A stretch of 64,000 nt of DNA, from positions 1-64,000 of the forward strand of contig JADFSS010000001.1 in NCBI GenBank assembly GCA_022560655.1, in the 5' to 3' direction. The notes under the pieces are model-generated. The model made no database searches. It worked only from the letters and a program-made list of their open reading frames with translations, and was not told where the DNA came from. Below, piece by piece: positions 1 to 64,000 of this stretch (position 1 is its first letter; every line of letters begins with the position of its first letter). Source of the DNA: Candidatus Neomarinimicrobiota bacterium. GTDB taxonomy: Bacteria; Fidelibacterota; Marinisomatia; SCGC-AAA003-L08; TS1B11. Made by a program: the position numbers and the translations under genes.

Positions 1-38
1 GAAGTGGCGGTGTTTTATACGGATGAGGGGGGTCTTCG

Positions 39-1133
39 CTAACCCTCCAGCAGATCGTCCTGCTGACCTTCTTGGAGCTCCTGGATCTTGAGGAGCGGTC
101 TCTCCAGCGTTCTAGTCCGTGTGGTTACCAGCGCATCGTAGTCACCCTTGGCAGAATCAAGAGATCGGCCCAGCTTATCCATTTTCCCCACATACTGCTC
201 CCACTGCTTTTGGAAAACAGCCAGCTCGCTCATGATTTCGCCAGCCCGCTGTTCCACAGAGAAACTGCGGACCGCCTCATGTATGAGAGACAGAACAGCG
301 TACAGAGTTATCGGAGAGCACAACACGATGTGGTTCTCTAGAGCAAAATCAAGAAGTTCAGGATAGTTCTTGTGGATAAAACCATATATTGACTCATTTG
401 GGATAAAAATCATCACAAAATCCACTGTTCCTTCCGCGGGGTCAACGTACCCCCGGCCTGCTACATCTCTTATATGATATTTAACTGCGGTTAGGAAATG
501 CTTCTTAGCATCCTCCGCTTCGCTGTCTGAATTGGCATTCAAGTATCGCTCATATTGATCAATTGGGAACTTCACATCCAGGTTAATTTTTTTTCCCTTG
601 GGTAATAGAAACGAGTAGTCCGGTCGCACACCGGAGGCCAGCTGGGGGCGAACCTGATAGTTAATGCCCTCGACCAGGCCCAGGACTGATAAGATATCTT
701 CCACCATCCGCTCACCCCACTTTCCCCTCGCTTGGGAGGAAGAAAGTACCAGACGAAGCCCCTCAGCAGTGGAGCGCAACTTCTCCGTCTCCTCTTTACC
801 TGTAACAAGACCTTCTTCAAGCCGAGTAGATTTTTCCACCAAACTCTTGAGGGTAATACCCATCTCCTGGAGGTTGGCATCAATCAGCTTTTTCTTGCCC
901 TCGAGGTGTAGCTCCCCCTCCTTCATGAGGGCCTTAAATTTTTCTTCCGAGAGTTTTATGAGCTCCGTTGTCGATTTGGAAAGGGCGCTACCCGCCGCGA
1001 TTTCCATTGCACTTTGAATGCGTCCCTCTAGACTATCCAGCACATCTTTCCTGGATTTGTATAGGTATCCGACCACAAAACCTACAGCAAGTGATGCTGC
1101 GATGGCCAGCAGGAGATATAGAACTATGGACAT
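39..1133 (-). CDS. rmuC: DNA recombination protein RmuC
   Basis: RmuC-family protein of 364 residues. An N-terminal membrane anchor (about residues 3-25) is followed by a basic stretch, a long coiled coil (about 30-130) and the RmuC core. The core carries the conserved GKWGERMVEDIL segment and LDVKFPIDQYERYL, the PD-(D/E)XK-like nuclease fold described for this family. RmuC limits DNA inversions and rearrangements in E. coli; its biochemical activity is inferred from the fold. The ATG at 1133 directly precedes the hydrophobic anchor, though no strong ribosome binding site is visible. It is separated by 119 nt from the BatD-like gene, so it may be its own transcription unit. Confidence 0.93.
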   Translation of the reverse strand: MSIVLYLLLAIAASLAVGFVVGYLYKSRKDVLDSLEGRIQSAMEIAAGSALSKSTTELIKLSEEKFKALMKEGELHLEGKKKLIDANLQEMGITLKSLVEKSTRLEEGLVTGKEETEKLRSTAEGLRLVLSSSQARGKWGERMVEDILSVLGLVEGINYQVRPQLASGVRPDYSFLLPKGKKINLDVKFPIDQYERYLNANSDSEAEDAKKHFLTAVKYHIRDVAGRGYVDPAEGTVDFVMIFIPNESIYGFIHKNYPELLDFALENHIVLCSPITLYAVLSLIHEAVRSFSVEQRAGEIMSELAVFQKQWEQYVGKMDKLGRSLDSAKGDYDALVTTRTRTLERPLLKIQELQEGQQDDLLEG

Positions 1134-1252
1134 ACCTACACTTTGTGTGGGTTATTGGCTTGGCTCTTCTTCACCGTCAATATCACGAGAATGTTAACCT
1201 CTCCGGGCTACTGGGAACAGGCTTTAGCACATGATAATTGGCACTTGCCATC
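1134..1252 (-). promoter_or_regulatory. Intergenic region upstream of rmuC, possible promoter
   Basis: This 119-nt gap is large for this densely packed window. On the minus strand it has a TTGACG hexamer (plus-strand 1175-1180) that would suit a -35 box, but the downstream -10 candidates are poor. A 12-nt perfect dyad, TGGCACTTGCCA (1239-1250), lies just past the stop of the BatD-like gene; it has no T-tract and is too tight to be a normal terminator. A promoter for rmuC here is plausible but not shown. Confidence 0.25.
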
Positions 1253-2125
1253 TTAAACCCCTATCGCAGTTCTGGTGCTCTGGACAATCTGCCTGGCCCG
1301 CTTCACGTCATCCCGCCACTGATTCGCGCTCAAGGGCAGGCCCGCAAATTTTGCCAAATCGCTCTGCTGAAGCACCTCACCGATTCGCAGGATGGTGTCC
1401 GGATGATCCAATCTTGCCGGCAGCAGTGCCAGAATCTCCGTGGTGGTCATTTCCAGGGCACGAAATACAAACCGCGACTCCAGATATTGGCGCAGCACCT
1501 GAGACAGCTGCAAATAGAAGGCGTCAGCCTCGTCGGAGCGGTAGTCAGCTGCGCCCAAGCCACGCAATGCATCAAGAGCGATCTCCGCGGGCCGGAGTCT
1601 GGCGGTTCGGGGTTGGACCCGGGTTTGCATCCGTCGCGTCCGCCAGATGAGTGCCATGGCCGCCAAGAGCAGCAGTGCCGCGCCTACCCTGATCCAGACG
1701 GATTGCGGATTGATCAGTCTTACTGGGACCATGCTCTTGATCTCGCGGATGTCCCGTTCCTGTCCGGTGAGTACACTGGCAACCAGTACGAACAGCGAGT
1801 CGGTGAGGAGCTGTTGCTCGCTACCGTCCGGCAAAACAATCCTTACCGGGATGCCTGGAAGAACCATCTGCCCCAATTCCCAGAAGCTGAACACATAATC
1901 CACCGCCAGAGGCTCACGGTTCGTTTGCAGAAGGCTGGCGCCCGGGGACGACAGCGTCAGTTCAGGGAAGTGCGGGACGACGCCAGGGACCTGGTCTACT
2001 TCCAGGCGCAAAGTAACCGGCTCTCCGACTTTCACCGTGTCTGCGCTCCAGCGCGATGTGAGACGCACCCCCTGAGCTTGCAGGGCGCCCATCACCAGCA
2101 GCGCGGTAAGCAGCCAACCGTTCAA
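1253..2125 (-). CDS. BatD-like / DUF4381-like membrane protein
   Basis: A 290-residue protein with a cleavable-looking signal sequence (residues 1-18), an extracytoplasmic beta-rich region (about 20-135, including VGEPVTLRLEVDQVPG), one membrane segment (about 143-161) and a cytoplasmic helical tail of about 120 residues. This architecture matches BatD/DUF4381 proteins encoded beside MoxR ATPases and DUF58 proteins. The start is TTG at 2125, overlapping the DUF58 stop as TTGA, so the two are probably translationally coupled. The VWA proteins BatA/BatB usually found next are absent; rmuC follows instead. Function in this cluster is unproven; it is thought to be envelope stress or metal-chaperone related. 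Confidence 0.7.
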   Translation of the reverse strand: MNGWLLTALLVMGALQAQGVRLTSRWSADTVKVGEPVTLRLEVDQVPGVVPHFPELTLSSPGASLLQTNREPLAVDYVFSFWELGQMVLPGIPVRIVLPDGSEQQLLTDSLFVLVASVLTGQERDIREIKSMVPVRLINPQSVWIRVGAALLLLAAMALIWRTRRMQTRVQPRTARLRPAEIALDALRGLGAADYRSDEADAFYLQLSQVLRQYLESRFVFRALEMTTTEILALLPARLDHPDTILRIGEVLQQSDLAKFAGLPLSANQWRDDVKRARQIVQSTRTAIGV

Positions 2126-2997
2126 TGGCGGGAGGCCCGGGTGGTGAAATAATGCATCAGGGGGTGCACGTAACTCTCGTGGGTGTCAATGCTCACCAGA
2201 TCGATATCGTGGCGGCGGCAGAATTCCTCGAAGGTATCCCGTCTCTCGGCCATGCGGCGTGTGAAATGTTCCCGAACCTCTCTTGAGTGCGTATCCAGCC
2301 AGGCCTCGGCACCTGTTTCCGGGTCGTACCACTTCACCAGGCCAAGATCGGGAAGGTCGAACTCGCTGGGATCCACTAGACGCAACAGAACCAAATCGTG
2401 TTTGCGAGCTGCCAGCTTAAGCGGTACATCGAAACCGTCGTCGAGAAAATCGGACAGCAGGAATATGACGCTACGCCGCTTCAGCACACGGATAAGGTAT
2501 TCAAGAGCGGTATCCAGCTGTGTTTGTCGCCCCACCGGTTCATGGTAAAGCAAATCCCGGATCAACCTCAACACATGACCCTTACCCTTCTTGGGGGGAA
2601 TGAATTTCTCCACCCTATCGCTGAATATGAGCAGCCCCACCTTGTCGTTGTTCTTGATGGCGCTGAAGGCCAGAACGGCCGCGATTTCGATGGCGATATC
2701 GCTCTTGAGCGCTTCCCCGGTGCCATACATGGACGAGCCGCTGCCATCCACCGCCAGCACCACAGACAGCTCCCTCTCTTCATCAAAGCGCTTGATGAAC
2801 GGCTTGCCGAACCGGGCGGTGACGTTCCAATCAATGGAGCGGATATCGTCACCGGGCAAATATTCTCGCACCTCGGCAAACTCCATACCCCGGCCTTTAA
2901 AGACGGAATGGTATTCGCCACCAAATATGTTGTTCACCAGGTGCCGGGTCTGAATTTCGATAAAGCGGACTTTATCCAGAATTTCCCGGGGTATCAT
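2122..2997 (-). CDS. DUF58 domain protein with VWA-like fold
   Basis: DUF58 protein of 291 residues from the ATG at 2997 (a TTG nine bases upstream is an alternative). The family signature REYLPGDDIRSIDWNVTAR is at about residues 44-62 and a metal-ion-dependent adhesion site of the DxSxS type (DGSGSS) starts at about residue 84. No signal peptide or membrane segment is visible, so it is probably cytoplasmic. It sits directly after the MoxR ATPase gene and overlaps the BatD-like gene by 4 nt, the standard MoxR-DUF58 pairing in which the ATPase is believed to act with the VWA-like partner. Confidence 0.88.
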   Translation of the reverse strand: MIPREILDKVRFIEIQTRHLVNNIFGGEYHSVFKGRGMEFAEVREYLPGDDIRSIDWNVTARFGKPFIKRFDEERELSVVLAVDGSGSSMYGTGEALKSDIAIEIAAVLAFSAIKNNDKVGLLIFSDRVEKFIPPKKGKGHVLRLIRDLLYHEPVGRQTQLDTALEYLIRVLKRRSVIFLLSDFLDDGFDVPLKLAARKHDLVLLRLVDPSEFDLPDLGLVKWYDPETGAEAWLDTHSREVREHFTRRMAERRDTFEEFCRRHDIDLVSIDTHESYVHPLMHYFTTRASRH

Positions 2998-3076
2998 ATC
3001 AGGCAACAGGCCCTACTGGGAGGAACCGCCAGATGGATCTGAGCGGTGGGTCTGTGCGGGCAAGCATCGAACGGGA

Positions 3077-4102
3077 TCAGGGGGTGGGAATCGTATCGAA
3101 AAGCCGGTCGATAATATCCTCGGATGAAACGTCCTCCGCCTCAGCTTCATAGGTAAGCAGAATGCGGTGCCGCAGGACGGGACGGGCGACATCCCGCACA
3201 TCGTCCAGAGTCACGTAGCCGCGCTGATTCAGGAACGCCCGGGATCGAGAGGTGGTGGCGATGTAAATCGTGGCCCGTGGCGAGGCGCCAAATGCGATCA
3301 GCCCTTTGAGATCGCTCAACCCCACTCTATCCGGATCGCGGGTGGCAGTCACCAGATCAACAATGTATTGCTCGATCTTTTCCGCCATATGGATCTCGTT
3401 CACCACCTTGCGGCTCTTCAAGATCTGCTTCGCATTTAGCACCGGTTTCGTAGCGGGGAGATCGTTGGTGTGCGCCATCCGTCTGAGGATGAGTAACTCT
3501 TCGCCAGTTGTGGGATAGCCCACAATCAATTTGAAGATGAAACGGTCGATCTGGGCTTCGGGCAGCGGGTAGGTTCCCTCCTGCTCGATAGGGTTTTGTG
3601 TCGCCATCACCATGAACGGCTTTGGCAACAGAAAGGTGTTGCTGCCGATGGTGACCTGTCCTTCCTGCATGGCCTCCAATAACGCACTCTGTACCTTGGC
3701 AGGCGAGCGATTGATCTCATCAGCGAGCACGATATTGGCAAAAATTGGGCCTTTCTTGGTTTCAAAGGACCCGTCCTTGGGGTTATAGATCATGGTGCCT
3801 ATCAGGTCCGCAGGCAACAGGTCAGGTGTAAATTGGATGCGCTGAAACTTTGCGGAGATCAGTTGCGAGAGTGTGCTGATCGTAAGGGTTTTCGCCAACC
3901 CTGGAACCCCCTCCAGCAGAACATGCCCACCGGCGAGCATGGCGATGAGCAGCTTTTCAATCAGGTCATGCTGGCCAACGATGACTTTGCCGATGCCCTC
4001 GCGAAAGGCGCCCACATATTGCGATTCGGCCGCGATGCGGTCGGTGAGCGCCTTGAGCGAGTCCTGCTTATCACCGATCGCGCTGCGAGCCTCAGCTGGC
4101 AC
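3077..4102 (-). CDS. MoxR-family AAA+ ATPase
   Basis: MoxR-type AAA+ ATPase, about 341 residues. Walker A GVPGLAKT is at about 65-72, Walker B is IVLADEINR, and the sensor segment is MVMATQNPIEQEGTYPLPEAQ. I chose the GTG at 4102 because AAGGA lies eight bases upstream; ATGs at 4111 and 4123 and a TTG at 4126 are alternatives but lack a well-placed ribosome binding site. It overlaps the end of the TPR lipoprotein gene by 11 nt and is followed after about 80 nt by the DUF58 gene. MoxR proteins are chaperone-like ATPases acting on VWA-domain partners. Confidence 0.9.
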   Translation of the reverse strand: MPAEARSAIGDKQDSLKALTDRIAAESQYVGAFREGIGKVIVGQHDLIEKLLIAMLAGGHVLLEGVPGLAKTLTISTLSQLISAKFQRIQFTPDLLPADLIGTMIYNPKDGSFETKKGPIFANIVLADEINRSPAKVQSALLEAMQEGQVTIGSNTFLLPKPFMVMATQNPIEQEGTYPLPEAQIDRFIFKLIVGYPTTGEELLILRRMAHTNDLPATKPVLNAKQILKSRKVVNEIHMAEKIEQYIVDLVTATRDPDRVGLSDLKGLIAFGASPRATIYIATTSRSRAFLNQRGYVTLDDVRDVARPVLRHRILLTYEAEAEDVSSEDIIDRLFDTIPTP

Positions 4103-4586
4103 TGACCACATCCTTGAGCACATCAATATCTTCCATGGGCTTGCCCATATTTTCGAGCTCGAACTCTACCGATGGGATCAATTCGTGATTGGGATAATGG
4201 TCGATGAACTGGAGATAAGCCTGTTGGGCGGCCGGGTAGTCAGCCAGATGATTGGCGTAGACAAAGCCTAACATGAACAGCGCTTTCACCCCTTCATCCG
4301 TCTGGGGATAGCGATCGATGGTGCTGCGTAATGCCTCCAGGGCCGCCGGAATGTCACGGGTATTGTTTAAGTAGATATCACCGATCCGAAACTGGGCCTT
4401 AGACGCGACAGTGTGCGTTGGATAGGTCTTTACCAGGACCTTGAGGGACTTGATCGACCGTTCGTACTGTCTGGCCGTTACCTCACGCTCAGCCCGGCTC
4501 CAAAGTTCTTCCGCGGTTTCGGTTACGCCGCACGACACTACTATGAGCGTTAAGGCCATGGGGAGATAGTGCTTAAGTGGTCGCAT
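4092..4586 (-). CDS. TPR outer-membrane lipoprotein
   Basis: A 164-residue lipoprotein with a signal sequence ending in the lipobox VVSC (modified Cys about residue 19), followed by tetratricopeptide repeats (for example SKAQFRIGDIYLNNTRDIPAALE and the related VKALFMLGFVYANHLADYPAAQ unit). The repeats resemble the C-terminal domain of CpoB/YbgF and of BamD. The ATG at 4586 has an excellent ribosome binding site, AAGGAGG, about nine bases upstream, which excludes a longer in-frame start at 4718. It sits between tamA and the MoxR gene. A scaffold role in envelope assembly is likely; the precise partner is unknown. Confidence 0.8.
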   Translation of the reverse strand: MRPLKHYLPMALTLIVVSCGVTETAEELWSRAEREVTARQYERSIKSLKVLVKTYPTHTVASKAQFRIGDIYLNNTRDIPAALEALRSTIDRYPQTDEGVKALFMLGFVYANHLADYPAAQQAYLQFIDHYPNHELIPSVEFELENMGKPMEDIDVLKDVVSAS

Positions 4587-4808
4587 ATGTCCGAACTCCT
4601 CCTTTATTATCCCAGTCTGGTTTGCAAAGCAGAAATTTATGCCGGGCATCACCGGCCCTTCAAGATCGAAATGGCATGCAGTTCTACTTGCCTCGCCGCT
4701 GTGTGGTTCCCTCGGCACTCTGCTCGATCGTGCCCGGTACTGGTGGTGTGTAGTACCTCCAGCCCTGGGGAGCCAGCGGGCCGGAATTTTCCTGCCGCCC
4801 CAACCCTG

Positions 4809-6656
4809 CTAGAAAGTATGCAGGAATGCCAATTGGTAAGTGGGTATGAGTGCAGACAGGCTAGCCTCTTCAAAGGCTGTAGACAGGCGAGCGTCTTGAA
4901 AGGCTGCATCCATGCGGATGGGACCCAGTGGCGTCGAGATCAGTAGCCCGATGCCAAAATCCCAACCGGTAATCCAATGCTGGGCGGGCCGCTCTGCATC
5001 ATAGCCTCGGTCCCTGTCGGTGAGGAAAACGCGCAGAGCACCTCCATCCAGAAATAACTCACCGCCGATGACCCAGAACAGCGGTATGCGCAACTCGATG
5101 TTAGCCAGCACCTTGGCGGTGCCACCTACTTTGGAAAACTTACCCGGGTCCAGCCAGCCCCTCAAGGAAGTGCTGCCACCCAGTTCAAACAGGTGGTAAC
5201 GTTTCAGGCTCAACGAACTGCCCAACGGCCAGGCTTCCAATATGCTGAACTTGAATCGATACGCAAGCACGGCAGGTCGAAAAATGGGGCGGTAGCGCCG
5301 GAAGTCAACTTCCAGCTTGGCAAACCCATCTACCTCGTCAAGAAATGTGCCATGGATTGACGGCAGCAGCTGAAAGACGGTCCCCCGGCGCGGAGCCAGC
5401 AGATTGTCCACGCCCCGGTAGCGATAATCTACTTTCAACCGCGGCTCGGCACCCTGCACAGTTTCATCGGGCAAATCACCACTGGCTTTGATAAAGACCC
5501 ATCCGAACGCACCACGTAGCTGGGCCTTTTCCAGGCGCTTAGAGACAAATGACAGTTCAATGCCGCTCTGCCACAGGGTAGGTCCCTGACTCGCGCGATA
5601 GTCGGAAAAAAACCGTAGTGAAGTAGGTATGCGCAGACCGAGAGTCCACGGCGTAATAATGTCCCACGCCAGCAAGAAATTGGGCTTCCCGATATTTTCG
5701 AGAGTGAGATCGCCTTCGACTGTCAGCCCGGTTCGCACGCTCGAATTGAGCACCCGCGCGCGCCAGAACTGAACCGAACTGTACAGCGCTGTGTTAGGTT
5801 CGCCTTCCCCCGGTGGCTTGGTCTGGCGGAATCCGAGGCTCAAATCAACACTGCGCCGCTTGAGTTCACGAATCCGAATTTCCAGATCGGCGACACCGGG
5901 ACCGGAGGCCCGGAGTGTGGGGATGATTTCGACGGCACCGAACATCCCTGACTCAAATATTCGCCGCTGGCTAAGGAGAAGTTTGCTGCGGTTAAATGTG
6001 TCGCCATACTCGAACAGCAGTTCGCGCCTGACCGTCCACTCAGGCACATGGGTCAGCCCCCGGATGGTCACGTCGCCAACTGAATAGGTCAGTCCCTCGG
6101 ATATGGTGAGGCGCAGGCGAATGCCATCCTCAATCTCGATCTCTTCCAGGATATCGACCGCCAGCTTGCCCTGATTCTGGTAATGATGGCGCAGGTCTTC
6201 CAGCCGGTTTCTAAGCACCACGGGGTTGTACGGCTCGCCTAATTGCACTCCCAAGAAATTGATAATTTCCTCACGGGTCATGTGCCGATTGCCGGCTATG
6301 GATATAGCGGTCAAATTGTATTGACGCCCCCGATCTATTGTTTGGATAACCTCCACGCGCCCATCGGGCAATACTGTAAACGAATCGGCTACCTGGGCCT
6401 CCAGATAGCCCCGGCTGACGAAGAAATTCCTGAGGGTGATGGCATCAACTTTGAGTGCCCGGCGGCTGAACGGCGTGCTACCCAGGCCAAATATGGAGGG
6501 CGTTTTCAACTTCATCAAGCCCATCAGTTGCCGCTGATCAGCAAATGAGAGACTGTCACGCAGGGTGATTTTTGCGATGGGCAAGCCGTCAACCTGGCCC
6601 GCCAATCCCACAGCGAGGGTCAGTAGGATTAGCGCTAGCCGTGGTATACGAGTCAT
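4809..6656 (-). CDS. tamA: Omp85/BamA-superfamily outer-membrane protein, TamA-like
   Basis: A 615-residue Omp85 protein from the ATG at 6656, with a signal peptide (about 1-24), about three POTRA domains (roughly 25-260, for example ISIAGNRHMTREEIINFLG) and a C-terminal 16-strand-type barrel. The loop-6 signature GGSTSLRGW is present and the protein ends in phenylalanine, as outer-membrane barrels do. It follows tamB by about 20 nt, so I call it the TamA partner of the translocation and assembly module rather than the general BamA, although the sequence alone does not fully separate the two. It is the last gene of the tamB-tamA unit; a 222-nt gap follows. Confidence 0.83.
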   Translation of the reverse strand: MTRIPRLALILLTLAVGLAGQVDGLPIAKITLRDSLSFADQRQLMGLMKLKTPSIFGLGSTPFSRRALKVDAITLRNFFVSRGYLEAQVADSFTVLPDGRVEVIQTIDRGRQYNLTAISIAGNRHMTREEIINFLGVQLGEPYNPVVLRNRLEDLRHHYQNQGKLAVDILEEIEIEDGIRLRLTISEGLTYSVGDVTIRGLTHVPEWTVRRELLFEYGDTFNRSKLLLSQRRIFESGMFGAVEIIPTLRASGPGVADLEIRIRELKRRSVDLSLGFRQTKPPGEGEPNTALYSSVQFWRARVLNSSVRTGLTVEGDLTLENIGKPNFLLAWDIITPWTLGLRIPTSLRFFSDYRASQGPTLWQSGIELSFVSKRLEKAQLRGAFGWVFIKASGDLPDETVQGAEPRLKVDYRYRGVDNLLAPRRGTVFQLLPSIHGTFLDEVDGFAKLEVDFRRYRPIFRPAVLAYRFKFSILEAWPLGSSLSLKRYHLFELGGSTSLRGWLDPGKFSKVGGTAKVLANIELRIPLFWVIGGELFLDGGALRVFLTDRDRGYDAERPAQHWITGWDFGIGLLISTPLGPIRMDAAFQDARLSTAFEEASLSALIPTYQLAFLHTF

Positions 6657-6677
6657 GGTGGCCACGGGGCCCAACGA

Positions 6678-9600
6678 TCAATAGCGCAGCTTGAAACGCA
6701 ACGCGCCCTGATACAAACCGTCTTGATCCACCGACCCTACTACCGATAAATTTCGGTTCAGGCGATACGCAATTTGATACTGATTGAAACTGAGGGTTGG
6801 ATCAGCCCGCAGACCCACATACAACCGTGGAGATAGACGTTTACCGATATGAATTCGGACCTGCTGCAGGCTGGGAATCAGCGTCCTGGGGCTCATGGTC
6901 TGAATTCGAAAGCGATCCAGTCCCGAGGCCTGACGTGCATCCTCCTGAATTCTCCTAAGGAGGATATCCTTCAAACTCAGTCCGGCTGTAAGGGCTGGAT
7001 CTACTGACCCTGAAGGATCCTTGCCCAGCGCAAACAACTGGAGAAAATCGCTCTCAGTATAGGCGGAGGAATTGTAATCAAACGCAAACTGGTGATCCTC
7101 CAGGGTGCCGGTCATGACCAGAGTAACATCAATGAGCTCGGGGTCAGATCGGCCGCCGCTACCAGACGCATCCGATCCGGGGGCATCCACCTGGGTGGTT
7201 GCCCGAATGTAAAACTGCGGATTGAAGACCGACGGATCGAGCGTCACCCGGGCCTCGTCAAATACAAACTCGTAGCCATTATAAACAAAGCTGCCGTCAA
7301 TCACCTCAATGGTACCTGCGAAACGGAACTCCTCCGACCCAACCTTTAGCAAGGTAATCTCGCCCTCAATCTCCGCATTGATCTCAGTATTATCCACGAT
7401 GGCGCCGGCATAGAGCGGCACATGGATGTCATAGATCACGATAGTCCCTTCATCAATCTTCCGCAGGGCATAATTCTCAGGTGGGGCCAGATCGAGACGC
7501 AGGACTATCTGGTTCTGATTGGGAGTGAACTCGCCACGGAAGTAAATCGAATCCCGCCCGACAATACTAAAGGCTGGCGAGCCAACAGCCTCGATCTCCT
7601 TGAACGGCCGTGCAAAATAGACATCCTCACCGGCGATTCGTAGGTTAAAATACGGCTTGAAAAACCGGGTCAATTCCATGGTGCCGGCCACTGCCAGGCG
7701 CGAGTTGTCCCTGCCCCGCTGCCGGTCCCGTGGGGTGTGTCCTTCCAGCCGAACGACCCTGAGAAGGTTGTTTTCGATAACCACCTCACCCTGAATGCCT
7801 GTAATTGGGTTCTCCATCATAAACAGCTGTAACGCGCCGTTCTGGACCTCAAGCCTGCCGTTGCGGATCAACCGCTGGAAGGTACCCGATAACGCCAGTT
7901 CAATAGCAAACTCGCCTTTCAGTGAATCGATGTCGTCCTGAAAGAAGGCTGTGATGAATTCCAGTCGTGAGGACCTGCCGGAGAAGGCCATATCTACAGG
8001 CGCATCTCTGATGATATCCAGTGTGCCTGTCGTTGGGCGGAGATCGATAGGCAGCGTGCCGCCGCCCATATATGCGCCGACGTTGGTGGTGAAGGTCAGG
8101 TCAGAAAAGGTTAACTCCTGCTGGCTGTAATGCAACTGGCCGGCAAGGTGCTCCCCATGTAGGCGATCAAACCGGGGATTTGCAATCACTAAATCACCAT
8201 CGTAAATGGGCGCTTTGGCCGGTCCTGTGGCCGTAATCGTGCCAGTCACCAGACCACCTGTTTCGAAGCGCCACGGTAGTATCGACTGCAGGTCTTCAAG
8301 AGGCATGCGATTCAAGTCAACCCGTAGAGCCAGTGAGTCCAGGGCACCGATGCCCATGAGGTGGTCGCGATCCCGCCCGTAGGACAGGACGCCGGAGATG
8401 GCCACGCCACCGTCCCCGTGCAGCCAATCCAGTCGCCGCAGACTGAGCCGGTTGTCCCGCAGGTAAAACTCTGAACTCATCGCCGTGAACGGCACCTGGT
8501 CAAGCTCACCTTCGGAGGCATGCACCGATCCGGACAGGGTCATCTGGCCATCTATATGACTGATGCTGGCACTGGCATTCACACTTCCGCGAATGCGGGG
8601 AGGCACACCGATAAACCGCTGCAGTCGTACCATGTCGATCTGGTCGACCGTGGCCTCCAGCGTGAAGTTATCACGGTCGGCCCAAGCCCCGGATAGGTCT
8701 ATGACGCCGGCGGCAACGTTCAGGGCGAGTGGCGACAACTCCACTCTTGCCCCCGCCCGTTGCAGGATACTGTGGCCGCCTGTCAACATCTCTGTGTTAT
8801 GCCACACTGTAACAGTATCCAATACCAACTTGAGTGGATCGGAGAGCGCAAGGTATCCCCTGGTGTCCAGCTTATCCAATCCGTGATAAAGCCGGAGCGT
8901 CTTGGCAAACAGGGTATCACCGGCAAAGATGAATTCGGCTTCGCCACCTTCGGCTGATAGACCCATGAAGTCCAGATCACCCATCGAGGCAAAGAGGCGG
9001 CCGCGAGGATGGGAACGCGTGTGATCCAATATGAACTGGATAAATGCTTGACCAATCGTAAAGTCTTGATAGTGCGTCCCACGAAGCATGATTGCCCCGG
9101 TTACGGCCGGATCGTCCCAGGGCCCGTTGATCCAGACCTGACCGTTAGCAGCACCCCCGACAGGAACCCACCCCAGTTTTGACAGAAGTTCTTCCAACCC
9201 CTCTGACTGCAGGTATATTTCGAGGTCCAGCATTTGCATGTCCTCATCAGCACTGCCCCACAACTGAAAATCGCTCCCCGCAAAGCGAAGGGAGGCGGTA
9301 TCGGTGATCGTCCAGACGCTACCATTTCGGGCCACTCCACCGTGTACATCATGGAATTCATTATCCAGGAATGCCAAACGATCCAGACTCAGTGTCAGCG
9401 TGGCGATGCGAGGCTCGCCTTTCTCCAAATAGGCACTAACCGTGGCCTCGCCATCCAGCACGAGTGCCGGAAACATGGGGAGGAAATCGCTCAGTCTGGC
9501 CTGCGCGAAAGAGGCATTCAAAACGGCCTTCCCGTCAAATGATATGTCGCCGGTCGCTTCGACCCGCTGGGACCCCAAGGCAAATACGCTGCGGTCCAGG

Positions 9601-10478
9601 CGAATCCCCCCAGGGGTCAGTTGGAACTCAATTTCGGCCTGGTCCAAAGTCCGGCCCCGGGCCACCAGCTGCATGGAGATTTCGCACTTCAGGGCCCCCG
9701 GGGGCCCGGTTACATGGCCACTTATGGTGCCGTAGTCCAGCCAGTCAGGTAGCGCGGCTGGTCGCTTAAACTGATTGGATGCGACCTGCAGATCGAGTTC
9801 AATAGATGGGATAACCTGAACCTGGCCGCTGAGGCTAACGTAGCTGCCCCGATAGCCGATCTCCCCCGAATCAACGGTGAGTCGCTGCCCGTCAAAAGCA
9901 ATACGCTCTCCTGCCAAGTGGAGCGTATCCTCCCTCTCCGGGGAGACCAGCTTGAGGGCCAGGTGTTCCATGACAAGGGCATCAGACAAATCAAACTTGC
10001 CGGAGAGTTGCAGCTCATACTGGTCGGCTCCACGGGTAATCTGCCCATCCAGAATGGTCAACTTTTGGACCGAGAGCCAGGGCATTTGACTAAAATCTAT
10101 GATGCTTCGGGTGACCCCTGCTTGGATCGGTGGCAGTTCCAGACTCATTTGCTCAATGAAGAGTTTATCAAGTGACAGGTCGCGACGAAGCAGGCGCAAG
10201 AAATCAACATTCAACCGAGCATTACTTAGATGCAACCTGAAGCGCCCGTCCACGGACTTGACCGTTATTTCACGAAAAGCAAGGGTCCCAAGAATATCTC
10301 CTTCGAAGCCCTTATATGAAACACGCAAACCCAATGGTGCCAAATATTTGCGACTTGCATAGGTCTGGAGATATTTTGTAAGCACACCTGGAAAGAATGC
10401 CACGATCGTAAACCCTGCTACCAGCACTACCAGCAGGACCCTACCCACAAAACGGACTACTTTTTGCCACCAATACAT
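6678..10478 (-). CDS. tamB: Translocation/assembly module protein TamB (DUF490, AsmA-like)
   Basis: A very large protein (1266 residues from the ATG at 10478; a TTG at 10493 is an alternative start). A single N-terminal membrane anchor (about 10-32) is followed by a long repetitive beta-strand-rich region typical of AsmA/TamB bridge proteins. The conserved DUF490/TamB domain ends the protein with an arginine-lysine-leucine-arginine-tyrosine type terminus (ends KLRY), as in the family. TamB spans the periplasm and, with the Omp85 partner encoded next (tamA), is implicated in phospholipid transport and outer-membrane protein insertion. No strong ribosome binding site is visible at either start. 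It follows the dnaK terminator, so it likely has its own promoter. Confidence 0.88.
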   Translation of the reverse strand: MYWWQKVVRFVGRVLLVVLVAGFTIVAFFPGVLTKYLQTYASRKYLAPLGLRVSYKGFEGDILGTLAFREITVKSVDGRFRLHLSNARLNVDFLRLLRRDLSLDKLFIEQMSLELPPIQAGVTRSIIDFSQMPWLSVQKLTILDGQITRGADQYELQLSGKFDLSDALVMEHLALKLVSPEREDTLHLAGERIAFDGQRLTVDSGEIGYRGSYVSLSGQVQVIPSIELDLQVASNQFKRPAALPDWLDYGTISGHVTGPPGALKCEISMQLVARGRTLDQAEIEFQLTPGGIRLDRSVFALGSQRVEATGDISFDGKAVLNASFAQARLSDFLPMFPALVLDGEATVSAYLEKGEPRIATLTLSLDRLAFLDNEFHDVHGGVARNGSVWTITDTASLRFAGSDFQLWGSADEDMQMLDLEIYLQSEGLEELLSKLGWVPVGGAANGQVWINGPWDDPAVTGAIMLRGTHYQDFTIGQAFIQFILDHTRSHPRGRLFASMGDLDFMGLSAEGGEAEFIFAGDTLFAKTLRLYHGLDKLDTRGYLALSDPLKLVLDTVTVWHNTEMLTGGHSILQRAGARVELSPLALNVAAGVIDLSGAWADRDNFTLEATVDQIDMVRLQRFIGVPPRIRGSVNASASISHIDGQMTLSGSVHASEGELDQVPFTAMSSEFYLRDNRLSLRRLDWLHGDGGVAISGVLSYGRDRDHLMGIGALDSLALRVDLNRMPLEDLQSILPWRFETGGLVTGTITATGPAKAPIYDGDLVIANPRFDRLHGEHLAGQLHYSQQELTFSDLTFTTNVGAYMGGGTLPIDLRPTTGTLDIIRDAPVDMAFSGRSSRLEFITAFFQDDIDSLKGEFAIELALSGTFQRLIRNGRLEVQNGALQLFMMENPITGIQGEVVIENNLLRVVRLEGHTPRDRQRGRDNSRLAVAGTMELTRFFKPYFNLRIAGEDVYFARPFKEIEAVGSPAFSIVGRDSIYFRGEFTPNQNQIVLRLDLAPPENYALRKIDEGTIVIYDIHVPLYAGAIVDNTEINAEIEGEITLLKVGSEEFRFAGTIEVIDGSFVYNGYEFVFDEARVTLDPSVFNPQFYIRATTQVDAPGSDASGSGGRSDPELIDVTLVMTGTLEDHQFAFDYNSSAYTESDFLQLFALGKDPSGSVDPALTAGLSLKDILLRRIQEDARQASGLDRFRIQTMSPRTLIPSLQQVRIHIGKRLSPRLYVGLRADPTLSFNQYQIAYRLNRNLSVVGSVDQDGLYQGALRFKLRY

Positions 10479-10527
10479 TTGACTGATTACCAATTCTTTT
10501 TGAACTTACAACCGGCAAGGCTGTCAT

Positions 10528-10563
10528 AAAAACAGAACGGGCGTAGCAATGCCGCCCGTTCTG
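10528..10563 (-). terminator. Rho-independent terminator after dnaK
   Basis: A perfect 11-bp stem (CAGAACGGGCG pairing with CGCCCGTTCTG; plus-strand arms 10533-10543 and 10553-10563) encloses a 9-nt loop. On the minus strand it is followed immediately by five T residues (10528-10532). It begins about 25 nt after the dnaK stop, so it ends the dnaK transcript before tamB. Confidence 0.9.
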
Positions 10564-10587
10564 GACTCGCCGAGGCGCTACTTATAT

Positions 10588-12495
10588 TTACTTCTTCTCG
10601 TCGACTACTTCAAAATCGGCGTCTTCAATCTCGCCATCCTCCACACTCTGACCCTTTGCAGAACTACTGTCCTGGCCTTCAGGCGTGGGCGTATCCTTGG
10701 CATCGGCATACATCTGTGTGGCCAACTCGGACCAGATGCGATTGACCCCGTCAACTGCATCCTGAATATCCTTGGCGTTGGAGCCGACATTGGCAGTCTT
10801 GAGCTTTTCCAACTCACTGTCAAGCTTGGATTTATCATCCTCAGATAACTTGTCGCCAAACTCCTTGACCTGCTGCTCCGTCTGGTGGATGAGCTGATCA
10901 GCCATGTTGTGCAGCTCAACCTCCTCACGTTTACGTTTATCCTCCTCGGAATTGGTCTGCGCGTCACGACGCATGCGCTCAATTTCCTGTTCGGTCAGAC
11001 CGCTGGATGCTTCGATACGGATGCTCTGCTCTTTGCCAGTAGCCTTGTCCTTGGCAGCCACATGGAGAATCCCGTTGGCATCAATGTCGAAGCTGACCTC
11101 GATCTGCGGAATGCCTCTGGGCGCCGGCGGGATACTGTCCAGGTGGAAACGGCCAATGGTCCTGTTGTCAACGGCCATGGGCCTCTCGCCCTGCAGTATG
11201 TGGATCTCAACCGATGGCTGGTTGTCCGATGCCGTTGAAAAACTCTGGCTCTTTTGGGTAGGGATCGTGGTATTGGCGTCAATCAGATTGGTCATGACCC
11301 CACCCAGGGTTTCGATGCCCAGCGAGAGAGGAGTTACATCCAGGAGCAGGACGTCTTCCACGTCTCCAGCCAGTACGCCGCCCTGTATCGCTGCGCCAAT
11401 GGCTACGACCTCATCAGGGTTCACCCCCTTGTGGGGCTCCTTGCCGAATAAATCCTGAACGATCTGCTGCACTTTGGGTATACGCGTACTGCCTCCCACC
11501 AGAATAACTTCGTCCACATCGGAGGGCTTCATCTTGGCGTCCTTCAAGGCCTGGATACAGGGTTCCTTCAGTCGCTGAAAGAGCTCTGCTGTAAGGGTCT
11601 CGAACTTGGCGCGGGTAAGCTGGATGGTCAGGTGCTTTGGTCCCGACGCATCAGCAGTAATAAACGGCAGGTTCACGTCTGTCTGGAGCGCGCTGGAAAG
11701 CTCCATCTTCGCTTTTTCGGCCCCCTCTTTGAGCCGCTGGAGGGCCATGGGGTCCTCCCGCAGGTCGATCCCCTCATTCTTTTTAAACTCATCGGCCATC
11801 CATTCTATGAGCACCTGATCAATATCATCGCCACCCAAGTGTGTATCCCCGTTCGTGGACTTCACCTCGAATACACCTTCCCCTAGTTCCAGGATAGAGA
11901 CATCGAAGGTGCCCCCGCCGAAATCAAAGACTGCAATTTTTTCATCCTTCTTCTTGTCCAGACCGTAGGCCAGAGCGGCGGCCGTTGGCTCATTGATAAT
12001 GCGCTTGACATTCAATCCGGCTATCTTGCCCGCATCCTTGGTAGCCTGGCGCTGAGAGTCGTTAAAGTAGGCGGGTACCGTAATCACGGCATCGGTGACC
12101 TTGGCGCCAAGGTAGGATTCGGCATTCTGCTTAATTTTTTGAAGAATCATGGCACTGATTTCCGGAGGCGAATAAGTTTTCTTGCCCACCTTAACCTGAA
12201 CGGCACCCTTGGGTCCCTTGATTACCTCGTACGGAACTTCATGCCTCTCCTGCTCTACCTCGTCGTACGTGCGCCCCATGAATCGCTTGATAGAATAGAT
12301 CGTGTTTTCTGGATTCGTTACCGCCTGTCGTTTGGCGGGCTGGCCGATGAGCCGGTCATCGGTCTTCGTGAAAGCTACCATAGAGGGTGTGGTGCGGCCA
12401 CCTTCAGCATTTTGTATCACCGTGGGCGTTCCACCCTCCATCACGGCCAAGCAAGAGTTGGTCGTTCCCAGGTCGATGCCAATAATTTTTCCCAT
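10588..12495 (-). CDS. dnaK: Molecular chaperone DnaK (Hsp70)
   Basis: Full-length DnaK of 635 residues: N-terminal ATPase domain opening [15 protein letters not shown], the phosphate-binding motif [19 protein letters not shown], the linker [19 protein letters not shown], the substrate-binding domain and the C-terminal lid with an acidic tail (FEVVDEKK). It is a cytosolic ATP-dependent folding chaperone. The ATG at 12495 has AAGGAGG seven bases upstream. It stands alone between clpC and tamB without grpE or dnaJ, has its own leader containing a long inverted repeat, and is closed by an intrinsic terminator, which together suggest a separately controlled heat-shock gene. Confidence 0.98.
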
Positions 12496-12541
12496 CTCAA
12501 TCCTCCTTCGGGGTTACCCCTCTCATTACAATAATGATGCC

Positions 12542-12579
12542 TGATCGAGAAGTATGACGAAATGTCATGCTTCCGATCA
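12542..12579 (-). promoter_or_regulatory. Long inverted repeat in dnaK leader
   Basis: Two 16-bp arms (left 12542-12547 plus 12549-12558; right 12564-12579) flank a 5-nt loop, with one bulged base (12548) and one mismatch. The inner half pairs GAAGTATGAC with GTCATGCTTC and the outer half TGATCG with CGATCA. It ends 46 nt before the dnaK ATG and is not followed by a T-tract in either direction, so it is not a normal terminator. It does not match the CIRCE (HrcA) or HAIR (HspR) consensus. It could be an operator or an RNA element controlling dnaK. Confidence 0.6.
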
Positions 12580-12589
12580 CTGGCAGGTA

Positions 12590-12617
12590 ATTATGTCTGT
12601 CCTGGGAGCTGGGTCAG
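12590..12617 (-). promoter_or_regulatory. Possible sigma70-type promoter for dnaK
   Basis: On the minus strand CTGACC (plus 12612-12617) and CATAAT (plus 12590-12595) are separated by 16 bp, a fair match to -35 and -10 boxes. Transcription would then start close to the edge of the inverted repeat at 12542-12579, placing the repeat at the very 5' end of the dnaK transcript. The match is by eye and weak at the -35 box. Confidence 0.35.
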
Positions 12618-15097
12618 GTTGCAGGCGGGCCCTGTTCGGACTCCTCTGCGAGGGTGATGTCCGAGTCGTTGGTATCGGCCAACTTCTGGGTGAAGAAAAG
12701 ATTCTTGCCACGGGCGCTGATGTGAATGTGTCCGCCCTCAACAAACTCCTTGGTGAGGAACTTCTCGGCGATCACATTTTCAATTATGTCCTGAATAACT
12801 CGGCGCATGGGCCGCGCGCCAGACGATTTGGTGTATCCCGCTTGAATTATCCGCTCTTTAGCGGCCTTGGTCAATGTACAGGTAACCCGCTTGCTGGCCA
12901 AATTCTTGTACAGATCCTGCAGCTGCAGGTCAACAATCTGATAGAGGTCCTCCTTGGTCAAGGAATTGAACACGACGATCTCATCAAGTCGATTAAGGAA
13001 TTCGGGATTGAACAGGCGCTTCACCTCCACCATGATATCCGCGTGTATCTTCTCATCCGATTTTTCGTCGCCGGAGGCAAAACCGTAGCCACCGCTTTCC
13101 ATACCGCGAGTCCCCAGATTGGAGGTCATTATGATGACGGTATTGCGGAAATCGACCCGACGGCCCAGACCATCTGTAAGGAAGCCATCATCGAAGATTT
13201 GAAGAAGAATATTAAACACATCCGGGTGCGCCTTTTCAATTTCATCAAAGAGCACCACGCCGAACGGATTGCGTCTTACCCGTTCCGTCAGCTCGCCACC
13301 TTCCTCGTAGCCAACATACCCCGGCGGTGCACCCACTAGGCGGGAAACATTGAAGCGCTCCACATACTCGGACATATCAAACTTGATGAGGGCCTCATCG
13401 TGGTTGAACATGTGCCGCGCGAGCACCCTGGCCAGTTCCGTCTTGCCCACACCCGTCGGGCCCAGGAAAATGAATGTCCCGATAGGATGGCGGGGATCCT
13501 TAAGCCCTGTGCGGGCTCGCTGGATGGCCCGGCCAAGGGTCTTGACGGCTGCTTCCTGCCCAATGACATACTCCTGAAGCACATCACCGATATGCAGAAG
13601 CTTGTCCATCTCCTTCTCAGCAACCCTGCTGACGGGAATTCCGGTCATCATGGCCACGGTATCGGCGATGTCGTTCTCCTGCACCGTGGGCCAGTCCTGG
13701 CTTTCGTCCTCCTCCCACTGACGCTGCAAATGCTCAATTTTCTCAAGTAGTTGCCGCTCCCTGTCCCGCAGTTTGGCAGCCTGCTCAAAATCTTGTTGAG
13801 ATACAACCTGTTCTTTTTGCTTCCGAATGCCGTCAACTTCCTCCTCAAGCGAGAGAAGTTCCTGAGGCACCACCAGATTATTGATGTGAACCCTGGCGCC
13901 GGCCTCATCCAATACATCTATGGCCTTGTCGGGCATGAACTTGTCGGTTATATAGCGATGACTGAGTTCAACGCAGGCTTCAATGGCATCGTCAGAATAG
14001 TTGACATGGTGATGTTGCTCATACCTTTCTTTCAACCCCTGCAATATGAGCTTGCAGTCGTCCAATCCTGGGGGTAATACCATGATTTTCTGGAAGCGCC
14101 GCTCCAGCGCACCGTCCTTCTCAACGTAGCGCCGGTACTCGTCAAGAGTCGTGGCGCCAATAATCTGAATCTCACCCCGGGAAAGCGCCGGCTTGAACAT
14201 GTTAGCTGCGTCCAGCGATCCGCTGGCGCTGCCCGCGCCCACGATAGTGTGGAGCTCATCAATAAACAAAATAATATCCTTGGCCTCTTCCAGCTCGTGC
14301 ATTAGGGACTTGAGCCGCTCTTCAAATTGGCCGCGATATTTGGTACCGGCCACTAGCGCGCCCAGATCGAGGGCCAGCACCCTCTGGGCATACAGGACGC
14401 GAGGCACTTTGCGCTCGATGATCCTGGTCGCCAGTCCCTCAACGATCGCCGTTTTCCCCACGCCAGGCTCACCGATAAGGACCGGATTATTTTTCTTACG
14501 TCGGGCCAGGATTTGGGCCACCCGCTCGATTTCCTGCACTCTGCCGATCACCGGGTCGAGGGCCGAGGCCGTGGCCATTTCGGTGATATCGCGGCTGAAA
14601 TGATCGAGGGTTGGCGTTGTTGACTTTTTCGCCTTGCGGGACGGTTTCCTTAGCTGGGCCGTGGATTGCATCTGAACCAGGACTCGCTGCTTGATGGAAG
14701 CATAGTCGATACCAAAGCGAATCAGAATCTCGCTGGCCACACCCTCGGTTTCCTTGGCGATGGCCAGCAGCAGGTGAGTGTCATCACCCAGCTCCTGGTT
14801 GAAGCCCCGCGCTTCGGAGAAAGTGGTGCGCAAAATCCGCTCCGCCCGCCGGGTTAGAGGGAGATGTCCCAGCGCCATGGTTCCGCCGGAGGAGCGCACC
14901 ATATCCTCAATCTCCGCGCGCAGCTCCGTGATGTCGCCTGCCAAAGCCGTCAGAATGTCGTAAGCGGCGCCGCCACCCTCCTTGATAATGCCCAGCAAGA
15001 GGTGCTCGGAACCGACGTAACTGTGCCCCAAGCGAATAGCTTCCTCCTTGGCGCTCTTGAGGACATTTTGGACTCGTTTGGAGAAATTTTCTTTCAT
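12614..15097 (-). CDS. clpC: ATP-dependent Clp protease ATP-binding subunit ClpC
   Basis: Class I Clp/Hsp100 ATPase of 827 residues: duplicated Clp-N repeats (about 1-145), first AAA+ module with Walker A GEPGVGKT, a UVR-containing middle domain (LRDRERQLLEKIEHLQ), second AAA+ module with Walker A GPTGVGKT, and a ClpB-D2-type C-terminus. The UVR motif and short middle domain identify ClpC rather than ClpB. It unfolds proteins for ClpP. The ATG at 15097 lies 30 nt after the lolD stop; no mcsA/mcsB/ctsR genes of the Firmicutes clpC operon are present. It is the last gene before the dnaK leader, so the two stress genes are neighbours. Confidence 0.95.
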   Translation of the reverse strand: MKENFSKRVQNVLKSAKEEAIRLGHSYVGSEHLLLGIIKEGGGAAYDILTALAGDITELRAEIEDMVRSSGGTMALGHLPLTRRAERILRTTFSEARGFNQELGDDTHLLLAIAKETEGVASEILIRFGIDYASIKQRVLVQMQSTAQLRKPSRKAKKSTTPTLDHFSRDITEMATASALDPVIGRVQEIERVAQILARRKKNNPVLIGEPGVGKTAIVEGLATRIIERKVPRVLYAQRVLALDLGALVAGTKYRGQFEERLKSLMHELEEAKDIILFIDELHTIVGAGSASGSLDAANMFKPALSRGEIQIIGATTLDEYRRYVEKDGALERRFQKIMVLPPGLDDCKLILQGLKERYEQHHHVNYSDDAIEACVELSHRYITDKFMPDKAIDVLDEAGARVHINNLVVPQELLSLEEEVDGIRKQKEQVVSQQDFEQAAKLRDRERQLLEKIEHLQRQWEEDESQDWPTVQENDIADTVAMMTGIPVSRVAEKEMDKLLHIGDVLQEYVIGQEAAVKTLGRAIQRARTGLKDPRHPIGTFIFLGPTGVGKTELARVLARHMFNHDEALIKFDMSEYVERFNVSRLVGAPPGYVGYEEGGELTERVRRNPFGVVLFDEIEKAHPDVFNILLQIFDDGFLTDGLGRRVDFRNTVIIMTSNLGTRGMESGGYGFASGDEKSDEKIHADIMVEVKRLFNPEFLNRLDEIVVFNSLTKEDLYQIVDLQLQDLYKNLASKRVTCTLTKAAKERIIQAGYTKSSGARPMRRVIQDIIENVIAEKFLTKEFVEGGHIHISARGKNLFFTQKLADTNDSDITLAEESEQGPPAT

Positions 15098-15127
15098 ACC
15101 AAATTGAGCATCCAGCTCGAATCTAAT

Positions 15128-15826
15128 TTAGCCCCTGGGGTCTGAGCCATCAACCTCCGGCGTCAATTTAATGACTCCGGCGTGCAAATATAGTCGGCGT
15201 CCCGCCTTTGATGCAAGGGACTCGCTATGGGTGGCGATAAGAAATGTCTGGCCGTGGTCACGCTGCAGTTGCTCAATCAGACTCATCAGGATGGCTCCGT
15301 TGGCTGCATCAAGGTTTCCGGTTGGCTCATCTGCAAGTACGATGCCAGGCCGGTTAACCAGGGCCCGGATAACCGCCGCCCTCTGGCGTTCTCCACCGGA
15401 GAGCTGACCGGGGAAGTGCCGGCGCCGTTCCACCAAACCGGTGAGCTCAAGCAGATTTTCCAGGTAAGAAGTATCCAGCTGGCTGCCACTTTGATCCAGC
15501 CACAATGGGAGTGCCAGATTTTCCCACACGGTAAGTTCAGGCAGCAGGTGATGGAATTGAAACACGAAGCCAATGTGGCGGTTGCGGAATTTTGACAGGG
15601 CGTCATCCCCCAGCGCGCCCATATCTTGGCCGTTTATCTGCACATGTCCCTCATCGGGAATGTCCAGGGTGCCGAGAATATTGAGCAGCGTTGACTTGCC
15701 ACTGCCGGAGGGTCCCATCAGGGCAACAATTTCACCCCGCTCCACGGTCAGCGAGGCACCCTTCAGAATCTGAAGGCGCTGGCCATCCACGGCGAAACTT
15801 TTGTGGATATTTTCGGCCTTGAGCAC
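15128..15826 (-). CDS. lolD: Lipoprotein-releasing ABC transporter ATPase LolD
   Basis: ABC ATPase of 232 residues with Walker A GPSGSGKS (about 38-45), signature LSGGERQR, Walker B VLADEPTGNLD and the H-loop IATHSESLA. The sequence is the LolD/MacB type that powers FtsX-like permeases. With the two upstream LolC/LolE-type permeases it would form a LolCDE complex releasing lipoproteins from the inner membrane to the LolA carrier. The start is GTG at 15826, six bases after the upstream stop; no ATG fits the family N-terminus. Confidence 0.93.
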   Translation of the reverse strand: MLKAENIHKSFAVDGQRLQILKGASLTVERGEIVALMGPSGSGKSTLLNILGTLDIPDEGHVQINGQDMGALGDDALSKFRNRHIGFVFQFHHLLPELTVWENLALPLWLDQSGSQLDTSYLENLLELTGLVERRRHFPGQLSGGERQRAAVIRALVNRPGIVLADEPTGNLDAANGAILMSLIEQLQRDHGQTFLIATHSESLASKAGRRLYLHAGVIKLTPEVDGSDPRG

Positions 15827-15832
15827 TACACC

Positions 15833-17023
15833 CTACTTTTCATAATTGACCGCCTGGGCCGGTGAAATCGATTCGGCGTACCGGGCAGGATACCAGGCCG
15901 CAACCAAATTCATGGTTAGTGCTCCGGCCATCACGATCAGCAGGTCCATCCACCGCAGCACCATCGGCAAGGCACCATCGGCAGCGAGCCCGCCGGGTCC
16001 GGGAATGAACGATGTCGCAGCCTGCAGGAGCACGGTAGCGGTACCCAGCCCAACTCCCATGATGACGCCGGTCAGGCCAATCAACAGACCCTGGCGCAGG
16101 AACAACGCCCTGACGAAGCGGCGGCTGGCACCCAGCGATCGCAGAATGCCGATCTCACGATACTTTTCCATAACCGACATAACCATCGTACTGGTGGCGT
16201 TAAAAGATGCCACCAGGATAATCAAGAACAGGACCGCGGTACTACCCAGCTTCTCCATTTTCATGGCCGTGAGCAGAGCGGCGTGATCCGTTTCCCACGT
16301 GCGGAGGGACCACGCGCCATCCTGAAGCACCTCCTCGGGCAACACCTTGCCCGCATCGTAAGCTCCCGATAGCGCAAGACCACTGTAACTCGCCAGTCGA
16401 GGCACGAGCGCCTCGGCGGATGCGAAGTCGATGAAGATGAAGGCCTCGTCAAAATTCAATATGCCGATGTCGAAAATGGCCTGGACCGTGGCAGTCAGCT
16501 GGGGTGGCGTGGGATCAGTCAGGGCAATATCCAGGGGTGACAACAGTCGCAGATCGTCCCCCGGGAGCAGACCCAGCCTGTTGGCCAGCAGCGATCCAAT
16601 GATGACGCCGGGCCCGTCAACGGTATAGGGCACCGCCTGGCTCACGGCATCGGCAAATGCTGCCTGGCGGGCGTCCAGGTCGGAGACAATGCGGGCCGTC
16701 ACCAGCCGGTAGTCGTCGCCGTACTGAACCACCAGCTTGCGTTCGGCATAGGGCTGGGATTCGATGCCCGCAGCGGCCAGGGCCGCCTTTGCCAAAACCG
16801 CATTGGCCTGCGAAGAGCGAGGCAACAGGACCGCTTCCTCTTCAAACATTTCCAGGCTGTGCCACACATCGGACTCGAAACCGTTGAGAATGGAAAGGGT
16901 CAATATGAGGACGGCAGACCCCGCGGCCACACCTACCACGGAGACCAGGGTACTCAGGTTCAGCCGGCGTCCCTCATGCCGCCACAGCAGCAGACGCAGC
17001 GACAAGGCCCAGGGGCTATTCAT
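15833..17023 (-). CDS. lolE: LolC/LolE-family lipoprotein-releasing permease
   Basis: Inner-membrane permease of 396 residues with one N-terminal membrane segment (about 22-45), a large periplasmic MacB-PCD-like domain and a C-terminal FtsX block of three membrane segments; the coupling segment MSVMEKYREIGILRSLGASRRFV is recognisable. It is the second of two homologous permeases and overlaps the first by 8 nt. Assignment as LolE rather than LolC rests only on order; the two paralogues are presumed to form a heterodimer with LolD. Confidence 0.88.
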   Translation of the reverse strand: MNSPWALSLRLLLWRHEGRRLNLSTLVSVVGVAAGSAVLILTLSILNGFESDVWHSLEMFEEEAVLLPRSSQANAVLAKAALAAAGIESQPYAERKLVVQYGDDYRLVTARIVSDLDARQAAFADAVSQAVPYTVDGPGVIIGSLLANRLGLLPGDDLRLLSPLDIALTDPTPPQLTATVQAIFDIGILNFDEAFIFIDFASAEALVPRLASYSGLALSGAYDAGKVLPEEVLQDGAWSLRTWETDHAALLTAMKMEKLGSTAVLFLIILVASFNATSTMVMSVMEKYREIGILRSLGASRRFVRALFLRQGLLIGLTGVIMGVGLGTATVLLQAATSFIPGPGGLAADGALPMVLRWMDLLIVMAGALTMNLVAAWYPARYAESISPAQAVNYEK

Positions 17024-18227
17024 AGCGCAGCGCTACGGCTGGCCTCACGTTCGCTGCCCGCCAGGCCGGCCCCGCAGCAGCCACCAGCGAGAGAGCAAAG
17101 GCCAACGCAGGTATCACCACCAATGCCTGCCACGACCATTGGATAGGCAGGGCATCCATGAAATAGATGTCTGAATTGAGGGCCAGCAGACCGTATCTCA
17201 TCTGCAGAACGCCAAGGACTAATGCCAGCGCCGTGCCTCCCAGCCCACCCACAAGCCCCACCGCGGCCCCCTGATAGAGAAATATTTGCTGGATATGCCG
17301 CCTGCTGAATCCCAGGCTACGCAGGATGCCGATGTCGCGCTGCTTCTCCACCACGACCAAGCCCAGTGTGCTGAAGATGTTCACCAGGGCCACCAGGGCG
17401 ATAAAGCCAAACACCATCAGGATGGGGGTTTGCTGCCCCTTAAGCCACTGAAACAGGTTGGCGTGGCGCTGCCGCCAGGATGTCAGGTAGTAGGGAAAGC
17501 CCAGCTGCCGCTCGAGTCGATCGCCCACGTCGTCAGCCTCCTGGCGGTTGGTCACGTTGATGATAGCCATGGAGGGGTTGCCAACCTGTCCGAAAAGTGC
17601 GCTAGCGGCATTCAAGGAGGTAAAGGCCAGCAGCTGGTCATACTCCACCATGCCGGAGCGGTAGGTCGCTGCCACCGTGAACTCGCGGCCGCGAATACCC
17701 TGCTGTCCCAGAAGGTAGGTGATGTCCAGGAGAATGACTCGGTCTCCAGGGGCGGCCTGAAGCAGCTGGGCCTGCTTTTCGCCGAGCACAATAGAGCTGG
17801 TATCGCCCGGGGCGGGCAGTGCGCCGGCAGTGATGAAGCCGTCCAGATTCAACGCCGCGGCCAATTGCTCCAGATCGGCGCCCAGCAGCAGAATGCCGTC
17901 GGAGCGGCTCCCATGGCGCACCAGAGCGTGGCGGGCAATGAAAGGAACGACCTGGGTAAGTTGGGGGTCGTCGCGCAAGGTCTGCAGCAGTGAATCGGGA
18001 AGGGGCACATCTTCGCCCAGGGCATTGGCAAGCCGCAGGTGGCCGTCCATCCCGGCGACTTTGACCGCCACCTCGTTTTCAAAACCGCGCACGGCACTCA
18101 GGGTGAGGATGAGAGCCGCCACACCGATCGCCAGGCCCGCCATCCCCATGTAGCCGATGAATGATATGAAGCCGTAGCTGTGGTGGGCCCTGAGATAGCG
18201 CCGGGCAATCAGCCGCTGAGGGGTCAC
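17016..18227 (-). CDS. lolC: LolC/LolE-family lipoprotein-releasing permease
   Basis: Permease of 403 residues built like the next gene: N-terminal membrane segment (about 22-46), periplasmic domain, and C-terminal FtsX block with the segment VEKQRDIGILRSLGFSRRHIQ. The start is GTG at 18227, overlapping the lysS stop as GTGA. LolC/LolE anchor the lipoprotein-sorting complex in the inner membrane, LolC recruiting the LolA chaperone. The lysS-lolC-lolE-lolD order resembles the known association of lysyl-tRNA synthetase with Lol genes in several bacterial groups. Confidence 0.88.
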   Translation of the reverse strand: MTPQRLIARRYLRAHHSYGFISFIGYMGMAGLAIGVAALILTLSAVRGFENEVAVKVAGMDGHLRLANALGEDVPLPDSLLQTLRDDPQLTQVVPFIARHALVRHGSRSDGILLLGADLEQLAAALNLDGFITAGALPAPGDTSSIVLGEKQAQLLQAAPGDRVILLDITYLLGQQGIRGREFTVAATYRSGMVEYDQLLAFTSLNAASALFGQVGNPSMAIINVTNRQEADDVGDRLERQLGFPYYLTSWRQRHANLFQWLKGQQTPILMVFGFIALVALVNIFSTLGLVVVEKQRDIGILRSLGFSRRHIQQIFLYQGAAVGLVGGLGGTALALVLGVLQMRYGLLALNSDIYFMDALPIQWSWQALVVIPALAFALSLVAAAGPAWRAANVRPAVALRYE

Positions 18228-19723
18228 GGCTGGGCTGGACGCATCGCCGGGAATAGAATCACATCCTTGATGGACTCCTGCCCGGTAAAAAGCATCACCA
18301 ACCGGTCAATGCCGATCCCTACCCCGCCGGCAGGGGGCATCCCGTACTCCATGGCGGTCAGGAAATCTTCGTCCACCACCTGGGCCTCCTCATCGCCGGC
18401 CTCCCGCAGGCTGGCCTGTGCCTCCAGCCGTTCACGCTGGTCCAGAGGATCATTCAGTTCGCTGAAGGCGTTGGCGAATTCAATGCCGGCGATGAACAGT
18501 TCGAAGCGCTCCACCAGGTTGTCGGTCCCACTGCGGTGGGCTTTGGCCAGCGGAGAGATAGCCCTGGGATAGTCCACCACAAAAGTGGGCTGAATGAGCT
18601 GGGGCTCGACCAGCAGGCTGAAGATCTTGTCCAGCAGCTGACCGTAGTTGAGACCCTTGGATACGTCCAAACCATGGTCCCGGGCCACGCCATAGAGCAC
18701 CTTGACATCCGTCACTTCGCGGAGGTCTTCACCAGCATGCTCCTGGAGCAGATCAAACAGGGGCGTCCGTGCGAAGGCGGGCTCGAAATCCAGCTCATGG
18801 CCGCGATAGTTGAGCCGGGTCAGGCCCAGCTCTCCCGCCAGCGTCTTGAAGAGCTGCTCGGTGAGGGCCATCATATCATGATAGTCCGCATAGGCCTGGT
18901 AGAATTCCAGAGCCGTGAACTCCGGGTTGTGGTAGCGATCCATACCTTCATTGCGAAAATCTTTGGCCATTTCGTAGACCCGCTCAAAACCCCCCACCAA
19001 CAGCCGCTTCAGGTAGAGCTCATCAGCGATGCGGAGATAGAGGGTCTGATCCAGTGCATTGTGGTGGGTGGTAAACGGACGAGCTGATGCTCCCCCATAT
19101 TGGGGCTGAAGCGCAGGGGTCTCCACCTCGAGGAACCGGCGTTCGTCCAGAAACTGCCGCACCAGGCGGATGATCCGGGCGCGCTTCACAAAGACCTGCT
19201 TGACCTGAGGGTTGGCAATCAGGTCGAGGTACCGCTGGCGGTAGCGGTTCTCCTTATCCTCGAAGGGGTCGAAGACCTCCCCCTCCTTCTGCTTCAGATT
19301 TGGGAGCGGTCTCAGAGACTTGGCCAGCAACTCCAGAGCCCGCGCTTCTACGGTGATCTCACCCGTTTTAGTGCGGAAAACCCGCCCCTGCACACCGATG
19401 ATATCGCCCAAATCCAGACGCTGGAACAGCTCCGTATAGGTTTCCTGGCCCACATGGTCCACTTTCACATAGACTTGCTGCAGGCCGGTCTCGTCTTGCA
19501 GGTGGGCGAAGCTGGCCTTGCCCATGCGCCGCATGGAAACGACGCGGCCGGCAACGGCAACATCGGCGGGAAAGGCGCTGTCGTCCAGACCCTGAAGGTC
19601 GGCGCTCCGGTGGGTCACCTCGAAGCGATAGGGGTAGGGATTGACCCCACTCGCGCGCAGCTCGCGGAGCTTCCTCGTGCGGATGATGCGGATCGCGTCG
19701 AGCGAGGACTGCGGCTGACTCAT
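18224..19723 (-). CDS. lysS: Lysyl-tRNA synthetase, class II
   Basis: Full-length class II LysRS of 499 residues. The N-terminal OB-fold anticodon-binding domain covers about 55-160. Class II motif 2 is visible as FRNEGMDRYHNPEFT and motif 3 as GGVGIGIDRLVML near the C-terminus. It charges tRNA-Lys in the cytosol. The ATG at 19723 overlaps the prfB stop as ATGA, giving a prfB-lysS pair as in E. coli, where the two are also adjacent. The N-terminal 20 residues include the expected IRTRKLRELRASGVNPYP segment. Confidence 0.97.
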   Translation of the reverse strand: MSQPQSSLDAIRIIRTRKLRELRASGVNPYPYRFEVTHRSADLQGLDDSAFPADVAVAGRVVSMRRMGKASFAHLQDETGLQQVYVKVDHVGQETYTELFQRLDLGDIIGVQGRVFRTKTGEITVEARALELLAKSLRPLPNLKQKEGEVFDPFEDKENRYRQRYLDLIANPQVKQVFVKRARIIRLVRQFLDERRFLEVETPALQPQYGGASARPFTTHHNALDQTLYLRIADELYLKRLLVGGFERVYEMAKDFRNEGMDRYHNPEFTALEFYQAYADYHDMMALTEQLFKTLAGELGLTRLNYRGHELDFEPAFARTPLFDLLQEHAGEDLREVTDVKVLYGVARDHGLDVSKGLNYGQLLDKIFSLLVEPQLIQPTFVVDYPRAISPLAKAHRSGTDNLVERFELFIAGIEFANAFSELNDPLDQRERLEAQASLREAGDEEAQVVDEDFLTAMEYGMPPAGGVGIGIDRLVMLFTGQESIKDVILFPAMRPAQP

Positions 19724-20902
19724 TTACCCGATCCCTTGGCCGCCGCTTCGACGGGAGTGCCCGCGGCAGCCCTACCGGCCACATTTTGCAGCAGATAGGC
19801 GCGTATAAAGCGGTCGATATCCCCATCCATGACCGTCTGAATATTGCCAGTTTCCTCCAGGGTGCGGTGGTCCTTGACCATCGTATAGGGATGGAACACG
19901 TAGGATCGAATCTGGCTGCCCCAGGCTACGTCTTTCTTGGTATCCTCCAACTTTTGCCGCTCGGCCTGCCGCTCCTTGCGGCGCAAGTCGTAGAGCCGGA
20001 CCTTGAGAATGCGCATCGCTGTGGCCTTGTTTTTCATCTGGCTGCGCTCGTTTTGGCACTGAACGACGATACCCGTGGGCAGGTGAGTGATGCGCACGGC
20101 GGAATCGGTCTTGTTGACATGCTGGCCACCGGCGCCGCTGGAGCGGTAGGTGTCGATGCGTAAGTCCTTGTCATTGATGGATATGTCCACGTCATCACCA
20201 CCCGCAGGGTAGACGAAGACTGCGGCAAAGGAGGTATGTCGGCGTGAATTTGCGTCGAAGGGTGATATTCGCACCAGGCGATGGACCCCGCCTTCGGCCT
20301 TGAGGTGACCAAATGCCCGCTCACCCTTGACCTCTACGGTGACGTCTTTGAGGCCCGCCTCCTCGCCCGGTTGGTAGTCGAGAATCTCGTACTGGAAGCC
20401 GCGGCGCTCCATCCACCGCAGGTACATCCGCTGGAGCATCGCAGCCCAATCCTGTGACTCGGTGCCGCCTGCGCCGGGATGAATGGTGAGGATAGCGTCC
20501 TTGGCGTCGTCTGGGTCGCTGAGCAGGTGCAGCACCTCGGCTTCATCTAGAGCCGTGGCGTAGCCCTCCAAGGCCTCGGCGGCTTCCGCCGAGACATTGC
20601 CACCCCCTTCCTCCTGGGCCAGCTCCAGGTGGACCTCTACCTCCTCGTGATGGGAGGCCAACTCCGCCCACATCTGCAGCTCCTTTTCCCAGCTGCTGAT
20701 CTGCTTGAGGATACCTTGGGCCTTGCCCCGGTCATCCCAGAAACCCTTCCCGGTGGTTAGGCGTTGGTAGCGAGCTATATCGCTCCGGAGTGATTCCAGG
20801 TCAAAGGTACCTCCACAGTTCCTGGAAGCGGATCTCCCTTGATTGAAACCCTTCGCGGTAGGCTTCCAAACTTTGTCTTGTCCGGGTTTCGCTTTTGATC
20901 AT
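19720..20902 (-). CDS. prfB: Peptide chain release factor 2, with programmed +1 frameshift
   Basis: RF2 is encoded in two frames. The first runs from the ATG at 20902 (AGGAG eight bases upstream) for 33 codons to an in-frame TGA at 20801-20803. The second begins in the +1 frame with GAC at 20800-20802 and runs 360 codons to 19720, giving about 393 residues. Right after the shift the RF2 N-terminal domain continues (DLESLRSDIARYQRL, GFWDDRGKAQ). The peptide anticodon-like motif SPF (as ISPFDANSRR) and the catalytic GGQ (SSGAGGQHVNK) are intact. RF2 terminates translation at UGA and UAA and autoregulates through the shift. The ORF beginning at 20673 is only part of the gene. Confidence 0.95.
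20800..20815 (-). promoter_or_regulatory. prfB +1 programmed frameshift site
   Basis: On the minus strand the sequence is TGG AGG TAC CTT TGA C. A Shine-Dalgarno-like GGAGG sits three bases before the slippery CTT, which is followed by UGA and C, matching the classic RF2 site (AGG GGG TAT CTT TGA C in E. coli). Low RF2 makes ribosomes pause at UGA, slip to UUU and continue with GAC. Confidence 0.95.
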
Positions 20903-20908
20903 GACGTC

Positions 20909-20926
20909 AACTCCTGTACCGGAGTT
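20909..20926 (-). promoter_or_regulatory. Small hairpin overlapping prfB ribosome binding site
   Basis: A perfect 6-bp inverted repeat (AACTCC and GGAGTT with a 6-nt spacer) covers the AGGAG ribosome binding site of prfB. On the transcript the 3' arm is the GGAGUU that contains most of the site, so the hairpin could mask it. The stem is short and may be coincidental. Confidence 0.3.
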
Positions 20927-20990
20927 TAATCTACTGCCTCCTGCCAGGCAACGGCATCATGGCGTATGAAGCGGCCCAGGCCCACAGAGC

Positions 20991-21770
20991 TTATTCCCCG
21001 CTACTTACGAATATGTACTTGTTCAGCTGCCCGCGCAGGTCGGACTCATCCAGATTTCGGTTAAAGTGACCATCAATGGCCAGCGATATCTGGCCTGTCT
21101 CCTCAGACACAACCACCACGATAGCATCGGATTCCTCGGTGAGGCCCAGGGCCGCCCGGTGACGGGTCCCCATATCCGGGCCCAGCGTATCGCTCTCGCT
21201 CAGCGGGAGAATGCATTGGGCCGCCTCAACGATCTCATTTTGAATGACCACCGCACCATCATGTAGGGGAGAGCCGGGATTAAAGATGGAGACCAACAGC
21301 TCTTTGGATACCTCAGCGCGCAGAGGCATGCCCTTTTCCTTATAGCTGCGCAGGCCGCTGTCCCGTTGAAGGACCATCAGCCCCCCCCACTTGCGGCTGG
21401 CCAGCTCCAAGCTGCTATCTACGACCGCGTCGATGGTGCGACTGCCCGATACACGGAAGATGCCCCGGATGACCGGCGTTTGGCCAATGTAGATAAGCAT
21501 GCGGCGCAACTCCGGCTGAAAGAGAATGACAAATGCCACCACCCACACCGTCTGCACCTGGCGCATGAGCCACGAAAAGGCATTCATGTTCAGTAGCCGG
21601 GCAACCAGGGTGAGAACCAGCAATAGCACCAATCCGACCAGCATCTGACCGGCCCGGGTGTTCTGGAAATACCGGTAGAGTGTATAGAATACGAACGAAA
21701 CGGCGGCGATGTCCAGGATATCAAAGAGTGAAATGGGCAGGAAACCGATGCGAAAGAGCTCCAGGTTCAT
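20991..21770 (-). CDS. cdaA: Diadenylate cyclase CdaA (DacA)
   Basis: A 259-residue protein with three N-terminal membrane segments (about 15-90) and a DAC domain bearing the two catalytic motifs DGA (about 171-173) and GTRHRAA (about 201-207). It makes cyclic di-AMP from two ATP at the inner face of the membrane. The ATG overlaps the folP stop as ATGA. The common partner genes cdaR and glmM are not present in the window. In many bacteria cdaA lies downstream of folP, as here. Cyclic di-AMP usually controls osmolyte and potassium balance; targets here are unknown. Confidence 0.95.
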   Translation of the reverse strand: MNLELFRIGFLPISLFDILDIAAVSFVFYTLYRYFQNTRAGQMLVGLVLLLVLTLVARLLNMNAFSWLMRQVQTVWVVAFVILFQPELRRMLIYIGQTPVIRGIFRVSGSRTIDAVVDSSLELASRKWGGLMVLQRDSGLRSYKEKGMPLRAEVSKELLVSIFNPGSPLHDGAVVIQNEIVEAAQCILPLSESDTLGPDMGTRHRAALGLTEESDAIVVVVSEETGQISLAIDGHFNRNLDESDLRGQLNKYIFVSSGE

Positions 21771-22975
21771 GCCTGGCCCACCAACCTCTGAACCACCAAC
21801 CGTGATTTGACGGCGGGTAGAACGTCGTGTACGCGTAGGATGTCTGCGCCATTTGACATGGCGATAGTCCCGGCAGCGACAGACTCCTCCAGTCTCTCCT
21901 GGGGTGTTCTGCCCAGATCGCTCTGCAAGAACGATTTGCGCGAGGCTCCTACCAGGATGGGACGGCCAAAGACGCGCAGCTCCCGCAAACGTCTCAAGAT
22001 GGCATAATTGTCTTCGCGCCGCTTACCGAAGCCAATGCCCGGATCGATAATGATTTGCTCCTCTTTGATGCCGGACTTTACTGCCAGCGCCAGGCGCTCA
22101 TCGAAAAAGCTGTGCAGGTCGTCCATAAGCAGGCTATAATATGGCTTCGTCTGCATGGTTTTGGGCTCACCCAGCATATGCACGATAACGTAGGGGCAGC
22201 CGGCATCAGCGACGACCCCCAAGATCGGAGGATCGAACCGGCCGGCGGTTACGTCGTTAACCATGAAGGCGCCGGCTCGCAGGGCCTCCCGTGCTACTTC
22301 CGACTTCACGGTATCGATGGAAATGGGACGGTCAGTTTTTTCACGCAGGCCGGAAATGATCGGCAATACGCGGGTCAGCTCTTCTTCCGGTGGCACCGGA
22401 TCCGACCCCGGGCGGGTCGATTCACCACCCACATCAATGATCTCCGCGCCCTGCTCCAGGTGTTCCAGACCATGGGTCACCGCCGCGCTCACATCACGGT
22501 AGGCGCCACCCTCGCTGAACGAATCGGGGGTGGCATTCACAATGGCCATGATGAGCGGGTGGTGGCTGGGATCCTCGGATAGGGTCGCGAGAACGGGATC
22601 GATCCGCCGGTCACCTTGCTTTGTACGGCGCAGGAATTCTTCAATCTGGCCCGCAAGAGCCTTGAGACCAAACGGCTGTGCCTTCAACTTGGTTTTCAGT
22701 GTGGCTAACTGCCGGCGGGTAGCCATGATAATCACGTCCTGGGGCTCCGGGTCGCCCAGAATAACCGTTTGGCTGGTTGCGCAGTCACCCCCAATGCTGA
22801 GCAGCTCCTGCTTGAGTATGTTGGCCGCAGGGGACTTCAGTGTGCGAACCCGCAGGACATGGAAATGAGACTTGGGCAGCATGATGCCGATGCCCCCTTT
22901 GTCCACCTGCAGCGATTCAAATTCTTGGGCCAGCTCCTCGGGCGAGGGGGCGATGATCTCCCTGATACTGCCCAC
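21767..22975 (-). CDS. folP: Dihydropteroate synthase with N-terminal extension
   Basis: A 402-residue protein whose C-terminal 270 residues are a standard dihydropteroate synthase: MAIVNATPDSFSEGG, VGGESTRPGSDPV, DPGIGFGK and GASRKSFL are all present. It joins p-aminobenzoate to the pterin diphosphate in folate synthesis. The first 130 or so residues form an extra domain (including KGGIGIMLPKSHFHVLRVR and TSQTVILGDPEPQDVII) absent from E. coli FolP but of the kind seen in longer archaeal and some bacterial DHPS proteins. The start at 22975 is eight bases after the ftsH stop, so the extension is probably translated. Confidence 0.93.
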   Translation of the reverse strand: MGSIREIIAPSPEELAQEFESLQVDKGGIGIMLPKSHFHVLRVRTLKSPAANILKQELLSIGGDCATSQTVILGDPEPQDVIIMATRRQLATLKTKLKAQPFGLKALAGQIEEFLRRTKQGDRRIDPVLATLSEDPSHHPLIMAIVNATPDSFSEGGAYRDVSAAVTHGLEHLEQGAEIIDVGGESTRPGSDPVPPEEELTRVLPIISGLREKTDRPISIDTVKSEVAREALRAGAFMVNDVTAGRFDPPILGVVADAGCPYVIVHMLGEPKTMQTKPYYSLLMDDLHSFFDERLALAVKSGIKEEQIIIDPGIGFGKRREDNYAILRRLRELRVFGRPILVGASRKSFLQSDLGRTPQERLEESVAAGTIAMSNGADILRVHDVLPAVKSRLVVQRLVGQA

Positions 22976-22983
22976 GAGTGCGT

Positions 22984-25173
22984 TCAGTTGCTTGGCTTGG
23001 GGGACGATGCTCTCTTTCGGCGAGTGGGAGCCTTCCGGGAATTAGAGTTTGGCTTGGAGGCGGAAATGGGCGCGTGCCCGTCTTTGGCTGAAACTGTGGC
23101 ACTCCTGGGAGTTTTCTTGCGGCGGCCTTTGGTTGCGTTCTTGCGCTGACCATTGCGGTTAACGTGCTGAAGCGCCTCTCCTGCAAACAGCCGGGGGATG
23201 TCATCACCGTGGATTGTCTCATGCTCCAGCAAGGCTTTCGCCAGTAGTTCCAGCTCCTTCCTGTGCTCTGTGAGGAGCTGCATGGCCCTCCTCCCGGCGG
23301 CGGTCAGGAAATCGCGTATTTCGCCATCAATTGCCCGGGCCGTGGCCTCGCTGATACTTTTATGCTGCTGAATATCCCGCCCCAGGAAAAGTTCCTGATT
23401 AGTCTTACCAAGGGTCGTGGGCCCCACCTTCTCGCTCATTCCCCACTCTACCACCATGCTGCGGGCGAGGTCTGTGGCCATCTCCAGATCGTTGCCAGCG
23501 CCCGTCGTCAATTCATTGAAAATGAGTTGCTCAGACGTCCGCCCCCCCATAAGTATGTCGAGGCGACCTCGCAAATAGGTGCGGTTATAGTTGTGCTTGT
23601 CATCCAGCGGCAGTTGCGCTGTGAGACCCAGGGCTCTACCCCGGGGAATAATGGTAACTTTGTGCAGCGGATCGGCCTGCTCAGTGTAGTAGGCCACCAA
23701 GGCGTGGCCGGCCTCGTGGTACGCGGTAATCTTGCGTTCCTCGTCGGTAAGGATGATACTCCTGCGCTCAGTGCCCATCATCACCTTATCCTTGGCCGCC
23801 TCGATATCCTCCATGCCCACCTTGTTCTTGTTCTTTCTGGCGGCGAGCAGTGCGGCTTCGTTCACCAGATTGGCCAGATCGGCCCCTACCAGTCCAGGGG
23901 TCGAACGCGCCACGATGGAGAGATCTACATCCTTGGCCAGAGGGATATCCTTGGTGTGGACTTTGAGAATCCCTTCGCGTCCCTTTAGGCCGGGTGCATC
24001 CACTACAATTTGGCGGTCAAACCGGCCGGGCCGCAGGAGCGCATTATCGAGTACATCGGGGCGGTTAGTGGCCGCAAGAAGGATGACATTTGTATCGGTG
24101 TCAAAGCCGTCCATTTCCACCAGCAGCTGGTTAAGGGTCTGCTCGCGCTCATCGTGGCCGCCACCCAGCCCAGCGCCACGATGCCGCCCAACTGCGTCCA
24201 GCTCATCAATGAAAATAATGGCCGGCGCCTGTTTTTTGGCCTGCTCAAAGAGATCCCGGACGCGGCTGGCACCTACGCCAACGAACATCTCAACAAAGTC
24301 GGCGCCCGACAGGTTGAAGAAGGGCACATTGGCTTCGCCGGCCACCGCCCGGGCCAGTAAGGTCTTGCCCGTCCCCGGAGGCCCCAGCAGCAGCGCACCC
24401 TTGGGAATCTTGCCGCCCAGGCGGACGAAGCGTTTGGTATTTTTCAGGAAATCAATAATTTCAGTCAGCTCCTCCTTGGCCTCCTCAACTCCGGCCACGT
24501 CATCGAAAGTGATTTTGGGCTTATCGGGGGCCACGATCTTGGCCCGGCTCTTGCCGAAACTGAAGATATTACCCTGTCCACCCATTCCGCCCTGCATGCG
24601 GCGCATGATGAAGAACCAGAAGAACACGATGAGCAGAATGGGCCATGCGCTCCAGAGATAGTCGAACCAGCCGGGGCTTTTATCCTTGAATTCGAAGCGG
24701 AGTCCCCGCTCCTTCCAGCTGCCTACCAGCTCACTATCAACATAGGGGAGAATGGTCTCAAATTTCTCATACTGTCGCGTCTGTCCCCCATCGGCCGCCT
24801 CCACCAGCGGCTCCCTGAAGATGCCCTTGAAGTTGTTCCCGGTGATGGTAGCCGAAGCCACCTGCCCGTTCTCCACGTACGTTTCCAATTCGGTGAACGT
24901 GGCCTGTTTGATATTGCCATCGGATGAGAATATGCTGGCAAGCAGGAAAGCCACCAGAACGATGGCCATCCATCCCAGGGATGTCTTCAGGGCGCGGCCC
25001 ATCTGAAAGCCGGGCTGCGAGCGCTGTCCTGGCGTTCCCTTGCCGTCCCGGCTGGCGCCGCGCTCCCCATTGGACTTGCGGGGACCGCCGCTCTGGCCGG
25101 CATTACGTTTGGGACCACGCGGTCCCTTGGGCTGGGTCGGCCGGCGCTTTTTCCCACCGTCACTATTTGGCAT
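22984..25173 (-). CDS. ftsH: ATP-dependent zinc metalloprotease FtsH
   Basis: FtsH of about 729 residues from the ATG at 25173 (AAGGAA eight bases upstream; longer in-frame starts lie inside hpt). Two membrane segments (about 66-84 and 170-190) flank the periplasmic FtsH-ext domain. The AAA+ domain has Walker A GPPGTGKT (about 264-271) and Walker [10 protein letters not shown]; the zinc site HEAGH is at about 486-490. It degrades membrane and short-lived cytosolic proteins. It is unusual in a 60-residue Lys/Arg/Pro/Gly-rich tail before the first membrane segment and another basic tail at the C-terminus. It overlaps hpt by 11 nt. Confidence 0.96.
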
Positions 25174-25750
25174 CTCGGTTTTCCTTAAAGGCATATACCG
25201 ATTCCAGGCCACGCAGCTTCTGGTCCACATCCAGCCCGTAACCTACTACAAATCGGTTGGGGATGTTAAATCCAACATAATCAATCGGAAAGTCCAAATT
25301 TGCAACCTCATGCTTAAGCAGTAAAGTTACGAAGGTCACGGAGGTAGGTGCGGCCTCTTCCAAGCGCCCCCGCAAAAATTTGATGGTCAGACCCGTGTCC
25401 ACGATGTCCTCCACCACCACCACGTCCCGGCCGGTGATATCGGCGCTGATATCCTTGAGCAGCCGTACGGTGCCCTGGCTGGACGTTTCGCTGCCATAGG
25501 AGGAGAGCTTGATGAAATCCACCTCCGCATCGGAATCCAACTGCCGCATCAGATCGGCCATAAAAATAAATGAGCCGTTCAGAACACCAATGAATATGGG
25601 CGAGTGGCCGCGAAATCGCTCGCCTAACTCTGCGGCCAGTTCGGACACCCTCTTTTGCAGCTGCTCTTTTGTTATGAGCAACTCCAGCGCCTGCCCCCCG
25701 TGCTGGCTGGATGCCGGTACGGTCAATTCCTGGGGTTCTGTGTCCGCCAC
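25163..25750 (-). CDS. hpt: Hypoxanthine phosphoribosyltransferase
   Basis: Purine salvage enzyme of 195 residues that converts hypoxanthine (and guanine) with PRPP to the nucleotide. The PRPP-binding motif VVVVEDIVDTGLT and the upstream FIKLSSYGSE segment identify HPRT. The start is GTG at 25750 with GGAG seven bases upstream, inside the last codons of tilS (28-nt overlap). The tilS-hpt-ftsH order is the widely conserved arrangement also known from Bacillus. Confidence 0.95.
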   Translation of the reverse strand: MADTEPQELTVPASSQHGGQALELLITKEQLQKRVSELAAELGERFRGHSPIFIGVLNGSFIFMADLMRQLDSDAEVDFIKLSSYGSETSSQGTVRLLKDISADITGRDVVVVEDIVDTGLTIKFLRGRLEEAAPTSVTFVTLLLKHEVANLDFPIDYVGFNIPNRFVVGYGLDVDQKLRGLESVYAFKENRDAK

Positions 25751-27081
25751 TCAATGCTCCAATCGCCACGTTGCCAGTGTTGCCGCGGCCGACTCAGCCC
25801 CGGCACCCAGATAACTTGATCCCGCGATGATACGATCAGCGGCCAAAGGTCCTTGTCCAGTCGACTCAGCTGGGCGTCAATAAATATGTCACTCACCAGC
25901 TTGGGGCGTCTGCCAGGGGCGGCAGGAGCACGATCACCCGCGCGCCAGGGACGGAGCCAAAGCCTGGTCGCCGGGCGGCGCGACGTAACTCGCCGGACCT
26001 GAAAAACATGGCGGCCCCAGCTAATATTGCCTCCCTCCAGTGCTTTGCGGGCAGGGGGACGGACCTGCTCCACCTGATACAAAATAATCCGGCCCCGATC
26101 CTTCAGAGCCTTGATACCCTTGGTAAGCTCAAAAACCTTGCCGCCGACACTTTTCCGGACAAATTGGCGGAAGTTCTGCCAGAAAGGAGTACTCAAGCGA
26201 ATCGTGAGCTCCCATTCCCGATCGACCAACTTCCCCACCGCCAGTTTGAAGACATCCGAATCCGCAGCCAGCAAAGGCTCTACCGGCCACGACACCGTGC
26301 GCGGAACCGCTCCCGGGGTTGCCAGATGCACCAGTTCATCGGCCACTTCACTGCAGGCGGTTTCATAGCGCTGTGCCAGCTGGGCAATGCCCAGCAAACT
26401 TTCCCTGGCGGCGTCATCCTCCCTGACCAGAGTTGCCATTACGCCGTGCCGCAGCCTGTTGCGCAGGAAGCGGGGATCAGCGTTGGTGGGATCCTCCCGC
26501 CACGCCAGCCCTTGGCGGAGCGCCCAGGCCCCCAGCGCCTCCTTGGTGAAAGATAATAGCGGGCGCAAGACATGCCCCCGCCGGGGACGGATGCCTGCCA
26601 GTGTTATAAAAGGGGCTTGCTGGGTCAGCCGCATAAGAACCGTCTCGGCCTGATCATCTGCGTGGTGGGCGGTGAGGATCCAGTCGGCCCCCACCTCCTG
26701 ACGCATGCGCTCCAGAGCGGCATAGCGCTCCCGCCGTGCCCACGCTTCCAGTGATTCGCCCTTAAGTTCACTGGGATCGAGCGTAGCGGTCAGGCAGGGC
26801 CGGCCCAGTCCGGCGGCGAACTCTCGACAAAAGGCTTCATCCTCATCGGCGTTTGGGCGCAGGCGGTGATTGACGTGACCCAACGCCAGCGCAAGACCAT
26901 GGCTCTGCGCCAGCAGCGACATACTGCCTGCCAGCACGGTGGAGTCGAGTCCACCGGAGAATGCCACCAGGAAGCGACCGCCGTCCAGAGGGATGTCCCA
27001 GCTGCGGAACGCCGGCTCGAGGAGATCGGGGTGATAGGTGGCTAACAATTGACGCCCCCCGCGGATCGGTCGAGCCACCAT
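25723..27081 (-). CDS. tilS: tRNA(Ile)-lysidine synthetase
   Basis: TilS of 452 residues. The N-type ATP pyrophosphatase P-loop SGGLDST is at about 42-48, followed by GHVNHRLRPNADEDEAFCREFA and ILTAHHADDQAETVLMR, both diagnostic. The C-terminal substrate-binding domain includes RPWRAGDRAPAAPGRRPKLVSDIF. It modifies the wobble cytidine of the minor tRNA-Ile so that it reads AUA. The ATG at 27081 overlaps the upstream stop by one base (TGATG). It carries about 30 residues before the P-loop domain, slightly longer than usual. Confidence 0.94.
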   Translation of the reverse strand: MVARPIRGGRQLLATYHPDLLEPAFRSWDIPLDGGRFLVAFSGGLDSTVLAGSMSLLAQSHGLALALGHVNHRLRPNADEDEAFCREFAAGLGRPCLTATLDPSELKGESLEAWARRERYAALERMRQEVGADWILTAHHADDQAETVLMRLTQQAPFITLAGIRPRRGHVLRPLLSFTKEALGAWALRQGLAWREDPTNADPRFLRNRLRHGVMATLVREDDAARESLLGIAQLAQRYETACSEVADELVHLATPGAVPRTVSWPVEPLLAADSDVFKLAVGKLVDREWELTIRLSTPFWQNFRQFVRKSVGGKVFELTKGIKALKDRGRIILYQVEQVRPPARKALEGGNISWGRHVFQVRRVTSRRPATRLWLRPWRAGDRAPAAPGRRPKLVSDIFIDAQLSRLDKDLWPLIVSSRDQVIWVPGLSRPRQHWQRGDWSIEWRTQNPRN

Positions 27082-29021
27082 CAGGATTTCCTGGCGGCAG
27101 CACGGGCTGGTTTGCGCACTGCAGCATTTTCCGCTACCTCCATAGCCACAGGAGCCTCGCCATCTGCGGCGCCCAGAATGACCCCCAGCACATTCAGCGC
27201 CGCCTTGTAGCGGTTAAAGGGCGGCATGACGTAAACGCCCTGGGCGTGCTTTCTCACAATCAGCAACATCTCCTGGGCAATGGCGATCCCCTCCGAGGCG
27301 CCGCTATCCCCCGCTTTGAGCATCCGGTCCCTGATGTTTTCCGGGACGGTCATACCGGGCACTTCGTTATGCAGGAACTCGGCATTGCGGAAGGAGGCCA
27401 GCGGCAGGATGCCTACCAGCACGGGCCGCTTGAGGTCTGCTACCTCAAGCAGAAACCGGTGCAGGAGTTCCTGGTCGTAAATCGGTTGGGTCATGATGTA
27501 CTCTGCGCCCTGCTCAATCTTGCGCACCAAGCGATCCATTTCGCGGTCGGGATTTTGTGCCGCCGGGTTGGCGCCCACGCCGATGGTGAAGCTGGCTTGT
27601 CCTTGCATGGAGCGGCCACCCATATCCAGACCCCTATTCAGATTCTTCAGCAGCGTCACCAGGCCGATTGCGTCCACGTCAAACACGCCCGTGGCCGAGG
27701 GATAGTCCCCCACCATGGGCGGATCACCGGTGATGGCCAAAATGTTGCGGAAGCCGTTGGTGTAGGCACCCAGCATATCGGATTGCAGGCCCAGCAGATT
27801 GCGGTCGCGACACGACGTATGCAGGATCGTCTCGATCCCAACCTCGCGCTCCAGGATCAGTCCCAGCGCCTGGGGGTTGACCCGGGCGGTGGCCCGGGGA
27901 CCATCGCCGATGTTAATAACATCTACCCCGGAATCTTTGAGCAGCTGGGCCCCTTTGATGGCACCGGCCAGTCTCAGTCCCTTGGGAGGATCAATTTCCA
28001 CACTGATAATGAACTTGCCTTGGGCCAGCTTGCGACCAAGGGGTGACCGCTCCTCAAGGGGCAACTCGTCGAGCGCAGTGTCCGGTTCAACGGCCACTTC
28101 CCTGATGGCCACGGTGGGCCCCTTGCCCAGTGCACGAACCGCCCCAGCCATGGACTTGATATGGTCAGGGGTCGTGCCGCAGCACCCTCCCACCAAACGA
28201 GCGCCGGCGTTCACAAAGCGCTTGGCAAACTTGGCAAAATAGTCTGGCGTGGCGAAATAAAACAGCCGGCCATCCACATACTCCGGGCTCCCAGCGTTGG
28301 GCATGACCGACACGGGGTGATCGCTCAGTGCGACGAGCCGCGTCACCACCTCCAGGAGCGTCTTAGGGCCCACCGCACAGTTAGCGCCTATCACGTCAGC
28401 CCCTTTTTCGTGCAGCACATCCACAGCTTCCTGCATGGACGCGCCACCCAGAATGCTATTCTCATCGCCGAAACTGAACTGGGCAACAATGGGAATGTGC
28501 CGGCTGACTTCACGGGCCGCTTCCAGGGCGATGGCCATTTCGCCCAGGTGGGAAATCGTTTCAATAATGATACCATCGACGCCGGCCTCCACAAGCGCCG
28601 CAATTTGCGCTCGAAACGCGCCCTGGGCCTGCTCGGGCGTGATGCCCCGGTTCTGCACAATGGGCCGGCCGAGGGGACCCACCGAGCCCAAGACATAGAT
28701 CGGCTTACCAGCGACGGCAGCCCGGGCATGTTCCACCCCCAGGCGGTTGATGTCGGCCGTGCGCTTCTCCAGCCCAAATTTTTCCAGCTTGAAGGAATTG
28801 GCTCCAAAGGTGTTGGTCTCCACCACCTGAGCGCCCACATCAACGTACGCCTTGTGAATACTCTGTACCAGAGCTGCATCGCTCAAGTTGAGTTCATCGA
28901 AACAGCGGTTGACGAAAATGCCTTTCTCATACATCATGGTCCCCACGGCTCCATCGCTGATGAGCACATGGTCTTCCAGTGCGTCGAGGAACCCGGGACT
29001 CTTGTCAGGCATGGGACCCAT
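27081..29021 (-). CDS. Bifunctional homocysteine S-methyltransferase / 5,10-methylenetetrahydrofolate reductase
   Basis: A fusion protein of about 646 residues. The N-terminal half is a zinc-dependent homocysteine methyltransferase: it opens ISDGAVGTMMYEKG and has the zinc ligands in GANCAVGP and VGGCCGTTPDH. The C-terminal half (from about SPLGRKLAQGKFIISVEIDPPK) is an FAD-dependent MetF-type methylenetetrahydrofolate reductase. It has no cobalamin-binding or activation domain, so it is not MetH. The same fusion is known in Bacillus YitJ. I place the start at the ATG at 29021 (29012 is equally possible); 71 upstream codons that stay open fall inside the hydrolase gene and do not look like family sequence. 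Confidence 0.92.
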   Translation of the reverse strand: MGPMPDKSPGFLDALEDHVLISDGAVGTMMYEKGIFVNRCFDELNLSDAALVQSIHKAYVDVGAQVVETNTFGANSFKLEKFGLEKRTADINRLGVEHARAAVAGKPIYVLGSVGPLGRPIVQNRGITPEQAQGAFRAQIAALVEAGVDGIIIETISHLGEMAIALEAAREVSRHIPIVAQFSFGDENSILGGASMQEAVDVLHEKGADVIGANCAVGPKTLLEVVTRLVALSDHPVSVMPNAGSPEYVDGRLFYFATPDYFAKFAKRFVNAGARLVGGCCGTTPDHIKSMAGAVRALGKGPTVAIREVAVEPDTALDELPLEERSPLGRKLAQGKFIISVEIDPPKGLRLAGAIKGAQLLKDSGVDVINIGDGPRATARVNPQALGLILEREVGIETILHTSCRDRNLLGLQSDMLGAYTNGFRNILAITGDPPMVGDYPSATGVFDVDAIGLVTLLKNLNRGLDMGGRSMQGQASFTIGVGANPAAQNPDREMDRLVRKIEQGAEYIMTQPIYDQELLHRFLLEVADLKRPVLVGILPLASFRNAEFLHNEVPGMTVPENIRDRMLKAGDSGASEGIAIAQEMLLIVRKHAQGVYVMPPFNRYKAALNVLGVILGAADGEAPVAMEVAENAAVRKPARAAARKS

Positions 29022-29676
29022 TGCTTGGCTGGAGGTCTTGAAGATAGAGGTTGGTCTCCCGCTCCCGCCCGATGGTAGTGGGTGGTCCGTGGCCAGGGTA
29101 GACAACGATGTCAGCGGGTAATTGCATGAGCCGCTGAAGTGACTCCTGCAGCCGGGACCAGCTCCCGCCGGGCAGGTCAGTCCGGCCCACCGAATCTCGA
29201 AACAGGGTATCCCCCACAAAGCAGTTGACCCCAATCTGGTAGCTCACCCCCCCAGCGGTGTGCCCCGGCGTGGGATGAACGGCGATTTCCAGTCCACCCA
29301 GCTGCTCTGCCGATAGCACTGCCGACAGGTCTGCGATGCCAGCGGGCAACCACACGTCCACCTCGGGGGCGGCCTTTGCGGGCAGGCCGAAAAGCCGATA
29401 GGATTCGGGTAACCAATCCAGGAGCTCCTTTTCCTGCTCAGGGAAGCATACCACCGCCTGGCTCCACGCACGCAGTTCGCTAACGGCGCCTACATGGTCC
29501 AGGTGGGCATGGGTGACCAGTATGGCACCCAACCGTAAATGCTCATCGTCGAGGGCACCCCGGAGTCGCAACGCCTCGTCGCCGGGGTCAATCATGACTG
29601 CGCTGTCGGCGCCCTCCTCCCAGATCAGGTAGCAGTTCTCCTGAAACGGCCCATTCATGATGGTTTTGATCCGCAC
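29005..29676 (-). CDS. Metallo-beta-lactamase-fold hydrolase (glyoxalase II-like)
   Basis: MBL-fold hydrolase of 223 residues with the metal motif THAHLDHVGA, the second histidine in HPTPGHTAGGVS, the bridging aspartate in FVGDTLFRDSVGRTDL and the terminal histidine in YPGHGPPTTIGRE. This pattern fits hydroxyacylglutathione hydrolase-like proteins (YcbL type); the physiological thioester is unknown. The start is GTG at 29676 with GAGG about nine bases upstream, four bases after the GAPDH stop, and the gene overlaps the next one. Confidence 0.88.
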   Translation of the reverse strand: MRIKTIMNGPFQENCYLIWEEGADSAVMIDPGDEALRLRGALDDEHLRLGAILVTHAHLDHVGAVSELRAWSQAVVCFPEQEKELLDWLPESYRLFGLPAKAAPEVDVWLPAGIADLSAVLSAEQLGGLEIAVHPTPGHTAGGVSYQIGVNCFVGDTLFRDSVGRTDLPGGSWSRLQESLQRLMQLPADIVVYPGHGPPTTIGRERETNLYLQDLQPSNGSHA

Positions 29677-29679
29677 TCG

Positions 29680-30750
29680 TCAAACCTCGTCAAAGAACAA
29701 CTCTTTGAGGCTCTGAATTTTCTCCTCGAAAGAGTGGGGGTAAAGGAACCAGGTGGCGATGGAAATGGAGCTCAGCAGCGAGTTGCCGTCCTGCGATGTG
29801 AAGGCGTAGCCGATCACCTCGCGGCCATTGCGCACCTGCAGCGTAGGTACCGCCACCACCGCGTGGTTCAAGATGCGGCCGTAGTGTCCGTGATCCCGCC
29901 CGAAGGAGAACACCTGGTTGGCGGTGGACTTTTCGGTGAGGGCAATACGGTCGTTGGCGTCCAACCGGTCGATGACCTGCTGCAAGGTCGTGGGCTCATT
30001 CACTGTCAAGTTAAAGTGGACAATATGCATGTACTGCGAGTTCACCTTGAGGGCGGAGGAGAACAGGTTCAGATCAATATTCCGAGTGGCGAACAGCTCG
30101 GCACAGTCACGGGCGTGATGGGTACCATATTGCTCACTGGAGTGTCTGCCCACTTGGGGAGAGGGTACAAAGGAAGTGTCCTGACTCAGATCATTCGAGC
30201 GCCGCACGATGACGAAGCGCCCTTCGGTGAGGTTATTTGGCGGGCGACCTTTCAGGGCGATGGTATCGATCAGGGCTGCCAGACTGTGCGTGTTACACGA
30301 AACCACCTGGATAAACTGGTCCTCGCCGTGTATCAATGTCTCGTCATTGATGCCGCGGGCATACATCTTGCCAAAGCCATATTCGCTTCCCTGGGCCACA
30401 AACCCCAGCGTGTTACCCTTAAAGCGATCGTAGTAGTCTACCTTGTTCTTGTGACCGATGCCCTTGGGGGTGCAGTCGATCACCACCGAGGCTCGCTCGA
30501 TGGCCTCCTCCGCCGTAAAGTCGGGATCCAGGCCAATGCTCTTAAAGCCATCCACCGCGTCTGGGTTTACAGCCAGCCTCGCCCCCCGCTTGATCAGATC
30601 CCTGACCTTGGAGCGGTCACTGGTGAGGGGCGTATTCTTGTGGAAGGTAACCTCATCGATCCCAAGTTGATCGCGGTAGTCAGCCAGAATACCTATGAGA
30701 GGCTCCCCAATGGTTCCTGTGCCTACCGTATGAACAATCTTGCGCGCCAT
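29680..30750 (-). CDS. Type II (archaeal-type) glyceraldehyde-3-phosphate dehydrogenase
   Basis: A 356-residue oxidoreductase with the N-terminal nucleotide-binding loop VGTGTIG, the catalytic cysteine in VVSCNTHSL (Cys about 152) and the conserved HHARD segment corresponding to HHGPD in archaeal enzymes. These are signatures of type II GAPDH, which share little sequence with the bacterial gapA family. It would oxidise glyceraldehyde-3-phosphate or run the reverse reaction in gluconeogenesis. The ATG at 30750 has AAGGG nearby. It lies 34 nt after ccmD and 3 nt before the hydrolase gene. Whether a gapA is also present cannot be seen from this window. Confidence 0.88.
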   Translation of the reverse strand: MARKIVHTVGTGTIGEPLIGILADYRDQLGIDEVTFHKNTPLTSDRSKVRDLIKRGARLAVNPDAVDGFKSIGLDPDFTAEEAIERASVVIDCTPKGIGHKNKVDYYDRFKGNTLGFVAQGSEYGFGKMYARGINDETLIHGEDQFIQVVSCNTHSLAALIDTIALKGRPPNNLTEGRFVIVRRSNDLSQDTSFVPSPQVGRHSSEQYGTHHARDCAELFATRNIDLNLFSSALKVNSQYMHIVHFNLTVNEPTTLQQVIDRLDANDRIALTEKSTANQVFSFGRDHGHYGRILNHAVVAVPTLQVRNGREVIGYAFTSQDGNSLLSSISIATWFLYPHSFEEKIQSLKELFFDEV

Positions 30751-30784
30751 AATCGCCCTTGCTCCTAAGCCTGCCCCGCTCGGG

Positions 30785-30898
30785 CTAGGTATCCCGAATG
30801 AATTTGCGCTCCTTCAGCCAACTGCGCAAGGAGTAGCCCAGAATAACCACCCATACACTGATAATGACCGCCAGCAAGTAGCCGGAGTATCTGGGCAC
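30785..30898 (-). CDS. ccmD: Heme exporter protein CcmD (37 residues)
   Basis: A very small membrane protein: start GTG at 30898 overlapping the ccmC stop by one base (TAGTG), with GGAGG seven bases upstream. It contains one membrane segment with the CcmD pattern (YLLAVIISVWVVILGYS) followed by a basic RSWLKERK tail. CcmD links CcmC to heme-loaded CcmE in the heme-handling complex. A longer open frame upstream of the GTG overlaps ccmC and is not family sequence. The position after ccmC is the usual one. Confidence 0.82.
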   Translation of the reverse strand: MPRYSGYLLAVIISVWVVILGYSLRSWLKERKFIRDT

Positions 30899-31578
30899 TA
30901 CGCTCCTCCCGCGGCCCGGGCAAGAGCCCGCAGTTCCAGCTGCCCCACGTGGCGCCGGTAAAGAATGAGATGGACCAGAATGAGTGTAAAGCTTGCCAGG
31001 GAGAGCACGAATACCTTCAAAATGGCGGCCGGCTGGCTGGCCATGGCCAGCTGGGGGTGGCTCTGCACTTCGGGTGCCCACCAGTTCACAGCCGTGATGA
31101 TCAGAGGAATGTCCACCACACCCAATATCCCCACGACGGCGGCGTAGCGGGAGGCCTGCTCATAGGGCCCGCCAAATTCGCGCACCATAAAGTAGCCCAC
31201 AAAAATGAGAAACAGGACCAGGGTCGTCGTGAGTCGCGGCTCCCAGCTCCATGGGTGACCCCAGATGGGTGTGGCCCAGATCGGGCCGGTGACCAGTATG
31301 AGGAACGCGAACAGGGTTCCCACTTCGGCCCCAGCCAGTGCCCAGGCGTCCCAGCGCGTCTGGTTCGACTTAAGATAGACAACGCCGGCTATAGCTGAGA
31401 AAGTATAGGCCATGAACGCGTTCCAAGCCAGAGGCACATGATAATAGAAGATTTTTTGAGCCATTTCCTGATCAGGCACCAGGGGCGCGCGGTAGATTGA
31501 CCAGAGATTAACCAAGGCCAGTGCAATGACCACCCCAAACAATGCCTGATTACGTCCTTTGGAATGGAAGGTATGCAT
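30898..31578 (-). CDS. ccmC: Heme exporter/handling protein CcmC
   Basis: Six-helix membrane protein of 226 residues with the tryptophan-rich heme-binding motif WGHPWSWEPRLT in the second periplasmic loop and two conserved histidines (YYHVPLAWN, and AMASQP region). CcmC delivers heme to CcmE in System I cytochrome c maturation. The ATG immediately follows the ccmB stop with no gap. It is the seventh gene of the ccm run here. Confidence 0.93.
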   Translation of the reverse strand: MHTFHSKGRNQALFGVVIALALVNLWSIYRAPLVPDQEMAQKIFYYHVPLAWNAFMAYTFSAIAGVVYLKSNQTRWDAWALAGAEVGTLFAFLILVTGPIWATPIWGHPWSWEPRLTTTLVLFLIFVGYFMVREFGGPYEQASRYAAVVGILGVVDIPLIITAVNWWAPEVQSHPQLAMASQPAAILKVFVLSLASFTLILVHLILYRRHVGQLELRALARAAGGA

Positions 31579-32247
31579 CTATTGTTCCGAAATATAATCA
31601 AAGATGACGGTGCCCACTAAGACGAAGAGGGCAAAGTAGGTGAGCAGAAACATGAGCCAGAAATCCCATTCCTTCAGCGGCTGCCCGTCCAGAGCGGCGC
31701 TCGTAGCCTTAGTGGCGGCGATGAGCAAGGGCGTGAGCAGCGGGAAAAGGAGAATGGGCAGGAGGGTATCGCCTGCCGGGAGCCTGAGGCTCAGACCCGC
31801 CACCAGAGTGCCCACAGCGGCCAGGGCCAGATCCGTGACCACAAATATAGCGGCCAGAGCGAGAGGAGCCGCGAACACCGGCACGCCCAACAGCAGCCAG
31901 AACAGCGGCAGGCTGATAACCTGGACCGCCAGCAGCACCAGGAAAAAGGCTGCCATTTTGCCCAGGTAAATGGCGCTGCGGTCCACGGGCGCCGTAAGGA
32001 GCAGGGCGTAAGCATCCAACTCCTTCTCGTGCCCAAATGAACGCAGGAGCCCCAGCACGGCTGTGAATAAGTAGGTCATCCACATCAGGCCGGGAATGAC
32101 GCTCCTGAACCGTGTCGGTGCCGCGTCCAGCGTAAACGCAAACAGGAGAATGACTGCAGCCGCAAAGACGAGCATGGTGGCAACACTCTCCCAGGTGCGC
32201 AGCTCAAGACGCAAGTCCTTGACAAATATTGTCCAGGTCGACATCAT
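31579..32247 (-). CDS. ccmB: Heme exporter protein CcmB
   Basis: Integral membrane protein of 222 residues with about six membrane segments, the ABC permease partner of CcmA. The family segment FGHEKELDAYALLLTAPVDRSAIYLGK is clear. I start it at the ATG at 32247, overlapping the ccmA stop as ATGA (ATGATG; the second ATG is possible); an upstream open frame of about 80 codons lies inside ccmA and is not CcmB sequence. Confidence 0.92.
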   Translation of the reverse strand: MMSTWTIFVKDLRLELRTWESVATMLVFAAAVILLFAFTLDAAPTRFRSVIPGLMWMTYLFTAVLGLLRSFGHEKELDAYALLLTAPVDRSAIYLGKMAAFFLVLLAVQVISLPLFWLLLGVPVFAAPLALAAIFVVTDLALAAVGTLVAGLSLRLPAGDTLLPILLFPLLTPLLIAATKATSAALDGQPLKEWDFWLMFLLTYFALFVLVGTVIFDYISEQ

Positions 32248-32942
32248 GGGGTCCCACCGTTTACGTATTGCGCCAGGTCGCCCTCGTGGGGCTGGGGCAA
32301 GTCTGCTTGTAAAGCCCCGCCATCCAGCAGCAACGCCCGGTCTGCCCGGGCCGCACCCCACCCAAGATGATGGCTGGTAAAGAGGACGGTCCGGTCCTGA
32401 GCGCGCCAACGCAGCATGGCCTCCGCGAGGGAATTTCGGCCATCCACGTCCAAGCTGGAGGACGGCTCGTCCAAAAGGGCAACCTGCCAATGCGACAAAG
32501 CCAGGCGCACCAGCCCGAGCCGCTGGAGCATACCCTCCGAATAGACCTGAATGGGGTCGTTCTCACGGCCGGCAAGACCGAAGTGAGCCATGCGGGCAAC
32601 GAATTCGGGTTCGTCCCAATGCTGTCCCCGCAGACGGAGGCAGAGCGTCAGGTTCTCACGGGCGGTGAATTTGGGGTAGAGCCCCGGGCGATGACCAACA
32701 AAGGCGATGCCGTGCCGCCAGCGGCTGTCCGTGGTAAACATGGGCAATCCGTTCAGGCTGGCGGTGCCCGCGCCAGGGCGCATGATGCCGGCAAGAATAC
32801 TGAGCAGGGTGGTCTTCCCGCTGCCGTTGCGGCCAAATAGCAGGACCACCTCCCCGGTCTCCAGAGTCAACGATAGATTCTTGAGAACGGGCCGCAGGTG
32901 GAACGACTTGCTCAGGCGCTCCGCGGTGAGGAGGGCGGCCAC
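32244..32942 (-). CDS. ccmA: Heme ABC exporter ATPase CcmA
   Basis: ABC ATPase of about 232 residues: Walker A GRNGSGKTT, a signature loop of divergent form (YSEGMLQRL, in place of LSxGQ), Walker B ALLDEPSSSLD and a switch histidine in LFTSHHLGW. Together with CcmB it uses ATP to release holo-CcmE from CcmC. I prefer the GTG at 32942, 11 nt after the previous stop; a TTG at 32987 would add 15 residues. Neither has a good ribosome binding site. Confidence 0.9.
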   Translation of the reverse strand: MAALLTAERLSKSFHLRPVLKNLSLTLETGEVVLLFGRNGSGKTTLLSILAGIMRPGAGTASLNGLPMFTTDSRWRHGIAFVGHRPGLYPKFTARENLTLCLRLRGQHWDEPEFVARMAHFGLAGRENDPIQVYSEGMLQRLGLVRLALSHWQVALLDEPSSSLDVDGRNSLAEAMLRWRAQDRTVLFTSHHLGWGAARADRALLLDGGALQADLPQPHEGDLAQYVNGGTP

Positions 32943-32953
32943 GGCAATCGGTG

Positions 32954-33439
32954 CTAGCTGAGCAGACCCCGCCCGCAGCGCACGCAAAAACGGTCTCCGG
33001 GCGCAACCACGCCTCCGCAGCTGGGGCAGTCCGCCCCCACTTCCGTGCCACAGCTTGAGCAGAAGCCGGCTCCGGGCTCAAGGGGCTCGGCGCAGGATGG
33101 GCAGGCGAGGTCGGACGCTGGAGTGGCCGCCGGAGGAGAGACCACTGCTTGGCCTGGAGCCGAATGATCCAACTCCCCGATGACCTGAGCCGTCTCAGCC
33201 AGCAAATCCGCCCGGGTACGATCAAAGTCCTCGTCATTGATCAAGCCCATCTCCCGTTCGAATTCTGCCTCACGTAACTGCTCATACAAGTTGACTTTAC
33301 GCAGTTCCAATGAGGTCACTTTGGTGGCCGCATCGTCACCTGTGGCGATCACCCTAGCTGCGAGAAATGGAACCAGCATATAGTATGTTCCTCCGGCAAA
33401 AACCATCAATAGCAGTAGTGGAGCCAGCACCGCTTCCAT
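32954..33439 (-). CDS. CcmI-like membrane protein with tandem zinc ribbons
   Basis: A 161-residue protein with one N-terminal membrane segment (about 4-26), a short helical segment resembling the N-terminal part of CcmI (LREAEFEREMGLINDEDF), a Pro/Ala linker and two zinc ribbons. The eight cysteines form four CxxC pairs (about 113/116, 127/130, 138/141, 152/155). Start ATG at 33439 is one base after the ccmH stop; further upstream codons fall in ccmH. The place between ccmH and ccmA suggests a maturation role, perhaps replacing CcmI; the zinc ribbons are not part of classical CcmI, so the function is inferred. Confidence 0.7.
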   Translation of the reverse strand: MEAVLAPLLLLMVFAGGTYYMLVPFLAARVIATGDDAATKVTSLELRKVNLYEQLREAEFEREMGLINDEDFDRTRADLLAETAQVIGELDHSAPGQAVVSPPAATPASDLACPSCAEPLEPGAGFCSSCGTEVGADCPSCGGVVAPGDRFCVRCGRGLLS

Positions 33440-33440
33440 C

Positions 33441-33917
33441 TTAGATATCCAGGTCCTGCATTTCCTTCTCAATGCGTTTGAAGAAATCATCGCTGTACGA
33501 TTTGTGCGTGGCCGGGGCCGTTTGGACGGCTGGTGATTTGACCTGATTGATAAAAAGGACCAGCAGCAGTCCCCCTACCAGCAGGAAAGTCGGCGGCATG
33601 ATATAAGCCAGCAGATTAAAACCCCTCGCCCTTGGCCGGGCGAGGATTTGTTCGCCGTAGATGGCCACGTACATGTCCAGGATTTCTTCCCTGGTCTTGC
33701 CCTCTCCAAGCAGTTGGCTGATCTGGGCCTTCACTTGTATGGCCGCCTGGGAATCGTGGTCACCTACCGGCCCGCCATAGCAACAGGGCGCCATGATCTC
33801 ATACTCCAGGCTCCGCTGCAGCGGCTGCTTCCCTTCACCACCCTTACCAGGGGCGTCCTGTCCCCATGCCGACCCGGCCAAAACCGCCAGAAGCAATATT
33901 GTGCTAAGTCTATTCAT
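33441..33917 (-). CDS. ccmH: CcmH-type cytochrome c maturation protein, variant Cys-Cys motif
   Basis: A 158-residue protein with a signal peptide (about 1-19), the CcmH three-helix domain (IKxQISQLLGEGKTREEILDMYVAIYGEQILARP pattern) and a C-terminal membrane segment (about 107-126). In place of the usual LRCxxC redox motif it has APCCYGGP with adjacent cysteines (about 45 and 46). CcmH normally binds or reduces apocytochrome CXXCH cysteines on the periplasmic side. The ATG at 33917 overlaps the ccmF stop as ATGA. No CcmG thioredoxin gene lies nearby. Confidence 0.85.
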   Translation of the reverse strand: MNRLSTILLLAVLAGSAWGQDAPGKGGEGKQPLQRSLEYEIMAPCCYGGPVGDHDSQAAIQVKAQISQLLGEGKTREEILDMYVAIYGEQILARPRARGFNLLAYIMPPTFLLVGGLLLVLFINQVKSPAVQTAPATHKSYSDDFFKRIEKEMQDLDI

Positions 33918-35890
33918 GCCAATTTCTCCTTCATTTGGCGCTCCGTCCGGCTGGGCATGATCGCTACCAATGTGCCGATAATCATGATGATACCGCCCAA
34001 CCAAACCATCTGCACGAGCGGGTTGATCATGATTTTGAGAGTGGCGGCGCCGGTCTCGGGGTCAACCCCGCCCACCAGTGCATAAAGGTCCTCCAGGGGC
34101 CGGGAGTAGATCGCCACTTCCGAATTGGGCTGATCATTCTGATCTGTGTAGGCCCGCTTCTCAGGCCGCAGAACTGTAACCGGCACCTCGTCGCGTGTCA
34201 CGACCAGATCCACGATCACGGCCCGATGGTTGGGTCGCTCCACAAAAGTATGATTCTCAAGTGTAAAGGCGTAGCCCTTCAGGTAGGTACTTTCACCCGG
34301 CCCCAGGGTCACGTCTTTTTCCACCGAGAAAGCCTTGCCGGCAAAACCCACAAACATGAACAGCATGCCCAGGTGAACGATATAGCCCCCGTAGCGGCTG
34401 CGGTTTTTGTCCACCATTTTCCTGAATGCCGTCACCGCCGATTCGCCGTGGCTACGCCGGCGTGCCCGTATGCCACGAACCACTTCCGTTATGATCCCTG
34501 TGGCTACAAACGCCACCAGGCCCATCGTCAGTAGCGGATAGATGCGCTGGATCCCCATGAGAATGGCGATGGCCCAGGTTATGACGCCCGCCGACACTGG
34601 CAGGATAAAATTGCGCCTCAGGGTGCCGCTGGAGGTCCGGCGCCAGGCCAACAGGGGACCAATGCCCAACATCAACAGCAGCAGCAGACCAATGGGGGGC
34701 ATGATGCGGTTAAAGTAGGGCGAGCCCACCGTGATCTTGATCCCCCGCACGGCCTCGGACAGGATGGGAAACATGGTCCCCCAAAGTACCGCCAGGGCCA
34801 AGGCCAGGAACAGCATATTGTTGAACAGGAACCCGCTCTCGCGACTGCTGAACGACTCCAGGTGATTCTGCGATGCCAAAGTATCCCTCCGCAGCAGGAT
34901 AAGCGTGACACAGCCCACAATGATGAAGATCACGAAGCCTAGGAACCATATCCCCAGATCGGTAGCCGCGAATGCGTGGACGGACGACAGGATACCGCTG
35001 CGTGTAAGGTAGGTACCAAAGATGGTCAGAATGAAGGTGATCATGATCAGAACTACATTCCACATCCGCAGCATGTTTTTCTTCTCCTGGATGATCACCG
35101 AATGGAGGTAGGCCGTCCCTGTGAGCCAGGGCAAGAAAGAGGCGTTCTCCACCGGGTCCCACGCCCAATAGCCGCCCCAGCCCAGTTCTACATAGGCCCA
35201 GCGCCCACCAAGGATGACGCCGGTGCCCAAAAAAAGCCACGGCACAAGGGTCCACCGCCGGGTGGATTTTATCCAGGTGGCATCCAGCCGCCGGGTTACC
35301 AGCGCGGCGATGGCGAATGCGAAGGGCACCACAAAGCCGACGTAGCCTAGATACAGAATGGGCGGGTGGATGAGCATGGCCGGGTGCTGCAACAAAGGAT
35401 TTAGGCCCATGCCGCTCGTCACCCGGGATTGGGCCAGGGGGGTCAATGGCATGAAGGGGTTCTCGAAGAAGACGGTCATGATCAGGAAAAAGAGGAGCAC
35501 GGTTGCCAGGACCATGTTCACCACAGGCATAAGGGGCCGGTTGCGCTTGCGGTGGAGAATACTCACCAGCACCACATACATACTCAAGATCGCCAGCCAG
35601 AACAGCAGGGACCCCTCCATACCGGCCCACAGCCCGGCAAACTTGTACATGGTGGGCGTAGCGGCGCTGCTGTAGCGGGCCACATATTCCAGAGCGAAAT
35701 TACTCACCAACAACTGCTGGAGCAGAGCGAGGGTGGCAAGCAGCACCAGACTGGCCGCCACAACGAGGCCGCGCTGGGCGCCCACGAAAAACCTCAGGTC
35801 ACGATTTCGCAGGTAGACGGCGTTTAGCAACAGCGAGATAACGGTGCCAACCAACGCCAGTTGGAGGCTGGTGGAGCCTAACAGAGCCAT
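33914..35890 (-). CDS. ccmF: Cytochrome c heme lyase subunit CcmF
   Basis: Large membrane protein (658 residues, about 15 membrane segments) with the WWD heme-binding motif WGGYWAWDPVENASFLPWL and the conserved loop GMGLNPLLQHPAMLIHPP. A C-terminal periplasmic beta domain follows (about 530-620). CcmF passes heme from CcmE to apocytochrome c. It starts six bases after ccmE and overlaps ccmH by 4 nt. Confidence 0.96.
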   Translation of the reverse strand: MALLGSTSLQLALVGTVISLLLNAVYLRNRDLRFFVGAQRGLVVAASLVLLATLALLQQLLVSNFALEYVARYSSAATPTMYKFAGLWAGMEGSLLFWLAILSMYVVLVSILHRKRNRPLMPVVNMVLATVLLFFLIMTVFFENPFMPLTPLAQSRVTSGMGLNPLLQHPAMLIHPPILYLGYVGFVVPFAFAIAALVTRRLDATWIKSTRRWTLVPWLFLGTGVILGGRWAYVELGWGGYWAWDPVENASFLPWLTGTAYLHSVIIQEKKNMLRMWNVVLIMITFILTIFGTYLTRSGILSSVHAFAATDLGIWFLGFVIFIIVGCVTLILLRRDTLASQNHLESFSSRESGFLFNNMLFLALALAVLWGTMFPILSEAVRGIKITVGSPYFNRIMPPIGLLLLLMLGIGPLLAWRRTSSGTLRRNFILPVSAGVITWAIAILMGIQRIYPLLTMGLVAFVATGIITEVVRGIRARRRSHGESAVTAFRKMVDKNRSRYGGYIVHLGMLFMFVGFAGKAFSVEKDVTLGPGESTYLKGYAFTLENHTFVERPNHRAVIVDLVVTRDEVPVTVLRPEKRAYTDQNDQPNSEVAIYSRPLEDLYALVGGVDPETGAATLKIMINPLVQMVWLGGIIMIIGTLVAIMPSRTERQMKEKLA

Positions 35891-35896
35891 AGGCGC

Positions 35897-36319
35897 CTAG
35901 TAGGCCGACTTGGCGGGACTGTCCAACTCCGTTAGATCAACCTCATAACGCGAGGCACACTTGGTCATCAGGTTCTCGGCGTGGAGCACCCCGTCCGCAT
36001 AGTGCCCTTCGATAATGACTTCTGCATTGTCCTTGAACAGGTCCGGCGTGAGTCCGGTGAAACGGACCGGCAGCAGGTTCTCACCCTGTGCCATCTGGAA
36101 GTCCACGCTCAGCCGGTCGGGAGAGTAGGTGATGGAGCCTGGAGCCACCAGCCCGCCCATTCGGAAGCGATGCTGGTCCTCAGCCCCTTCAAAGGCCCGC
36201 AGCTCGCTGATACTGACATAAGGGACTTCCTCGGCGCCCGTTCCAATGGTGATCCAGCCAAAGACAAGCAGGGTAGCGGACAGGATGAATAGGGTAAACT
36301 TTCTCCGTTGACTCCTCAT
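35897..36319 (-). CDS. ccmE: Heme chaperone CcmE, CxxxY variant
   Basis: A 140-residue protein with an N-terminal membrane anchor (about 8-26) and the CcmE OB-fold (MGGLVAPGSITY, VRFTGLTPDLF, VIIEGHYADGVLHAENLMTKC). In place of the usual heme-binding histidine of HxxxY it has cysteine: C121-A-S-R-Y125. CxxxY CcmE is known from archaea and sulphate-reducing bacteria and still carries heme covalently. The ATG at 36319 has AGGAG eight bases upstream. It is the first gene of the ccm run, behind a 152-nt leader. Confidence 0.93.
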   Translation of the reverse strand: MRSQRRKFTLFILSATLLVFGWITIGTGAEEVPYVSISELRAFEGAEDQHRFRMGGLVAPGSITYSPDRLSVDFQMAQGENLLPVRFTGLTPDLFKDNAEVIIEGHYADGVLHAENLMTKCASRYEVDLTELDSPAKSAY

Positions 36320-36352
36320 TGACTTGCTCCTGACTTAGCTTGCCGGGCTCCG

Positions 36353-36373
36353 ATCGCCGCCTCTCGCGGCGAT
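36353..36373 (-). repeat. Inverted repeat in ccmE leader
   Basis: A perfect 8-bp GC-rich stem (ATCGCCGC / GCGGCGAT) with a 5-nt loop, 33 nt upstream of the ccmE ATG. No T-tract follows on either strand, so a terminator for the upstream ligase gene is doubtful. An adjacent dyad ATTCGC (36372-36377) / GCGAAT (36390-36395) brackets the palindrome CGTACGTACG. It may mark the control region of the ccm genes. Confidence 0.4.
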
Positions 36374-36471
36374 TCGCAGCCGTACGTACGCGAATGGTAA
36401 TTTACACAGGAGTCCCGACAGTGACCGGATAAGTCCCGATGAAGGGATTTTAAAGATTCAGTGAAGGGGGC

Positions 36472-37602
36472 CTACGCTGCGGCGCCGAACTCAACCTCGT
36501 CCATGAGCAGTTGCTTCAACCCCGCGAAGCCGGCCCGTCCGTAAACGGCCCGTTGCTCCTGGGCTTCGCTGCCCTGCTTCAGCACCTCTTCCACCGTGGT
36601 CGCGGCATCCTCCGTACCCAGGGCCTGGAGCGATGGCCGCACGTAGTTCACCATTTTCTCGGCCAGCTCCCCCAGGCTTAGAATTTGCTCATCGGCGGGG
36701 TCAATAACCCGGGCTTCGAATCCAAAGCGGGTGGCCTTCCAAAGGGCGTCGTTGAGAAACTCCAGTTCGAACTGCTGGTGGAGTGTGCCCTCGGCAAACT
36801 CGTGCGCGGCGCGATGGCAAATCGCCTGGCACAGGGCCACCAGCATTTCCGTGCGCCGCAGGGAGCGCTGCATATCGGCAACCCGAAACTCCACCGTCCC
36901 AAAGACAGCATGCGGCCGAATCTTCCACCATATCTGCCGCGGCATTTTGATGGAATCCAGGGCCAGGTAGGTCTGTAACACATGCTGGAAGTGCTGAAAA
37001 TCGCGGAAGGTGTCGGGAATATTGGTGCGCGGGAAGGAGCCGAACTGGAATGTGCGCGATGAGAGCATGCCCGTGTCGTGGGCCCGGAAATAGGGTGAGT
37101 TGGTGGACAGGGCCAGCAGGGGGGCCAGCCAGCGCCGGGCCGCGTTGGTCACCGCTATCGCAGTCTCGGCATCGGGTAGGGCCACGTGTACATGATTGGC
37201 AAAGGTGATATTTCTCAGCGCATAGTAGTGCAGCTGCTCAGCGACCCACTGATAGTTGGGGCTGCCAACGAACTGCTGCTCGTCCCCTAGAGCTGTGGGG
37301 TGCGTGCCGCTGATACCCACCCGGAAGTTCAACTCTTCCCCCAGCTCGCGCACCCTGCGCCGGAAATAGCCGATTTGATGCATGGCCGCCGCCACGGACT
37401 CGCAGATGGGGGTGTTGATCTCGATCTCGGACATGATTAACTCATAGCTGAAGCGTTCCCGCTCCGACTCCTCGAGAAGTTCCATAATGGCATCGGCCCG
37501 GGGCACAAGATCGCCGGTCTCCGGGTGGCACAGCATGTACTCCTCCTCCACCCCGATGGTGAAGCTCTGCTCATGGGTAAACAGGTCAGCGTAGGATGGC
37601 AT
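36472..37602 (-). CDS. YbdK/GCS2-family carboxylate-amine ligase
   Basis: Glutamate-cysteine ligase family 2 protein, 376 residues. It opens with FTIGVEEEYMLCHPETGDLV and has the conserved ISGTHP, NHVHVALPD and KIRPHAVFGTVEFRVADMQ segments. Family members make gamma-glutamyl-amine bonds; E. coli YbdK has weak glutamate-cysteine ligase activity. No glutathione synthetase gene is visible, so the true acceptor is uncertain. The ATG at 37602 has no clear ribosome binding site and lies 16 nt after the mutase stop. Confidence 0.85.
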   Translation of the reverse strand: MPSYADLFTHEQSFTIGVEEEYMLCHPETGDLVPRADAIMELLEESERERFSYELIMSEIEINTPICESVAAAMHQIGYFRRRVRELGEELNFRVGISGTHPTALGDEQQFVGSPNYQWVAEQLHYYALRNITFANHVHVALPDAETAIAVTNAARRWLAPLLALSTNSPYFRAHDTGMLSSRTFQFGSFPRTNIPDTFRDFQHFQHVLQTYLALDSIKMPRQIWWKIRPHAVFGTVEFRVADMQRSLRRTEMLVALCQAICHRAAHEFAEGTLHQQFELEFLNDALWKATRFGFEARVIDPADEQILSLGELAEKMVNYVRPSLQALGTEDAATTVEEVLKQGSEAQEQRAVYGRAGFAGLKQLLMDEVEFGAAA

Positions 37603-37618
37603 GAACGGGCGGAAAGAA

Positions 37619-39292
37619 CTAGTAGGCCGCGGTCTCCGCCCAGGTGCCCAGCTCGGACTTCATGGCGCTTACGATCTCGCCGAGGGTTGCTTCAGCCCGG
37701 GCGGCTTCAATGACCGGATACATGATATTCTCAGTTGAGTTGCTGGCCGCCACAACGCGATTCAAGGACGCTTGAACGGCGTCGGCATCCCGGCGGCTAC
37801 GCAGTGCCGAGACCTTCTGTTGTTGGGCCCGCTCAGCATCGTCATCAATCCGCAGAATCGGAATCTCCAGCTCCTCATTTTCCTGGACGAAGGCGTTGAC
37901 ACCCACGATGTAGCGCTGCCGGGCATCAACGGCCCGTTGGTAGTCATACGCCGCCTGAGCTATCTCCCGTTGGAAAAAGCCCTCCTCGATGGCCGGAATC
38001 ACGCCGCCGAGATCCTCTATTTTCTGGAAATAGTCTTCGGCCTGCGCTTCCATCCGGTTGGTAAGGTCTTCCAGAAACCACGATCCCGCCAGGGGATCAA
38101 TGACGTTGGCGACACCGGTCTCATAGGCGATGAGCTGCTGAGTGCGGAGGGCAATACGGGCGGCTTTTTCCGTAGGCAGGGCAATGGTCTCATCCATGGC
38201 ATTGGTGTGCAGGGAGTTGGTGCCGCCCAAGACCGCAGCCAGCGCCTGGAAGGCCGTGCGGGAGATGTTATTCTCCGGTTGCTGTTCTGTGAGGCTTACC
38301 CCGGCTGTCTGGGTATGAAATCGCAGCCGCCAGGAGCGCGGGTCCTGGGCGCCATATTTGTTGCGCATCCGCTTGGCCCAGATTCGCCGGGCAGCACGGT
38401 ACTTGGCAATTTCCTCAAAGAAATCCAGGTGCGAATTAAAGAAAAAGGATATGCGGGGCGCAAACGTATCCACATCCATGCCCCGCGCCACGCCGTGCTC
38501 CACATAGGCAAACCCGTTCGCCAGCGTAAAGGCCAGCTCCTGCACCGCCGTACTGCCCGCCTCGCGAATATGGTAGCCACTTACTGAGATAGAGTTGTAG
38601 CGGGGCATCTCCCGGGTGCAGAATTCGATCATGTCGGTGACAATGCGCATGGACTCGGCAGGCGGGAAGATCCATTCCTTCTGGGCAATGTATTCCTTCA
38701 AGATGTCGGCCTGCAGGGTCCCGGCGAGGTTTTTCCTGGGCACGCCCTGCTTTTCAGCGGCGGCAATATAGAAGGCCAACAGGATAAAAGCCGGTCCATT
38801 GATGGTCTGCGAGACGCTGGTAGTCCCCAAATCAATACCGTCAAACAGGGTCTCCATGTCCTCCAGGGAGCTGACGTTCACCCCGCAACGGCCTACTTCA
38901 CCCAGGGAAATATCGTCATCCACGTCGTAGCCCATGAGCGTGGGCATGTCATAGGCCACTGAAAGGCCTGTCTGGCCGTGGTCAAGCAGGAACTTGTAGC
39001 GGGCATTGGTCTCTTCCGGGGTGCCGAAGCCGGCAAACTGCCGCATGGTCCACAGCTTGCCACGGTACATGTTGGCATGGGCGCCCCTGGTGAAGGGATA
39101 CTGACCCGGAAAACCCCACTGCTCCAGGTAGGCCGCATCTACCTCCGGCGGCAGGTATAGGGGGTCCTGCGGCTGCCCCGAAACCGTATCGAAACTGTAT
39201 TCCCGCACGGAGGAATGTTCAACCTCAGCCTCCCACCTTTTCCGGGCGGAAACGGGATTACTTGTCGGGCGGCTGTTGGTGGGTGATTTCAT
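37619..39292 (-). CDS. B12-dependent acyl-CoA mutase large subunit, isobutyryl-CoA mutase-type
   Basis: A 557-residue large subunit of the methylmalonyl-CoA mutase family (COG1884) with the TIM-barrel domain only; the cobalamin-binding domain must be a separate protein. Aligned by eye to P. freudenreichii MutB, Tyr89 (in TIRQY) is Phe86 here (TMRQF) and Arg207 (FMVR) is Gln204 (YIAQ). This Phe/Gln pair, with the same spacing of 118, is the signature of isobutyryl-CoA mutase (IcmA Phe80/Gln198) rather than MCM. It probably rearranges an acyl-CoA lacking the methylmalonyl carboxylate. The ATG at 39292 has AGGAGG four bases upstream. Confidence 0.85.
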
Positions 39293-39344
39293 CCTCCCTC
39301 CTGCAGGTCGCAAATGGATGGCAAGCGCGTGGGAGTCTTGATAG

Positions 39345-41234
39345 CTAGCTTTGGCTGGTGGTCAGGGACATGGTATGGAGAATCCGTTCTGCGACCCGCG
39401 CGGGGTTCAGCCCCAAGACATCCAACAGCTCCTGCCGTGTTGCAGCCTCCACAAACGCATCTCCAATCCCCAGAGACAGGACTGTGTTGCGGGCCTCATG
39501 CCGGTTGAGGAACTCCTGGACCCCCGAGCCGAATCCTCCGGCCAACACCCCTTCCTCCAGGGTAACGATGGGGGCACCGGCCCCGGCCAGTTCTGTGAGC
39601 AGAGCTTCGTCCAGGGGTTTGACAAAACGTGCATTAACCACGCCGACCTCCAGATCGTGTCCCTCGCCCAGTTGTTCGGCGGCCTGCCGGGCTACGCCCA
39701 CCATGCTCCCCACGGCGAGAATGGTTAGATCGTCACCCCCCCGCAAAAATTCCCATGACCCTGGCTGGATAATTGTCGGTTTCCCGTCAGGATTGAAGCT
39801 GATGCTGCCCGCTTTCGGATAGCGGATGGCAACCGGTGTATCGTAGGTGACGGCGCTGAAAAGCAAATTTCGCAGTTCGTCGCCGTTCTTGGGTGCGCAG
39901 ACAATCATGCCGGGAATCATCCTGAGGAATGCAAGGTCGAACACACCGTGATGGGTGGGACCATCTGGGCCCACCAGGCCGGCCCGATCCAGGCAAAATA
40001 TCACCGGCAGATTCTGCAAGGCGATGTCGTGGATGATCTGGTCATAGGCGCGCTGGAGAAAAGTGGAATAAATAGCAACCACCGGCCGCAGGCCCTTGGC
40101 GGCGAGACCGCCTGCAAAAGTGACCGCGTGCTCCTCCGCGATACCCACATCAAAGTAGCGCTTCGGATATTCCCTGGCGAATGGTGTCAGCCCGGTACCC
40201 ACTACCATGGCCGCGGTCACGCAGCAGATACGCTCGTCCTGGGCGCCAAGCTCCACAATTGATTTGCCGAAGACTTTGCTGAAGTCGGGGGCCAACTTGC
40301 CATTGGATTTCTGATTTCTGCGCCCCGATAGACTGTAGTACTGCTGAGAATCATCCTCAGCCTCCTTGGATCCGTGACCTTTGGTCGTCTGAACGTGAAC
40401 CAGGGTGGGATAGGGCAGATCTTTCACGTGGTTGAACACCGAAATCATGGAATCGTAGTCATGGCCATCGATGGGACCAAAATAGCGCAGGCCCAGTTCG
40501 TCGAAAATCAAGCCGGGAGTAATGAAGCCCTTCAGACCCTCCTCCAGCCGGTGAAAGAATGTGCGCACGGCCTTGGCCCCCAAGGGCAGCAGGCCCGTGG
40601 CTTTCCAGAGGTCATCGCGGACGCGGTTGTAGAGGGGATTGGATACGCTGCGGGTGAGGTAAGCCGACAGGCCGCCAACGGAGGGTGATATGGACATCCG
40701 ATTGTCATTCAGCACCACCGTGAGGTTCATCCGCTTGAAGCCCAAATTGTTCAATCCCTCGTAGGCCAGCCCCCCCGTGAGCGCTCCATCTCCCACCACG
40801 ACGACCACATGGTGCGATTCCCCTTTTAGATCGCGCGCCTCGGCCATGCCCAGGCCCGCCGAAATGGCCGTGCTGGCATGGCCCGCGCCGAAGGCGTCGT
40901 GTTCGCTTTCCGACCTGCGCAGGAAACCGCTGATGCCGTCCCTGCCGCGCAGCGTGTGGAACTGATCCCGCCGCCCGGTAAGGATCTTGTGGGCATAGGC
41001 CTGGTGGCCCACGTCCCAGATCAGTGCATCGCGCGGCGAATCGAAGACCCTATGCAGAGCGATCGTCAAATCCACCACGCCCAGGGGTGAGCTGTAATGG
41101 CCCCCGACCTCCTCCACCACCGTCTTGATGAGGTCAGCCACTTCCGCCGCCAACTGCGGCAGGCGGTCCCGGGCAATATTCTTGAGGTCGGCCGGCCCCT
41201 CGACAGTGCTGAGCAGGGGGTACTGTTCCGTCAC
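39345..41234 (-). CDS. dxs: 1-deoxy-D-xylulose-5-phosphate synthase
   Basis: Full-length DXS (629 residues): thiamine-diphosphate motif [27 protein letters not shown], and the transketolase-like second domain with [15 protein letters not shown] and [15 protein letters not shown]. It condenses pyruvate with glyceraldehyde-3-phosphate for the MEP isoprenoid route, to which ispH in this window also belongs. The start is GTG at 41234, overlapping the pdxT stop as GTGA. Its link to pdxST is noteworthy because that PLP route does not use DXP. Confidence 0.96.
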
Positions 41235-41806
41235 GCCGCGACCGCTTTCAGGAAAAACTCATGGATGTGCAGATCCTCGCTGAGCTCCGGGTGGAAGGAC
41301 ATGCCCACATGCGGCTTCTGCCTCACCAGTACTGGTTCGTCGCCGATACGGGCCAGGATTTCCACTTCCGGGCCCACTTCCCGAATTCGTGGAGCCCGAA
41401 TAAAGATGGCCGGCACAGTGTCCACTTTACCGTTCAATTGCACGGCAATCGGTGCGGTGAATGAGTGCACCTGCCGCCCCCAGCCGTTGCGCGCGACCAC
41501 CACGTCCAAAAGGTTCAAGCTGTGCACCCGATCATCGGAGGGGTCTCTGGCCATAAGGATGAGCCCGGCACAGGTACCCATAATGGGGCGCTCCCGACCA
41601 AAAGCTGCTACGGCCGGCCGGAGGTCAGCGCGGTCCAGCTGCTTGCTGATGGTAGTGGACTCGCCGCCGGGTATGATCAGTGCAGCCAGTCCCTGCAGCT
41701 CTGCGGGGTAACGAACCATGCGACTATCGCAGCCCAGCTCGGCCAGCACCGCCTGATGGCGCGCGAAGTCTCCCTGCAAGGCCAGCACGCCTACGGTGCC
41801 TACCAA
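41231..41806 (-). CDS. pdxT: Glutaminase subunit of PLP synthase
   Basis: Class I glutamine amidotransferase of 191 residues: GGESTT, nucleophile in GTCAGLIL (Cys about 79), and the His/Glu pair in FHPELSED (about 172/174). It supplies ammonia to PdxS. The start is TTG at 41806, overlapping the pdxS stop by 7 nt; the resulting N-terminus [13 protein letters not shown] matches the family, and no ATG is available. Confidence 0.95.
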
Positions 41807-42690
41807 CCGCGCTCCTGCAGACGCTCGGCCGGGGGAATCTCCGACATGTCCAGGCCACGCATAGCCGCCTTCAAATCGGCGGAGACGGCAGCCAGCTTCT
41901 CGGGGTCATGGTAATAGGTGGCTGCATCCACAATGGCCTGCGCCCTGGCAGCCGGGTCCTCCGATTTGAAGATGCCCGAACCAACAAAGAGGGACTCCGC
42001 GCCCAGCTGCATCATGAGGGCCGCGTCAGCGGGGGTGGCAATGCCCCCGGCGCTGAAATTAGGCACCGGCAATTTGCCGATCTTCGCTACCTGTTCCACC
42101 AGGGCGAGGGGCGCACCCAACTCTTTGGCCGTGGCCATCCGCTCGGCCTGATCCAGGACCGAAAGCCGGCCAATCCCCGACTGAATCGAACGCATATGGC
42201 GCACCGCCTCAACAATGTTGCCGGAGCCGGCTTCACCTTTGGTGCGGATCAATGCGGCGCCCTCACCGATGCGGCGCAAGGCCTCACCCAGATTCCGGGC
42301 GCCACACACGAAGGGCACCTTGAAATCGTGCTTATAAATATGATTCTCCTCGTCCGCGGGGGTGAGGACTTCGCTTTCATCGATGAAATCTACCTCCAGC
42401 GCCGCCAGAATTTGCGCCTCGGCAAAATGCCCAATGCGGCATTTCGCCATGACAGGTATTGACACCACCTCCTGAATGGAGCGCACCACTTGTGGATTGG
42501 ACATCCGGGCGATGCCTCCGTCTGCACGGATATCAGCGGGGATGCGCTCCAAGGCCATGACGGCTACAGCACCCGCGTCCTCGGCGATTTTGGCTTGATC
42601 GGCCGTGGTCACGTCCATGATGACGCCGCCCTTGAGCATTTCGGCCAAGCCGACCTTGACTTCGAATTGTCCCTGTTCCATTACTGTCAT
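41800..42690 (-). CDS. pdxS: Pyridoxal 5'-phosphate synthase subunit PdxS
   Basis: PdxS of 296 residues, opening [36 protein letters not shown], with the catalytic lysines in [10 protein letters not shown] (about 83) and [10 protein letters not shown]. It makes PLP directly from ribose 5-phosphate, glyceraldehyde-3-phosphate and ammonia. Start ATG at 42690 or the ATG three codons later; neither has a strong ribosome binding site. A 157-nt gap separates it from ispH, so a promoter may lie there. Confidence 0.97.
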
Positions 42691-42847
42691 TCCGTTATTT
42701 CTGAGTCAAATTTGTCTGCAGCAGGCCAATCTACAATCGGCGCCCAAACCTGAGTAGCAAAACTTTGTCTCTCGCACTGCCGCCCATAGTGGGGCCAACC
42801 GCAGCCCATTGACCGAGACGCGCCGGGAACTCCTCCCATGCCAGGAC

Positions 42848-43705
42848 CTACGGGGCTTGAGGGACGGCTTTGGCGCCCAGGGTTGCGATCCTGGACCGCA
42901 CCTCTTCGATGAGGTAATCGGGCGTAGACGCACCCGCTGAAATACCTACCCTGTCGGCATCACCAAACCACTCGTCCTTGATATCCGCACCACAGGTCAC
43001 TTGGTAAGTACGGGGATTGCGCTCCAGCGACAGCTGCGTGAGCCGTTTGGAATTCGCGGAGGTGAAAGACCCAATGATAATCATCACGTCCGATTCTCCC
43101 GCCAGGTGCTTGATCTGCTCATGGTTGCGTTTGGTGGGAAAACAGATGGTGTTCACAAAGTGGAGATCGAAAACCTTGCCCATGAGAACGTTCATGATGG
43201 CCTGGACGTTTTCAATCATTTGCGTAGACTGGCTCACGACGGCGGCCCGTTTCATCTTGCGCAAGGATTGGGCTTCTTCAGGTGTTGCAACCACGATGGG
43301 GTTGGAAACCTGACTGGCAATGCCAAGGACTTCATCGTGTCCATGATCCCCGATGATGATCACCTGCCGGCCGTCCGCAGATATGCGTCGAACCTCCTCA
43401 TGAATTTCCCGCACCAGCGGGCAGGTGGCATCAATAATCTTAATCTTTTTGGACTTTACCTGTTCCCACACCTCCACCGAAGTGCCGTGGGCTCGGAACA
43501 GCACCGGCGCATTATCGGGGACCTCGTCGAGGGATTCCACCACCTGCGCCCCGGCCGCTGCCAGGTCCTGCACGACCTGCTCGTTATGGACAATATCGCC
43601 CAACATGTAGACCTCGCCGTGCTGCGCCCCCGCATCGTAGGCCAGGTTTACCGCGTCCCGGACCCCGAAGCAGTAGCCGGCATCCTTGGCAACAACAATT
43701 TCCAT
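42848..43705 (-). CDS. ispH: 4-hydroxy-3-methylbut-2-enyl diphosphate reductase
   Basis: IspH (LytB) of 285 residues with the three iron-sulfur cysteines at about 12 (AGYCFGV), 95 (DATCPL) and 188 (NTICFPT). It catalyses the last MEP-pathway step to IPP and DMAPP, with a [4Fe-4S] cluster. The ATG at 43705 has AGGGA about six bases upstream; a longer in-frame extension would overlap dcd and is not conserved. Confidence 0.96.
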   Translation of the reverse strand: MEIVVAKDAGYCFGVRDAVNLAYDAGAQHGEVYMLGDIVHNEQVVQDLAAAGAQVVESLDEVPDNAPVLFRAHGTSVEVWEQVKSKKIKIIDATCPLVREIHEEVRRISADGRQVIIIGDHGHDEVLGIASQVSNPIVVATPEEAQSLRKMKRAAVVSQSTQMIENVQAIMNVLMGKVFDLHFVNTICFPTKRNHEQIKHLAGESDVMIIIGSFTSANSKRLTQLSLERNPRTYQVTCGADIKDEWFGDADRVGISAGASTPDYLIEEVRSRIATLGAKAVPQAP

Positions 43706-43724
43706 TAGCTGTCCCTGACCGTTT

Positions 43725-44279
43725 TCAAACTCTTGCCGGGGTGATATCCATCTGCTTCTGGTATTTGCCGTTCTTATCCCGGTATGAAACCCGGCACACA
43801 TCGCTGCCTTCGAAAAAGAGCACCTGACAAATACCTTCGAAGGAATAAATCTTGGCGGGCAAGGGGGTGGTATTGGATATCTCCAGGGTCACATGACCCT
43901 CCCACTCCGGCTCAAAGGGGGTGACATTCACGATGATGCCGCAGCGCGCGTAGGTGGACTTGCCCACGCAGAGCGTAATGACCTCACGAGGAATACGAAA
44001 GTATTCCACGCTGCGGGCCAGGGCAAAGCTGTTGGGCGGGATAATGCACTCAGCACCCTTGAAATCTATGAATGAGCCGGGGTCAACATGCTTGGGATCT
44101 ATGATGCTGTTATTGACATTGGTAAATATCTTGTACTCGTCCGCCACACGAAGGTCATAGCCGTAGGATGAGACGCCATAGGAAACGGTCCCCTCAGCGA
44201 CCTGGCTGGACTGGAAGGGCTTGATCATGTCGTGTTCGCGTGCCATCATCTCAATCCACGTATCAGGCTTAACTCCCAC
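43725..44279 (-). CDS. dcd: dCTP deaminase
   Basis: Dcd of 184 residues: opening [19 protein letters not shown], then [13 protein letters not shown], the motif [13 protein letters not shown] with the catalytic region, and the [15 protein letters not shown] segment. It deaminates dCTP to dUTP (some members also cleave to dUMP). I chose GTG at 44279 with GAGG six bases upstream; it overlaps the nrnA stop by 11 nt. A longer open frame to 44345 lies inside nrnA. Confidence 0.93.
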
Positions 44280-45357
44280 TGCGTTCCTCGGTTCCGGTGG
44301 TGCCCAAATCCTTGACCTTATCCTGCAATAGCGGCAGCAGGTCATCGATCACCTGGCGCCACGGCTTGGCCACCATGGCCCCGGAGGCAAAGGCGTGGCC
44401 GCCACCGCCTATGCTCTGGGCAACATCATTGATGCTCACGTCGCCCTTGCTGCGAAGACTGACCTTGGTCCGGTGAGCGTCCAGCTCGGTAAGCAGTACG
44501 GCCACCTGCACTCCCTTGATGCCGCGAATAAATTCGACCATCCCATCCACGTCTTCCCTGCTGGCGCCCGCCTTGCGGAACATAGCCCGGGTCAGCGCAC
44601 ACCAGCCGATGCGCCCATCCGGGGAATACTGCAGCCGCTCGGTGACAAGCCCCAAAAGCTTGATCTGCGAGCGCTCCCGTTCCTCATAAACCTGGCGGTG
44701 AACACTGTACGGTTTGACACCCAGATTGATGAGGTCAATGGCCATCAAGTGCGCCCGCTCGTCGGTGTTGTCATAACGGAAGGACCCCGTGTCCGTCACC
44801 AGGGCCGTATAGAGGGCGTCTGCCATCCTCAGCGTCAGTGGCTCCGAGCGATAGTCATTAAAATACAGCCAGACGAGCGTCCCCGTTGAAGGGGCCGAGT
44901 AGTCAAGTATCACGTGTGCATACAGGGGTTCGCTATTGCCGGAATCGAACCCTGTCTGCGGGTGGTGGTCGATGGATGCCAGGATAGTCTTGTGGGCTCG
45001 CAAATCCTCCCCTATGGTGCGAAGACGGCGAAAATCCCCCAGATCAAAAACGATCCCCAGGTTGCAATCCGCCAGCCAGGCACGGTCTCGATCACGGTCG
45101 TAAACCTCCAGCCAGCCGTTGGGATCCAGAAAGCGCAAGCTGTTGGGTGCGGCAGTGCTGTTGAGGATGCGGCACTCTTTCCCCAGGGAGATGAGGTGTT
45201 CCATCATGGCCAATTGAGACCCCAGGCCATCACCATCGGGATTCTCGTGGGTAGAAAGGACCACCCTGCCTGCGGACTGAACCGCCGCATCGAATGCCGC
45301 CCAGGCCGCCGCCATGTCGGTAGTTTCTTCGGGAATATAGAGTGAGGCTAGGGCCAA
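44269..45357 (-). CDS. nrnA: DHH-family phosphoesterase, NrnA-like
   Basis: Bifunctional oligoribonuclease/PAP phosphatase-like protein of 362 residues. DHH-superfamily motifs [13 protein letters not shown] (about 35-47), IVFDLGD and SIDHHPQ are followed by the DHHA1 domain ending in [10 protein letters not shown]. NrnA degrades nano-RNAs and pAp. The TTG at 45357 has GGAG eight bases upstream (ATG at 45315 is an alternative) and follows the preceding small ORF stop by one base. Confidence 0.88.
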
Positions 45358-45358
45358 T

Positions 45359-45556
45359 TTACGTCTCCGTACCTGTCGTATCCTGCTGTGCTGTCAGCCA
45401 CGCCGCTCCCATGGCATCGACCTTGCAATGGGCCCGGTTGACTATCCCAGTCGGGTCCGTCACAAATATGCTGACGTCGGCGGGCAGACGGCAATTTAAG
45501 GTTGCTAACGGGGCGATGCCAGCGCAGTCACCGCTACGGGGCAGGGGGACAATTCG
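45359..45556 (-). other. Unassigned small ORF or gene remnant upstream of nrnA
   Basis: An open frame of 65 codons on the minus strand lies between cobO and nrnA. Its stop TAA (45359-45361) is one base before the nrnA start, the spacing of a real operon gene. The translation looks protein-like (VSIFVTDPTGIVNRAHCKVD, then AMGAAWLTAQQ), but the frame has no ATG before codon 49, and an in-frame TGA (45557-45559) closes it at the 5' end. It could start at CTG or ATT, be the 3' part of a frameshifted gene, or be a remnant. I do not recognise the family. Confidence 0.4.
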
Positions 45557-45614
45557 TCAGGGTTATCGAGCTGCGGCCCCAGGCAGGATGCAAATCGAAT
45601 GTGATCTGTCCAGG

Positions 45615-46160
45615 CTAGTAATCGATTCCAGGCTGAGCCTTGAGGCCCTTCTGGAAGGGGTGCTTGACCTCCCGCATCTCCGTAACCAGATCGGCACTCT
45701 CGATGAGAAAATCGGGAGCACCCCGGCCCGTGATAATCAAATGGACCTGCTGTGGTCTCGCTGCGACGATACGATTCACGGTCTCCGCATCAACGAGTCC
45801 GGTCCCAAGGGCAACAGTCAATTCGTCAGCAATGACCAAATCGTAGGCTTCACTCTGTAGTTTCTCAACAGTCAGTGCCGCCGCCGCCGCCGCTGCTTCG
45901 CGGTGTACCGCTTCAGGCTGAACGTCGTCCAAAATTTTGTAAAAACCCGCTCCCATGCGGTGGAGCTCGAACCGGTCACCCAGCTCGGCGATGCTAGCCA
46001 TCTCGCCATACTTCCACGTGCCCTTGATGAACTGGACCATGCAGATTTTCCAGCCGTACCCCAGCGCCCGGAAGGCCACGCCCAGGGCCGACGTGGTCTT
46101 GCCTTTCCCGTTACCGGTGTAGACAATTAACAGTCCCCGGCGCCTGGAGCGAGCGCTCAA
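45615..46160 (-). CDS. cobO: Cob(I)yrinic acid a,c-diamide adenosyltransferase
   Basis: CobO/BtuR-type adenosyltransferase of 181 residues with P-loop GNGKGKTT (about 16-23), MVQFIKG, and the YDLVIADELTVALGTGLV Walker B-like segment. It transfers the adenosyl group from ATP to corrinoid, producing coenzyme B12, needed by the acyl-CoA mutase of this window. The start is TTG at 46160, overlapping the nuoN stop as TTGA. No cobalamin riboswitch can sit before it because of this overlap. Confidence 0.93.
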   Translation of the reverse strand: MSARSRRRGLLIVYTGNGKGKTTSALGVAFRALGYGWKICMVQFIKGTWKYGEMASIAELGDRFELHRMGAGFYKILDDVQPEAVHREAAAAAAALTVEKLQSEAYDLVIADELTVALGTGLVDAETVNRIVAARPQQVHLIITGRGAPDFLIESADLVTEMREVKHPFQKGLKAQPGIDY

Positions 46161-47590
46161 AACAGGCTGTTGGCGGCGGCCACGCCATTTTTCACCAAAG
46201 GCATGGGCAGCAGGCCCAGGCCCAAAACGACCACCACGACCAGCAGCAGCACGGGCACGATGGCGCGATGCAGAACGATGGGTTCGTCTACAACCGGTGA
46301 TTGCATATACATGGCCACTACCGGTCTTACGTAGTAGTACACCGAAACCAGGCTGTTAAGGACCGCGACGACGACCAGCCACAGGTAGCCTTCATCCATG
46401 GCGGCACTGAAAACGAAATATTTGCCCAGAAAACCTGCCGTGGGGGGCAGCCCAGCCAGCGAGGCCATCGTCAGGGCGAATACCCCAGCCGCATAAGGAC
46501 TGCGCTTGCCCAGGCCACGATAGCTGTCAATACTCAGGTTGGTTTCCTCGTCGCCTTCGATAAGGGACACAACGGCAAACGCTCCCAGGGTGGTGACGGC
46601 ATAAATGGCCAGATAATATGCCAGGGCGAAGGCGGCGTCGTAGGTCCCCACCAATATGGCCACCGCCAGATAGCCGGCATGGGCCACGCTGGAGAAGGCC
46701 AGCATGCGCTTCAGATTATCCTGCATCAGCGCCGTCAGGTTACCCACCGTCATGGTGAGCGCCGCCAATATCGCGATAATTCCCGACCAGTGTTGGGTCG
46801 TCACAGCGAAAGATACCACGATCACTTTCAGTAAGGCAGCGAACCCCGCCACCTTGGGACCCGTCGTGAGAAATGCCGTGATGGAGGTGGGGGCGCCCTC
46901 GTACACGTCCGGGGCATACATATGGAAGGGGACCAGGGCAACTTTGAAGGCAAAGCCCACCAGGAGCAGCCCGAAGCCCGCCAGGGTCAGCATCGGGGAG
47001 AGCTGAGTTCCCGAGACAATGGACTGGCGAATGGCATCATAATTGGTTGCTGCGGTGCTGCCGTAGAGCAACGCAATTCCCATCAGGAAGAACCCGCTGG
47101 AGAAGGCACCCAACAGCAGGTACTTGATGCCCGCCTCATTGGAGCGCACGCGATGGCGGTAAAAAGCTACCAGCACATAGAGCGATATCGAAAGCAGCTC
47201 CAACCCCAAAAAGACGATGGTCAGGTCGTGGGCCTTGACCATGAACATCATGCCCACAGTGGCTAACAGCAGCAGGGCGAAGTATTCCCCCCGCTCCTCC
47301 AGGGTCGCCCGCAGGTAGGGAATCGCTATGAGCATAGTGGCGGCCGTGATGACCAGGAACAGCACATCAAAGTAGCGGGTGAAGCGGTCCACAGCGATCA
47401 TGCCTTGGTAAAACGTTCCCTCCGCAGGGAGCGTCAGCTCCAGGGCAAGCGCGACGCCCAACCCTGCCAAGGCGACCCACACCATGCGGCTTCTGGGTGG
47501 TGAATTCAGCACTTCCAGCAGCAGGAGGGCCAGTGCAGTAACCACCAGCGCAAGCTCGGGGAAGGTGCTGGATAGGTCGGCCCAGGTCAT
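46157..47590 (-). CDS. nuoN: NADH-quinone oxidoreductase subunit N, copy 1
   Basis: Antiporter-like membrane subunit N (477 residues, about 14 membrane segments). Key residues: the glutamate in FLGLELLSISLYVLVAF and the lysines in AFKVALVPFHMYAPDVYEGAPTSI and GPKVAGFAALLKV. It would pump protons in the membrane arm of complex I. It comes after nhaD and usp rather than directly after nuoM, and a second nuoN lies at 62092-63582. Confidence 0.9.
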   Translation of the reverse strand: MTWADLSSTFPELALVVTALALLLLEVLNSPPRSRMVWVALAGLGVALALELTLPAEGTFYQGMIAVDRFTRYFDVLFLVITAATMLIAIPYLRATLEERGEYFALLLLATVGMMFMVKAHDLTIVFLGLELLSISLYVLVAFYRHRVRSNEAGIKYLLLGAFSSGFFLMGIALLYGSTAATNYDAIRQSIVSGTQLSPMLTLAGFGLLLVGFAFKVALVPFHMYAPDVYEGAPTSITAFLTTGPKVAGFAALLKVIVVSFAVTTQHWSGIIAILAALTMTVGNLTALMQDNLKRMLAFSSVAHAGYLAVAILVGTYDAAFALAYYLAIYAVTTLGAFAVVSLIEGDEETNLSIDSYRGLGKRSPYAAGVFALTMASLAGLPPTAGFLGKYFVFSAAMDEGYLWLVVVAVLNSLVSVYYYVRPVVAMYMQSPVVDEPIVLHRAIVPVLLLVVVVVLGLGLLPMPLVKNGVAAANSLF

Positions 47591-47596
47591 GTGGGA

Positions 47597-48070
47597 TTAG
47601 TCGACCTCATAGGGGATGACCAACACCGGGCAGGTCGCATAGCGCACCACATGATCGGCCACGGAGCCCAGCAGATGGCCCACCAGGCCTTCCTTGGCGT
47701 GAATGCCCAAAACAATGATCACCGTGTTGTGCGCAGGCAGTTTGGCCCCCAATTCCGCGGCAATTTCGAGAATCTCCTTCGCGGCGCTACCCTCACGCAA
47801 CAGATACTCAACCTGCAGGTCGTCCACGCCGACCGCGGTGACCAACTTCTTCATTTGCTCCCTGCAGCGGATAGCGATCTCCCGGAAATGCTCCTGCATC
47901 TGTTCCACGCTGACCCGCAGCATGACCATTTCGTCTTTGTCCATGAACTCCTCATGAACATTCAGCATGGTCAACTTGGCGTTGTATTTGGCCGCCATGT
48001 GAACGGCGATACGTAGGGCCTCATCGGCATGGGGACTCAAATTTGTTGCGCATAGAATGTGGGCAATCAC
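47597..48070 (-). CDS. Universal stress protein, UspA family
   Basis: A 157-residue UspA-domain protein with the ATP-binding glycine motif at the C-terminus (GLVGHLLGSVADHVVRYATCPVLVI pattern). The start is GTG at 48070, overlapping the nhaD stop as GTGA, so it is coupled to the antiporter gene. UspA-type proteins often regulate adjacent transporters; here a role with NhaD is inferred from position only. Confidence 0.88.
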   Translation of the reverse strand: MIAHILCATNLSPHADEALRIAVHMAAKYNAKLTMLNVHEEFMDKDEMVMLRVSVEQMQEHFREIAIRCREQMKKLVTAVGVDDLQVEYLLREGSAAKEILEIAAELGAKLPAHNTVIIVLGIHAKEGLVGHLLGSVADHVVRYATCPVLVIPYEVD

Positions 48071-49560
48071 GGTACGTCTCCTAGAAATACGAATGTGACC
48101 AGGACGAATATTGGAATCAGGATAATCAGCGACCAGGCCATGTAGCCGAAGAAACTGGGCATGGATATATCGTTCTCCTCGGCGATGGCGCGCACCATGA
48201 AGTTGGGTGCATTGCCGATGTAAGTATTGGCCCCCATGAATACGGCCCCGATAGAGATGGCCACCAGTAGTGCCTCAAAGTTCTGCAGGCGCATCAGCAG
48301 GTCGCCCTCGGCTGCACCTCCCGCCAGGAACAGGCTTACTTCGCCTTCGGTCAGGTGAAGTTTTCCAAGGGCCGTGTTGAAGAACGTAAGGTAGGTGGGG
48401 GCATTGTCCAGAAAACTGCTGAGGATGCCCGTTACCCAGAAATATTGCCGCGACGTTTCGACGTTGTTGATGAGGCCGGCCAGGGCCCCCTCCGATCCGG
48501 CCCTCAGGATCGCCAGGGCAGGAACTATGGTGATGAATATCCCGGCAAATAGATAGGCCACCTCCAGAATCGGCGCCCAGGTGAAGCCGTTGGCGTGCCG
48601 CAGCGCCCGGCTGGTAGTTCTCCATGAGAGCCCCAGGAGCATGAGGATCCCCAGGTTCCGATAGATATCCTGCAGGGGAACATGCACACCCAGGATTGAT
48701 ACTTCTGCCAGATCGAGCGTTCCGCTCATGAACACCAGGCCCAAAATGCCGGCCAGGTAGACAAAATTGTGCCCGCCATCCAGCCGAATGGGTTCCCGGT
48801 CCGCTGCCGGAGCAGGGGGCGCGGCCTCACGCCTGAAGAAGTATCCGTCCAGCAGGTAAAACACGACCAGCAGGATCGCCGCCACGAAACTCATGTGCGC
48901 GATGAGCCCCATGGTCCAGAAAAAGGGCACGCCATGGATAAAACCCAGCAGGAGCGGCGGGTCGCCCAGCGGCGTGAGAGAACCGCCAATGTTGGCCACC
49001 AGGAAAATGAAAAAGACAATGATGTGCTGCTTGTGCTTGCGCCAGGCGTTGGCCCGAATGATGGGGCGAATCAGGAGCATGGCCGCGCCGGTAGTGCCGA
49101 CCCAGCTCGCCAGCAGTGTGCCTACCAGCAGCAAAAGTGTGTTGACGGCCGGCGTGCCCACCAAACTGCCACGCAGGACGATGCCTCCGCCCACGGTAAA
49201 GAGCCCCGCCAGCACGATAATGAAGGGAATGTAGTCAATGAGGATGATGTGGCTGATCTCGTGGTAGGCGGCGCCCCGGTAGACCAGGAGAAACGGTAGC
49301 GAAAAGATGGCCGCCCAGGCGGCGGATATTTTGCCGAAATGGTGGTGCCAAAGGACGGGAAAAAGTAGCGGAAAAATCGCGATGGACAGCAGGATTCCCA
49401 CGAAGGGGATCATGCTCCACAATGGCAGGATGTGGCCCAGGTCTTCAGCCCCTGTCTCTGCGCCGCTGGAAGCAAACGCCAGTGCCGGCGTCAGGGTCAT
49501 CAGCACTACGGCACCTGTTCGGCTCACCCAACGATTCATAGCCTGCTGTCGCTTACTCAT
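48067..49560 (-). CDS. nhaD: NhaD/CitMHS-type putative sodium/proton antiporter
   Basis: Membrane protein of 497 residues with about 12-13 segments belonging to the ion transporter superfamily. Helix-break motifs include ANIGGSLTPLGDPPLLLGF and NAPTYLTFFNTALGKL plus ANTYIGNAPNFMVRAIAEE, as in NhaD antiporters and CitMHS-like proteins. A periplasmic-type N-terminus (about 1-35) precedes the first helix. The gene sits two bases after nuoM within the complex I locus. Sodium specificity is inferred; a citrate-type anion carrier cannot be excluded. Confidence 0.78.
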   Translation of the reverse strand: MSKRQQAMNRWVSRTGAVVLMTLTPALAFASSGAETGAEDLGHILPLWSMIPFVGILLSIAIFPLLFPVLWHHHFGKISAAWAAIFSLPFLLVYRGAAYHEISHIILIDYIPFIIVLAGLFTVGGGIVLRGSLVGTPAVNTLLLLVGTLLASWVGTTGAAMLLIRPIIRANAWRKHKQHIIVFFIFLVANIGGSLTPLGDPPLLLGFIHGVPFFWTMGLIAHMSFVAAILLVVFYLLDGYFFRREAAPPAPAADREPIRLDGGHNFVYLAGILGLVFMSGTLDLAEVSILGVHVPLQDIYRNLGILMLLGLSWRTTSRALRHANGFTWAPILEVAYLFAGIFITIVPALAILRAGSEGALAGLINNVETSRQYFWVTGILSSFLDNAPTYLTFFNTALGKLHLTEGEVSLFLAGGAAEGDLLMRLQNFEALLVAISIGAVFMGANTYIGNAPNFMVRAIAEENDISMPSFFGYMAWSLIILIPIFVLVTFVFLGDVP

Positions 49561-49562
49561 CC

Positions 49563-51137
49563 CTACTCCTTTGGTACTGGCGGCCCAGGCGCCGTCGGTA
49601 TGCTCATGTCTGCCCTGGGTGCGCCGACGGCCTCGTGGTAAGTGGTCACCAACGAATTGACCGAGGGCTCAATCCGCTCGAGAAATGGCCGGGGATAGAT
49701 GCCCAGCATCACAATCGCAGCCATAAGCGGCAGCAGCACGGACCACTCCCGGCGCGTCAGGTCCACGAGCCTTGAGTCATTCTCCCCTGCGGCGCGTCCA
49801 AGAACAACCCCCGGCGGCCCATAAAAAACGCGGTGCACCATCCAGAGAAGGTATACCGCCGAAAGGATAACGCCCAAGACCGCCACCACCGCTCCAACCG
49901 GTTGGCTTCCGAAACTGCCCACAATAATCAGGAACTCCCCTACAAAGCCATTCAGCCCCGGCAGCCCGATACTGGCCAGCGTCACAATGATAAATGCCAC
50001 CGCATAGCGCGGCATGATGGCAGCCAGGCCGCCATAGTCGGAAATCTTGCGGGTGTGGGTGCGCTCATAAACCATGCCCACCAGCAGGAACAGGGCACCC
50101 GTGGACAAGCCGTGGTTCACCATCTGCAGGATGCCCCCCGTCACCGACTGCAGGCTGAGGGCAAAAATGCCCAACACCACAAAGCCCAGATGACTCACAC
50201 TGGAATAGGCCACCAGTTTCTTCATATCGGTCTGGACCAGGGCCATCATGGCGCCGTAGATGATGCTTACCACGGCCAAGCTCACCAGCAGGGGGGTAAA
50301 GCGGGCCGTCGCCAGTGGAAACATGGGGATGCAGTAACGCAAGAAACCGAAGCCGCCCATCTTCAGCAGAACAGCAGCCAAGATGACCGATCCGGGGGTG
50401 GGTGCCTCCACATGGGCGTCGGGCAACCAGGTGTGCAGGGGAAACAGGGGCACCTTAATGGCGAAGGCCAGCCCAAAGGCCAGGAACATCCAGGTCTGGG
50501 TCGCCGGGGAAAGTGTCAGGGTTACCAGTTCCAGGTAGTTGGTCGTGTAATACCCCAGTTGCGCCTGCCCCTCGTTATAGAGGGCCAGAATGGCAACCAG
50601 CATCAACAGGCTGCCCAGCATGGTAAACAGCACAAATTTGATGGCGGCATAGAGCCGGTTCCTGCCGCCCCAGACGCCGATGATGAAATACATGGGAATC
50701 AGCATGGCTTCCCAGAAAATGTAGAACAGGAACAGGTCGAGGGAGGCAAACACCCCCAACAGCCCGGTTTCCATGAGCAACAACGCGGCCATGAAACCCT
50801 TGACACGTTCGTGGATAGAATCGAACGCGGCGAGGATGGTCACTGGAACGATGAAGGTGGTGAGCAGCAGCAGCAACAGGCTGATGCCGTCAATACCCAC
50901 ATGGTAGCTGATGCCGTAATTGGAGATCCACGGCGCCAGTGCAACAAACTGGAAGCCGCCCCCGGGCTGGAACCCCTTGAACAGGAAATACGACAGGACG
51001 AACGTGACCAGTGACGATCCCAGCGCCACCCGCCGGATAACTTCTCGCTGGCCATTGCCGAGCACAAGGATGACAACTGCACCCGCAGCAGGCATGATAA
51101 TGGTCAGGGTCAGCAGATGGTGCGACAGCCAGTCCAT
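49563..51137 (-). CDS. nuoM: NADH-quinone oxidoreductase subunit M, copy 1
   Basis: Antiporter-like subunit M, 524 residues, about 14 membrane segments. The essential glutamate is in YIFWEAMLIPMYFIIG; lysines are in AFAIKVPLFPLHTWLPDAHVEAPTPGSV and LLKMGGFGFLRY. The ATG at 51137 overlaps the nuoL stop by one base (TAATG). An upstream in-frame extension of 57 codons overlaps nuoL and is not NuoM sequence. Confidence 0.96.
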   Translation of the reverse strand: MDWLSHHLLTLTIIMPAAGAVVILVLGNGQREVIRRVALGSSLVTFVLSYFLFKGFQPGGGFQFVALAPWISNYGISYHVGIDGISLLLLLLTTFIVPVTILAAFDSIHERVKGFMAALLLMETGLLGVFASLDLFLFYIFWEAMLIPMYFIIGVWGGRNRLYAAIKFVLFTMLGSLLMLVAILALYNEGQAQLGYYTTNYLELVTLTLSPATQTWMFLAFGLAFAIKVPLFPLHTWLPDAHVEAPTPGSVILAAVLLKMGGFGFLRYCIPMFPLATARFTPLLVSLAVVSIIYGAMMALVQTDMKKLVAYSSVSHLGFVVLGIFALSLQSVTGGILQMVNHGLSTGALFLLVGMVYERTHTRKISDYGGLAAIMPRYAVAFIIVTLASIGLPGLNGFVGEFLIIVGSFGSQPVGAVVAVLGVILSAVYLLWMVHRVFYGPPGVVLGRAAGENDSRLVDLTRREWSVLLPLMAAIVMLGIYPRPFLERIEPSVNSLVTTYHEAVGAPRADMSIPTAPGPPVPKE

Positions 51138-53050
51138 TATTCCACGTAGAGGTAAACGAGAATGAAGACCACTCCAAAGAGAATGACGGCGGCGTAGTGC
51201 TGAATGAGGCCACTTTGTGCCCGGCGAATATAGCTTCCCGCGGCGGCGACGGAGCGGCCCATCCCGTTGACGAAACCGTCGACAGCCTTCACGTCTACCC
51301 AAGCCCAAATCATGGTGGCCAACCTCTTGAAGGGACCCACCACCAGGAGCGCATAGGCCTCGTCGATGAAGTATTTGTTGTAGGAGAGCCGGTGAAGGAA
51401 GCGCAGCCGCTGGGCCAGGTTTTCGGCCAGTGCCGGCTGGCGGAGATAGATCCGGTAGGCATAGTACCCGCCGCCCAAAACGACCACCGTGGTCACACCC
51501 ATGAGCAGGAGTTCCAGGGCCTGGGCAGCCCCATGGACGGGAGCAGCGTGAGCGGCTGTGATGGTGAGGACGGGGGCGAGGAAATATTCCAGGCGATTCA
51601 CGCCGCCCAAGACCTGGGGAACGCCCACGTACCCACCCAAGATGGACAGAAAAGCCAGAAGCACCAGGGGCACCGTCATGACAGAGCTGGACTCATGGGG
51701 CTCTTGCGCACCAGCCCATCGGGCCGCGCCACGAAAGGTGAGGAAATACAAGCGGAACATGTAAAATGCCGTCAGGCCCGCCGTAAATAACCCCACCAGC
51801 CAGATCCAACTGAAGCCCTCATAGTGGCTGAACGCGCTCCACAGGATTGCGTCCTTGCTGAAGAATCCTGACAATCCCGGCAGGCCAGCGATGGCCAGCA
51901 CGGCCACCAGCATGGTCCAGTGGGTCGTAGGCAGAGCCTCCTTGAGCCCACCCATTTTCCGCAGGTCCTGTTCTCCGTCCAGCCCGTGAATCACGCTACC
52001 CGCCCCCAAAAACAATAGTCCCTTGAAGAACGCGTGCGTCATCAGGTGGAAGATGGCGGCCGAGTAGGCGCCCACCCCTAGCGCGGCAAACATGTAACCC
52101 AGCTGACTGATGGTGGAGTAGGCCAGTACCTTCTTGATATCATGCTGAGTAATGGCAATGGTGGCAGCCAGCAGGGCCGTAATGATACCGATGCTCGCCA
52201 TCACGGTCATGGTCGTGGGCGCCAGGCTGAAGAGCACGCCATTGCGCGCGATCAGGTAGACCCCGGCTGTGACCATGGTCGCCGCATGGATGAGTGCGGA
52301 GACCGGTGTCGGGCCGGCCATGGCATCGGGCAGCCACACGTGCAGGGGAATCTGGGCCGATTTACCCACCGCGCCCAGGAGCAGCAGCAGGGTTATGGCG
52401 GTGAACACGCCCTCGGCCAACCGCGCGTGGGGAGCCGCTTCAGCGATGGCGCTCATGTTCAGGGTACCGAAATGGTGATAGAGGACCATCATGGCTATGA
52501 GAAAACCGGCATCGCCAATACGGTTTACCACAAAGGCTTTCATGCCTGCCCGGGCCTTGGCCTCGTCCCGGAACCAGAACCCAATCAGCAGGTAGGAGCA
52601 GAGTCCGACCCCTTCCCAACCCAGGAACAGCAGCACCAGGCTGTCGGCCAGCACCAGATTGAGCATCATGAACGTGAACAGGTTCAATATCGCAAAGTAC
52701 CGGCGCACGCCTGGGTCGCCACGCATATAACCCATGGAATAAATGTGAATCAGCAGCCCTACACCGCTGACAATGAGCGTCATCAGGGCTGACAGGGGAT
52801 CGAACCGGTAGCCCACGTTGACCTGCAAATCACCCACCGAAATCCATGCGAACAGGTTTTGGGAAATATGGGCGACATCCGGTCGTGTGAGAGCAAGAAA
52901 GTACGTGGCGCTCATTACGAAGGAGCCGAGCACAGCCAGGGAGGCCACCAAGCCGGCCTGGCGCTCCGTCAGCCAGCGTCCCAGCAGGCCGTTGATCAGA
53001 AAGCCCAGCAAGGGAAAGAGCGTAATCAGGTAGAGACTGATCACCGTCAA
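51137..53050 (-). CDS. nuoL: NADH-quinone oxidoreductase subunit L
   Basis: Largest antiporter-like subunit (637 residues, about 16 membrane segments) with [48 protein letters not shown] and a C-terminal extension with the lateral helix HL (around 560-600) anchored by a last segment. It forms the distal end of the proton-pumping arm. The start is TTG at 53050 overlapping the nuoK stop as TTGA (GTG two codons later is possible). Confidence 0.96.
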
Positions 53051-53352
53051 TTCTTCATCAGGTTGAAGCTGGAGATGTCCGTGGTTTGCAGGTTGCGGAA
53101 AAGCGAAATCATGATGGCCAGCCCCACGGCCACCTCAGCCGCGGCCAGCGTCATGATGAAGAAGACAAAAACCTGGCCGTCAACACTGCCGTGATAGCGC
53201 GCAAATGCAATGAAGACCAGGTTGACGGCATTGAGCATGATCTCCACGCTCATGAATACGATGATGGCGTTGCGGCGGAACAGCACGCCCAGCATGCCGA
53301 TGGTAAACAGCAGCCCCGCCAGGGTCACAATATGATACAGCGGCACCACCAT
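53047..53352 (-). CDS. nuoK: NADH-quinone oxidoreductase subunit K
   Basis: Small subunit K (101 residues, three membrane segments) with [20 protein letters not shown] and the membrane glutamates in [16 protein letters not shown] and [13 protein letters not shown], used in the proton path. The ATG at 53352 is two bases after the nuoJ stop. A longer frame upstream overlaps nuoJ and is discarded. Confidence 0.96.
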
Positions 53353-53354
53353 AC

Positions 53355-53858
53355 TCAGATGCGCCTCTTGGCCAGAAACACGGTTCCCACCAAGGCAACC
53401 GTCAGAAGCAGGGCCGCCAATTCGAAAGGCAACAGGAAACGGGAAAACAGCACCGCGGCCACGTCTGCGACCCCGCCCGACTGCGTCGTAGCCGGTGAAG
53501 GACCCGCTGTAGGCGCACTGACACCCTGGCCGGCAAGGACTAGAAAAAGTGCGAGGAACAACAGTGCCAGCAGCCCAAACCACCAGCGATCAAGATGCAC
53601 CCAGCCGATACGGCGCTCATCCGGACCCACATTCAACAGCATCACCACGAATAGAAACAGCACCATGATGGCCCCGGCGTAGACCAGTACCTGCAAGGCC
53701 CCAATGAAGGTTGCCCCCAGCAGGAAGTACAGACCCGCCAGGTTCAGGAAGGCGAAGACCAGAGCCACCACACTGTACATGGGGTTGCGGTTCAGGACCA
53801 CGAACAGACTGGCCCCCAGCAGCTGTACAGCAAAGAGATAGAATAGGGCAGCGGTCAC
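53355..53858 (-). CDS. nuoJ: NADH-quinone oxidoreductase subunit J
   Basis: Subunit J, 167 residues, five membrane segments, with the conserved [50 protein letters not shown] pattern containing the pi-bulge helix (TM3, about 50-75). The start is GTG at 53858. It overlaps the last codons of a 27-codon ORF, as GTGA, in the only sizeable gap of the nuoA-M run. Confidence 0.95.
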
Positions 53859-53938
53859 GGCAGGTCCGCCATGATGGAGGCAGCGCCCGACAAATCCACC
53901 TTAGCCGCGCCGGTGTCAGTCATCTGCGGCCATTCCAT
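53855..53938 (-). CDS. Possible 27-residue ORF between nuoI and nuoJ
   Basis: An ATG at 53938 opens a 27-codon frame whose TGA overlaps the nuoJ GTG start as GTGA. It begins 10 nt after the nuoI stop and fills almost the whole 90-nt gap, the kind of coupling seen between other genes here. The predicted peptide (starts MEWPQMTDTGAAK, ends ASIMADLP) has no membrane segment and I know no homologue. It may be a coupling leader or a chance ORF. Confidence 0.35.
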   Translation of the reverse strand: MEWPQMTDTGAAKVDLSGAASIMADLP

Positions 53939-53948
53939 GGGCTGTCGC

Positions 53949-54500
53949 CTAGGGGTTCCGGACCGGAGGGTCTCTAAGCAGGGGCAGCTGGATCGGTTCG
54001 CCGCGATTGTGGCGCTCATACACATTCCCCGCCCGGGTTACATCGTAGACGCTCAACAGACCTTCCATGTCGATCACCAGGCTGTCCCGGGTGTAGGTGT
54101 TGAAATCGTATATCTCGGTGAGCTCGATGGCGTCCACCGGGCAGGCAATCGCGCAGAAGTCGCAGAAGATGCAACGGGACAAATCTATGTCGAACCGGAT
54201 GGGAAAACGCTCGGCGCCATCATCCCAGGGCGCGGCCGAGGGTTCAATGTGGATGCAATGCGCCGGGCAAGCCGTGGCGCACATCTCGCAGGCCACGCAT
54301 TTAATACGGCCATCTTCGTATTTGTTCAGCCGATGCAGACCGCGGTAGCCCTCCGGGGGCACGTACTTTTTCTCCGGGTAGAGAATCGTGTCCCTGCGTT
54401 TGAACATCCTGCCGAAGGTGAGCAGCAGGCCCTTGACGAGTGCCGGGATATAAAATCGGTCCCAGAATTTGGGATCATAGGTGCGAATCACGGTAGCCAT
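53949..54500 (-). CDS. nuoI: NADH-quinone oxidoreductase subunit I
   Basis: Subunit I, 183 residues, with two [4Fe-4S] binding motifs CVACEMCATACP and CIFCDFCAIACPVDAIEL that hold clusters N6a and N6b in the arm leading to quinone. The N-terminal amphipathic segment (GLLLTFGRMF) docks on NuoH. ATG at 54500, 26 nt after nuoH. Confidence 0.97.
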   Translation of the reverse strand: MATVIRTYDPKFWDRFYIPALVKGLLLTFGRMFKRRDTILYPEKKYVPPEGYRGLHRLNKYEDGRIKCVACEMCATACPAHCIHIEPSAAPWDDGAERFPIRFDIDLSRCIFCDFCAIACPVDAIELTEIYDFNTYTRDSLVIDMEGLLSVYDVTRAGNVYERHNRGEPIQLPLLRDPPVRNP

Positions 54501-54526
54501 CAGATGAGCCTGTTCATGCTATGACC

Positions 54527-55549
54527 TCATACCGTCAGTGCCATCCATAGGCCAACCAGCAGGACGTTCAGAAGCCCCAGGGGCAGCATGACCATCCACC
54601 CCAGACGCATGAGCTGGTCGTAGCGGAATCGTGGAAAGGTCCAGCGCACCCAGATATAGAGGAACAGGAATAAACCGACCTTAAAACTGAAAGCCAGGAC
54701 GGATAAAACGGCACCCCAAACGCCCATGGCCCCCTCATCAACCCAGGGAATGTCCCAGCCGCCGAAGAACAGGCAGACCATGAAGGCGGAGGCCGTGATC
54801 ATGTTGGCGTATTCCGAGAGCATGAACATGGCAAATTTGAAACTGGAGTACTCCGTGTGATAGCCCCCTACAAGCTCCTGTTCCGCCTCGGTGAGGTCAA
54901 AGGGCAGTCGGTTGGTTTCCGCGAAGATAGCCACCAGAAATACGAGTGTCGCCAAGGGCTGCTTCCAGAAATTCCAGCCGGTGTCCTGCTGGTGGCCTAC
55001 AATTTCGTTGAGAGTGAGGCCGCCGCTGATCATGATCACACCGATGATGGCCAGACCCATGGCGAGCTCGTAGCTGATCAGCTGCGCTGATGCACGCAAC
55101 CCACCAATGAGGGGATACTTGCTGCCGGAGCTCCAGCCCGCCAACACAATGCCGTACACGCCCACCGATGTGAGCGCCAGGATGTAAAGGACGCCAATGT
55201 TGATATTGGCCACCTGCAACAGCACCTCGCGTCCTCCGATATACAGGGGCGCCCCAAATGGGATAATCGCGAAGGTCATGAGTGCCGGAATCAGGGTAAT
55301 GGCCGGCGCCAGCAGATAGATGGGCTTGATCGCATTGCTGGGGATGATGTCTTCCTTGAACAGGAACTTCACGCCATCGGCCAGCGGCTGCAACAGCCCG
55401 CGCGGCCCGACCCGATTGGGGCCGTGGCGGTACTGCATGAACCCTGAAATCTTCCGCTCGGCCAGGGTCATGACCATAACAGAGGTAATGACAGCGCCAA
55501 ACACCACCACCGCCTTAATCAAGCTTGCCAGCACGTCAAACGTGTCCAT
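54527..55549 (-). CDS. nuoH: NADH-quinone oxidoreductase subunit H
   Basis: Subunit H, 340 residues, eight membrane segments. Quinone-channel segments RHGPNRVGPRGLLQPLADGVKFLFKEDIIP and the acidic loop TEAEQELVGGYHTEYSS are present. It links the peripheral arm with the proton pumps. The ATG at 55549 overlaps the nuoG stop by one base (TGATG). Confidence 0.97.
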   Translation of the reverse strand: MDTFDVLASLIKAVVVFGAVITSVMVMTLAERKISGFMQYRHGPNRVGPRGLLQPLADGVKFLFKEDIIPSNAIKPIYLLAPAITLIPALMTFAIIPFGAPLYIGGREVLLQVANINIGVLYILALTSVGVYGIVLAGWSSGSKYPLIGGLRASAQLISYELAMGLAIIGVIMISGGLTLNEIVGHQQDTGWNFWKQPLATLVFLVAIFAETNRLPFDLTEAEQELVGGYHTEYSSFKFAMFMLSEYANMITASAFMVCLFFGGWDIPWVDEGAMGVWGAVLSVLAFSFKVGLFLFLYIWVRWTFPRFRYDQLMRLGWMVMLPLGLLNVLLVGLWMALTV

Positions 55550-57144
55550 CAGGCTCCGCTCCCCACGAATTGGCCCTTCAGGCCCAGTCTAAAGCGCGTG
55601 GCCTGGCTGTAGGCCGGGATGGTGTGATTAATCTTCCAGGTTACGTCACCGGTAAACGTGTAGAGACTGCCCTCGCCGGTGAGCAGGCGGCTCAGCTCGG
55701 CCACCACCAGCCAGTCGGCCCGCGCCTCCCCCTGGAGCTGCCTGGCCGGCTGGAGCCACTGCACCAGTCCTTGGTCGTTGGTAACGGTGCCTTCCCGCTC
55801 ATAGGGTCCGGCAATAGGCAAGACCAGGTCAGCCCTATCCGTTACGGCAGATGCGTTGCTGGCCAGGACCACCTTGAAGGCCGCTGCGCGGAGCAGTTTG
55901 TCCATGTCGCTGGTGATTTTTGCCCGGCCATCGGCGTCCATGATCAGTAGCACCCCGACGTCCCGCAGCAGTGACCGCGGGCCTGCGGCCAAATTGGGAA
56001 CGACGTCCCGGACCCCCCGCTGATTGCCGCCCCTGTCTGCGCTGATGCGGAAGCCGGAGGGGAACACCTGTTCCGTGCCGCGTTCCACCGGAATAAGGGC
56101 GATATTCTTTTTCTCCGAGAGCCGCTGCAGCAGCTGGCCCAGCAGAAAATTGCTCTCGTTGGGCAAAGTTCCCGACGCTAGAGCCCGTACGCCCTCAGGA
56201 CCTCCATGCTCGCCGATCTTGTCTGCCACCAGCTGGTAGGCCTGCTCCCAGCTAATCTCCGACCACTGCTCACCATCACGCAGCTGGGGCGCTGTGATGG
56301 GATCGTCCTCATATTTATGAAATGCGTAGCGCCCAATGTCACAGATAAAGTGCCCGTTGGCCTGCTCGTTCTCCCGGCTGACGATACGATGAATACGGTC
56401 TCCGGCGGCATCGACAGTCATGCTGCACCCGGAGGTGCATTCCGTGCACACCGTGGGCGTGTTGGACAGGTGCCATACGCGGGTGGTGTGCATGTAATCC
56501 TTGAGCAGCAGGGCACCCACCGGACAGATGTCGGCCACGTTGCCCGCCAGAAGGTTGGAAAGTGGCGCGTCATCGAACACGGCAATCCTGCTGGTGTTGC
56601 CCCGTTCCTCAACATACAGTTCATCGGTGCCGGTGACCTCCCGGGTAAAACGGACACAGCGGGTGCACATGATGCACCGGTTGTAGTTAATGACCACGCC
56701 AGCGCCCAGCTCCGTTCCGGCCCGGATACGCTTATCCTCGACAAATCGGCTCACGGCGCTGCCGTGTTTGAAGGCATAATCCTGGAGGAAGCACTCGCCG
56801 GCCTGATCGCATACGGGGCAGTCCAGCGGATGGTTGATCAGCAGGAACTCCAGCACCAGTTTCCGGGCCGCTAAGGCTTTTTCTGTCTTGGTGTGCACCA
56901 CCATATCGAAGCGGCCATCAATTTTCTTTTCTTCAGGCAGTTCCCCTACCGGCGTCGAACAAGAGGTTTGCAGCTTGGGCAAGCCCTCGATTTCCACCAT
57001 GCACATTCTGCAGCTGCCTACCACCGACAGAGCCGGATGGTAGCAGTAGTAAGGAATCTCGAGGCCGGCTTCCAGTGCCGCAGCCAATACGTTTGTGCCG
57101 GCAGCGACTTGCAGCTCGTGTTCGTCAATCTTAAGCAGTGGCAC
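55549..57144 (-). CDS. nuoG: NADH-quinone oxidoreductase subunit G, short form
   Basis: Subunit G of about 531 residues, from GTG at 57144 (GGAG about ten bases upstream, overlapping nuoF by 14 nt). N-terminal [2Fe-2S] ligands (about Cys34, 45, 48, 62), HPLDCPVCDQAGEC for the next clusters, CIMCTRCVRFTREV, and a further CTECTSGCS...C set matching the N7-type ligands. The C-terminal molybdopterin-oxidoreductase-like domain is much shorter than in E. coli (about 908 residues in total). The frame is intact up to nuoH, so this is a short form, not a broken gene. Confidence 0.93.
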   Translation of the reverse strand: MPLLKIDEHELQVAAGTNVLAAALEAGLEIPYYCYHPALSVVGSCRMCMVEIEGLPKLQTSCSTPVGELPEEKKIDGRFDMVVHTKTEKALAARKLVLEFLLINHPLDCPVCDQAGECFLQDYAFKHGSAVSRFVEDKRIRAGTELGAGVVINYNRCIMCTRCVRFTREVTGTDELYVEERGNTSRIAVFDDAPLSNLLAGNVADICPVGALLLKDYMHTTRVWHLSNTPTVCTECTSGCSMTVDAAGDRIHRIVSRENEQANGHFICDIGRYAFHKYEDDPITAPQLRDGEQWSEISWEQAYQLVADKIGEHGGPEGVRALASGTLPNESNFLLGQLLQRLSEKKNIALIPVERGTEQVFPSGFRISADRGGNQRGVRDVVPNLAAGPRSLLRDVGVLLIMDADGRAKITSDMDKLLRAAAFKVVLASNASAVTDRADLVLPIAGPYEREGTVTNDQGLVQWLQPARQLQGEARADWLVVAELSRLLTGEGSLYTFTGDVTWKINHTIPAYSQATRFRLGLKGQFVGSGA

Positions 57145-58465
57145 TGGTGAGCGCTCCGGCAACAGCCTGCCGGGAATCAGCTGGCAGGTAGGCTTCGAAT
57201 TCGTCACGGAACTTTTCAACGAACGCCCGCACCGGCCAGCTCACTGCCTCGCCGAACGGGCAGATAGTCTTGCCGAAACTGCCCTGCGAAAAGTCGATGA
57301 GCCCGCCGATATTGTCAGCAACCGAGAGAATCAGGTCGATATCCTCGGCCCGCCCCTGGCCCTGGGTCAGGCGCTGCAAAATCTGGGTAAGCCAGGTGGT
57401 CCCTTCACGGCAAGGCGTGCACTGCCCGCACGACTCGTGGGCGTAAAAGCGGGCCACATTCAGGCAGACCTGCACCATGTCGGCAGTCTCATCCAGCACG
57501 ATGATACCCGCTGAGCCAAGCATACTTCCCGCAGCCTTCACCGAGGGGAAGTCCATGGGCAGATCCTGCGCCTCGGCGGCCGTGAGAATCGGTGCTGAAC
57601 TCCCGCCGGGGATGACCGCCTTGAGCTGGCGTCCCTGGGGGAGACCACCGCCATGTTCGTGGATTAACTCGGTCAGGCTGGTGCCCATGGGACGCTCTAC
57701 CACGCCCGGTTTGCGGACGTGCCCACTGAGACAGTAGAGCTTGGGGCCCGGGCTATCGGGGGTGGCACCCAGGGCGCGAAACCAATCGGCCCCGTGGGCA
57801 ATGATATGTGGCAGATTGGCTAAAGTCTCCACGTTGTTGACCACCGTAGGGCAGCGCAGATAGCCCTCGACGGCCGGGAAGGGGGGCTTGATGCGCGGCC
57901 AGCCCCGTTTGCCCTCCAACGATTCGATGAGCGCCATCTCCTCACCGCAGATATAGGCGCCGGCGCCGCGGTGGACAATGATGTCCAGGTTGTACTGGCT
58001 CCCGAATATGCCCTTGCCCAAAATATTGCTGACCTGGCATTCGTTGATGGCCGTCTCCAGCAGGCGCGCCTCCTTGACGAATTCCCCCCTGATGTAAATG
58101 AAGGCCAGGTGGCAATCGATAGCCTTGCTGGCAATAATCATCCCGTCGATGATCTGGTGTGGGTTGTGATTGATGAGCAGGCGGTCCTTGAAGGTGCCTG
58201 GTTCACTCTCATCGGCATTGAGAATCAGGTACCTGGGCTTGGGATTGTCCTTGGGGATGAAGCTCCACTTCACGCCTGTGGGGAAGCCGGCCCCACCGCG
58301 GCCCTGTAGCTGCGAACCTTTGACCACGTCAATGATTTCTTCCGAGCTCATCTCCAGCACAGCCTTGCGGGCGGCGCGGTAACCTTCGTGGGTCTGGTAG
58401 TAGTCCAGCGTATAGGATCCCGGTTCTCCCAGGTGCCTGGTCAGAATGGGCTGGAAAACGTTCAT
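57131..58465 (-). CDS. nuoF: NADH-quinone oxidoreductase subunit F
   Basis: Subunit F, 444 residues, the NADH-oxidising flavoprotein. NADH-binding GRGGAGFPTG, FMN-binding GAGAYICGEEMALIES and the [4Fe-4S] N3 motif ESCGQCTPCREG with a distal cysteine in KTICPFGEA are all present. ATG at 58465 overlaps the nuoE stop as ATGA. Confidence 0.97.
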   Translation of the reverse strand: MNVFQPILTRHLGEPGSYTLDYYQTHEGYRAARKAVLEMSSEEIIDVVKGSQLQGRGGAGFPTGVKWSFIPKDNPKPRYLILNADESEPGTFKDRLLINHNPHQIIDGMIIASKAIDCHLAFIYIRGEFVKEARLLETAINECQVSNILGKGIFGSQYNLDIIVHRGAGAYICGEEMALIESLEGKRGWPRIKPPFPAVEGYLRCPTVVNNVETLANLPHIIAHGADWFRALGATPDSPGPKLYCLSGHVRKPGVVERPMGTSLTELIHEHGGGLPQGRQLKAVIPGGSSAPILTAAEAQDLPMDFPSVKAAGSMLGSAGIIVLDETADMVQVCLNVARFYAHESCGQCTPCREGTTWLTQILQRLTQGQGRAEDIDLILSVADNIGGLIDFSQGSFGKTICPFGEAVSWPVRAFVEKFRDEFEAYLPADSRQAVAGALTSATA

Positions 58466-58935
58466 GTCAGCTTGTCCAGAATGCGGTCCAGCTTGTCCCG
58501 GGTGACCTTTTCGTAATAGTCATCATTAATCTGCACGACCGGCGCCGTACCGCATGAACCCAGGCACTCCACCGTGCGTAGCGTGTAGCGCCCGTCGGGC
58601 GTGGTCTCCGCCGGTTGGATGTGCAGTTTGCCGGACAGATGGGTCACCAAATCATCGGCACCGGCCAGGCTGCAGGAAAGGGTTTGGCATACCTGCAACA
58701 TGTACTTGCCCCGGGGACGGGTGTAGAACAAGGAGTAGAACGATACGGTATCCATCAGCAGAGCGGGAGCCATGTCAAGCACCGCCGCCAAGGCCTTGAT
58801 GGTAGCGCTGGAGAGATAGCCTTCCTGGCTCTGTGCCAGGTGCAGCGCCGGCAGCGCCACGGAACGCTTGTCGGGATACTGATTAAGCAGCGCATCGAAA
58901 CGCTTCTGGCGCTCCGGGGTAAAGGCGAAACTCAC
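58462..58935 (-). CDS. nuoE: NADH-quinone oxidoreductase subunit E
   Basis: Subunit E, 157 residues, thioredoxin-like fold with the [2Fe-2S] N1a ligands in VCQTLSCSLAG and VECLGSCGTAPVVQIND. It partners NuoF at the NADH end. The start is GTG at 58935, overlapping the nuoD stop as GTGA. Confidence 0.96.
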   Translation of the reverse strand: MSFAFTPERQKRFDALLNQYPDKRSVALPALHLAQSQEGYLSSATIKALAAVLDMAPALLMDTVSFYSLFYTRPRGKYMLQVCQTLSCSLAGADDLVTHLSGKLHIQPAETTPDGRYTLRTVECLGSCGTAPVVQINDDYYEKVTRDKLDRILDKLT

Positions 58936-60131
58936 CGGTCCAGCTCGCCAGCGATGATATTCAGGCTGCCCAGAATCGCCACGGCATCCGCCACCATCAT
59001 GCCCCGCATCATCGTCTCGAAGGCGGAATAGTTGATGAATGAGGGTGGCCGGGTGCGAACACGGTAGGGTTCACGTTTCCCGGCGCTCACAATGAAGTAG
59101 CCCAGCTCGCCGTTGGGGCTCTCCGTAGGGACATAGACTTCTCCCGTCGGTGGGGTGAAACCCCGATTTTCCATGGTGATCATGAAATGGTAAATGAGGG
59201 CCTCCATAGAGTTAAAGATATCGTTCCGCGGGGGGATGATGGCTTTGCTGTCGGCATCCACGTTCACGGGTCCAGCGGGGAGTTTCTCCAAAACCTGGCG
59301 ACAAATTTTCAGGCTCTCGTCGACCTCGTAAAGGCGCATGAGATAGCGGTCGTAGACATCACCATTCTGGCCAACAATCACGTCAAAATCAAAATCCTCA
59401 TAGCTGGAGTAAGGCTCCTGGATGCGCAGGTCGTAATCCACGCCGGCGGCGCGGGCGATAGGCCCGGTGAGGCCATAGGAGATGGCATCCTCCTTGCTGA
59501 TCACTCCAATGCCACGGGAACGGTCAAGCCAGATGCGGTTATGGGTGAGTAGACCGTCGATCTCTTTGATGGTGGCAGGAATCCCGTCCAGAAGCTGGCC
59601 GGCGGCCGCAACGAATTCCGGAGGCACATCACGCATCAACCCTCCAACCCGGGTATAACTGGTGGTCAGCCGTGCCCCGCAGACCTGCTCAAACAGATCG
59701 TAGACCATTTCCCTTGTACGAAAGGCGTAGAGGAACACTGTGAAGGCCCCGATATCCACCGCTTGCATGCCGATCGCCAGGAGGTGATCCGCGATGCGCG
59801 AGAGCTCGCACATAAATACGCGGATGTACTGGGCACGGGGCGGCACTTCCAGGTCCAGCAGCTTCTCGGCTGCCAGCGCGAACGCCACGTTGTTACACAT
59901 GGGCGAGATATACTGCATGCGATCGGTTATGGTGACGTACTGGTTGTAGTCCAGGTGCTCGGCCAGCTTTTCAAAGCCTGAGTGCAGGTAGCCGATTTCG
60001 GGCGTGACCTTGGTGACCAGCTCGCCGTCCAGTTCCATCAGCAGTCGCAGGGTCCCGTGGGTGGACGGGTGCGACGGGCCAAAGTTCAGGACCATGGTTT
60101 CCGTGCTGAGCTGCTGGGCTTCCAGCGTCAT
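58932..60131 (-). CDS. nuoD: NADH-quinone oxidoreductase subunit D
   Basis: Subunit D, about 399 residues from the ATG at 60131 (overlap ATGA with nuoC). The quinone-binding loop NFGPSHPSTHG holds the conserved histidine, with GYLHSGFEKLAE and the C-terminal DPVLGELDR-like end (IIAGELDR). It is homologous to NiFe hydrogenase large subunits but lacks the metal cysteines, as expected for complex I. NuoC is a separate gene here, not fused as in E. coli. Confidence 0.97.
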   Translation of the reverse strand: MTLEAQQLSTETMVLNFGPSHPSTHGTLRLLMELDGELVTKVTPEIGYLHSGFEKLAEHLDYNQYVTITDRMQYISPMCNNVAFALAAEKLLDLEVPPRAQYIRVFMCELSRIADHLLAIGMQAVDIGAFTVFLYAFRTREMVYDLFEQVCGARLTTSYTRVGGLMRDVPPEFVAAAGQLLDGIPATIKEIDGLLTHNRIWLDRSRGIGVISKEDAISYGLTGPIARAAGVDYDLRIQEPYSSYEDFDFDVIVGQNGDVYDRYLMRLYEVDESLKICRQVLEKLPAGPVNVDADSKAIIPPRNDIFNSMEALIYHFMITMENRGFTPPTGEVYVPTESPNGELGYFIVSAGKREPYRVRTRPPSFINYSAFETMMRGMMVADAVAILGSLNIIAGELDR

Positions 60132-60667
60132 TCGAAAGCTTTCCCCGCCTTCCAACGGCTGCCAATGGAGCGCTCCACGACGGGAAAATTGTCGCGTTCT
60201 CCGCGGCCCTGCAGCGGATAGTCTTTGCGCAGTGGATGGTGGATGAAGTCATCAGGATTCATGATGCGCACGAGGTTGGGGTGCCCGGCAAACTCGATTC
60301 CGAAGAGATCGTAAACCTCCCGCTCCAGCCAGTCCGCCGTCTTCCACAGGGATACAGCCGACGGGAGGCTGGGATGCTCCTCCTCCACCCAGGCCCGCAC
60401 GACGATGCGCCGCGCCTCGTACTGGTTAAGCAGATGATAGACGACCGCATAGCGGGCGTGTCCGGCCAGCTCCAGATGGTCCACGGCAGTGACGTCCGCC
60501 AGAAAGTTAAACGCGAAACGGGGGTCGGATTTGAGGGTGCGCAACAGTTCCAGCACAGCGGCGCCCTTTATATGGACTGTCAGCATGCCCCTAAAAGAGG
60601 TGAGCTCCAGGAAGGATTCGGGGAATTTATCCTTGAGCACATGGCTGAGCTGATCCTGGGGCAGCAT
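60128..60667 (-). CDS. nuoC: NADH-quinone oxidoreductase subunit C
   Basis: Subunit C, 179 residues, 30-kDa subunit family: ADVTAVDHLE, WKTADWLEREVYDLFGIEFAGHPNLVRIMNP and RKDYPLQG are diagnostic. Start ATG at 60667, four bases after the nuoB stop; an upstream open stretch overlaps nuoB. Confidence 0.95.
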   Translation of the reverse strand: MLPQDQLSHVLKDKFPESFLELTSFRGMLTVHIKGAAVLELLRTLKSDPRFAFNFLADVTAVDHLELAGHARYAVVYHLLNQYEARRIVVRAWVEEEHPSLPSAVSLWKTADWLEREVYDLFGIEFAGHPNLVRIMNPDDFIHHPLRKDYPLQGRGERDNFPVVERSIGSRWKAGKAFE

Positions 60668-60671
60668 GGGC

Positions 60672-61175
60672 TCAGGTCTCCGCAGGGGCGTCGGACGGCT
60701 GGTAATGGGTGAGTGAATCGCCCTCAATGAGCCGCTGGATCAGCATAAGCCCGTCCAGCACCGCCTCAGGCCGTGGCGGACACCCGGGCAGGTAGACATC
60801 CACGGGGAGGAAGTGGTCGATCCCCTGGATCACGCTGTAGGTGTCAAATACGCCCCCGCTGGAGGCGCAGGCCCCCATGGAGATGACCCACTTGGGCTCG
60901 GGCATCTGCTCATAAATACGTGTCAGGACCGGCATCATTTTGATGCTGATGCGCCCCGCGACGATCAGCAGGTCGGACTGTCGCGGCGAGAACCGGATGG
61001 CCTCCGCACCGAAGCGCGCTATGTCGTGACGCGAGGTCATCGCCGACATGAACTCGATTCCGCAGCAGGCGGTACCGAACGGCATGGGCCAAAGGGAGTT
61101 CTTGCGCGCCCAGTTGACAAAATTGTCCAGCCGAGTGGTGACCCATTCACCCTTGCCGGATTGTTCTATTCCCAA
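60672..61175 (-). CDS. nuoB: NADH-quinone oxidoreductase subunit B
   Basis: Subunit B, 167 residues, carrying cluster N2 next to the quinone site: adjacent cysteines in TACCGIEFM (about 37 and 38), then [10 protein letters not shown] and PGCPPRPEA. The start is TTG at 61175, overlapping the nuoA stop by 10 nt; the resulting N-terminus fits the family. Confidence 0.96.
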
Positions 61176-61531
61176 TCGAAGACCCCCTTGCGCCAGACGT
61201 AGACAAACCCGATGACCAGAACCGCCATGAAGAAAAGCATTTCGTATAGGATAAACGGGCTGTGGACCACCAAATCTCTGAAGACCACGGCCCAGGGGAA
61301 CAGAAAGACAACTTCGATATCAAAGATAATGAACACGAGACCCACGATAAAGTAGCGCACGCTCAAGCGCGACCGGTTGGGCGAGGCCGCATCCAGTCCC
61401 GATTCGTAGGGCATGAGCTTCTCCTTGAGCTTCACTTTGGGCCCGATGAGATGGGTCAGCCCGAGACCGCCCAGAGCCATGCCGGCGGCCAGGACGAAAA
61501 CAAATACAATTGGAACGTAATCACTCAGCAC
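61166..61531 (-). CDS. nuoA: NADH-quinone oxidoreductase subunit A
   Basis: Subunit A, 121 residues, three membrane segments, with the conserved loop [20 protein letters not shown] and [13 protein letters not shown]. It shapes the quinone-pump connection. The start is GTG at 61531. It follows a hotdog thioesterase gene by 22 nt. Confidence 0.96.
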
Positions 61532-61553
61532 GATGCTACAGCCTTCTCGGTCA

Positions 61554-62063
61554 CTAGGTGGTGGCCTTCAACTCCCTGACGCGCCTTTCGCGGCGCAGTT
61601 TAGCCTCCCGGTACCGGCGCTTTTCCTCCTCCGTACCGGGCACCACTTTGGGCACCTGAGTGGGCCGCCCTTTCTCGTCGAGGGCCACAAAGGTTAGATA
61701 GCCTGAGCTGGTGTGCCGCCGGAGGCCCGTAAGGGGCTGCTCTGCGTCAACGCGCACGCCCACTTCCATGGAGGTCCTATCGGTGTAATTTACCGACGCC
61801 CGCAGCGACATCAATTCCCCAACTTTGACGGGGTTGCGAAAACTCAGGTGATCCACGCCAACCGTCACCACCACTTTACGGCAGTGGCGCGTGGCCGCCA
61901 TAGCGGCGCACATGTCCATGAGGTGCATCACCTTGCCGCCGAGCACGTTTCCGAGCACGTTGGCGTCATTGGGCAATACCCATTCATTCATCTCCACCTG
62001 GGACTCGGCGGCGGGTCGGTCCGGGGATTGGGGCGCGGGCGGGGTTACTCCCGGGCGTGCCAT
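61554..62063 (-). CDS. Acyl-CoA thioesterase, hotdog fold (YciA/BFIT type)
   Basis: About 169 residues from the ATG at 62063. It has the hotdog segment LPNDANVLGNVLGGKVMHLMDMCAA and VGVDHLSFRNPVKVGELM, characteristic of YciA-like acyl-CoA thioesterases. The N-terminal 20 or so residues are Pro/Ala-rich and the C-terminus is highly charged (EEEKRRYREAKLRRERR). It sits between the second nuoN and nuoA; a role in respiration is not known. Confidence 0.87.
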   Translation of the reverse strand: MARPGVTPPAPQSPDRPAAESQVEMNEWVLPNDANVLGNVLGGKVMHLMDMCAAMAATRHCRKVVVTVGVDHLSFRNPVKVGELMSLRASVNYTDRTSMEVGVRVDAEQPLTGLRRHTSSGYLTFVALDEKGRPTQVPKVVPGTEEEKRRYREAKLRRERRVRELKATT

Positions 62064-62091
62064 GCTAGCACCAGGCTGGACAGCGGCGGGC

Positions 62092-63582
62092 TCACATACC
62101 CCGGTTGAAGAAGACCAGGGAGGACTGTACAAAGTTCAGCAAGGGGACCCAGTAGACGCCCAGAAGCAGTGTCGGCACCAGCATCGCCAGGATGGTGCCG
62201 GTGAGCGCCGGATGATCGGAGATTCGTTCGGAGGTGGGCTCTCCGTCCAGAAACATGACCTTGATAATCCGAATGTAGTAGTACAGCGAGATCACGGTGT
62301 TGATCACGCCCACCACCGCCAACCACCAGAATCTCTGCGCCTCTATCAAGACGGCGAAGAGATAGATCTTGCCAACAAAACCGGCCGTGGGCGGCAAGCC
62401 GGTGAGGCTGAACATGAAAATCCCCATGGCCACGGCCACCAGCGGGGCCTGGAAGCCCAGTCCGCGCCACTCCTCTATCTCGTCGTAGCCATACCTGTTG
62501 TGAATAAAGATGGCCACCAGGAAGGCTCCCAAGTTCATAAACAGATAGACCACCAGGTAGAACATGATGGCCTTGACGGCGCTGGCATTGAGAATCGACA
62601 CGGCCATGAGCATATAGCCGGCGTGGGCAATGCTGGAGTAGGCCAGCATCCGTTTGACGCTGTCCTGTTGCAGGGCCAGAAGGTTTCCCACCGTCATCGT
62701 GGCCGCTGCAAACACGGCCATGAACAGGCCAAATTGCAGTCCCTCCACCGGCAGCCAGGTCCCCAGGTTGAGATCCGGACTGGCACCGAAGGCGATCCCC
62801 AGGACCCGCAGCGCCAGGGCAAAGCCGGCGGCTTTGGGCGCCACCGACAAATAGGCGGTAATTGTGGTGGGAGCGCCCTGGTACACGTCGGGCGTCCAGA
62901 AGTGGAAGGGCACCATGGAAATCTTGTAGCCGAAGCCCACCATAATCATCAGCAAGGCAACGGTGAGCGTCAGGTGAGCCTTTTCAGGAACAGTGGACAA
63001 TGCGGCCTGGACGTCAAAGATGTTGGTGGAGCCAGCCATCCCGAACAGCAGACTGAGGCCGTAGAGCATCACCCCTGATGAAAAGGCGCCATAGATCACA
63101 TACTTGAGTGAGGATTCGCTGGAAAGGGGACGGTCCTTGAGGAAACCTGCCAGAATAAAGGAGCCGATACTTACAATCTCGATGGACAGATAGATGATGA
63201 TCAGGTCCACGGCCGAAGCCATGAGAAACATCCCGAACAGTACCACCAGGATGAAGAGGTAGTACTCGTGCCGGGGATTGTTGTCCAGCTCCCGCGTGTA
63301 GGGAGAGACCAGGTAGATAACGGCGGTTGCCACCAGGAAAAGCCATTTGAAAAACTGGCTGAAAGGATCAATAGCCAGCGCGCCGTAGAATATGGCTTCC
63401 TCGGGAACATCCTGAAAGAGCAGGAACACCGCCGCCACCGCCAGCGCCCCCAGACTCAGCAGCCAGACGACCCGGCTGCGGCGACTCGGACTGATAAACA
63501 CATCGACCAGCACCGTCACGACAATGAAGACCGTCAGGACCAGCTCGGGAAGGAAATATCTCAGGCTTGGGAGGTTATCCAC
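62092..63582 (-). CDS. nuoN: NADH-quinone oxidoreductase subunit N, copy 2
   Basis: Second NuoN-type antiporter-like subunit (496 residues, about 14 membrane segments), clearly homologous to but different from copy 1. Key residues: glutamate in IYLSIEIVSIGSFILAGF and lysines in YKISMVPFHFWTPDVYQGAPTTI and APKAAGFALAL. The start is GTG at 63582 with GAGGA about seven bases upstream, 52 nt after the second nuoM. Confidence 0.92.
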   Translation of the reverse strand: MDNLPSLRYFLPELVLTVFIVVTVLVDVFISPSRRSRVVWLLSLGALAVAAVFLLFQDVPEEAIFYGALAIDPFSQFFKWLFLVATAVIYLVSPYTRELDNNPRHEYYLFILVVLFGMFLMASAVDLIIIYLSIEIVSIGSFILAGFLKDRPLSSESSLKYVIYGAFSSGVMLYGLSLLFGMAGSTNIFDVQAALSTVPEKAHLTLTVALLMIMVGFGYKISMVPFHFWTPDVYQGAPTTITAYLSVAPKAAGFALALRVLGIAFGASPDLNLGTWLPVEGLQFGLFMAVFAAATMTVGNLLALQQDSVKRMLAYSSIAHAGYMLMAVSILNASAVKAIMFYLVVYLFMNLGAFLVAIFIHNRYGYDEIEEWRGLGFQAPLVAVAMGIFMFSLTGLPPTAGFVGKIYLFAVLIEAQRFWWLAVVGVINTVISLYYYIRIIKVMFLDGEPTSERISDHPALTGTILAMLVPTLLLGVYWVPLLNFVQSSLVFFNRGM

Positions 63583-63634
63583 GCTCCGGTCCTCACTGGA
63601 CGCAGGTCAAAGGTCGTAGCAACAAACCGGGCGC

Positions 63635-64000
63635 CTACTGGACAGCCATTTGCAAAAGTGGAGCGAATGTTGCCACCAGCTGGTTCATGGTGGCCGATAT
63701 CACGTCCAGGACCGGACGTGGGTAGACGCCCAGGAAGAGCACGAGAGCCGCCAGGGGCGCCAGGAGGCCGATCTCGCGGGGCGACATGTCGCTGAGACCG
63801 GCCCATTTCTCATTGAGCTCACCAAAGAATATTCGCTGGAAGGCCCGCAGGAAGTAGGTGGCGTTCAACAGGATTCCCAGCGTGGCGATTATAGTAAGGG
63901 TGCGGAAAGCGCTGAAGCCGCCGATGAAGCACATGACCTCGCTGATGAACGCTGAGAGCGCGGGCAATCCCAATCCGGCGAAGAAGGCCAAGGCTACAAA
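63635..64000 (-). CDS. nuoM: NADH-quinone oxidoreductase subunit M, copy 2 (C-terminal part, cut by window edge)
   Basis: The frame is open to the right edge of the window, so only about 121 C-terminal residues are seen. The helix LGLPALSAFISEVMCFIGGF corresponds to LGLPGLNGFVGEFLIIVGSF of copy 1, and the end LGVYPRPVLDVISATMNQLV is typical of NuoM. The upstream genes cannot be seen. It is followed directly by the second nuoN, as an M-N pair. Confidence 0.88.
   Translation of the reverse strand, partial: FVALAFFAGLGLPALSAFISEVMCFIGGFSAFRTLTIIATLGILLNATYFLRAFQRIFFGELNEKWAGLSDMSPREIGLLAPLAALVLFLGVYPRPVLDVISATMNQLVATFAPLLQMAVQ

Follow-up and report, generated by a model that had tools for sequence, protein, structure and literature searches.

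A palindromic core and a sigma-54-type promoter in front of dnaK in a Neomarinimicrobiota genome: a putative heat-shock control circuit

The clpC-dnaK intergenic region

The window, i.e. the whole stretch of 64,000 nucleotides that was analysed, carries on its minus strand dnaK (Hsp70, 635 aa; 10588-12495), assigned from its open reading frame and domains, and its upstream neighbour, a gene for a clpC-type AAA+ ATPase of 827 aa (12614-15097). This gene pair is kept in relatives. The 118-bp gap between the two genes holds an inverted repeat at 12542-12579 whose plus strand reads TGATCG-A-GAAG-T-ATGAC / GAAAT / GTCAT-G-CTTC-CGATCA. The arms, of 17 and 16 nt, form 15 Watson-Crick pairs with one T·G mismatch, one bulged A and a 5-nt loop (GAAAT); the long, bulged and mismatched repeat that an earlier note had described at this place is therefore present. 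It was left out by the general repeat search because of its bulge.

A 51-nt RNA including the repeat folds at -23.5 kcal/mol (z -5.25) on the strand of dnaK and at -28.2 kcal/mol (z -7.79) on the opposite strand, and none of 200 shuffles folded as well on either strand. Rarity by folding energy alone was not borne out, since thousands of 51-nt places in the same genome reach -22 to -23.5 kcal/mol. Hairpins were then counted by structure (at least 15 Watson-Crick pairs, a loop of 3-8 nt, at most one mismatch and one bulge) over 2,154,253 of the 2,333,463 bases of the genome (92%): nine were found, including the repeat itself, versus three in a shuffled copy.

A number of known element types were compared with the repeat and rejected. 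An intrinsic terminator of clpC, with a GC-rich stem followed by a T-tract, was not found in 12300-12800, in agreement with the lack of a T-tract mentioned in the earlier note, and no known Rfam RNA matched at E values up to 5 among 4227 families. The HAIR operator of HspR (CTTGAGT-N7-ACTCAAG) is absent from the letters at 12542-12579, as compared by eye, and the CIRCE operator of HrcA (TTAGCACTC-N9-GAGTGCTAA) has its sole match in 2.15 Mb before groES (contig C65, 5329) and none at the repeat; the dissimilarity to both operators claimed previously is hence upheld. A dispersed repeat was ruled out by a half-site search allowing up to 3 mismatches, which returned 39 matches versus 30 in the control, the best other match (C46:3549) lying within a coding frame. 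The half-sites that the earlier note had proposed as a query for other heat-shock genes are accordingly not repeated as such.

A conserved core and a -24/-12 element

Comparison of dnaK leaders and the composite searches described below point to a shorter dyad inside the repeat, TGACA-TTT-CGTCA (12555-12567, minus strand), as a proposed upstream activator site. It is followed after 13 nt by GGCAT-N5-TTGT, which belongs to GGCATCATTATTGT (12528-12541, minus strand), a sigma-54-type -24/-12 promoter element of dnaK (GG-N10-GT) recognized by its spacing and by its conservation among leaders. This element has the TGGCAY-N5-TTGC-like make-up of sigma-54 promoters, with GG and G(C) 10 nt apart, its last base being T and not C. 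The -24 base is 12540 and transcription is predicted to start at about 12516 on the minus strand, a position obtained by counting 12 nt from the -12 base. The predicted leader is 21 nt long, with AAGGAGG before the ATG. The full repeat would lie at about -26 to -63 relative to this start, i.e. outside the predicted transcript, which suggests control at the DNA level.

In the dnaK leaders of relatives with the clpC-dnaK pair, inspected by eye, the arms vary and TGNCA-N3-NGNCA mostly stays, while GGCAY-N5-TTGY stands 13-14 nt past the core at the spacing of a sigma-54 promoter. All 37 dnaK leaders from loci with clpC contain GGHA-N6-TTG, versus 1.9% of shuffles, and 30 of the 37 contain the TTGY form, versus 1.0%. 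The genes of this set were chosen without use of the pattern (L042, which duplicates L003, was left out; the clpC gene of L056, a KSB1 MAG, is not adjacent). A stricter dyad-plus-promoter pattern was found in none of 5150 shuffles; the window itself was left out by this pattern because its core has C at position 9. The family consensus of the core is approximately CTGNCA-WWW-NGNCAG. Of the 44 aligned rows, 38 were kept for position counts after dropping 6 non-heat-shock or unknown ones, and a signal is visible even at positions not fixed by the search pattern: positions 7-8 are A/T in 38/38, position 3 is never G, position 11 is never C and the left neighbour of the core is C in 66%. Judged from these leaders, conservation extends over the 13-bp core and the -24/-12 element 13-14 nt away, and not over the 16-bp arms.

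Some features count against this assignment. The -12 box of the family is mostly TTGT instead of the canonical TTGC and is not TTGY in 7 of the 37 leaders; the core of the window lacks the flanking C/G and displays CG where most relatives have TG or AG. 

A -24/-12 pattern is also present in 16 of 63 leaders from dnaK loci without clpC, e.g. TGGCACGGGCATTGC in a Verrucomicrobia MAG, and TTGC is present in the leaders of several more distant relatives.

Several other leaders deserve mention. Two or three tandem CTGCCA-N3-NGNCAG sites are located upstream of dnaK in L073, L110 and L118. The PVC-group dnaK leaders of L077, L079, L087 and L093 (dnaK start at about 4001) contain near-perfect sigma-54 promoters with other upstream letters, e.g. 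GCGACA, which hints at another activator in that group. In genome G010 (L004), the dnaK leader is a run of N exactly at the position of the site.

Recurrence in relatives and in other phyla

The composite of core and promoter was searched as TGNCA-N4-GNCN-N13/14-GGYAY-N5-TTGY in 60 related genomes, and 36 matches were obtained versus 1 in reversed controls (19 versus 0 at a spacing of 13 nt, 17 versus 1 at 14 nt). The downstream gene is dnaK in 22 cases, one of them being the window, groES in 7, lon in 1, and another gene or none in 6. Both the recurrence of the composite sequence and its strong bias towards heat-shock genes are observed directly. Counting against generality, the strict composite is confined to 16 and 14 of the 60 genomes in the two spacing searches.

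A second pattern gave 11 matches in 149 genomes of the same phylum (control 1), located before dnaK (8), hsp20 (1), efp (1) and no gene (1). The composite yielded 3 matches in 148 Bacteroidota genomes (control 1), two before hsp20 and one before a gene with an hsp90-like N-terminus, which we take to be HtpG, and 2 matches in 19 genomes of other phyla (control 0), both before dnaK in Gemmatimonadota or a MAG of like letters. In 150 genomes of Gemmatimonadota, the phylum of L118, there were 15 matches (control 0), counted as a sequence pattern only; in 4 of these, the promoter letters are the same as in the dnaK leader of L110. The low numbers in Bacteroidota (3/148) and other phyla (2/19) would reflect either a patchy regulon or too strict a pattern. 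In one relative, a composite stands 186 nt before the gene of elongation factor P (L340, 1501-1543), and may be a regulon member or a chance occurrence.

Within the genome of the window (92% covered), a dyad with at least 4 of 5 pairs and a -24/-12 element no more than 150 nt apart occur together at four places, versus none in the reversed control: before dnaK, hsp20 and lon (genes assigned by Pfam), and at C2:56320 without a recognized gene. Two dyad sites accompany the near-perfect TGGCACGGCCCTTGCGT of hsp20, whose promoter letters are TGGCACG-N4-TTGC. The distance from site to promoter at hsp20 and lon is 52-74 nt, varied as that of an enhancer may be. As expected of the upstream activator site of an enhancer-binding protein (EBP), the dyad is found upstream of a -24/-12 element, at a flexible distance, and recurs in a regulon. 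The refuting condition set by the earlier note, a lack of conservation among close relatives and at further stress genes of the genome, was checked with the opposite outcome for the core: it recurs at dnaK of relatives and, within the same genome, at hsp20 and lon. The 16-bp arms are not conserved.

The fourth place is a strong composite, TGCCAGGACGGCAG ... TGGCACGGATGTTGC (L147 16294-16334; C2:56294-56334), with nearly the same spacing as at dnaK. Only a 207-aa open reading frame without a Pfam match is present 174 nt downstream, and the composite maybe serves a small RNA or an unknown stress gene.

Sigma-54, a candidate activator and HrcA

An rpoN gene encoding all three Pfam domains of sigma-54 (RpoN) is present in the genome at C8:25779-27164. 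It stands shortly upstream of a gene pair resembling, by eye, hslV-hslU (L162 5779-10206; C8:25779-30206), and it looks like sigma-54 and a stress protease share one neighbourhood. RpoN was found in 50 of the 60 genomes and EBPs in 58. The 10 genomes in which RpoN was not found include 5 of the 10 single-EBP carriers of the composite mentioned below (G019, G024, G025, G036 and G037), absences that perhaps stem from the incompleteness of these MAGs (72-90%).

A sigma-54 promoter needs an enhancer-binding ATPase in order to work, and EBP genes are present: there are three in the genome. The natural candidate is a 402-aa EBP (C44:10091-11299), hereafter the C44 EBP, whose AAA+ domain starts without any N-terminal sensor domain (residues 14-180) and is followed by a lid; a linker of some 95 residues then leads to a Fis-type HTH (356-397). 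The next gene belongs to the LptE family (lptE). The HTH is nearly invariant across 15 aligned relatives (SERTLYRK), and for none of the 25 NCBIfam families listed did the protein reach the cut-off. A single EBP was detected at E 1e-30 in 33 of the 60 genomes, of the 399-427 aa type wherever the length is listed and uncut, and 10 of these 33 genomes carry a composite before dnaK or groES. The two other EBPs of the genome are longer and count against the proposed role of the C44 EBP.

An HrcA gene is also present in the genome (C52:5251), together with a perfect CIRCE (L298, contig C65, 5329-5355) before groES (4891-5175, minus strand). The dnaK and groES operons of this genome hence seem, from their upstream elements, to be split between two heat-shock systems. 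HrcA was found in 24 of the 60 genomes and is absent from 36. HrcA is missing wherever a composite precedes groES (7 of 7; chance 0.02, uncorrected for kinship), and dnaK composites occur both with and without HrcA (11 of the 22 with it), so that sigma-54 control appears to be older or more widespread at dnaK. According to this distribution, groES may join sigma-54 control once HrcA is gone.

Proposed circuit and alternative explanations

We propose, with a probability of about 0.74, that the core is an EBP site which together with a sigma-54 promoter drives dnaK, within a heat-shock regulon operating beside HrcA/CIRCE. The circuit can be briefly summarized as follows. Upon protein-folding stress an EBP, most likely the C44 protein, would assemble on the palindromic core 13 bp upstream of the -24/-12 promoter of dnaK, and its ATPase would open the promoter complex of the RpoN-containing RNA polymerase. 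In this genome hsp20 and lon would come under the same control, and groES would be left to HrcA/CIRCE. The sensorless EBP could learn of the stress through a chaperone restraining its linker, a guess made by analogy with PspA-PspF. Binding of the core by the C44 EBP, a start near 12516 and heat as the signal are what we infer from the genomes.

The balance tips slightly in favour of a wider proposal, in which a sigma-54 heat-shock regulon (dnaK, groES, hsp20, lon, htpG) would be common to Neomarinimicrobiota, Bacteroidota and Gemmatimonadota, with one sensorless lptE-adjacent EBP reading CTGNCA-N3-TGNCAG and taking over groES where HrcA was lost.

Binding of an EBP does not by itself account for the outer arms, which are longer than a Fis-type HTH needs. 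They may have arisen by chance, may form a cruciform or may give a multimeric EBP a second point of contact. A chance hairpin around the conserved core, with functionless long arms, is a real possibility falling short of even odds and is compatible with an EBP site. It would fit the three such hairpins of the shuffled genome versus nine real ones, as well as arm letters that are species-specific and not common to relatives; L133 and L014, however, have extended arms too, made of other letters. In the 44 rows, the flanks next to the core reached a complementarity of 150 versus 120.6 (sd 8.2) with right flanks re-dealt, attained in 1 of 2000 trials, which is no true probability as the rows are mutually related. 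The same complementarity and the stable fold would suit an RNA structure in a clpC-dnaK read-through transcript, acting as a thermometer, processing site or attenuator. Such a role appears highly improbable: the repeat lies upstream of the predicted start, with AAGGAGG about 33 nt away, a T-tract is lacking, the strand opposite to dnaK pairs better, the outer arms are weak or absent in many relatives, and a dyad core at varying distance is also found before hsp20, lon and groES. The temperature-sensing 5' RNA suggested in the earlier note would be disfavoured for the first of these reasons, the predicted start being downstream of the whole repeat; a thermometer would hide the ribosome-binding site, and the arms pair with each other and not with AAGGAGG.

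The earlier note had also suggested the operator of an unknown repressor. Heat would then free the repressor from a site by a Bacteroidota-type promoter of the housekeeping sigma factor; promoters of this type read TTTG ... TAnnTTTG. The -12 box TTGT in place of TTGC and letters such as TATTCTTG, which resemble TAnnTTTG, speak for this alternative, and the fixed spacing of 13-14 nt at dnaK would suit a repressor. It is nonetheless unlikely, although less so than the RNA structure, since all 37 leaders have GG at -24, spaced as for sigma-54, TTGC is found at hsp20 of the same genome and in the distant relatives mentioned above, the site distance varies at other genes, and T at position 6 (37%) and position 10 (45%) lends little support to TAnnTTTG. 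As a sigma-54 promoter is inactive without its ATPase, an activator site is the simplest reading of the palindrome: the previous idea of a palindrome regulating a stress gene is retained, and the repressor gives way to a proposed activator.

Bacterial heat-shock control is usually told as sigma-32 or as repression by HrcA, HspR or CtsR. The elements assembled here suggest a control circuit of a kind little described. If true, large phyla with mostly uncultured members would control their main chaperone genes through a sigma-54 switch powered by ATP. The letters of the site and the candidate activator are directly testable in culturable Bacteroidota, and offer a route to stress regulons in uncultured genomes.

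Comparison with known systems

The general idea of sigma-54 at chaperone genes is already in print: an in silico survey (PMC12316311) reports, in the part of its text available to us, that -24/-12 promoters are enriched at the chaperone genes groES/EL, ibpA/hsp20, grpE, dnaJ and dnaK of Bacteroidota and Planctomycetota. In that part, neither an activator site nor an activator protein is named and Marinimicrobia are absent. Searches of the open-access literature returned no mention of the activator site or the candidate EBP, nor of the parts that concern Neomarinimicrobiota and Gemmatimonadota.

In a known AtoC-activated system, a sigma-54 promoter feeds dnaK as proposed here; the activator is AtoC, however, and rpoN falls on heat shock. 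HrcA/CIRCE resembles the present case as a palindrome before a chaperone gene, but the letters differ and CIRCE marks groES in this genome. HsfA, which acts on lonD of Myxococcus, is an NtrC-class activator of a stress protease gene, as the C44 EBP would be for lon; HsfA has a receiver domain whereas the C44 EBP has no sensor domain. PspF, the phage-shock EBP, is held by PspA and consists of AAA+ and HTH without an N-terminal sensor domain. The C44 EBP has the same sensorless composition and a proposed role in stress response, but its match to the PspF family of NCBIfam is far below the cut-off, and it differs by its long linker between AAA+ and HTH, by its proposed targets, chaperones and a protease, and by lptE as the next gene.
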